Positions 1 through 35,346 of a stretch of DNA of 35,346 nucleotides are shown here, one piece after another. The notes under the pieces were generated by a model that saw only the letters and a program-made list of their open reading frames with translations, had not been told where the DNA came from and ran no database searches. The stretch is from NCBI GenBank assembly GCA_030041155.1, contig JASHOJ010000189.1, positions 1 through 35,346 on the forward strand, written 5' to 3'. The position numbers were made by a program, and so were the translations under genes. This stretch comes from Candidatus Binataceae bacterium. Its GTDB lineage: Bacteria; Desulfobacterota; Binatia; Binatales; Binataceae. Each line of letters starts with the position of its first letter. Position 1 is the stretch's first letter.

Positions 1-2
1 TG

Positions 3-617
3 GCGCAGACTGACTATAAGAAACTGATCGCGTATTCCTCTATCAGCCACATGGGTTATGTCATGCTGGGACTCGCGTCGTTCACAGCGGTGGGAATTGA
101 TGGCGCGGTGCTTCAAATGTTCAATCACGGAACTATCACCGCCATGCTTTTCATACTGGTGGGCGTGATCTATGACCGCGCGCATCATCGCGAGATCAAC
201 GGCTTTGGCGGTATCGCGCAGCAGATGCCGCTCTATGCGGGCATGACTGGATTTGCATTCTTCGCCGGGATGGGCTTGCCGGGCCTGTCGGCTTTTATCT
301 CGGAGGTCCTGGTCCTGATCGGCGCCTGGCAGACGCATCCGCTTATGACCATGTTCGGAGCGGCTACCGCGATCCTGACCGCCGGTTATCTTCTGTGGAC
401 ATACCAGCGAATCTATCTCGGGCCGTTCAATGAGAAGTACAAGGACTATCTCGATCTGTCTTTTCGCGAAGCGTTCACTCTGGTCCCGCTGGCAATTATC
501 GTGCTGATTCTCGGGGTGTATCCGCATGCGGTCCTTGGCTTGCTGAGCACATCGCTTGGGCATCTCAACCAGGTAGTGCTTGCCGCTCCATCAACCGCGA
601 TCGCCCTGCTGCATTGA
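3..617 (+). CDS. nuoM: NADH-quinone oxidoreductase subunit M (3' part, cut by window edge)
   Basis: This is the C-terminal part of the proton-pumping antiporter-like membrane subunit M of respiratory complex I. The frame is open from base 3 with no start, so the gene begins outside the window. The first residues read AQTDYKKLIAYSSISHMGYV, the highly conserved NuoM segment around the discontinuous helix. Several further hydrophobic helices follow, and the frame ends at TGA 615-617. nuoN follows directly, the normal order at the end of nuo operons. Function and membrane location follow from the family and the match is clear. Confidence 0.95.
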   Translation, partial: AQTDYKKLIAYSSISHMGYVMLGLASFTAVGIDGAVLQMFNHGTITAMLFILVGVIYDRAHHREINGFGGIAQQMPLYAGMTGFAFFAGMGLPGLSAFISEVLVLIGAWQTHPLMTMFGAATAILTAGYLLWTYQRIYLGPFNEKYKDYLDLSFREAFTLVPLAIIVLILGVYPHAVLGLLSTSLGHLNQVVLAAPSTAIALLH

Positions 618-630
618 TGAGCTGAGCGCG

Positions 631-2121
631 ATGGAACTTGGCAACTACGCGAGCCTTGCGCATTTTCTGCCCGAGCTAGTGCTCGCCGGCGGAATTCTGC
701 TCCTCGTCATTCTCGACCTGATCATGCGCGACAAACGCCGGCTCGGCGAAGTGGCGCTGCTTATCGTGGTTCTGACGCTCCTGTTGATCGCGTTCGAGCC
801 GGTTACCACGGGCGCGTGGCTATTTCATCGAATGCTCGTATTTGATTCGTTTGCAATCTTCTTTCGAGCGCTGATCGCGCTGGCGGCGCTGGTTGCGGTC
901 TGGATGTCGATTGGATCGGAAGAAGTCGCGGGATGCGATCAGAGCGAGTACTACGCGATTCTGCTCGCCAGCACGTTCGCTATGTTCCTGATGGCGGAAT
1001 CGGCGAACCTGTTGATGGCGTATCTCGCGCTCGAGTTTGTTTCGCTGACTTCATACGTCCTGACTGGATTTATGCGCCATAACCGGCGCTCGCTGGAAGC
1101 GGCCCTCAAATATCTGATCTACGGTGGTGTGGCTTCGGGCACGATGATCTACGGCATGAGCTGGATCTTCGGCGCAACCGGATCGCTCGACTTCAACGTC
1201 ATCAATCACGTTCTCACCTCGCCGAGCCAGGTGCCCGTGCTGGCGACGTTCATTGCCCTGGTGTTTATCCTTGCAGGCATGGGCTACAAAGTGGCTTCGG
1301 TGCCTTTTCACATGTGGGCGCCAGACGTTTACCAGGGAGCGCCAATTCCGATCACGACCTTCCTGGCGGTGGGCTCCAAGGCCGCCGGTTTCGCGCTCCT
1401 GACGCGGTTCTTCTTCCCGGCTCTTTCTTCTCTTACGACCAGCGGTAACTGGCAGGCGCTAAGCGGTGTGGATTGGCCCGAGCTGCTCCTGTTTATTTGC
1501 ATGATAACGATGACGCTGGGCAACCTTGCGGCGCTTCAGCAGACGAATATGAAACGCCTGCTGGCCTACTCGAGCATCGCACAGGCGGGATACGCGCTCA
1601 TGGGATTCGTCGTGCTCTCTAACGAGGGCATTCGCGCGATGCTCTTTTATCTGTTCGCCTACTACCTTATGGACGCGGGCGCCTTCCTGGTCGTGATGAT
1701 CGTCGCTAATGCAACCGGGCGCGAGGATATCGACGCCTACCGCGGCCTTGCGTGGCGAGGCGGAATCGTGCCGGCCGTTGCACTCACGATCTTTCTTTTC
1801 TCACTAACCGGTATTCCTCTGACCATAGGATTCATCGGCAAGTTTTATTTGTTTGCGGCAGTAATTCGGGGGCGGTTTTACTGGCTGGCGCTGGTTGGCG
1901 TTCTCAATTCGGTGGTCTCGCTCTACTACTACCTGCGTCCTATCAAAACCATGTTTCTGGATTCACCGGCGGGCGATGAAGGGACCATGGCAGCCGCCGA
2001 TAGTTGGAACTATGGACTGATGGGCGTGCTTGCAGTCGCGACTATTGTGCTAGGCATTTATTGGGCGCCGGTCATCGCCTTCGCGAATCGCTCGCTGCAC
2101 TTTTTTACCGGTACGGTATGA
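631..2121 (+). CDS. nuoN: NADH-quinone oxidoreductase subunit N
   Basis: This is a 496-aa polytopic subunit of complex I, an antiporter-like proton channel in the inner membrane. It has many hydrophobic helices and typical NuoN signatures, such as the YLALEFVSLTSYVLTGF and LKYLIYGG stretches, FHMWAPDVYQGAP, and KRLLAYSSIAQAGYALMG. I chose ATG 631, 13 bp after the nuoM stop. The frame also opens upstream at a TTG at 580 inside nuoM, but that would add 17 non-hydrophobic residues unlike the family. No strong Shine-Dalgarno precedes 631, so translational coupling to nuoM is likely. It ends 28 bp before the convergent purU end. Confidence 0.95.
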   Translation: MELGNYASLAHFLPELVLAGGILLLVILDLIMRDKRRLGEVALLIVVLTLLLIAFEPVTTGAWLFHRMLVFDSFAIFFRALIALAALVAVWMSIGSEEVAGCDQSEYYAILLASTFAMFLMAESANLLMAYLALEFVSLTSYVLTGFMRHNRRSLEAALKYLIYGGVASGTMIYGMSWIFGATGSLDFNVINHVLTSPSQVPVLATFIALVFILAGMGYKVASVPFHMWAPDVYQGAPIPITTFLAVGSKAAGFALLTRFFFPALSSLTTSGNWQALSGVDWPELLLFICMITMTLGNLAALQQTNMKRLLAYSSIAQAGYALMGFVVLSNEGIRAMLFYLFAYYLMDAGAFLVVMIVANATGREDIDAYRGLAWRGGIVPAVALTIFLFSLTGIPLTIGFIGKFYLFAAVIRGRFYWLALVGVLNSVVSLYYYLRPIKTMFLDSPAGDEGTMAAADSWNYGLMGVLAVATIVLGIYWAPVIAFANRSLHFFTGTV

Positions 2122-2149
2122 GACTGCTCCGGGCGGAGAAACCGCGGTT

Positions 2150-3013
2150 CTACTCGAACACAATGGTTCGATTGTGGTGCGTCAGCACCTGCTTTTTCAG
2201 GTGCGCGCGAACTGCTTTGGCGAGTACCGTCACTTCCAAATCTTTGCCCTTGCGCGTAAGGTCGGCGACCGTGTCTCGATGCGTAATCGGAGTGGTCGCC
2301 TGAGCGATAATCGGACCCGCGTCCAACTCTTCGGTTACATAGTGTGCCGTCGCTCCGATGAGCTTGACCCCGCGCTCGCGCGCCTGCTGGTACGGTCGAG
2401 ATCCCGCGAAGGCGGGCAGAAAACTGTGATGAATGTTAACGATGGGTTTTCGCCATCGGGAAAGCAGTTCGCCCGAGAGCACTTGCATGTATCGGGCGAG
2501 CACCACAGTGTCGGGATTCAAAGCAACAAGCCGCTCAAGGAGCTGGCTTTCGGCTTCGCCTTTTTTGTCCTTGAGCACCGGGATAACTTCAAACGGAACA
2601 TCGAATGGACGCGCAAGCGGTTCGAGGTCAGGATGATTGGAGATTACGCCAATCACGTCAGCCTCGAGCTCGCCGGAATGATGGCGGCTCAGCAGGTCAA
2701 TCATGCAATGCTCGAGGCGTGACACCATGATCACAATCCGCTCGCGCCGCGCGGTATCGTATACTTCGAATTTAAGTTGCTCCCAGCGCATCAGGTCAGG
2801 AAGCGAGCTTGCGAGATCGTGCGAGAGTTCGGCGACCGGCTTCTTCAAGCTTTCGAAGTGGATTCGCCAAAAGAAATGACCGTCTTCGTTGTCCCTATGC
2901 TGGTCAGATGTGATGATGTTGCAATCCAGGGCAAATAAATGGCTTGCCACCCGGGCGATGATACCGGGGCGATCGATACATGATATCAGCAGAATGGCTT
3001 GGCCGGTTGACAA
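2150..3013 (-). CDS. purU: Formyltetrahydrofolate deformylase
   Basis: PurU hydrolyses 10-formyl-THF to THF and formate, balancing one-carbon pools and feeding formate-dependent purine synthesis. The N-terminal ACT domain is visible (ILLISCIDRPGIIARVASHL), followed by the formyltransferase-fold hydrolase domain. That domain has the catalytic Asn-His-Asp set at about N193, H195 (VNIHHSFLPAF) and D231 (ELDAGPII), and the ARYMQVLS motif. The frame is open back to 3091, but the extra 26 residues are not family-like. A TTG at 3013 is preceded, with 5-nt spacing, by the strong ribosome site AAGAAGGA and gives the usual 287-aa length. It is divergent from rsmI and convergent with nuoN. Confidence 0.93.
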   Translation of the reverse strand: MSTGQAILLISCIDRPGIIARVASHLFALDCNIITSDQHRDNEDGHFFWRIHFESLKKPVAELSHDLASSLPDLMRWEQLKFEVYDTARRERIVIMVSRLEHCMIDLLSRHHSGELEADVIGVISNHPDLEPLARPFDVPFEVIPVLKDKKGEAESQLLERLVALNPDTVVLARYMQVLSGELLSRWRKPIVNIHHSFLPAFAGSRPYQQARERGVKLIGATAHYVTEELDAGPIIAQATTPITHRDTVADLTRKGKDLEVTVLAKAVRAHLKKQVLTHHNRTIVFE

Positions 3014-3099
3014 TGCAATCCTTCTTAGCAGGAATTCGCGTCCGATTGTAGTTGCATCGTCGACTCGCAGACAAACTGACGACCATTCCAATTTCGACA

Positions 3100-3951
3100 G
3101 TGATTGATAATCGCGAAACCGACGGCATATTGATGGTCGTAGCGACGCCGATCGGCAATCCCGATGACATCTCGGCGCGCGCGTTGCGAACGCTTGCCGA
3201 AGCAGACCGAGTTGTCTGCGAAGACACTCGGCGCACCGGAATGCTACTTGCTCGGCATGGGATTCGCCGCCCGATGCTGTCGTATTTCGAGCACAATGAG
3301 CTTCGGCGCACTCCTGAAATCATCGACCGATTGCGAAGCGGCGAAAAAATCGCGCTCGTGTCCGATGCGGGAACTCCCTGCATCTCGGATCCGGGTTATC
3401 GGTTGGTTCGCGCTGCCCATGAGGCGGGAATTGCGATTAGAGCTGTGCCGGGCGCCTCGGCGGCAATCGCCGGACTGTCGATTTCGGGTCTGCCAACGGA
3501 TCGATTTGCTTTCGAGGGCTTCCTGCCGGAGCGCGAGGGCGCGCGGGTAGCGGCACTGAAAGAACTGTCGGACGAAGAGCGCACGATCGTGTTTTACGAG
3601 GCCGGTCGCAGATTGGCCGGCACGCTGGAGGCGCTCGCGACGGTATTCGGGCGCGAGCGCGAGGCGTGCGTGGCTCGCGAAATCACCAAAACCTGGGAGG
3701 AAACGGTTCGCGGAAACCTCAGTGAGCTAGCCGCTCGCTTCGCGAGCGGGGCACAGGGGGAAATCACAATTATGGTAAGAGGAGCCGAACACAATCGGCG
3801 CGAGCGGAAGTCGCCATTTCCCATCACGATGGAATTGCTGCTCGAAGAGGGAGTCAGTGTTCGGCAGGCAAGCGCGATCATCTCTCGGCTGACGGGCAGA
3901 AGCAGGCGCGAGATCTATCAGCAGGCGGTGAAATCTCGGAAACCGGAGTAG
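3100..3951 (+). CDS. rsmI: 16S rRNA (cytidine-2'-O)-methyltransferase
   Basis: RsmI 2'-O-methylates C1402 of 16S rRNA with S-adenosylmethionine, in the cytoplasm. The tetrapyrrole-methylase fold is clear: VVATPIGNPDDIS, the EDTRRTGMLL segment, then LVSDAGTPCISDPGYRLV and VPGASAAIAGLSISGLP, and the C-terminal REIYQQAV tail typical of RsmI. The start is uncertain. GTG 3100 gives 283 aa and a normal lead into the first beta strand (ILMVVATPIGN); ATG 3133 would begin inside that strand, and an ATG at 3052 also exists. No candidate has a good Shine-Dalgarno. It is divergent from purU. Confidence 0.92.
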   Translation: MIDNRETDGILMVVATPIGNPDDISARALRTLAEADRVVCEDTRRTGMLLARHGIRRPMLSYFEHNELRRTPEIIDRLRSGEKIALVSDAGTPCISDPGYRLVRAAHEAGIAIRAVPGASAAIAGLSISGLPTDRFAFEGFLPEREGARVAALKELSDEERTIVFYEAGRRLAGTLEALATVFGREREACVAREITKTWEETVRGNLSELAARFASGAQGEITIMVRGAEHNRRERKSPFPITMELLLEEGVSVRQASAIISRLTGRSRREIYQQAVKSRKPE

Positions 3952-4030
3952 TCAAGCGTATTGTTAACCGGCGAGTGCTGTCTTGCAGTCGCTGCGCGGG
4001 TGAGGTTCAATGCCGCGATAGCGGCGATCG

Positions 4031-4540
4031 GTGGCAAAAGAAAAAAAAGACCAGTCGGCTGGCGTCAGCGCCTCGCAACCGAGCGTAATCCGTGTGCTGG
4101 TCATTCACGGGCCAAATCTTAACCTCCTGGGTTCACGTGAGCCCGAAATCTACGGGCGGACTACGCTGAAGGACATCGACGGACATCTCAAAAAATTGGG
4201 CGCTGACCTGAGAATCTCGGTTGCCACGTTTCAGTCCAATTCAGAGGGGGCGCTGGTCGACAGAATTCAACAGGCGCGCGGGCGCGTCGACGTGATATTG
4301 ATCAATCCGGCTGGTTATACACATACGAGCGTGGCAATCAGAGATGCGCTGAGCGCGGTTGGCTTGCCGGTGATTGAGGTGCATCTGTCCAACGTTTATC
4401 GGCGTGAGCGTTTCAGGCATCGTTCCCTGATTGCGGATATAGCGGCTGGAAGAATCATAGGATTCGGTGCCGACGGTTATTATCTGGCGCTAAATGCGGT
4501 GCGAAATCTCATTGATTCAACGAGACAGCAGGTTGAATAA
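4031..4540 (+). CDS. aroQ: Type II 3-dehydroquinate dehydratase
   Basis: AroQ dehydrates 3-dehydroquinate to 3-dehydroshikimate in the shikimate pathway; type II enzymes are dodecamers of a flavodoxin-like fold. The signature [20 protein letters not shown] is present, with catalytic R36 and Y41, the N92-P-A-G-Y-T-H segment, and E116/H118 in VIEVHLSN. It is 169 aa from GTG 4031, slightly longer than usual because of about 20 polar residues at the N terminus. No good ribosome site is visible before this GTG, so a later start is possible. The order aroQ-accB-accC is common in proteobacterial genomes. Confidence 0.93.
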
Positions 4541-4591
4541 ACCGCTTTTGATTGGGTGGAGGAGGGGTTCGACACTACCGCGGGAGAGGGA

Positions 4592-5080
4592 ATGGAAGCT
4601 AAGGAAATTAAGGCGCTCGTGGTCCTGATGAACGAGTATGGCCTTGTCGAGCTTGAGATCGAGGACAAAAAAGGAAAGGTGCGTCTGGTTCGCGACGGTA
4701 GTGCCGGTTTGCCTGCGGCTGCCGCAATGCCTACGCCCCGTGCCGTCCTCGTCCGCGGCAAGCCGGCCTCAGCGCCTGGAGAGCAGAAGCCGGCGGCGCG
4801 GCGGCGCGAATCCGCGGGCGCAATCGAGCTTGCGCCGAATCAGAAGCTGGTCGAAAGCCCGATGGTCGGAACCTTCTACCGCGCGCCGTCGCCTGATTCA
4901 GCTCCTTTCGTCGAAGAGGGTGCGTCGGTCCGCAAGGGCCAGACGGTCTGCATTATCGAAGCAATGAAGATGATGAACGAGGTTGAGGCGCCGGCTGCTG
5001 GCCGCGTGGCGAGAATACTTGCTGAGAATGGGCAGGCGATCGAGTACGGACAGGCATTGATGATCCTCGAAGTGGGATAA
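4592..5080 (+). CDS. accB: Biotin carboxyl carrier protein of acetyl-CoA carboxylase
   Basis: AccB carries the biotin that shuttles carboxyl groups between AccC and the carboxyltransferase in the first step of fatty acid synthesis. The 162-aa protein has an N-terminal conserved helix (EIKALVVLMNEYGLVELEIE), a flexible Ala/Pro/Arg-rich linker at about 38-78, and a biotinyl domain from about 82. The domain holds the thumb region (GTFYRAPSPDSAPFVEEG) and the biotin site EAMKMMNE, with K126 as the modified lysine. I chose ATG 4592 because a GGAG box lies a few bases upstream; the frame is open to GTG 4556 with unlikely residues. accC follows 7 bp after the stop. Confidence 0.95.
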   Translation: MEAKEIKALVVLMNEYGLVELEIEDKKGKVRLVRDGSAGLPAAAAMPTPRAVLVRGKPASAPGEQKPAARRRESAGAIELAPNQKLVESPMVGTFYRAPSPDSAPFVEEGASVRKGQTVCIIEAMKMMNEVEAPAAGRVARILAENGQAIEYGQALMILEVG

Positions 5081-5087
5081 GACATCG

Positions 5088-6476
5088 ATGTTCAAAAAGC
5101 TGCTGGTCGCGAATCGCGGCACAATCGCGATTCGTATAATTCGCGCGTGCCGGGAACTGGGAATCTCAACTGTCGCCATCTATTCAACGGCCGACAAAGA
5201 GGCGCTGCATGTACGGATGGCGGACGAGTCCGTTTGTATCGGTCCGCCCGCCGCGGAAGACAGCTATCTTAATATTCCATCCATCCTCAGCGCGGGCCTG
5301 ACCTATGGCGCCGATGCCGTGCATCCGGGCTATGGCTTCCTCTCGGAAAACGGCGACTTTGCGGAAGCTTGTCAGCGTTCTGGCCTACAGTTTGTAGGTC
5401 CCAGAGCACGCCATATTCGCCTGATGGGAGACAAGCCACGCGCTCGCCGAATCATGAAGCGGGCAGGAGTCCCGGTCCTCCCCGGAAGCGAAGGAAAGGG
5501 TGTTACCGAGGTCCGCGATGCCTTGGCAGATGGTGAGCGGCTTGGATTTCCGGTCCTGATCAAGGCTGCTGCTGGCGGCGGCGGCAAGGGAATGAGAATC
5601 GCTCACGATGCCAAGGAATTGGAACGCTTATTCCCGATCGCACGCGGCGAAAGCGAGGCGGCTTTCAGTTCGCGTACGATGTATTTGGAAAAATATCTTG
5701 AACGCGCGCGCCACGTTGAGTTTCAAATCCTCGCTGATAGCCATCGCAGCGTAGTGCATCTCGGTGAACGCGATTGTTCCATCCAACGGCGCCATCAAAA
5801 GGTTATAGAGGAGTCACCCTGTCCTGTGCTTACCGCGCGCATGCGCGAAAAGATGGGCAAGGCGGCGGTCCGCGCGGCCGAGGTTGTCGGATATTCGAAT
5901 GTAGGCACCGTCGAATTTCTGCTTGGACCCGACAACGAGTTCTATTTCATCGAAATGAATACCAGAATCCAGGTCGAGCACGGCGTCACCGAGATGGTGA
6001 CGTCCACCGACCTGGTAAAAGAAAGCATCCGCATGGCGATGGGCGAGGCGCTGGGATTCAAGCAGCGCAACGTGGAATTTCGCGGCGCGTCGATTGAATT
6101 TCGCGTCTATGCCGAGGATCCGGTGCGGAATATACCCTCGCCGGGCCTGGTGTCGAACCATCATCCACCAGGCGGCCTGGGGGTAAGGGTCGAAACCGCG
6201 CTTTACGATGGCTATCGGGTGCCGGTGCATTATGACCCGCTTGTGGCCAAGCTTATCGTACATGCGGAAACCCGCGAACTGGCGTTGGCCCGAGCGCGTG
6301 CGGCGCTGCGCGAATACGTTATTGACGGGATAAAGACCAATATTCCGCTTCATCTGAAGATCCTGCATGACCCGGATTTTATTCGCGGCGACTTCTCCAC
6401 CAGCTTTCTGACTCGGTATCAGCCGGAAACACACGCGAATGCAGAGCGAACAGCGGCTGACAGCAGGGCGACTTGA
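5088..6476 (+). CDS. accC: Biotin carboxylase subunit of acetyl-CoA carboxylase
   Basis: AccC carboxylates the biotin on AccB using ATP and bicarbonate. The 462-aa protein has the N-terminal biotin-carboxylase domain (KKLLVANRGTIAIRIIRACRE), the ATP-grasp domain with the glycine-rich loop AAAGGGGKGMR, and the metal and bicarbonate site around FIEMNTRIQVEH. The C-terminal domain has FRVYAEDP and PSPG motifs. One oddity is that the usual EHPVTE reads EHGVTE, with Gly at residue 299. The C-terminal 15 or so residues are polar and probably disordered. ATG 5088 is the natural start, 7 bp after accB. The partner carboxyltransferase accA/accD is not in the window. Confidence 0.95.
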   Translation: MFKKLLVANRGTIAIRIIRACRELGISTVAIYSTADKEALHVRMADESVCIGPPAAEDSYLNIPSILSAGLTYGADAVHPGYGFLSENGDFAEACQRSGLQFVGPRARHIRLMGDKPRARRIMKRAGVPVLPGSEGKGVTEVRDALADGERLGFPVLIKAAAGGGGKGMRIAHDAKELERLFPIARGESEAAFSSRTMYLEKYLERARHVEFQILADSHRSVVHLGERDCSIQRRHQKVIEESPCPVLTARMREKMGKAAVRAAEVVGYSNVGTVEFLLGPDNEFYFIEMNTRIQVEHGVTEMVTSTDLVKESIRMAMGEALGFKQRNVEFRGASIEFRVYAEDPVRNIPSPGLVSNHHPPGGLGVRVETALYDGYRVPVHYDPLVAKLIVHAETRELALARARAALREYVIDGIKTNIPLHLKILHDPDFIRGDFSTSFLTRYQPETHANAERTAADSRAT

Positions 6477-6543
6477 CCGAACGCCTATCCGAGGACTTGA
6501 TTATGTCAGTCGGCGGACAGCTCCGCCTGTTCTGGAGTTCGCG

Positions 6544-7572
6544 ATGAGACGAGTCATCCTGCTCATTCTGGTTTGTTTGTGCGCCGCGCCAACGGCGTTT
6601 GGGCAATCCTCACCTGAGATACCGGGTGCCAACGCGGCACCGCCCGGCCCGCAGCCCAAGGCGGTGATAGAAAATCCCCTATTTGATTTTGGCACCGCGC
6701 TCGAAGGTACGATGGTCCGGCATGTGTTTCTCATCAAGAATACCGGAAAGGGCGAGTTGCTCATCAGAGGCATCAAGACATCGTGCGGGTGCACCGCCGC
6801 TGCTCCGAGCAAAAACCATCTGGCGCCGGGGGAAGAGGCGCAAATCAACGTTGGGTTTGACACCCATTTTCAAAAGGGTCACCAGACGCGAACGATAACC
6901 GCCTTCACCAACGATCCCGACACTCCCGAGGCGGTGATGACGATGCAGGGAGTCGTAAGGCAGCAGGTAGCAGCTGTTCCGGCGCAGATTTCATTCGGAA
7001 CCGTGCCGCAGGGTACTGAAGTGACGAAGGATGTGATGATTAACGACCTTACCGGACAGAAAGGATTTGAGGTCGGGCAAGTCACCAATTCCAGTTCGTC
7101 AATAAAAGTGGTCAAGAAGCCGCGGACCGATCACAACCCTGGTGCGGTGCTGCAGGTCACCTTGGAGAAGACGATGCCGCCGGGAGCATTCGATGACACA
7201 ATAAAAGTAGTCAACAATCGGATGCCAGTTCAGATCGACGTTTTCGGCACTGTGAGCGGCGACTTGGATGTCGATCCGGCGCAGATTTCCTTTGGAATAG
7301 TGCCCAAGGGTCAGGACGTGGTACGGATCTTGACACTGAAAAACAGTAGCGCCCGCGATGTAAAAATCAAAGACATCACCAGCTCGGCGCCTTCGGTTGG
7401 AACGTCAGTAGAGACTGTAAAGCCAGGCAAGGAATACAAGATCACGGCGACTTTAGAGCGCGGCGCGCCGGAAGGACAGCTACGCGGACAAATTGCGATT
7501 AAAACCGATGACCCGACACAGACGAAAGTTGACGTACCATTCTATGCGATTGTCGGGCAGGCGCGCCTGTAG
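6544..7572 (+). CDS. Exported DUF1573-family protein with tandem Ig-like repeats
   Basis: The function is unknown. The 342-aa product begins with a signal peptide (hydrophobic residues 3-19, likely cut after AFG). It then carries the DUF1573 core FDFGTALEGTMVRHVF...IKTSCGCT, with paired cysteines C81 and C83. At least two further beta-sandwich repeats start with the same pattern: ISFGTVPQGTEV at about 150 and ISFGIVPKGQDV at about 247. Such ASH/MSP-like repeats usually act as extracytoplasmic binding or structural modules. ATG 6544 has GGAG 6 nt upstream; the frame extends to 6439 but that part overlaps accC. It lies 67 bp after accC. Confidence 0.8.
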   Translation: MRRVILLILVCLCAAPTAFGQSSPEIPGANAAPPGPQPKAVIENPLFDFGTALEGTMVRHVFLIKNTGKGELLIRGIKTSCGCTAAAPSKNHLAPGEEAQINVGFDTHFQKGHQTRTITAFTNDPDTPEAVMTMQGVVRQQVAAVPAQISFGTVPQGTEVTKDVMINDLTGQKGFEVGQVTNSSSSIKVVKKPRTDHNPGAVLQVTLEKTMPPGAFDDTIKVVNNRMPVQIDVFGTVSGDLDVDPAQISFGIVPKGQDVVRILTLKNSSARDVKIKDITSSAPSVGTSVETVKPGKEYKITATLERGAPEGQLRGQIAIKTDDPTQTKVDVPFYAIVGQARL

Positions 7573-7650
7573 ACTTGGCTGCAAAGCATCCTTGTTTCGA
7601 GTCACGTATCGCCCGTATATTCGATCCAAGTGATCGTGCGGCGGTATGCG

Positions 7651-7666
7651 ACGGCTTAACAGCCGT
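7651..7666. repeat. Perfect 6-bp stem-loop upstream of the YiiX-like gene
   Basis: ACGGCT and AGCCGT flank the 4-base loop TAAC in the 122-bp gap between the DUF1573 gene and the YiiX-like gene. There is no T-run on either side, so a simple intrinsic terminator is not supported. It could be a leader hairpin or chance. Confidence 0.35.
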
Positions 7667-7694
7667 GGTCCCGCTGTATCGATAGCACGGGGCG

Positions 7695-8573
7695 ATGAAT
7701 CTCTTCGCGTCGTTTTTGAAGAAAATATCCGACCTTGCAGTCGGAATCCTCACCAAACCCCTAAAAAGTTACGATCTTCATTCGCCTAACGACATGGCGA
7801 ATCTGAAACGCCACATTCGCAAGGGCGACGTGGTTTTGGTCGAAGGAAACGAACGTATTAGCCAATGCATCAAGTACCTGACCCAGAGTTCGTGGTCGCA
7901 CTCGGCATTGTATGTAGGCGATGAGCCGCTGGTCCGGAATCCACAGTTCCGCGCTGAATATGCCCAGCGGTTCCGAGACGATGCGGAATTTCTTCTGGTC
8001 GAAGCACTGGTCGAGAAGGGCGTCACCCTGACGCCGCTCAGCTACTATCGTGATTTCAATATCCGGGTATGCCGCCCATACAATCTCTCGGCCCAGGATC
8101 TTTCACAGGTCCTCGACGAGGCAATTCGCAGCGTGGGCGACAAATACGATATCAAGAACATCATCGATCTCGCTCGCTATTTTCTACCTGTCAGCCTGAT
8201 CCCAGCGCGTTTCCGGCGGCAGGCTCTGCACTTCGGAAGCGGAGAGCCGACGCGGGTCATTTGTTCGAGCCTGATCGCCGCGTGTTTTATGCGCGTGAGA
8301 TTTCCGATCGTCCCGCGGTTCGAACAGCTTCCGGGCGGCGAAATCGCTCCTCCGCGCCGTAGCGCTCTATGGCCTTTACGGCAGCGGGAGATATCGCAGC
8401 CCGCCGGCATTTATCATCCGGTGGCGCCTTCGCTGATTACGCCGCGGGATTTCGACTTGTCCCCGTATTTTGAAATCGTGAAATTCAATATCATCGAGAA
8501 CATGCGCTTCGACTACCGCAAGATATTGTGGGCCGAAGATTTCACGCCGGCGCAAATTAAAAAAGGCGCCTGA
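7695..8573 (+). CDS. YiiX-like permuted papain-fold amidase/peptidase
   Basis: This 292-aa protein matches the permuted NlpC/P60-type (YiiX/YebB-like) cysteine hydrolase pattern. KGDVVLVEG is followed by LTQSSWSHSALYVGD with the candidate catalytic H69, LVEALVEKGV with E103, the YDIKNIIDLARYF segment, and RVICSSLIAACF with C190 as likely nucleophile. In this permuted fold the histidine precedes the cysteine, as seen here. Family members are thought to cleave amide, lipid or cell-wall bonds; the substrate cannot be told. There is no clear signal peptide, though residues 3-20 are amphipathic or hydrophobic. ATG 7695 follows a short G-rich run. Confidence 0.75.
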   Translation: MNLFASFLKKISDLAVGILTKPLKSYDLHSPNDMANLKRHIRKGDVVLVEGNERISQCIKYLTQSSWSHSALYVGDEPLVRNPQFRAEYAQRFRDDAEFLLVEALVEKGVTLTPLSYYRDFNIRVCRPYNLSAQDLSQVLDEAIRSVGDKYDIKNIIDLARYFLPVSLIPARFRRQALHFGSGEPTRVICSSLIAACFMRVRFPIVPRFEQLPGGEIAPPRRSALWPLRQREISQPAGIYHPVAPSLITPRDFDLSPYFEIVKFNIIENMRFDYRKILWAEDFTPAQIKKGA

Positions 8574-8598
8574 ACATAGTTCCGCGAGGATCAAAAAC

Positions 8599-8880
8599 TT
8601 GAACGACGAACACGGTGATGGCGCCGCGCGCCGCGAAGCACTGGAAAAAACCATAGCCAAGATTCTTCATCGCCATTGCAACTTTGGCTGGGCCAATTAC
8701 TACATTCCGAGCGAGAAGTTTCCGGGGCTGATCGAGGAATTGGTTGAACTACTGAGCCCGGGCGGCGAAGTGGCGCACGAGGAACTGGTGCAATTCTTTC
8801 TAGGCGCGCGCCAGTTCGCGTCAGTTCAGGAGAAAATCGAAAAATTCGGCAAGAGCTACGCGGTCTATAAACGCGGCTGA
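8599..8880 (+). CDS. Small protein of unknown function
   Basis: I do not recognise this 93-aa product. It starts at TTG 8599 with GAGGA 8 nt upstream. It looks soluble and mostly alpha-helical, with acidic and basic residues alternating (EKTIAKILHRHCNFGWANYY, then IEELVELL and VQFFLGARQF). There is no signal peptide or membrane segment. It lies 25 bp after the YiiX-like gene in the same direction, so co-transcription is likely. Its stop is 10 bp from the end of the convergent flippase gene. The ribosome site and compact spacing support a real gene. Confidence 0.6.
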   Translation: MNDEHGDGAARREALEKTIAKILHRHCNFGWANYYIPSEKFPGLIEELVELLSPGGEVAHEELVQFFLGARQFASVQEKIEKFGKSYAVYKRG

Positions 8881-8890
8881 GCCCCAATTA

Positions 8891-11728
8891 TTAGAGGGTC
8901 GTCTTCAGTGCGGTAAGTTCGCTCGCATCGGAGGCGGCTTCGGCAAGCATCTTCCCTGGAAAACGATTGTGCAGCGGACTCAGGAAGGTGCCAAATTCGA
9001 CGAGGCGATGAGCCGCTCGCGCAATCGCGCCAAAAGGCGCCGGTACCAATTCAACCGCGTCGCGGAATTCGGATAGAGCGGTGGAATCCCAGCCAAGCAG
9101 CCCGCTGATGAACATGTAGACGGGCAGCGAGCCGATCAGGCACGCCAACACCACTATCCATGCGCTGCCCGCATGCCCCGGACCGCGCCAGATTGCGACG
9201 GCGAACTCGTGCAAAGCGTAGTAGTTGCCGATCGCGGCGAGCGCGGGATTTATCAGTGTCTGCCACACGCTGATCGCGGGCCACGCAATAAGGTATCCCA
9301 TTAGTGGCCATGCCAGCGCCGATCTTACCAGTGAAGCCAGAATGAACGCATAAAACAGCCCGTCGAAGCCGTAACATTTGATCAAGAACCAGGCGAGGAT
9401 GATTCTTCCGCCGTGTTCGACAAATGCGGTGATTGTGAACAGGCCCGTGCGGCCGACCCCCTGGAAAACCTGATCCGGCATTCTGGTTGTGAAATCGAAT
9501 GCTCGCCAGATGTGCATCAACATCATCACGGAAGCGGCCCGCACGAATTGAGGGGGAAGCAGTCCGTGTACGAAAATTCCGGAGAAGGCTACGAAAGCGC
9601 CACCTAGCATCGTGGTCACAATCAGGCCCCATCTGAGACCCTGGTCGAGATAATGGCGCGTAAGGCGCATCATCCCGTGCGAATAGCTCTCGGAGATTGA
9701 CGGCATCAGGGTTGTGAAGATGTAGGCGCCCGTTTCCAGGTATGCGAACGTGAGGCTGTAAGTGAGAATCCAGATTTCGTTCAGCTCTAGGAAGTTCGGC
9801 AGCAGGAGCCCCATGATCACCGGAACTAGGGCCCAGGATGTCGCCGTCAGCAGTTGCCCTCCGGTCAGCTTAACTCCGTAGACGAGCGACCTGCGGACCG
9901 TGTCGCGATCAAAATGGGCAAGAAAGATCGTGACCAGACGCAGGCCGATCTGGTGGTAAAAGATGGCGCAGAACGCGCCCATTACCAGGTTCGCCAGCAC
10001 GCCGCCGATGGCGAACCCGAACACCACGCCAATGCCCTCGCCGAAAATCGGATGCAGCAGTCCCCAATGGCGCATGTATACTCCGCAGGAGAGCTGCAGG
10101 AACGGATTGAGCACGTAGGTCAGTACAATCAGAAGCTGAGCGTAGTCGAATCGCTGCAGCGCTCGGAACAGATTGAAGAAGATCGAGATGAACCCCGGGA
10201 ACTGAATCAGGGTGTGCAGGATCACGAACCAGGTCAGGAACGCCATCGTGGTATGCGGCATCCACAGCGCGGCGACCAGCCCCAGCACGATAATCTGAAA
10301 CATTCCGGCGAGCGCGTGAAACCATATGAAGAATTGCGCATAGCCGATAGCCCGGCCGGGCTCCTTCACCCGAAATTCGGCGAAATATTTCACCATCGCC
10401 TGCCCGGTCCCTAGATCGAGCAGGGTGAAAAAGAACAGCATGAACTGAGTAACCGCCGCCCACGCTCCACGCGCCTCCAGAAATGGGTTAACGAAATTTC
10501 GTTCGATATAGAACGTGACAAGGAAGTTGAACGGAATCATCACGAACAGCGCGAGCAGGTAGTTGTAAAAGAACCCGGACAGAGGGCGATGGAATCCGAC
10601 GATCTCCCATCGTTCATCGCCCCGGTTCTGCGTGGTCGCGGATTCATCGGGAATTGCAGCCGCTGCACCGAGTGAAGATGGTCTTGGATTCGAAGATTCT
10701 CGCGTCCGATAGAACTGCACCAATTGCTCGGGATGTTTCAGGCTGTAGCGTCTGACGAGCAGGAAGGAGACTAGGAATATCGTGAACATCGACGCGAAGA
10801 TCGCAGCCATCACGACAATCTGCTGCGCATCAGGTACCGGTGATGCGACCCAATCGCCATACGTGACTACCTGCACGCCTGCTGATGAGCGCGAGAGCGC
10901 GTAGAGCAGCCAATTGAAATATGCCCAGCGCTGGAAGTCGTAGTTTTGCGCGTTGCGAATACCGCTCAAAAGTTTGCGATAACTTGCTATTCGAGAACGC
11001 TGGTCTCCCTGCCGCAGCCAGACGTTTAGGACGTAAATGATGCCTTTGCCGGATCGCAGTTCGATCAACACGGGGGTATGCGGTCGTACCGGATCTTTAG
11101 CGCCGGTCGCGACCAGCACCTGCGCCGCGCCGGAAACGGTCAGCAGCGAACGTTCGTGTACGCGCACCGCCGATTTCCAGCTAATCTCGCTCTTCAGAGG
11201 ATTGGTTCCGCTTCCGACGTACTGGATTATCGCTGCGTATCTTTCGATCTCCCTCGCGTGTGCCGGCCCCGGAGGGACGTTGACAGCGCCGGTCTCCCGG
11301 ACGGTACCGCGCGTAAGATAATCGAGGGATGCGGGATTCGTGTTCGGCCCGGTGATGACGACGAGGCCCATTCCGGATTCGACCCGATCGCGAATGCCGT
11401 TCAGGTCAGGGCCAGATGACGGGAGCCGATCCTCGAAGACCGCGGCTTGAGCCACATCGATGTTGCTTACGGCATATGTCGAAGGGTCCAGGCTTAGTCG
11501 CTTCAGGACGAGATTTTCGGTTCCGCTGAAATAGAGCTTGAAAGGTGCCTCTGGTTTTGCGGCAAAAGCAGGGATCGTCGTGCAGACAATCGCGCAGATG
11601 AGGATCAGCGCGAGCGAGCCGACTTTCGCTGCGGCTTTTATCGACCGTGGCGGATCGCGCCGCAGGCGAAGGAGTTCGCCGCTGGCGAAATTCCTCCTAT
11701 CGCGCGGCTCGGAGCCAAAAGTCAGCAT
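8891..11728 (-). CDS. Large membrane protein: periplasmic amidotransferase-like region fused to MOP-type flippase
   Basis: This is a 945-aa protein of unusual architecture. Residues 36-56 form a signal or anchor segment ending AFAA. Residues about 60-300 are extracytoplasmic, with GMGLVVITGPN and SGKGIIYVLNVWL, reminiscent of the class I glutamine-amidotransferase-like fold but without a visible catalytic Cys motif. A membrane helix lies at about 302-325, followed by a polar linker to 380. From 385 to about 880 there are a dozen or more hydrophobic helices in the style of the MOP superfamily (Wzx/MATE lipid-linked sugar flippases), including TLLDLGTGQAMVKYFAEFR. Export of a lipid-linked glycan is an inference. 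ATG 11728 has a weak ribosome site, so the start is uncertain. Confidence 0.75.
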   Translation of the reverse strand: MLTFGSEPRDRRNFASGELLRLRRDPPRSIKAAAKVGSLALILICAIVCTTIPAFAAKPEAPFKLYFSGTENLVLKRLSLDPSTYAVSNIDVAQAAVFEDRLPSSGPDLNGIRDRVESGMGLVVITGPNTNPASLDYLTRGTVRETGAVNVPPGPAHAREIERYAAIIQYVGSGTNPLKSEISWKSAVRVHERSLLTVSGAAQVLVATGAKDPVRPHTPVLIELRSGKGIIYVLNVWLRQGDQRSRIASYRKLLSGIRNAQNYDFQRWAYFNWLLYALSRSSAGVQVVTYGDWVASPVPDAQQIVVMAAIFASMFTIFLVSFLLVRRYSLKHPEQLVQFYRTRESSNPRPSSLGAAAAIPDESATTQNRGDERWEIVGFHRPLSGFFYNYLLALFVMIPFNFLVTFYIERNFVNPFLEARGAWAAVTQFMLFFFTLLDLGTGQAMVKYFAEFRVKEPGRAIGYAQFFIWFHALAGMFQIIVLGLVAALWMPHTTMAFLTWFVILHTLIQFPGFISIFFNLFRALQRFDYAQLLIVLTYVLNPFLQLSCGVYMRHWGLLHPIFGEGIGVVFGFAIGGVLANLVMGAFCAIFYHQIGLRLVTIFLAHFDRDTVRRSLVYGVKLTGGQLLTATSWALVPVIMGLLLPNFLELNEIWILTYSLTFAYLETGAYIFTTLMPSISESYSHGMMRLTRHYLDQGLRWGLIVTTMLGGAFVAFSGIFVHGLLPPQFVRAASVMMLMHIWRAFDFTTRMPDQVFQGVGRTGLFTITAFVEHGGRIILAWFLIKCYGFDGLFYAFILASLVRSALAWPLMGYLIAWPAISVWQTLINPALAAIGNYYALHEFAVAIWRGPGHAGSAWIVVLACLIGSLPVYMFISGLLGWDSTALSEFRDAVELVPAPFGAIARAAHRLVEFGTFLSPLHNRFPGKMLAEAASDASELTALKTTL

Positions 11729-11853
11729 GCTCGCTCGATTGTGGCGTCCGGGAATGCAAAGCGGCTAGATAGTACAAGACGATCAATTCAAAATACACGC
11801 AGCGAAGTTGCTGCTGATGTCGCGGTCTGAAACCAAGCGGAAGGAGAACAGTC

Positions 11854-12357
11854 ATGGATGCGATTCAGGCGATTATGACGCGTAAGGTGCAGCGCGCTTT
11901 TTCCAATCGCGCAGTTGACGATGGCCAGCTCTCCACTATTGTCGATGCGGGCCGCCATGCGATGAGCGCGCGCAATCTTCAACCCTGGCGCTTCATCGTG
12001 ATCCGGGAACGCGCCCGGCTGAAGGAGATCGGTGAGCTCTGTTCGACCGGAAAATTTGTCGCTGAGGCGCCCAGCGCGGTTGCTGTGCTGAAGGATCTCG
12101 GGAACACCCGTTGGGCCGATGTGGACTGCGCTCAGGCGGTGCAGAATATGGCCGACGCTGCGTGGGCGCTTGGGCTCGGCACCTGCTGGGTGGGCAACTT
12201 CGATGCGCAAAAGATCTCTGCAATCCTTGGAGTTCCGGATGGATGGAGCATCTTCACGATTCTTCCCTTCGGATATGCTGATTCGAAGAAACCACCCGAG
12301 GCCAGGCCGCTGAAAGCGCGCGGCGAGGTTGTTTTTCAGGAGCGCTTTGGTCAGTGA
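11854..12357 (+). CDS. Nitroreductase-family FMN-dependent oxidoreductase (short form)
   Basis: This 167-aa protein has the nitroreductase fold. It has the N-terminal TRKVQRAFSNRAVDDGQLSTIV segment and SARNLQPWRFIVI (FMN-phosphate and dimer region). The central helix DCAQAVQNMADAAWALGLGTCWVGNFD and the closing ILPFGYAD complete the pattern. Such enzymes reduce nitro, quinone or flavin substrates with NAD(P)H; the substrate is unknown. ATG 11854 has AAGGAG 7 nt upstream, so the start is well supported. It is divergent from the flippase gene across 125 bp. Confidence 0.88.
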   Translation: MDAIQAIMTRKVQRAFSNRAVDDGQLSTIVDAGRHAMSARNLQPWRFIVIRERARLKEIGELCSTGKFVAEAPSAVAVLKDLGNTRWADVDCAQAVQNMADAAWALGLGTCWVGNFDAQKISAILGVPDGWSIFTILPFGYADSKKPPEARPLKARGEVVFQERFGQ

Positions 12358-12431
12358 CCCGTGGCTGATAGCGCTCCGACGGCGCTCATCCATTTGTTAG
12401 AATGTTTAAGCGAGCTTTGAGGTTGAAGAAC

Positions 12432-12872
12432 ATGCCAATCCGAGAGCAGAAACCGAGCGATGCGCATCAGACACTGAAGGGTACCCCGGGTGCCATTTAC
12501 CTCGACGTGAGGACAGAAGCCGAGTTCGCGCAGGGTCACGCGGCCGGAGCGATAAATGTTCCCGTGGTATTCATCAAGGGTCCCGGTCAGATGCAGCTAA
12601 ATCCGGACTTTGTTGAGATTGTCGAAAAGATTCTTCCCAGGACTCAGACGATTGTGATCGGATGCCAGTCCGGCGGACGCTCAAGACGCGCGTGCGAAAT
12701 CCTTGAGGAGTCGGGTTACAGCGAACTGGTAAACGTGATTGGTGGATACGGCGGGTTGCGCGATCAGACCGGCAACGTGGTCGTGCCCGGGTGGCGCGAA
12801 GCCGGGCTCCCGGTATCAAGCGAACTTGAAGACGCATCGTACGCCTCAATTCGCAAGCGAGCCGGTCTCTGA
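12432..12872 (+). CDS. Rhodanese-domain sulfurtransferase
   Basis: This is a single rhodanese domain of 146 aa. It shows YLDVRTEAEFAQGHAAGAINVP and the active-site loop IGCQSGGRSRRA, with nucleophile C78 carrying the persulfide, then GYSELVNVIGGYGGLRD. Rhodaneses transfer sulfane sulfur from thiosulfate, persulfides or protein donors. ATG 12432 was chosen over ATG 12402: GAGG and GAAG lie just upstream of 12432, while 12402 has no ribosome site. The stop overlaps the next ATG by one base (TGATG), so it is translationally coupled to the adenosyltransferase. Its neighbour two genes on is an MBL-fold protein of the type often paired with rhodanese. Confidence 0.9.
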   Translation: MPIREQKPSDAHQTLKGTPGAIYLDVRTEAEFAQGHAAGAINVPVVFIKGPGQMQLNPDFVEIVEKILPRTQTIVIGCQSGGRSRRACEILEESGYSELVNVIGGYGGLRDQTGNVVVPGWREAGLPVSSELEDASYASIRKRAGL

Positions 12873-13549
12873 TGCCTATCAGACTAAATCGCATATACAC
12901 CCGCACCGGCGATGGCGGCACAACGGCCCTGGTCGGTGGCCAGCGTGTGCCCAAGGAACATGGCCGTATCGAAGCATACGGCACGGTCGACGAATTGAAT
13001 TCGATTGTCGGAATCGTGCGCACTTTCCTGATTGACAGTGTCGCAAAGCTCGACGCTGATGGTCCCTGGTACTCGGAGATGCTGCGGCGGATTCAGAACG
13101 AGTTGTTCGATGTCGGCAGCGAGCTGGCAACTCCGATGAGCGCTGAATACGAGGGAATGCATCGGATGGGGGCGCCCGAAGTCGATCTACTCGAAGCCGA
13201 GATGGACAGGATGGAGAAGGTGCTTCAGCCGCTCAAGTCGTTCACGCTTCCCGGCGGTGGCATTCTGAACGCGTTTCTTCATCAGGCCCGAACAGTATGC
13301 CGGCGCGCGGAGCGGGTGCTATGGGCGCTCAGCCGTGAAGAACCCATAAACGAAAAATTAATCGTTTACATTAATCGCCTGAGCGATCATCTGTTCGTGC
13401 AATCGCGATGGGTTGCGCTCAAGCTTGGAGAACCGGAGTTTCTTTGGGATCGGGGGCTTCGCCTTAATGATCCCGAAATGAAGGCCGCATTTCGAAGGGC
13501 CGCTGCTGCCCGCGCGACGGCGCGAAACCGCTCGGCAAAATCCAACTGA
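12872..13549 (+). CDS. Cob(I)alamin adenosyltransferase, PduO type
   Basis: This 225-aa enzyme adenosylates cob(I)alamin with ATP to give adenosylcobalamin. The PduO-type signatures are all visible: YTRTGDGGTTALVGGQRVPK (ATP binding), IEAYGTVDELNS, CRRAERVLWALS and the closing INRLSDHLFVQSRW. The C-terminal 20 residues are Ala/Arg-rich and probably disordered. ATG 12872 overlaps the rhodanese stop, and the MBL-fold gene follows after 13 bp, so these form one transcription unit. The user of adenosylcobalamin, such as methylmalonyl-CoA mutase, is not in the window. Confidence 0.93.
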   Translation: MPIRLNRIYTRTGDGGTTALVGGQRVPKEHGRIEAYGTVDELNSIVGIVRTFLIDSVAKLDADGPWYSEMLRRIQNELFDVGSELATPMSAEYEGMHRMGAPEVDLLEAEMDRMEKVLQPLKSFTLPGGGILNAFLHQARTVCRRAERVLWALSREEPINEKLIVYINRLSDHLFVQSRWVALKLGEPEFLWDRGLRLNDPEMKAAFRRAAAARATARNRSAKSN

Positions 13550-13562
13550 ACCAGGAGTCAGG

Positions 13563-14258
13563 ATGAATTCCGAGAATCGGCTCTACCTTCGCCAGGCGCA
13601 GATCGGTCCGATGGCGAACTATGTTTATCTCATCGGTGACGCGACCGCTCGCAAGGCGGTTGTTGTCGATCCCGCATGGGACACCAATGCCATTTGCGAC
13701 TTTGCCGAGCGTGAAGGTTACGAAATCGAGAAAATCCTGATCACTCACTATCATCCCGATCATCTGGGCGGCCGTATGATGGGACACAGTGTCGAGGGCG
13801 CCGCGGAGATGCTGCGGCGGGTGAAGGCAAAAGTCTACGTCAACAAGCTCGAAGCCGAAGGCGCGAGAAAAGTGGCGGGACTGTCGGATAGCGATCTGGT
13901 CAAAGTCGACGCGGGCGACAAGTTCAAAATTGGCGACTTCGATCTAACTTTCATCCATACGCCGGGCCATACGCCGGGCTCTCAATGCTTTCTCGTCGAA
14001 GGCAACCTGATTTCCGGAGACACACTATTCGTCAATTCATGCGGTCGCGTGGACTTGCCAGGATCCGATCCCGAGGCGATGTACCACAGCCTGAACACCA
14101 CTTTGAAGTCGCTCGATGACTCTACCGTCGTGTATCCGGGTCACGCTTATTCGTCCGAAGCGAGCACCACGATTGGCGATCAAAAGCGACACAACATGTA
14201 TATGCGATTTCCCACCCTCGACGAGTTTCTTGATGCGATGGGTTACTCGCGGCACTAG
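13563..14258 (+). CDS. Metallo-beta-lactamase-fold hydrolase (glyoxalase II / persulfide dioxygenase-like)
   Basis: This 231-aa protein has the full metal-binding set. The motif THYHPDHLGG gives H62, H64, D66 and H67, with H136 in HTPGHTPGS, D153 in SGDTLF and H194 in YPGHAYSSE. The layout fits the glyoxalase II or ETHE1-like branch, which hydrolyses thioesters or oxidises glutathione persulfide. The rhodanese two genes upstream makes a sulfur role attractive, but sequence alone does not choose between hydrolase and dioxygenase. A segment at about 71-100 (HSVEGAAEMLRRVKAKVYVN) spaces the first and second motif. ATG 13563 has AGGAG 5 nt upstream. Confidence 0.88.
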   Translation: MNSENRLYLRQAQIGPMANYVYLIGDATARKAVVVDPAWDTNAICDFAEREGYEIEKILITHYHPDHLGGRMMGHSVEGAAEMLRRVKAKVYVNKLEAEGARKVAGLSDSDLVKVDAGDKFKIGDFDLTFIHTPGHTPGSQCFLVEGNLISGDTLFVNSCGRVDLPGSDPEAMYHSLNTTLKSLDDSTVVYPGHAYSSEASTTIGDQKRHNMYMRFPTLDEFLDAMGYSRH

Positions 14259-16597
<2,339 letters not shown>

Positions 16598-16609
16598 GAT
16601 AAGACCTCT

Positions 16610-16637
16610 TTCACAACTGTCCAGTATTAGCTATACT
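16610..16637 (+). promoter_or_regulatory. Sigma70-like promoter candidate for korAB
   Basis: In the 134-bp gap before korA, TTCACA (16610-16615) and TATACT (16632-16637) are separated by 16 bases, each one or two mismatches from the consensus boxes. An AAGGAG ribosome site follows at 16715-16720, 11 nt before the korA ATG. The predicted 5' leader would be about 85-90 nt. This is a pattern match only. Confidence 0.45.
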
Positions 16638-16731
16638 TCAACTCTGCGCGATTTTTAGAGTTTCCAGCAAGCGAAACACGCCAATGATCTCGGCATCGAC
16701 ACGTTTTTCAGGTTAAGGAGAGTTAACTGAG

Positions 16732-18633
16732 ATGGCAGTTCCACCTGAGGCGGCCGGACAGGCCGCCGATTCTCAAGGCCAGCGTGACTCTGGGGGGGTG
16801 CGAAAAGCTCTTCAGCGTCGCGAACGGGTCGTTATTCGATTTGTCGGCGATTCTGGCGATGGCATGCAGCTCACCGGGATGCAGTTCACGACCGAGTCGG
16901 CCCTCGCCGGCAACGACATAGCCACCCTGCCTGATTTTCCTGCTGAAATTCGCGCTCCCGCCGGTACTCTGGCCGGGGTCAGCGGATTTCAGCTTAATTT
17001 TGCGAGCAATCAGATATTTACCGCCGGCGACGAACCCGACGTGCTTGTTGCGATGAACCCCGCGGCTCTCAAGGCCAATCTTGACGACGTCCCGGCCAAC
17101 GCCGTGATTATCGTTGATCGCGAGGCATTCACCGAGGCGAATCTCAAGCGCGCGGGTTACAGTTCGAACCCGTTGACCGATCATTCGCTGGACAAGTACC
17201 AGGTGATCGAGGTCGATGTCACGAAGCTAACGACTCTGGCGGTGAAGGGGCTCGGCCTCAATAATCGCGCTGTCTTCCGCTCGCGCAATATGTTCGTTCT
17301 CGGCCTGCTTTCGTGGCTGTATCAGCGGCCAACCCAGAGCACGATTCAATATCTCGAAACCAAGTTTAAGAAGACTCCCGACGTTCTTGAGGCCAACCTT
17401 CGCGTCTTCAAGGCAGGGTTCAACTACGGTGAGACGACCGAACTGTTCACGTCCTCGTACAGCGTGCCGGCGGCGCAAATCCAGACCGGGCTCTACCGCA
17501 ATATCACTGGTAATACGGCGACCGCCCTGGGATTCGTCGCAGCAGCGGTGAAATCGGGAAGGCCGCTGTTTCTTGGCTCATACCCGATTACACCGGCTAG
17601 CGACGTTCTGCACGAACTCGCGGGATTTAAGAATTTTCCGATTTATACCTTCCAGGCCGAGGATGAAATCGCGGGCGCTGCCTCCGCAATCGGCGCGGCG
17701 TTCGGCGGTGCGATCGCCATCACCACAACCTCAGGCCCGGGAATGAATCTCAAGGCTGAGGCGGTGGGACTTGCGGTCAAGACCGAGCTGCCGATGGTGA
17801 TAACCGATATTCAGCGCGCCGGTCCCTCCACCGGAATGCCGACCAAGCCGGAGCAGGCCGATTTGCTCATCTCTATGTACGGTCGGCATGGCGAATCTCC
17901 AATCGCGATCATCGCGGCGTCCACGCCAGCCGATTGCTTCGAGTGCGCCTATGAAGCGGTCCGAATCGCGGTTAAGTACATGACACCGGTGATTCTTCTC
18001 ACCGATGGGCAGCTCGCCAATGGTGCCGAGCCTTGGCTGTTACCCAGCGTCGACAGTCTGCCGCCGATAAACGTCGAGTTTCGCACCGATCCAAACGGCT
18101 TTCTCCCTTATTCTCGCGACGAGAAGACGTTGGCGAGGCCGTGGGCGATTCCCGGCACACCGGGACTGGAGCATCGCCTCGGCGGGATAACCGGCGAGAA
18201 TCTGACCGGCAATATCAGCTACTCTCCAGCCAATCACGAGCTGATGATTCGCACCCGCGCTCGAAAGATCGCGTGCATTACGCAGGAAATTCCGCCGACC
18301 GAGGCCTTCGGCGAACCGACCGGCGGTGATCTGGTGGTTCTCGGATGGGGCTCGACCTTCGGTCCGATTCGCGAAGCCGTCAAGCAGGTTCGCGAAAAGG
18401 GCAAAAAGGTTTCGCATATTCATCTGCGCTATCTTAATCCGCTGCCAAAGGATCTCGCCGAGACATTGCGCAAATTCAAAACCGTACTGGTTGCGGAAAT
18501 GAACATGGGTCAGCTTTTAAAGTTGATTCGCGCCGATTACCTGATCGACGCGGTCGGCTTCAACAAAATCCAGGGACGGCCCTTCAAGGTCAGCGAACTG
18601 GTCAACCGTATCAATCGTACACTGGAGGCATAA
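16732..18633 (+). CDS. korA: 2-oxoacid:ferredoxin oxidoreductase, fused gamma-alpha subunit
   Basis: With KorB this oxidatively decarboxylates a 2-oxoacid, most likely 2-oxoglutarate, to the acyl-CoA while reducing ferredoxin; the two-subunit form can also run reductively. The 633-aa chain starts with a gamma domain (VVIRFVGDSGDGMQLTGMQF at about 33-52). The alpha (pyrimidine-binding) domain follows from about residue 260, with SYPITPASDVLHELA near 283 and GPGMNLKAEAVGLAVKTELP near 335. Then comes TDIQRAGPSTGMPTKPEQAD and the C-terminal transketolase-like part. This gamma-alpha fusion is typical of the KorAB branch. ATG 16732 and korB spacing (5 bp) indicate an operon. Confidence 0.92.
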   Translation: MAVPPEAAGQAADSQGQRDSGGVRKALQRRERVVIRFVGDSGDGMQLTGMQFTTESALAGNDIATLPDFPAEIRAPAGTLAGVSGFQLNFASNQIFTAGDEPDVLVAMNPAALKANLDDVPANAVIIVDREAFTEANLKRAGYSSNPLTDHSLDKYQVIEVDVTKLTTLAVKGLGLNNRAVFRSRNMFVLGLLSWLYQRPTQSTIQYLETKFKKTPDVLEANLRVFKAGFNYGETTELFTSSYSVPAAQIQTGLYRNITGNTATALGFVAAAVKSGRPLFLGSYPITPASDVLHELAGFKNFPIYTFQAEDEIAGAASAIGAAFGGAIAITTTSGPGMNLKAEAVGLAVKTELPMVITDIQRAGPSTGMPTKPEQADLLISMYGRHGESPIAIIAASTPADCFECAYEAVRIAVKYMTPVILLTDGQLANGAEPWLLPSVDSLPPINVEFRTDPNGFLPYSRDEKTLARPWAIPGTPGLEHRLGGITGENLTGNISYSPANHELMIRTRARKIACITQEIPPTEAFGEPTGGDLVVLGWGSTFGPIREAVKQVREKGKKVSHIHLRYLNPLPKDLAETLRKFKTVLVAEMNMGQLLKLIRADYLIDAVGFNKIQGRPFKVSELVNRINRTLEA

Positions 18634-18638
18634 GTGCG

Positions 18639-19640
18639 ATGGCGACCGCTCTGACCCGCAAGGATTTCGTTTCCGACCAGGAGGTCCGATGGTGCCCCGG
18701 ATGCGGTGACTACGCGATCCTGGCCCAAGTGCAGAAGACGATGCCCGAGTTCGGCATCGAGCCGCACAACGTTGTCTTTATCTCCGGGATCGGATGCTCG
18801 AGCAGGTTCCCGTACTACATGAAAACGTACGGTTTCCATACGATTCATGGGCGAGCCCCAGCGATCGCGACCGGCCTGAAAGTCACCCGGCCCGATTTGG
18901 ATGTATGGGTGATTACCGGCGACGGTGACGGTCTGTCGATCGGCGGCAACCATCTCATCCACGTGCTGCGCCGAAACGTCGATCTCAAAATCCTGCTCTT
19001 CAACAATCGCATTTATGGATTGACCAAAGGCCAGTACTCACCAACTTCCGAAGTCGGCAAGATCACCAAGTCAACTCCAGCGGGGTCGGTGGATTTTCCC
19101 TTCAATCCGATCACGGTGGCGCTCGGTGCGCACGCGACTTTTGTTTCGCGGACTATCGACGTCGAGCAGAAGCATCTCGGCGAGACCCTCAAGCGCGCAC
19201 ACCAGCATCGCGGCGCCTCGTTTATCGAGATTCTGCAGAACTGCAATATCTTCAACGACGCCGCTTTCAATGACGTGAGTGACAAAGGAATCAAGGCTGA
19301 TCATCAGCTCGTTCTGGAGCATGGAAAGTCGCTCATCTTCGGTAAGAACCGGGATAAGGGTATCCGGATGAACGGGATGCGGCCCGAGGTTGTCACGCTG
19401 GGGCAGGGCGGCGTCAGCGAAACAGACCTCGTCGTTCACGACGAGACCAATCTAGCGCTTGCTTTTATGCTCGCCAATTTCGACGCTCCTCTACCCACGC
19501 CGGTCGGGGTTTTCTATGCGACATCGCGCCCGACCTATGACGGTGCGATGAATCAGCAACTCGCCGACGCGAAAGCAAAGCAGGGAGCCGGCGATCTGGA
19601 AGAGCTGCTCAAGCGCGGCGATACCTGGACCGTCAACTAG
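18639..19640 (+). CDS. korB: 2-oxoacid:ferredoxin oxidoreductase, beta subunit
   Basis: This is the thiamine-diphosphate and Fe-S bearing beta subunit that pairs with KorA. In the 333-aa chain, VRWCPGCGDYAIL (C19, C22) and GIGCSSRFPYY (C53) supply cluster cysteines. ITGDGDGLSIGGNHLIH followed by LLFNNRIYGLTKGQYSPTS is the ThDP/Mg motif. It starts at ATG 18639, 5 bp after korA, with GGAGG inside the korA end. A strong hairpin terminator follows 24 bp after the stop. The substrate is assigned as 2-oxoglutarate from overall family resemblance and is less certain than the class. Confidence 0.92.
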   Translation: MATALTRKDFVSDQEVRWCPGCGDYAILAQVQKTMPEFGIEPHNVVFISGIGCSSRFPYYMKTYGFHTIHGRAPAIATGLKVTRPDLDVWVITGDGDGLSIGGNHLIHVLRRNVDLKILLFNNRIYGLTKGQYSPTSEVGKITKSTPAGSVDFPFNPITVALGAHATFVSRTIDVEQKHLGETLKRAHQHRGASFIEILQNCNIFNDAAFNDVSDKGIKADHQLVLEHGKSLIFGKNRDKGIRMNGMRPEVVTLGQGGVSETDLVVHDETNLALAFMLANFDAPLPTPVGVFYATSRPTYDGAMNQQLADAKAKQGAGDLEELLKRGDTWTVN

Positions 19641-19663
19641 GACGCGAGAATCTGCAAGATCCT

Positions 19664-19693
19664 GAAAGAGGCCCGGCAGCCCGGGCCTCTTTC
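19664..19693. terminator. Strong hairpin terminator after korB, probably bidirectional
   Basis: A perfect 13-bp stem (GAAAGAGGCCCGG with its exact complement) closes a 4-base loop CAGC. The right arm ends CTCTTTC followed by GTTT, giving a short U-rich tail for the korAB transcript. It sits between convergent stops (korB at 19640, the SDR gene at 19696) and the A-rich left arm would give U's on the other strand, so it may serve both directions. Confidence 0.8.
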
Positions 19694-19695
19694 GT

Positions 19696-20430
19696 TTAGA
19701 AGTTAGTTCTTTTGAACAGCCGCTCGGGAATCAATTTCAGCGCTCCCATGATTGGACGCCAATACCAGGGCACATAGACTACCTCGGCTCTTCGCCGATA
19801 CGCGGCGTAAATTCGATCAGCGGCGCTCTCAGGCGATACCGTCAGCATCGCCCCTTCGCGTCCCCACGTCATCCGCGTATCCACGGTCCCGAGCTTGACC
19901 GTCATTACATGAACGCCACTGCGCTCCGTTCTGCCGCGCAGTCCCTGGGTGAAAGCGTGCAGAGCGGCTTTCGCCGAACCGTACACATAATTTCGAGCTC
20001 GGCCGCGGTCCCCGGCAACCGACCCGATGACGATGAAAAATCCATGTTTCTGCGTTTCAAGGATTCTCGCCAACAGAGTCAGCAGAGAAACCGCTCCCGT
20101 GAAGTTCTGATGAATTGTGGAGAGAGCCGCGCCTGGGGCGACCTGCGCTGCATCCTCGTCGCCCAGGGTTCCGAACGCAAGCACAACGCCGTCGAGTCCG
20201 CCAAGCTCGGAGACCACGCGCTGCACAAATTCCCCGTGTGAGCTGAAATCCGCCGCGTCGAAGCGGCCCGATAGAGCATCCACTCCGTTTCGCACCGCCA
20301 GATCATTCGCGATCCGCTGCGCCTCCCCGCTGTCGCGAGCGGCAAGATATAGGGATGCGCCGTCTTGAGCAAAACGGCCCGCCAATAACCGTGCTATTGG
20401 ACTGGTCGCTCCGAGGATCAGAACTCGCAT
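19696..20430 (-). CDS. SDR-family oxidoreductase, DprE2-like
   Basis: This 244-aa short-chain dehydrogenase has the Rossmann start VLILGATSPIARLLAGRFA and a catalytic set S137, Y150 and K154 (NYVYGSAKAAL). It lies directly downstream of a DprE1-like FAD oxidase. In actinobacteria this pair epimerises decaprenylphosphoryl ribose: DprE1 oxidises the 2'-OH and DprE2 reduces the ketone to the arabinose form. By analogy this protein would be the NAD(P)H-dependent reductase. The hydrophobic C-terminal region (VVYVPWYWRPIMGALKLIPERLFK) resembles the membrane-associating end of DprE2. The gap to the oxidase gene is 28 bp. A generic SDR role remains possible. Confidence 0.82.
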   Translation of the reverse strand: MRVLILGATSPIARLLAGRFAQDGASLYLAARDSGEAQRIANDLAVRNGVDALSGRFDAADFSSHGEFVQRVVSELGGLDGVVLAFGTLGDEDAAQVAPGAALSTIHQNFTGAVSLLTLLARILETQKHGFFIVIGSVAGDRGRARNYVYGSAKAALHAFTQGLRGRTERSGVHVMTVKLGTVDTRMTWGREGAMLTVSPESAADRIYAAYRRRAEVVYVPWYWRPIMGALKLIPERLFKRTNF

Positions 20431-20458
20431 GATGCGAACTTCAGCTTCCGACCGGCGG

Positions 20459-21850
20459 CTATTGCGGCGACAAACCGATACGCCGGGCGAGGCTTGAGGA
20501 GAACCGATTACTCGGATCTGCGGACACCTTCACCTGCTGCCACTCAGCGAGTTTTGGGTACATCGCCGCGAACGTTTCAGCCCGCATGCGAGCGTCCTTG
20601 GCAAGGTAGACCCGACCACCCCGCGAGAGCACCATCGCATCCAATCGCTCAAGGAACTCCATCAGTCCATCGGCGACCGGAAAGTCCAGTGCGAGCGTAT
20701 AGCCAGGTATCGGGAACGAAAGCATCCCTTGTTGTTGGCCGAACTTCTTTAGCACCGCGAGGAATGATCCGCGTCCAGTGTTCGTGATAGCCTCCAGCGT
20801 TTCAATCAGTCCGGCCCGGCTTTCCGCAAGCGGCCAAACGCACTGATATTGCACGAATCCTCGCCGGCCATAAATTCGATTCCAGTTGCCGATGGAATCG
20901 AGCGGGAAGAAAAAGGATTCGTAATCGAAAAGCTTATGGCCGGCCGAGCGCCGATAATTAATGTAGATAGCGCTGTTGAAGGTTCTGACCATGGGTCCGC
21001 TGAGCGTGAATGCGGGGAAATTGAATGGCACCGTCGGCCGCCTCGGATGTGAAATCCTAAACGGCTGCTGGCGTTTGGAACTCGGCAGCCCATCGGGCGC
21101 GGCAAAGCTTCCAACGTCGAGTGCGGATCGCCCCAACGCAGAACCTTTGCTCAAACAATCGATCCAGGCAACTGAGTTGTCATAGATCGGATCAAATCGC
21201 TCAAATGCCTCGATTGCTTCGTCGATATTGCTCGCAACAACTGTCTCGCCCTGAAGCCATGCGCTTTCGACTCGCCGCAGAACTATCTCCGCTTCCATAA
21301 TCACGCCAGTCAGACCCATTCCGCCGAGCGTTGCCCAGAACAGGTCGGAATTTTCCTCGCGAGTACAACGTCTGATCTCGCCCGAGGCAAGCATTAGCGT
21401 GAAGCTCTTTACATGTGCTCCAAACGAAGAATCGCGGTGATGACTCTTGCCGTGGATATCGGCCGCAATCGCCCCTCCCACGGTGACGAACCTGGTACCG
21501 GGCACGACCGCCGGAAAAAAGCCGCGGCGCATGAACACCTCGATTATCTCGCCCAGAGTCACCCCGGCTTCGCATCGCAGGATGCCGCTTTCGGCATCAA
21601 ACGCGAGCATCCGCGAGAGCCGGGTAAGGCAGGCCACGCGATTTCCGCCATTGACCGCCGCATCGCCGTACGCGCGTCCCGAACCGCGAGCGATCACCGA
21701 GCTTGAATTGCCGGTGACAATTTCCGCTAGTTCCGAGACCTTTTCCGGCCGGTACAGATCACAGTCGAGTGCTGGAAAATGACCCCAGCCCGACAGGGTC
21801 GTGTGCTTGTAATGTACTGCTGAGCGATCCTGATCGTCGCCGGGGTTCAT
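20459..21850 (-). CDS. FAD-dependent oxidase, DprE1-like (decaprenylphosphoryl-ribose 2'-oxidase family)
   Basis: This 463-aa VAO-type FAD enzyme resembles mycobacterial DprE1 along its length. It has the FAD-binding RGSGRAYGDAAVNGG, VPGTRFVTVGGAIAADIHGKSHH with H133, and the substrate-site SFFFPLDSIGNWNRIYGRRG and FVQYQCVWP. The C-terminal segment contains TLALDFPVADGL and VYLAKDARM. By its own numbering K418 matches the catalytic lysine of the M. tuberculosis enzyme, and position 387, cysteine there, is alanine here. ATG 21850 gives nearly the same length as the mycobacterial protein. It is co-directional with the SDR gene and divergent from the carboxyltransferase gene across 117 bp. Confidence 0.85.
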   Translation of the reverse strand: MNPGDDQDRSAVHYKHTTLSGWGHFPALDCDLYRPEKVSELAEIVTGNSSSVIARGSGRAYGDAAVNGGNRVACLTRLSRMLAFDAESGILRCEAGVTLGEIIEVFMRRGFFPAVVPGTRFVTVGGAIAADIHGKSHHRDSSFGAHVKSFTLMLASGEIRRCTREENSDLFWATLGGMGLTGVIMEAEIVLRRVESAWLQGETVVASNIDEAIEAFERFDPIYDNSVAWIDCLSKGSALGRSALDVGSFAAPDGLPSSKRQQPFRISHPRRPTVPFNFPAFTLSGPMVRTFNSAIYINYRRSAGHKLFDYESFFFPLDSIGNWNRIYGRRGFVQYQCVWPLAESRAGLIETLEAITNTGRGSFLAVLKKFGQQQGMLSFPIPGYTLALDFPVADGLMEFLERLDAMVLSRGGRVYLAKDARMRAETFAAMYPKLAEWQQVKVSADPSNRFSSSLARRIGLSPQ

Positions 21851-21967
21851 CGCCGCAAAGGCTAACAGGAAGCATCAGGGCTCGAAACTGGGCTGTGCCG
21901 CTGCCGCGTAGACGTGGAGATCCAGACCGCGCTTGATAAAATCGCGATCATCGCGGAGGAACAGCTA

Positions 21968-23524
21968 ATGTCCTGGCAATCCGAAATCGACGAGATTCGC
22001 CGCCGCGCCGAGTTGGCAAAGCGGATGGGCGGCGAAGAGAACATCAAACGCCAGCACGATGGCGGAAAGCTCACCGTGCGTGAACGGATTGCAGCTTTGC
22101 TGGACCCCGGTTCTTTCCACGAGTACGGAGCGCTCGCGGGTGCCTCCAAATATGAAGGTTCCAGGATGGTCGAGTTTAGACCGGCAAATTTTGTAGGCGG
22201 CACCGGGCGAATAAATGGCCGCCGAGTGGCGGTTGGCGGCGATGACTTTACGGTTCGCGGCGGCGCCGCCGACGCCTCAATTGGGAACAAGCAGAATTAT
22301 GCCGAATTGATCGCGCACGAATTGCACATCCCGATCATCCGGCTGGTTGACGGTACCGGCGGCGGTGGCAGCGTTCGCTCGCTCGACACGATGCGGCGAA
22401 CCTACGTTCCCGCGGTCGCCGGCTTCGACGTGATGATGCAACTATTGGCCGAAGTCCCGGTGGTCGCGGGATGCATGGGTTCGGTCGCGGGGCTCGGTGC
22501 GGCACGCGTTGCCGCCTCTCATTTTTCGGTAATGGTCAAGCAGACAAGCCAACTGTTTGTCGCGGGTCCTCCAGTGGTGAAGTGGGGGACAGGTGAAGAT
22601 CTAACCAAAGAAGAGCTTGGCGGCTCAGAGATCCATTCACACGAGAGCGGCGCGGTGGACAACGAAGCCGAAAGCGAAGAAGACGCATTCAATCAGATTC
22701 GCCGCTTCCTTTCATATATGCCTCAGAGTGCGTGGCAAATTCCTTCCCGCGCCACGCCGTCCGACGATCCCAATCGCCGCGAGGAGGAACTGCTAAGCAT
22801 CGTGCCGCGCAATCGCCGCCATGGCTATGATGCGCGCCGAATTCTCGAGCATGTGATGGATCGCGAGTCGATTTTCGAAATGACGCCTTTCTTCGGTCCG
22901 TCGCTGATAACCGCGTTCGCTCGCCTTGACGGTTACGCGGTCGGAGTCATGGCGGGCGATCCGTACGCGATCGGCGGTTCGCTCGATGCCGCGGCGTCGG
23001 ACAAGATGACCAAGTTTGTCGACCTGTGCGACACGTTCCATCTACCGATCGTCAACTTCGTCGATCAACCAGGATTCATGATTGGCCGCGAAGCAGAGCG
23101 CCAGGGCACAATCCGCCATGGCGTGCGTGCGATGTGCGCCGTCTATCAATGCGTGACGCCATGGGTGGCGATTATCGTGCGTAAAGTGTTTGGCGTCGCT
23201 GGCGGCGCGCATGGAAAAACCAGCGGGCTCAATCTGCGCTATGCATGGCCGTCGTCGGACTGGGGGTCGCTGCCTATCGAGGGCGGAATCGAAGCCGCGT
23301 ACAAGCGGGATCTGGCGGCCTCATCCGATCCCGAAAAGTTGCGGCGCGAGCTGGAGGAGAAATTCAACGCGGTGCGATCGCCGCTGCGCACGGCTGAAGC
23401 ATTCGGCATTGAGGAGATAATCGATCCTCGGGACACGCGGCCGATTCTTGTGGACTGGGTTCATCAGGCCTACGAAATACTGCCGTCTCAGGTCGGTATT
23501 CGGAGGCGAACGATGCGCCCGTAG
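21968..23524 (+). CDS. Acyl-CoA carboxylase, carboxyltransferase (beta) subunit
   Basis: This is a 518-aa biotin-dependent carboxyltransferase with two crotonase-like halves. The N half has TVRERIAALLDPGSFHEYG and LVDGTGGGGSVRSLD; the C half has AIGGSLDAAASDKMTKFVDLCD, FVDQPGFMIGREAERQGTIRHG and SDWGSLPIEGGIEAAYKRDL. Family members move carboxyl from biotin onto propionyl-, methylcrotonyl-, geranyl- or related acyl-CoA, or decarboxylate; the acyl group cannot be read from sequence. I chose ATG 21968 because GGAGGA lies 7 nt upstream; an earlier start at 21914 lacks this. A free biotin carrier gene lies 1.6 kb downstream on the same strand. Confidence 0.9.
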   Translation: MSWQSEIDEIRRRAELAKRMGGEENIKRQHDGGKLTVRERIAALLDPGSFHEYGALAGASKYEGSRMVEFRPANFVGGTGRINGRRVAVGGDDFTVRGGAADASIGNKQNYAELIAHELHIPIIRLVDGTGGGGSVRSLDTMRRTYVPAVAGFDVMMQLLAEVPVVAGCMGSVAGLGAARVAASHFSVMVKQTSQLFVAGPPVVKWGTGEDLTKEELGGSEIHSHESGAVDNEAESEEDAFNQIRRFLSYMPQSAWQIPSRATPSDDPNRREEELLSIVPRNRRHGYDARRILEHVMDRESIFEMTPFFGPSLITAFARLDGYAVGVMAGDPYAIGGSLDAAASDKMTKFVDLCDTFHLPIVNFVDQPGFMIGREAERQGTIRHGVRAMCAVYQCVTPWVAIIVRKVFGVAGGAHGKTSGLNLRYAWPSSDWGSLPIEGGIEAAYKRDLAASSDPEKLRRELEEKFNAVRSPLRTAEAFGIEEIIDPRDTRPILVDWVHQAYEILPSQVGIRRRTMRP

Positions 23525-23542
23525 CGCGCTCGCTTGACTCTG

Positions 23543-24880
23543 TCATGGTGCCGCAGTCGCGGCAGGTTCGGCGGAAGCTGATGATTCCGCGGCGGCGGTT
23601 CGTCGAATTCCCCGCGTGATCAGCAGGCTTATGATGTAAATCGCCATTCCAACAATACTGACCCAGATCCAATCCTGCCATCCGAACCGTTTCGCAACCC
23701 ACAGCGTAAGCGGCGCTGATATACCAGCCCATCCGCGCGCCACCAGGCCGAAGAACGCCCAGCCCGTCGCCTGCAATGCCGGCGAAACCTCTTCCAGCGT
23801 CTCGGAGAAGTGAGCGGCCCAAGGCACATATCCGATAGCCAGGAACCCGCCGAGCGTCGCCGCGACCACTGCCATTTCACCGCGCGGTAATCCGCCCGAG
23901 GTGAAGCTCGGGACCCACCAGACCAGAAGTCCGATACTGAGAACGGCGCCCAGAATCGCGATTGGTTTGCGTATCTGCAATCGATCCGAAACGAATCCGG
24001 TCAGGACCAGGATCGCAAGATTGCAGAACCAGAAGTGAGAGTTCATTTCCGCGGCTTCCGCCGGCGAATACTTGAACACCTGCGTGAACATCAGCGGGCC
24101 GAAAGCGGTAATCGCGAAATAGAGCGTCAGGTTAGCATTTATGCCGATGACCTGAATCCATATGTCAGGATGCCTCAGCAGACGGGCGAACGCGTCACGC
24201 GTGCTTGAAGGCAGCTCGGTAGATTTTATCTTCACTCCGCGCGCTTCCATCGACGCCACTTCGGTGCGGAAAATCTGCAGGCGCAAATCGGTGCTGAGAT
24301 CTTTAAGGAACAGGACGATCGGCGTGAACATCACGATCCCGAGAAATCCGGTGATCCATATCTGCGATTGCCACGTGTGATAAATCGGCAGGGTCAGTGC
24401 GGCGACCTTATTGGCAAGAAAATTTGCGCCGACCGGCCCGATCGTAAACAGCCCAAATGCCAGCGCCCGATCGACCCGCGGCGACATGTCGCGCATCAAC
24501 GCCGCTCCGGCGCCGGCCATCGTTCCCGCGACCACGCTCATCAACGTTCGGATAATTACGAATGACACAATGTCGGTGATGAACAAGTTGCAGAACACCA
24601 GCACCACCGTCATACCGAGGCAGATGTCGATCAGAATCACTCGGCCGTATTTGTCCGCGAGCGGGCCGCCGAAGAACGCCGAGATGCCGGAAACCAGCAC
24701 CGCGAAGGTGATGAAGTAGCCGTACCCGACCTGGCTTAGGTGCAGAAAGGGAAGGAGGAGCGAAAGAATTGGCGCCAGTTGAAATTCGTATGACGCAAGG
24801 ATCGTCGCGACCACAGTGAGCAGAAGCAGCGACCATCTGTGCGCGCCGCGCGGATACTCCGACAGAGTACGCGCCGCCAT
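23543..24880 (-). CDS. Major facilitator superfamily transporter
   Basis: This is a 445-aa MFS permease with about 12 hydrophobic helices. The classic loop 2-3 motif is present as GGPLADKYGRVILID, and the second half carries GFVSDRLQIRKPIAILG. The N terminus is short and cytoplasmic; the C-terminal 15 residues are Ala/Ser/Pro-rich. The substrate is not predictable; neighbours hint at an organic or acyl acid. I chose ATG 24880 because AGGGG lies 4 nt upstream; ATG 24892 and TTG 24904 are alternatives. It is convergent with the carboxyltransferase gene (18 bp) and sits between it and the biotin carrier gene on the other strand. Confidence 0.88.
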   Translation of the reverse strand: MAARTLSEYPRGAHRWSLLLLTVVATILASYEFQLAPILSLLLPFLHLSQVGYGYFITFAVLVSGISAFFGGPLADKYGRVILIDICLGMTVVLVFCNLFITDIVSFVIIRTLMSVVAGTMAGAGAALMRDMSPRVDRALAFGLFTIGPVGANFLANKVAALTLPIYHTWQSQIWITGFLGIVMFTPIVLFLKDLSTDLRLQIFRTEVASMEARGVKIKSTELPSSTRDAFARLLRHPDIWIQVIGINANLTLYFAITAFGPLMFTQVFKYSPAEAAEMNSHFWFCNLAILVLTGFVSDRLQIRKPIAILGAVLSIGLLVWWVPSFTSGGLPRGEMAVVAATLGGFLAIGYVPWAAHFSETLEEVSPALQATGWAFFGLVARGWAGISAPLTLWVAKRFGWQDWIWVSIVGMAIYIISLLITRGIRRTAAAESSASAEPAATAAP

Positions 24881-25097
24881 GAAACCCCTCATGCCGTTTG
24901 CCAAACCTAGCTCCCTATATTGTTAATCTGAGCGCGCGCGCCGACGCTCCATACATCGGCTATTGCTCTGAGCAACCTTCTACAACCGGCAGACCCGACA
25001 ACTCAAGGCATTTGATCGTCCCGCGCCGCGCTGGCGGATTCACTCTTCACCTGCTAAGACGCGCCTATTACGTTTGGTTGGAAGGATATGCGTCGCG

Positions 25098-25310
25098 ATG
25101 GACATCTGGAGTCCGGCGGTTGGAAAAGTGCTCAGGATTACTGTGCAAGCGGGTGCGCAGGTTCAGCGCGGGGACGAGCTGATGGTTATCGAATCGATGA
25201 AAGTCGAAATCCCCATCAAGGCGCCCGCGTCCGGGACCTTACGCGACGTTCGCGTAAATCCCGGCGATCAGATTCAGCGCGGTGCTGTGCTGGCGATTTT
25301 GGATTCCTGA
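25098..25310 (+). CDS. Stand-alone biotin carrier (biotinyl domain) protein
   Basis: This 70-aa protein is only a biotin/lipoyl attachment domain: DIWSPAVGKVLRITVQAGAQ, then VIESMKVEIPIKAPASGTL with K35 as the biotin-acceptor lysine, and a symmetric second half VRVNPGDQIQRGAVLAILDS. Such free carriers serve acyl-CoA carboxylases and decarboxylases. The carboxyltransferase upstream on the same strand is the likely partner, with a biotin carboxylase supplied in trans. The start is ATG 25098, with AAGGA 11 nt upstream; a TTG at 25074 is an alternative that adds eight residues. Confidence 0.87.
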   Translation: MDIWSPAVGKVLRITVQAGAQVQRGDELMVIESMKVEIPIKAPASGTLRDVRVNPGDQIQRGAVLAILDS

Positions 25311-25342
25311 TGACCGATTGCTGATAAATCGCCGCGCGAGCG

Positions 25343-25999
25343 CTACGATTCCGGAATCGCGCTCGCCCGATTGCCCCATTTCTCCCAGCAGGTGACCTGC
25401 AGTGCGGGCTTTCGCTCGGGCCGTGCCCATCGACCCTTCGGATATCCAAGCGGAATCAGCGCGAGATTGGCGTACTCGGCGGGAACTCCGAGCAGCTCAT
25501 CGATCTCTTTTGCGTATGCCTGATGCAATCCCGTGATCGAGGTTCCCAGCCCGTAGGCGCGTGCGGCAAGGCACAAGTTCTGGATCGCCGGAAACATCGC
25601 GTTCTGCATCGGCTGTCCGCGCCGCGCAGGATCTTTGTACTTCTTGACGCAGCAGAAGATCATGACCGGCACATCGGATATGTGCTCCGCAAGATATCTC
25701 GCCGATCGAAGAATCCTTCCCTGCGGACTATCTGACGCGTTCGCCACCAGCTCTCGCGCGCGAGGCGTGAAATAAACTTCCCAGGCCTTGCGGTAGCGCT
25801 CGGCGACGAATGCCTTGGTTGAGGCTTCGCGCACAACCACGAAGATCCACGGCTGGCGATTACTGCCCGAGGGTCCCATCGTCGCCGCTTCGATAACTTT
25901 TACGATCAGTTCCGGAGCAACCGGATCAGGCTTCAGCCGGCGCATCGAGCGCGTCGTATAGATAGCGTCAAAAAGGTCGAATTCGACTTGTCCGTACAT
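25343..25999 (-). CDS. Nitroreductase-family oxidoreductase
   Basis: This 218-aa FMN-dependent nitroreductase-fold protein has the N-terminal FDAIYTTRSMRRLKPDPV (FMN phosphate arginines), the GPSGSNRQPWIFVVV segment and AMFPAIQNLCLAARAYGLGTSIT. The C-terminal LALIPLGYPKGRWARPERK closes the fold. It is longer than and clearly different from the 167-aa nitroreductase at 11854. The substrate is unknown; family members reduce nitroaromatics, quinones or enones. ATG 25999 has no Shine-Dalgarno, because a perfect 9-bp inverted repeat occupies the bases 3-26 nt upstream. It is divergent from the GST gene. Confidence 0.88.
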   Translation of the reverse strand: MYGQVEFDLFDAIYTTRSMRRLKPDPVAPELIVKVIEAATMGPSGSNRQPWIFVVVREASTKAFVAERYRKAWEVYFTPRARELVANASDSPQGRILRSARYLAEHISDVPVMIFCCVKKYKDPARRGQPMQNAMFPAIQNLCLAARAYGLGTSITGLHQAYAKEIDELLGVPAEYANLALIPLGYPKGRWARPERKPALQVTCWEKWGNRASAIPES

Positions 26000-26001
26000 G
26001 G

Positions 26002-26025
26002 GCGCGAAATTAGCAGATTTCGCGC
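26002..26025. promoter_or_regulatory. Perfect 9-bp inverted repeat abutting the nitroreductase start
   Basis: GCGCGAAAT and ATTTCGCGC flank the 6-base spacer TAGCAG. The repeat begins two bases outside the nitroreductase ATG (25999, minus strand), in the position normally held by the ribosome site. It could be an operator for a dimeric regulator or an RNA hairpin that limits translation. Confidence 0.5.
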
Positions 26026-26124
26026 GTGCTTTCCGATCGATTCTGCCGCGAACCTGGCGTCAACTATCGAATTCCCAATCACCTGCGATAGACTCGGGCT
26101 GAGCATCTCCAGGGAGGTCCATCC

Positions 26125-27042
26125 GTGCCAGAGATAATCCTTCATCAATATCCAAACTCGCCGTTTTCCGAAAAGGTTCGCAAGATATTTGCCTACAAGC
26201 GCATCGCCTGGCGCTCGGTCGAGCAGCCGGTGATCATGCCAAAGCCGAAGCTCGTGCCGCTCACCGGCGGCTATCGGCGAATACCGGTCCTTCAAATCGG
26301 CGCCGACATTTGGTGCGACACGGCCAGTATCATTCGCAAGCTCGACGAGCTGCGGCCGCAGCCGGGTCTCTATCCTCGCGGAACGGAAGCCGCATGCCAC
26401 GCGATGAATATGTGGGCGGACCGACGGGTGTTCTGGTCCACAACTCCGGTTATCTTCGAGAAGCTTGCCGCAGTAGTGCCGAAGGAGTTCATCGAGGATC
26501 GCAGCCGCATGATGAAGGGAGCGAACTTCGCCGATATCGGCAGCACCGCGCCCGATGCGCGCAGGCAACTCCGCGCGTTCCTTGAAATTCTCGATCGCGC
26601 GCTTAGCGGTCAGGACTTTATCCTCGGCGGCGCATTCAGCCTTGCCGACGCGGCCTGCTTTCATCCGGTGTGGTTCCTGCGTGCGGAGCCGAGCGCATTC
26701 GCGATCGCGCAGAAATTCGAAAATCTGATGCGCTGGTTCGCTCAAATCGACGCGATGGGTTATGGGGAAGTCAGACCGATGCAGCCGGACGAGGCGCTTG
26801 CGATCGCGCGCGAAAGTGTTCCGGTAAAAAATCTCGATAGCGCGGTCCTGGATCTGGACGGTCTGGTGCGCGGCAATCGAGTATCGGTAACGCCGGACGA
26901 CTACGCATTCGATCCGGTATCCGGACGCGTGGTCATAAATACCGTCCACGAGATCGCGGTCGAGCGCGAAGATCCGGATCTCGGAACCATCGTTAATCAC
27001 TTTCCTAAGATCGGATTCCGTATTTCCATTGCAAGGGAATGA
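26125..27042 (+). CDS. Glutathione S-transferase family protein with C-terminal extension
   Basis: This 305-aa protein starts with a thioredoxin-like GST N domain: IILHQYPNSPFSEKVRKIFAYKRIAWRSVEQP, the cis-Pro region RRIPVLQIGADIWCDTASII (glutathione site), then a helical C domain containing DFILGGAFSLADAACFHPVWFL. After about residue 225 there is a further 75-80 residue beta-rich extension (DLDGLVRGNRVSVTPDDYAF onward) not part of ordinary GSTs. Substrate and glutathione use are not proven. GTG 26125 is preceded by a near-perfect ribosome site AGGGAGG at 7-nt spacing, so the GTG start is firm. Confidence 0.87.
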   Translation: MPEIILHQYPNSPFSEKVRKIFAYKRIAWRSVEQPVIMPKPKLVPLTGGYRRIPVLQIGADIWCDTASIIRKLDELRPQPGLYPRGTEAACHAMNMWADRRVFWSTTPVIFEKLAAVVPKEFIEDRSRMMKGANFADIGSTAPDARRQLRAFLEILDRALSGQDFILGGAFSLADAACFHPVWFLRAEPSAFAIAQKFENLMRWFAQIDAMGYGEVRPMQPDEALAIARESVPVKNLDSAVLDLDGLVRGNRVSVTPDDYAFDPVSGRVVINTVHEIAVEREDPDLGTIVNHFPKIGFRISIARE

Positions 27043-27162
27043 TTTGATAGTCGCCGGCCAGATTTGCCGAAACGTAAGTGACTTCGCAACGGTGTGATAA
27101 GCATAGCCTAAGACAGACAGGCAAATACTAAATTAGATAGTCACTTTGCCGGGGTATATGTA

Positions 27163-27178
27163 GTAGTTAATAAACTAC
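27163..27178. promoter_or_regulatory. AT-rich 6-bp palindrome upstream of the large exported protein
   Basis: GTAGTT and AACTAC flank AATA in the most AT-rich stretch of the window, 46 bp before the ATG at 27224. The composition and position suggest a promoter or operator region. No convincing -35/-10 pair could be fixed. Confidence 0.35.
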
Positions 27179-27223
27179 ACACTAAGTAAAATCGCGGCGT
27201 AACTTGGGCGAAAGAGTACGTCC

Positions 27224-30200
27224 ATGCGTTCGCCGCTTTTCTTATCCGCTAGATCGATCCTGTCCTCGATTCTGCTGGCAATTGCGATCGTGCTTGCCGC
27301 GGAAACGGCTCAAGGCGCCGCATGGACGTTCATCGGTCCGGAGCCTGTTGCTAGTGAAGTCGCGCAGTTCGGCGGGATGGCGCTTGGACCGGCACTGCCG
27401 GATGCGAGCGGCCGAGTGACCGCGATTGTCAGCGACCCTACCTCAAGCGGACGCCTTTTTGTCGGAACTGCCGCGGGAGGGCTTTGGATGCGGGCCGACG
27501 CGACTTCCAGTTTCGAGCCTATATTCGACGCCGAGCCGACGCTTTCGATCGGGTCAATCTTTCTCGACCCCACCACGACGCCTTACCCGACGCTTTATGT
27601 CGGCACCGGCGAGGGCGACGGATCGAACGATTCCTATTACGGCGAAGGAGTGTTCGTATCATCGGATCTTGGCGCAACGTGGACTCAGCTCGGCGCGGAC
27701 CAGTTCGCCGATGCCTCGATCGGCGGTATTGCGGTGAACACGACGACCAGCCCGCGCACGATTTTTACCGCGGTTACCTATGGTTCGAGCTCCAGTCGCG
27801 CGCAGGCGGGATGGATCGAAACGCAGTGGGATCAGATGGGCATCTGGGGTTCGACCGACGGCGGCGTCTCGTGGAAAACATACCCGCTCGGCACATTCGG
27901 CACCTGCTACTACTTCGCGAATCAACCCTGCCCGGCAACAGCGGTCGCGATCGATCCCGCGCTGCCCTCGAATGTTTATGCCGCTATTCAGTGGACGGGA
28001 GTATTTCGCTCCACCGACTCCGGCGTGACCTGGAGTGAATTGCCAATTCCTCAGCCGAGCGGCGGGATCGGCCGCGCGAGCATCGCCGCTCAGAACGGGA
28101 CTGTGTACGCGATGATCGGAGCGGCCGACGGCGTCGAGTACGACGGCTTTTACAAGTCCACTGATGGCGGCGACTCGTGGACCGCCGAGACGGTTCCCTC
28201 CGCCGCGCTCCAAAGCGGCGCGACGCTCGACGGCATCAGCTCCGCCGACGATTCGCAGTCGCAGTTCGATCAGGTTCTGGCGCTCGATCCCGCCGATTCG
28301 TTGGCCGACACAGTCCTGTTTGGCGGCGTCGGAATCTACCGTTCAGTTGATTCCGGAGAAGACTGGACATTTCTCGCGCCAAGCGGCGGAACATATCCTT
28401 ACCAGCACGCGATCGCGTTCGATCCTTCCAATCCGCACAGTTTTTATCTTGGCAACGACGGTGGCGTGTTCTATTTCGATTCAAACGCCGCCTCATGGTC
28501 GGGACTCAACGCCAGTCTCGGCGCGGCAGACGTGCAGTCGGTTGGCCCGCATCCGACGGACAGCTCAATTGTGCTTGGCGCCCTGGCTGACAACGGTACC
28601 GCTCTCTACTCGGCCGAATCTTCATCGCTCTCGTGGACGCAGGTTGACGGACCAGACGGCGGCATGGCGCTGTTCAACCCGCTGAATCCGACCGTCGCGT
28701 ATCACACCTTCGCAACTACCGATGCGGGGCCCGAGATCGCGGTTTCGAGCGACGGTGGCGAGTCATGGATCGCCGATGCGCCGACCTCCGCGCTCCGTTC
28801 CGCGCTTGCGGCGAACGACGACGCGGGCGCGGCATTCCTTCCTCCGCTTGCCGCCGATCCAGCCACGCAGGGCAGGGTGTATTTCGGCGCTCATTCGATC
28901 TACGTGTCGAGCGACTCCGGCTCGTCCTGGACCGCGGAGACCAGCCAGGACCTGACCGGCGGATGCAACAGCGGAGAGTGCGCGATCGAGGACATCGAAA
29001 TCGCGCCCTCCGACGACACCAAGGCATATGCGCTCGCGATGGAGACCAACACCACCACGGTTCCGACGCCGTTTCGTCTGATGACCACCAGCGACGCGAA
29101 TGTCGAGGTCGATGCGAGCTACCCCGAAGGGGCGACGTGGCATGATGTTACCGCGAACCTGTATCCGCTGGTGCTGCCGGCCGACACGCAGGCAACCGGC
29201 GTCGCGATCGATCCTTACGACTACGAGACCGCCTATCTGAGCGTCTCGGGATTCACCGCCGCTACCGAGATCGGGCACGTGTTCGTCACCCATGATTTCG
29301 GCGTCACTTGGTCACAAGCTGACGGAAATCCTGACAATGAGATTCCCCCGCCCGCGAATGCGCTGCCGGATATTCCAGTGCTCCGGATTCTGGTCGATAG
29401 CGGCGACTCGACCGGCAACACGCTCTTAGCCGCGACCGATATCGGCGTCTTTCAGAGCACCGACGGCGGCGCGGATTGGACCGCGTATAATCTTGGCGTG
29501 ATTCCGGCGGTGCCGGTGTTCGATCTCGAACAGAATCAGTCAGGATCGATTTTCGCCGCTACCTTCGGGCGTGGCGTGTTCGAGATAGCCGGCACCGCAT
29601 CCGCGACTCCGACCCCTTCACCCTCCGCGACGCCGACGAATACGATCCAAGCCACCCCGAGCGAGACGCCGACCATCAGCCCGACGCCGAGTGTGTCGCT
29701 AACTCCGACCTTTACCCCTTCACCCACGCCGTCACCTACCAGGACCATAACTCCGACGCCGTCACCAACCGCCACTGTTTCTCCGACGCCGACCGCAACC
29801 GCTACTCCGACGGCGACCGCAACTCCTGCCGATCCTCCCACGCCGACCGAGACCCCTACGCCGCTTCCCACTCCAGTGGATGCGGCGATAGCGCGCCAGC
29901 CGCAGAATCTGAATTTCGGCAACGTGTTTCTGGGCGCGGCTCCCAAAATCCGTACCGCGAAAATTGTGAACCAGAGCAAGTTCACCGTAACCCTCGAAAG
30001 CGTCGCAATCTCCGGCGACTATGCGCTCGCTCCGGGCGGCAGCAACTGCGGCGCGATCCTCGGACCGCATCAGCGATGCAGCTACGCGATTTTGTTCTCT
30101 CCGACCGCGGCCGGACACCGCTATGGATCAATGCTGATTTACGACAACGGCAAAAAGAGCCCGCAGCAAATCAGGCTCGTTGGCACAGGCAAGATTGCGA

Positions 30201-30256
30201 AAGCGAAAAAGCAAAAAAAAGCGATAGTCGCGGCAACGAGCCGCGGCTATCGATGA
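27224..30256 (+). CDS. Large exported BNR/Ycf48-like repeat protein with Thr-Pro linker and ASH-type C-terminal domain
   Basis: The 1010-aa protein has a signal peptide (hydrophobic core at about 12-27, likely cut after AQGA). It is followed by about 760 residues of sialidase/VPS10/Ycf48-type beta-propeller repeats. These show recurrent [33 protein letters not shown] and [11 protein letters not shown] units (Asp-box-like SxDxGxxW). Residues about 793-886 form a low-complexity Thr-Pro/Ser-Pro linker. The final part is an ASH or choice-of-anchor-D beta sandwich ([20 protein letters not shown]) with a Lys-rich tail. It probably acts at the cell surface or outside the cell; the ligand or enzyme activity is unknown. 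The ATG 27224 ribosome site is weak (GAAAGAG). Confidence 0.83.
29599..29880 (+). repeat. Low-complexity Thr-Pro/Ser-Pro coding repeat
   Basis: Within the large exported protein this stretch is built from repeated short units of the type CCGACGCC/ACTCCGACC, coding for [11 protein letters not shown]-like residues. It links the propeller to the C-terminal domain. Such linkers are extended and often O-glycosylated in other bacteria. Repeat-number change by slippage is possible. Confidence 0.85.
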
Positions 30257-30269
30257 TCGATCTCGGGAG

Positions 30270-31472
30270 CTAGTTTCCCTTGGGTAGTCCGAGCACCCGC
30301 TCGCCAATAATGTTGTGCTGAATCTCGCTCGTGCCGCCCGCAATCGTGAGCGCGCGCGACGACAGCATCCGATACGCCCACTTGCCTCTATCCATCGCAA
30401 ACGGCGCCTTAAGTTCGAGCTGCGCATACGGCCCCAGCAGTTCCATCGCGAACTTGTTCATCCTGAGGTTCAACTCGCTGGTGCCGAGCTTCAGCACCGA
30501 TCCCTCCGGCCCCGGCGGCAGTCCCTTGAGCCTGCGCGTGAGCTGCCGATAACCGGTGTACTTGAGCCCGAGCGCTTCGCACGCAAAAGCGCCAATCTTC
30601 TGGCGCACGCTGGAATGATCCCACGCGCTGCGCCCATTTATCTGAACCGCGCGCGCCAGCCGCGCAAGGTCTTTCACCTCGCCAAGGATATCGCGTCCGC
30701 TGCCGATTCCCGATCGCTCGAACATCAGCGTCGTGATCGCGACCTGCCATCCCTGATTCTTCTCTCCCACCAGGTTCGCCTTGGGAACCTTTACGTCTTC
30801 GAAAAACACCTCGTTGAAATTCGCGTCGCCCGTGATCTGCACCAGCGGCCGAACTGTCACGCCCGGCGAGTGCATATCCACGATTATGTAGCTGATGCCC
30901 TTGTGCTTCGGTGCCGTCGGATCGGTGCGCGTCAGCAGGATACAGCGGTCGGCATGATGCGCGTCGGAGGTCCACACTTTTTGCCCGTTGATAATGAAGT
31001 AGTCGCCTTCCTCGACCGCGCGCGTCTGCAGCGACGCCACGTCCGATCCCGCGCCGGGTTCCGAATAACCCTGACACCAGATCTCCTCGCCCGAAAGAAT
31101 TTTAGGCACGTAGCGCTTCTTCTGCTCCTCGGTGCCCCAATGAATCAGCGTCGGACCGACCAGCATTATTCCGAGGCTGTTTACCAGTTGCGGCGCGGCG
31201 GATTTACCGAGCTCCTCGCTATAGATCAGTTGCTGCGTGATGCTCGCGCCGCGGCCGCCGTACTCCTTCGGCCAGCTTATTCCGACCCATCCGCCGGAGT
31301 GCATCTTCTTGTGCCATGCGAGGCGGCGCTTCCAGTCGTCGCCTCCGCCTTCGCGCATCGGGCCCAGGTCGTCGTCATCGGCGTCAGCGCCTCGCGCGGG
31401 AAGATTGGCCTTAAGCCAGTTATGAAACTCCTGCCTGAACGCTTCGTCTTCGGCGCTGAACTTGAAATCCAT
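30270..31472 (-). CDS. Acyl-CoA dehydrogenase
   Basis: This 400-aa FAD flavoenzyme oxidises an acyl-CoA to the 2,3-enoyl-CoA, passing electrons to ETF. It has an N-terminal helical domain (EAFRQEFHNWLKANLP), the FAD-binding stretch CQGYSEPGAGSDVASLQTRA followed by FIINGQKVWTSDAHHAD, and the C-terminal ALTIAGGTSEIQHNIIGERVLGLP. The form resembles the FadE-type branch acting on branched, steroid-side-chain or other unusual acyl-CoAs; exact substrate unknown. ATG 31472 has GGAGG 4 nt upstream; the GTG just before it is too close to that site. The end is 13 bp from the convergent exported-protein gene. Confidence 0.93.
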   Translation of the reverse strand: MDFKFSAEDEAFRQEFHNWLKANLPARGADADDDDLGPMREGGGDDWKRRLAWHKKMHSGGWVGISWPKEYGGRGASITQQLIYSEELGKSAAPQLVNSLGIMLVGPTLIHWGTEEQKKRYVPKILSGEEIWCQGYSEPGAGSDVASLQTRAVEEGDYFIINGQKVWTSDAHHADRCILLTRTDPTAPKHKGISYIIVDMHSPGVTVRPLVQITGDANFNEVFFEDVKVPKANLVGEKNQGWQVAITTLMFERSGIGSGRDILGEVKDLARLARAVQINGRSAWDHSSVRQKIGAFACEALGLKYTGYRQLTRRLKGLPPGPEGSVLKLGTSELNLRMNKFAMELLGPYAQLELKAPFAMDRGKWAYRMLSSRALTIAGGTSEIQHNIIGERVLGLPKGN

Positions 31473-31594
31473 CACTCCTCCGGTATGAGGCCGCGGTTTT
31501 CGCGTGCCTGGCCGCGATTGATCTCGTCGTCCGGCTCTCCGCGCGCCTAACGGATGTTATATAAGCCCGCCACGCAATAGCGCGCAACATTGCG

Positions 31595-31656
31595 GCATCG
31601 CCGCTGCCTTGCCTGGAGCGGCCGATGCGAGCGGCAGCAAAGAATGGCGGCGATGC
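31595..31656. repeat. Inverted repeat at the paiB 3' end
   Basis: GCATCGCCGC (31595-31604) and its exact complement GCGGCGATGC (31647-31656) bracket 42 bases; CTGCC and GGCAG inside could extend pairing after a bulge. The right arm touches the paiB stop codon. There is no T-run, so a Rho-independent terminator is only weakly supported. Confidence 0.35.
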
Positions 31657-32330
31657 TATTTGGCGAGAATCGGCGTCGATACCGCCGTCTCTCGCGCGCC
31701 GCTTTCCGCACCCCCGAGATAGCGCCGCGAAAAAATCGCCAGCTCGCGCGCGATCGGGTCCGGGCTTTGCTCGAGATTGTGCAGCATCGATTCCTGATCC
31801 TCGCGGCTTCGATTCTGTCCGAGCTTGAACTTACCCTCCATTCGGTCAATCTCAATTACGAAGCCGACGATCTTTTCGATAAGCCGCTCGCGAAAATCCG
31901 CCGGCAGGATTCCCGGCCACGGCTCCGCCATCGGCGATTCGTAAATCGCGATCATTCGATCGAGTAGGCCCGCCATCCACGCGGCATCGTCGATCACACG
32001 CGCGCGCCCGTAAACGTGAACGGTCGCGTAATTCCAGGTCGGAACCGCCGGCGAGACCGTGTACCAAGTGGGCGAGATATAGGCGTGTGGCCCGCTGAAA
32101 ATCGAGAGAACCTCGCGCTTGCCATCGAAGGATTTCCAATGCGGATTCGCGCGCGCAAAGTGGCCGGCCAGCCGCGGGTGCTTGCGTTCCAGGCTATCGA
32201 GAATCAGCGGCACCTGCGACGCGAACAGGCCGTCGCCGGTTTGGGACATGACCGTCGCGAAACTGTGCTTCGCGATAAACTCGCGCAGGGTCGCCTGATC
32301 CGAAACTTCAAACGCCTTCGGCACGTACAT
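31656..32330 (-). CDS. PaiB-family FMN-binding protein (putative negative regulator)
   Basis: This is a 224-aa PaiB-like split-barrel flavin-binding protein. It has the N-terminal MYVPKAFEVSD and LREFIAKHSFATVMSQ, GPHAYISPTWY, and TWNYATVHVYGRARVIDD, all typical of the family. In Bacillus the paiAB pair couples a polyamine acetyltransferase (PaiA, GNAT fold) with PaiB and affects sporulation and protease genes. Here the upstream gene also ends in a GNAT domain. ATG 32330 has a perfect AGGAGG 5 nt upstream, and the gene starts 23 bp inside the 3' end of the upstream gene, so they are translationally linked. Confidence 0.88.
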   Translation of the reverse strand: MYVPKAFEVSDQATLREFIAKHSFATVMSQTGDGLFASQVPLILDSLERKHPRLAGHFARANPHWKSFDGKREVLSIFSGPHAYISPTWYTVSPAVPTWNYATVHVYGRARVIDDAAWMAGLLDRMIAIYESPMAEPWPGILPADFRERLIEKIVGFVIEIDRMEGKFKLGQNRSREDQESMLHNLEQSPDPIARELAIFSRRYLGGAESGARETAVSTPILAK

Positions 32331-33549
32331 TGATTCCTCCTGTGGCTGCCGCTCGCGCTCCTGCCGCGCGTCGATACACCTCCGGATCGAACCGCTCCAT
32401 CAGCCGCTCGGGCGCGGGCGGCTCGGTGAATCCGAATTTCCTATACAGTCCGTGCGCGTCGCGCGTGCCGAGCGTCCATCGCCGGAGGCCCTGCAGGTTC
32501 GGATGCGCCATCACCGCTGACATCAGCGCCTTCGACAAGCCGCGTCCGCGATACTGCTCGAGAATAAAGACATCGGCCACGTAAGCGAACGTCGCGTAGT
32601 CAGAAATCACTCGCGCCATGCCGATTTGCGCCTCGCCATCGTAAATTCCGAAGCAAAGCGATTCCCGGATCGCGCGGGCCACGGTCGGGCGCGGTATGTT
32701 CTCGCTCCAGTATGCGTGCGCGAGGAATTGATGAATTACGTTCAAGTCCAGCAGCGATACGTCGGTGCTGATTAGAAATTCGCCCGCGCGCCGCTCGAAC
32801 GGTTCGCCGTCATGGGCACGCGCCGAACCTCGCACGCGTTCATCTGGCGTCCGATACTCGCTCACATGAGGCGGCGGTGCGATTTTCGGGTCGAGTCGCG
32901 CGTCGGCAATCTCCGAACGCGCCGTCATCTTGAGCGGAATCACTCCCGCCCAGACCGGCAGCGCATAGTCCGCCTCATCGTCGAGTGCTTCGCCGGTGCG
33001 GATTTTCGCCGACGCCTCATCGATCGGGAGTTCGAGCACCAGCGTCGTCGCCGTCTCTTTTTCATTTGGTTGGCGTACGCTGTTCCATCTGCCGGGCGCT
33101 ATGTGCTCGACCAGCGCGCGCAGCGCAGCGATCTTCCGCGCGCGATCCTCCAGCCGCCGCGCGCGCCCGAAGATTACTGCGGACCGGTAATTCACTGACT
33201 GATGGCGTGCCGACCGGGCAAGCACGAGTCCATCGATCATCGTGACCGTCACGCAGATCTCCGCCGCGCCATCAGCGGTGGTATTAAGCATATGGTTTGC
33301 CGCTGAGCCGTGGATAAACAGCCGATCGGCTATACGCGCGTGCAGCGTCGGCAGCACCACCGGAGCCCCATCGGCGATAAAGCCGACGTGCGCCACCATC
33401 GCGCGATCGAGGATCGCGTAAACCGCCTCGCGTTCGTAGCGCGCGCGCTTCGCCATCCGCCTGATAGCCGTGCGCTCGGTCTTCTTCAGTTTTCTGTTTC
33501 CAGGCTCTTCGGTTTCGGGACCGTCGTGGGTGGGGGATGTCGTCTTCAC
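32308..33549 (-). CDS. Fusion of PNPOx-like flavin-binding domain and GNAT acetyltransferase
   Basis: This is a 413-aa two-domain protein. Residues about 25-225 match the pyridoxamine-5'-phosphate-oxidase-like split barrel (Pyridox_ox_2 type): RARYEREAVYAILDRAMVAHVGF, PVVLPTLHARIADRLFIHGS, then RHQSVNYRSAVIFG. Residues about 258-380 are a GNAT N-acetyltransferase with the acetyl-CoA loop YRGRGLSKALM and the closing TRDAHGLYRKFGF. The two halves are joined by a polar linker. GTG 33549 is the only start that keeps the conserved TERTAIRR lead; GGAG lies 10 nt upstream. It is divergent from a MocR gene across only 50 bp and linked to paiB. Confidence 0.87.
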   Translation of the reverse strand: MKTTSPTHDGPETEEPGNRKLKKTERTAIRRMAKRARYEREAVYAILDRAMVAHVGFIADGAPVVLPTLHARIADRLFIHGSAANHMLNTTADGAAEICVTVTMIDGLVLARSARHQSVNYRSAVIFGRARRLEDRARKIAALRALVEHIAPGRWNSVRQPNEKETATTLVLELPIDEASAKIRTGEALDDEADYALPVWAGVIPLKMTARSEIADARLDPKIAPPPHVSEYRTPDERVRGSARAHDGEPFERRAGEFLISTDVSLLDLNVIHQFLAHAYWSENIPRPTVARAIRESLCFGIYDGEAQIGMARVISDYATFAYVADVFILEQYRGRGLSKALMSAVMAHPNLQGLRRWTLGTRDAHGLYRKFGFTEPPAPERLMERFDPEVYRRAAGARAAATGGINVRAEGV

Positions 33550-33581
33550 GTCTTTTAGTCTCCGCTTGCTCTGCCTTTACC

Positions 33582-33621
33582 ATTTTGTAATAGTACAAAA
33601 TGATGAACGTATTAGTACGTT
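33582..33621. promoter_or_regulatory. Paired palindromic operator at the MocR / PNPOx-GNAT divergent start
   Basis: Site 1 has the arms ATTTTGTA and TACAAAAT around ATAG (33582-33601). Site 2 has the arms AACGTA and TACGTT around TTAG (33606-33621). Both share the core GTA-NTAG-TAC and their centres are exactly 22 bp apart, two helical turns. Site 1 covers the MocR ATG and site 2 the next codons. The arrangement fits a dimeric regulator, most simply the MocR protein itself, acting on both divergent genes. Confidence 0.68.
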
Positions 33622-34931
33622 ATCAGATTCGCGGAAAATCAGGCAAGGAGATCGCGGCCAGTATAGAAGACGCGATCCGCTCGGGCCGGCTCGGCCCCGC
33701 CCAGCGCCTTCCGCCGATTCGCGATTTGGCGGCAAACCTGCGCGTCAGCCCGGCTACCGTCGCATCCGCCTATCGCGCGATGCGCACGCGGGGGCTCATT
33801 CGTGGCAGCGGTCGGCGCGGCACCGTGGTTAACCATCGCCCGCCGCTTGCCACACCGATTACTCCGGCGATTCCAGCGGGGGTGCGCGACCTCGCAAACG
33901 GAAATCCTGATCTCGCGATGCTGCCACGGCTCGGCGAAATCGTAGGCCGCCTCGAATGCCCGCCGCGCCTCTATGGTGCGGCGGCAAATCGCGAGGATCT
34001 GCTGCGCCTCGCCAAACGGCAATTCGCCGCGGACGGGATCGCCACCGGCGAGGTCGCGGTGCTGAGCGGCGCGATGGACGCGCTCGAGCGAATCCTCACC
34101 GCCCATCTCAGGCCCGGCGACGCGGTGGGTATTGAGGATCCGAGTTACAGCGGCACTTTGGATTTGATCGCGGCGCTCGGCTATGCGGCGGAGCCAATCG
34201 CGATTGACGAGTATGGGCCGGCGCCGGCCGCGATCAAATCAGCGCTCAAAGCCGGCGTTCGCGCGGTCGTCATCACTCCGCGCGGACAGAACCCGACCGG
34301 CGCGGCGCTCGACCGCAAGCGCGCGATGGAACTCCGCGCCGCGATGGCGGCGAATCCCGAGTTGTTGATCGTCGAAGATGATTTCGCGGGACCGGTTGCC
34401 GGCGTTCCCGCGATGACCGCGATCGACCGCGGACGCGAAAGGTGGGCTATCATCCGCTCGGTCTCGAAAGCGCTCGGCCCCGACCTGCGAATCGCGATCA
34501 CAACCGGCGACGCGCTTACGATCGCGCGGGTTGAGGGAATGCAGCGGCTCGGCCCGAGATGGGTCAGCCATATCCTGCAGGAAGCGCTGGTTGCGATTTG
34601 GTCGGATGCGAAAATTGCGCGGACGGTGAAGCTCGCGTCGCGCACCTACACCGAGCGGCGCGAGGCGGTAATCGCCGCGCTGGCGGCCGAAGGAATAAAG
34701 GCCTACGGGCGTTCGGGGCTGAACGTATGGATTCCGGTGCGCGAAGAAACCACTGCGATCCAATCGCTGCTCGATTCGGGATGGGCGCTGCGTGCGGGCG
34801 AGCGCTTCAGAATCCGCGCCGGCCCGGGTATCCGCGCCACGGTGGCGGCGCTGCCTGTCGAAGATGCTCCGCGGCTTGCGCGCGACATCGCGTCGGCTCT
34901 GCGCCCCCGCGCCCTCGCCACCGCCGTCTGA
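33600..34931 (+). CDS. MocR/PdxR-type transcriptional regulator (GntR wHTH fused to aminotransferase-like domain)
   Basis: This 443-aa protein carries a GntR winged-helix domain at about 12-78 (GKEIAASIEDAIRSGRL, LRVSPATVASAYRAMRTRGLI). It is joined to a fold-type I aminotransferase-like domain with the PLP features N231 in GQNPTG, D260/D261 in VEDDF, the Schiff-base lysine K290 in SVSKALG and R297. All key residues are kept, so PLP binding is likely. MocR proteins sense PLP and related ligands and usually control the divergent neighbour. Here that is the PNPOx-GNAT/paiB unit. No ribosome site precedes ATG 33600 or 33603; the message may be leaderless. Confidence 0.9.
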   Translation: MMNVLVRYQIRGKSGKEIAASIEDAIRSGRLGPAQRLPPIRDLAANLRVSPATVASAYRAMRTRGLIRGSGRRGTVVNHRPPLATPITPAIPAGVRDLANGNPDLAMLPRLGEIVGRLECPPRLYGAAANREDLLRLAKRQFAADGIATGEVAVLSGAMDALERILTAHLRPGDAVGIEDPSYSGTLDLIAALGYAAEPIAIDEYGPAPAAIKSALKAGVRAVVITPRGQNPTGAALDRKRAMELRAAMAANPELLIVEDDFAGPVAGVPAMTAIDRGRERWAIIRSVSKALGPDLRIAITTGDALTIARVEGMQRLGPRWVSHILQEALVAIWSDAKIARTVKLASRTYTERREAVIAALAAEGIKAYGRSGLNVWIPVREETTAIQSLLDSGWALRAGERFRIRAGPGIRATVAALPVEDAPRLARDIASALRPRALATAV

Positions 34932-35074
34932 CGACGGCGCCTTTCCGAGATAGGCGCGGTCAGTCTTAGGTCACCTGCTCACATCTTGTCATGGACGAGC
35001 AGCTAACATACCAACAGCATGACGCGACTAGGAAGGAAGTCTGGTCTGCTAACTTCTTGACGGGAGGGGGTTCG

Positions 35075-35346
35075 ATGCGGTTCAAGACGATTCTGATTGC
35101 TTGCATCCTGCTCGCCGGCGTTCCGCGAAGCGTTTTGGCGCAATTGTCCCCCTTTAATATGGCTCCGGTCGACTCGATGAAGCTTCTCGCCCCCAATGTC
35201 GGATGGGCGCTGACGCCGTACATGGCGTCGGGGCCGGAGTTCGCCAACCGCATTTGGTGGACCACTACTGACGGAAGGGAATGGAAGGAGATTACGCCGT
35301 CTCTCGCCGCTCCCGCTCCGATACTGTCGGTCTTCTTCCTCGACAC
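35075..35346 (+). CDS. Exported Ycf48/BNR-like protein (5' part, cut by window edge)
   Basis: The frame is open from ATG 35075 to the window end (90 codons, no stop). A very strong ribosome site GGGAGGGGG lies just upstream at 35062-35070. The product begins with a signal peptide (RFKTILIACILLAGVPRSVLA). It continues with SPFNMAPVDSMKLLAPNVGW and IWWTTTDGREWKEI, the typical opening of Ycf48-like propeller repeats (GWal..., T-T-D-G-x-x-W). It is probably a secreted or envelope beta-propeller protein; function unknown. It is unlikely to share the upstream MocR transcript given the 143-bp gap. Confidence 0.8.
   Translation, partial: MRFKTILIACILLAGVPRSVLAQLSPFNMAPVDSMKLLAPNVGWALTPYMASGPEFANRIWWTTTDGREWKEITPSLAAPAPILSVFFLD

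Follow-up and report, generated by a model that had tools for sequence, protein, structure and literature searches.

A pair of palindromic sites 22 bp apart, lying over the start of a MocR-type regulator gene in a Candidatus Binataceae contig, is proposed to be the operator at which this PtsJ-like regulator binds and represses both its own gene and the divergent PNPOx-GNAT operon, at promoters that would overlap the two sites. We put the probability of this reading, which was reached by sequence comparison, at roughly three in four. The locus is a known kind of switch and is notable mainly for the deep cross-phylum conservation of its sites and for their overlap with the first codons of the regulator. 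It provides a precise, testable candidate operator for a large uncharacterized MocR clade found in Binatota, Acidobacteriota, Actinomycetota, and other phyla, and a search rule, two copies of TTGT-N6-ACAA at a 22-bp distance covering the regulator start, should find such genes and correct their start codons.

The locus and its paired sites

The window, meaning the whole stretch of 35,346 nucleotides that was analyzed, carries the features collected in Table 1. A sequence-only reading of this DNA had placed two palindromes 22 bp apart at the MocR start, and both are present there; its 50-bp divergent gap (33550-33599, between the MocR and PNPOx-GNAT genes), with site 2 running into the first MocR codons, was likewise confirmed. 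The arms that it gave for site 2 hold (AACGTA-TTAG-TACGTT, 33606-33621), whereas site 1 extends further than it had described, with arms of 9 bp. Within the sites, the 10-mers GTAATAGTAC (33587) and GTATTAGTAC (33609) start 22 bp apart.

Table 1. Features of the divergent locus in the window
Feature	Position	Strand	Basis or remarks
FMN_bind_2 (PaiB-like) gene	31656..32330	-	Pfam; overlaps the end of the PNPOx-GNAT gene
PNPOx-like domain (Pyridox_ox_2) fused to GNAT acetyltransferase, putative divergent target	32308..33549	-	Pfam
Putative operator site 1, CATTTTGTA-ATAG-TACAAAATG	33581..33602	.	Perfect 9-bp arms; family consensus TTTTGTTACAGTACAAA
MocR-type regulator, PtsJ-like	33603..34931	+	Pfam GntR wHTH and class I/II aminotransferase (Aminotran_1_2)
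Putative operator site 2, AACGTATTAGTACGTTAT, over the first MocR codons	33606..33623	.	Family consensus GTATCGGTACAATAT; 22 bp from site 1

The window has 16 perfect inverted repeats whose loop is 4 bases and whose arms are at least 6 bases, and 2 whose arms reach at least 8; sites 1 and 2 are the sole pair among them at a 22-bp distance. The other repeat with arms of at least 8 bases, a GC-rich hairpin with 13-bp arms at 19664-19693 that is followed by T-rich sequence, is likely an intrinsic terminator. The genome has 7 occurrences of GTANTAGTAC, against 38 of a reversed-pattern control, with no two of the 7 close together except at these sites; the full two-site pattern has a single exact match, at this locus. 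Two-site hits with one mismatch were no more common than those of the reversed control in the genome scan, and no wider regulon is claimed. A literature search with the motif letters returned unrelated primers only. Since a palindrome pair somewhere in 35 kb is not very improbable, the weight of the case rests on conservation.

The only MocR gene in this genome encodes a protein with the architecture of the MocR subfamily, a GntR domain at 16-77 followed by an Aminotran_1_2 domain at 124-429 (Pfam). Its best NCBIfam match is PtsJ (NF012025), at 377.5 bits over the whole length and below the curated cut-off of 573, followed by PdxR (164 bits) and GabR (78 bits); GabR and PdxR-type entries are also among its PDB matches. 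The stretch SVSKALGPDLR, which aligns with the SK-L-P-LR stretch of GabR, contains a candidate pyridoxal phosphate (PLP)-binding lysine, and a string match found S[VT]SK in 41 of 59 relatives. On the other side of the gap, the FMN_bind_2 gene probably shares an operon with the PNPOx-GNAT gene, and it is also present in two other loci (G020 and G068), where the divergent cluster is kept.

The start of the regulator had been read at 33600, where its open reading frame begins. At this position most of the closest orthologues carry a codon other than ATG, followed by ATG as the next codon, so the true start is probably the ATG at 33603, as judged from these alignments. Start codons vary among relatives, with ATG at codon 2, GTG at codon 4, or ATG at codon 5, and some loci have in-frame stops just ahead of the start; site 2 thus contains the start codon itself in many relatives.

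Conservation of the pair and selection in the first MocR codons

MocR relatives were drawn from related genomes and from a species-representative collection, and an ungapped comparison of the sequence ahead of the protein start covered 42 related loci (43-100% protein identity) from Binatota, Acidobacteriota, Actinomycetota (Streptomyces and others), Myxococcota/Deltaproteobacteria, and Krumholzibacteriota. This alignment of orthologous divergent regions, the check that the sequence-only reading had proposed, revealed the 22-bp pair at the same position in dozens of loci from several phyla. In 36 of the 42, the consensus TTTTGTTACAGTACAAA followed by GTATCGGTACAATAT stands in the same register to homologous MocR codons. 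At site 1, the left-half G and the right-half A and C of GT-N6-AC are invariant (42/42); because the motif served as the anchor of the 42-row alignment, column counts such as this one are somewhat inflated. When spacings from 14 to 44 were scanned with no anchor, 22 bp alone stood out, with a mean score of 12.6 of 16 versus 8.6 for shuffled sequence, and scores of at least 13 were reached in 22 of 42 loci at this spacing versus 0 to 4 at any other.

The motif that emerges differs in part from the one first read. The core GTA-NTAG-TAC is indeed present in the window; what the family conserves, however, is GT-N6-AC, which most relatives show as TTGTTACAGTACAA, and the TAG of the spacer is not kept. 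Site 2 has a short left half (GT[A]), which in many relatives falls on a GTG start codon. Most orthologues read AACGTA...TACAAT or TACATT at site 2, and by this comparison the perfect arms of the window's site 2 are partly a local accident. The second site is weak or absent in a few distant loci (L041, L051, L107, L112, and L115). Outgroup loci show the same 22-bp peak in weaker form, and one from Cupriavidus necator (L110), outside the motif-defining set, has a perfect tandem pair, TTGTCTTAGTACAA-8-TTGTACTGACACAA. This pair spans about -158 to -122 relative to codon 1, far ahead of the point where the MocR start aligns. No clear 22-bp pair was seen at Acinetobacter MocR loci or at two Streptomyces plasmid loci. 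The type of spacer in site 1 (C or T at position 8) was considered as a clade marker and rejected, as it changes often on the tree.

Because site 2 is coding sequence, its silent positions can be examined separately from the protein. Neither MocR codon 6 nor codon 7 ends in G or C in any of 36 loci (0/36 each), compared with 29.2 expected from genes whose third positions average 81% G/C. Glutamine within site 2 is encoded by CAA in 16 of 16 cases, against a four-to-one preference for CAG in the gene bodies, and codon 4, where it encodes valine and is not a plausible start, is always GTA, a codon that accounts for 89 of 1361 valine codons in these genes. The PNPOx genes of the same loci showed no comparable drop in GC3 at codons 3 to 15. 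Fixation of A or T at the silent positions of site 2 indicates that the DNA itself, and not the protein only, is under selection, which here is strong and acts inside the first codons of a regulator.

Partner genes and related regulatory systems

In most loci with enough flanking sequence, the divergent partner adjacent to mocR is a PNPOx homologue, and in the Streptomyces loci it is an MFS transporter gene. As the partner changes while the operator stays, the operator is best assigned to MocR. Two further kinds of partner were read from translations, with no profile match: a DJ-1/PfpI-like gene in L038, and, in two Acidobacteria (L045, 3922-2126, minus strand; L039, 2023-233, minus strand), a MutS-like gene with a Walker-type GSNMSGKSTLLRT, which is an unexpected partner for a B6-type regulator.

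In the tree, ptsJ genes form a separate clade beside that of the window MocR. Here the core shifts to TTGTCCTAGGACAA and the layout is unchanged: the ptsJ loci of Rahnella, Enterobacter 638, Lelliottia, and Duffyella have a 22-bp pair over the regulator start, sites of the type TTGTC-N-TAGG, separated by 22 bp, occur at the start codons of enterobacterial and Vibrio ptsJ-like genes, and plasmid-borne ptsJ genes of enterobacteria (L113, L114, L119, and L120) combine a 22-bp pair with a TTGTC-N-TAGG core. In L113, L114, and L119, ptsJ has a YggS-type PLP-binding gene as its divergent neighbor. PtsJ of Salmonella, a MocR-like repressor of pdxK, is thus comparable in being the nearest NCBIfam equivalog and in the pair at the enterobacterial ptsJ start codon, but differs in its core (TTGTCCTAGGACAA versus TTGTTACAGTACAA in the window clade) and in its neighbors, which are YggS-type, kinase, or amidotransferase genes rather than PNPOx-GNAT.

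MocR operators that combine direct and inverted boxes at helical-turn spacing on one DNA face have been described by comparative genomics, in work that also reported PdxW regulons of PNPOx genes with acetyltransferases (Suvorova and Rodionov 2016, PMC5320631). In that survey, PdxW-type loci place a MocR gene beside putative PNPOx genes with RimI/RimL-type acetyltransferases, have very few targets, and have operator boxes spaced by whole helical turns. The window locus has this gene content (MocR, PNPOx, and acetyltransferase) and a single full operator in the genome, through which MocR would exert control; it fits the PdxW/MocR-operator class, in which the survey has 14 PdxW groups, by gene content and box spacing. 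Its Streptomyces relatives differ from PdxW in having an MFS transporter as partner. The box order of the window operator, -> <- -> <-, is absent from the MocR box orders in Table 2 of the survey. A new architecture is not claimed, given the short left half of site 2 and a comparison made against the box orders of Table 2. GabR and PdxR operators are similar in that they are built of GntR-type half sites, place direct and inverted repeats along the same side of the helix, and serve a divergent target; in contrast, characterized GabR and PdxR activate the divergent gene, their box sequences are other, and their protein similarity to the window MocR is weaker.

Proposed repression and alternatives

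A spacing of 22 bp corresponds to about two helical turns and would set both sites on one DNA face, where they may be occupied by one or two MocR dimers. Between the PNPOx start codon and the outer edge of site 1 there are 0 to 17 bp in 24 of 31 loci and 33 bp in the window, and mocR itself starts at or within the pair. With both start codons at or near the sites there is no room for a promoter outside them, so that, from geometry only, both promoters should overlap the operator. Bound MocR would then block both, causing autorepression and repression of PNPOx-GNAT, and the block may be relieved when the PLP, or a related B6 vitamer, bound by the aminotransferase-like domain changes. A paired MocR site between regulator and target, as first proposed with no commitment to activation or repression, is thus supported by the comparisons above, from which we infer binding by the window MocR, repression, and a PLP-type ligand. 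The proposed repression agrees with the behavior of PtsJ, the nearest characterized homologue, which represses pdxK (pdxK rises about 80-fold without PtsJ; PMC13353753) and binds PLP (PMC12172467).

Alternatively, MocR may use the same operator to activate the divergent PNPOx operon and repress only itself, like GabR or PdxR. We consider this unlikely, if the most credible of the alternatives: the 2016 survey describes MocR genes as often divergent from positively regulated targets and several MocR proteins as activators of their divergent target (PMC5320631), which counts against repression, whereas the short distance from PNPOx start to site 1 would put the operator on the core promoter rather than upstream of it, and PtsJ is a repressor. 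A more elaborate reading starts from the presence of inverted repeats and a 22-bp direct repeat in one operator: depending on its PLP state, MocR could choose which of the two repeat types to bind, while in many phyla its own first codons would be held fixed as part of the operator. This seems doubtful to us; the dual symmetry of the sites offers a natural test of PLP switching MocR proteins between the two modes.

The conserved sequences could instead be core promoter or translation-initiation elements, such as shared -10/-35 hexamers and leaderless starts, which we regard as improbable. Start codons do abut the sites, and site 1 includes TACAGT and TACTGT, which could act as -10 boxes facing each other, some 7 bases ahead of the start codons in several loci. 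However, promoter hexamers give no reason for invariant GT-N6-AC dyads to recur across phyla with a spacing of exactly 22 bp or for silent sites to be fixed beyond the start codon, and a scan of the region for sigma-70-like promoters found none. The operator and promoter-element readings may both be true. Binding by a different transcription factor is less probable still: assignment to MocR is itself inferred, but across phyla and beside different partner genes the motif stays with the MocR gene, and in the PtsJ sister clade a different core stands in the same layout. Chance palindromes combined with protein-level conservation of the MocR N terminus, for which the local perfection of the site 2 arms and the conserved Gln/His/Arg-Tyr pair encoded there might speak, are refuted by the aligned loci, in which noncoding site 1 is conserved too, by the silent-site fixation at codons 6 and 7 and in the CAA codons, and by the 22-bp spacing scan.
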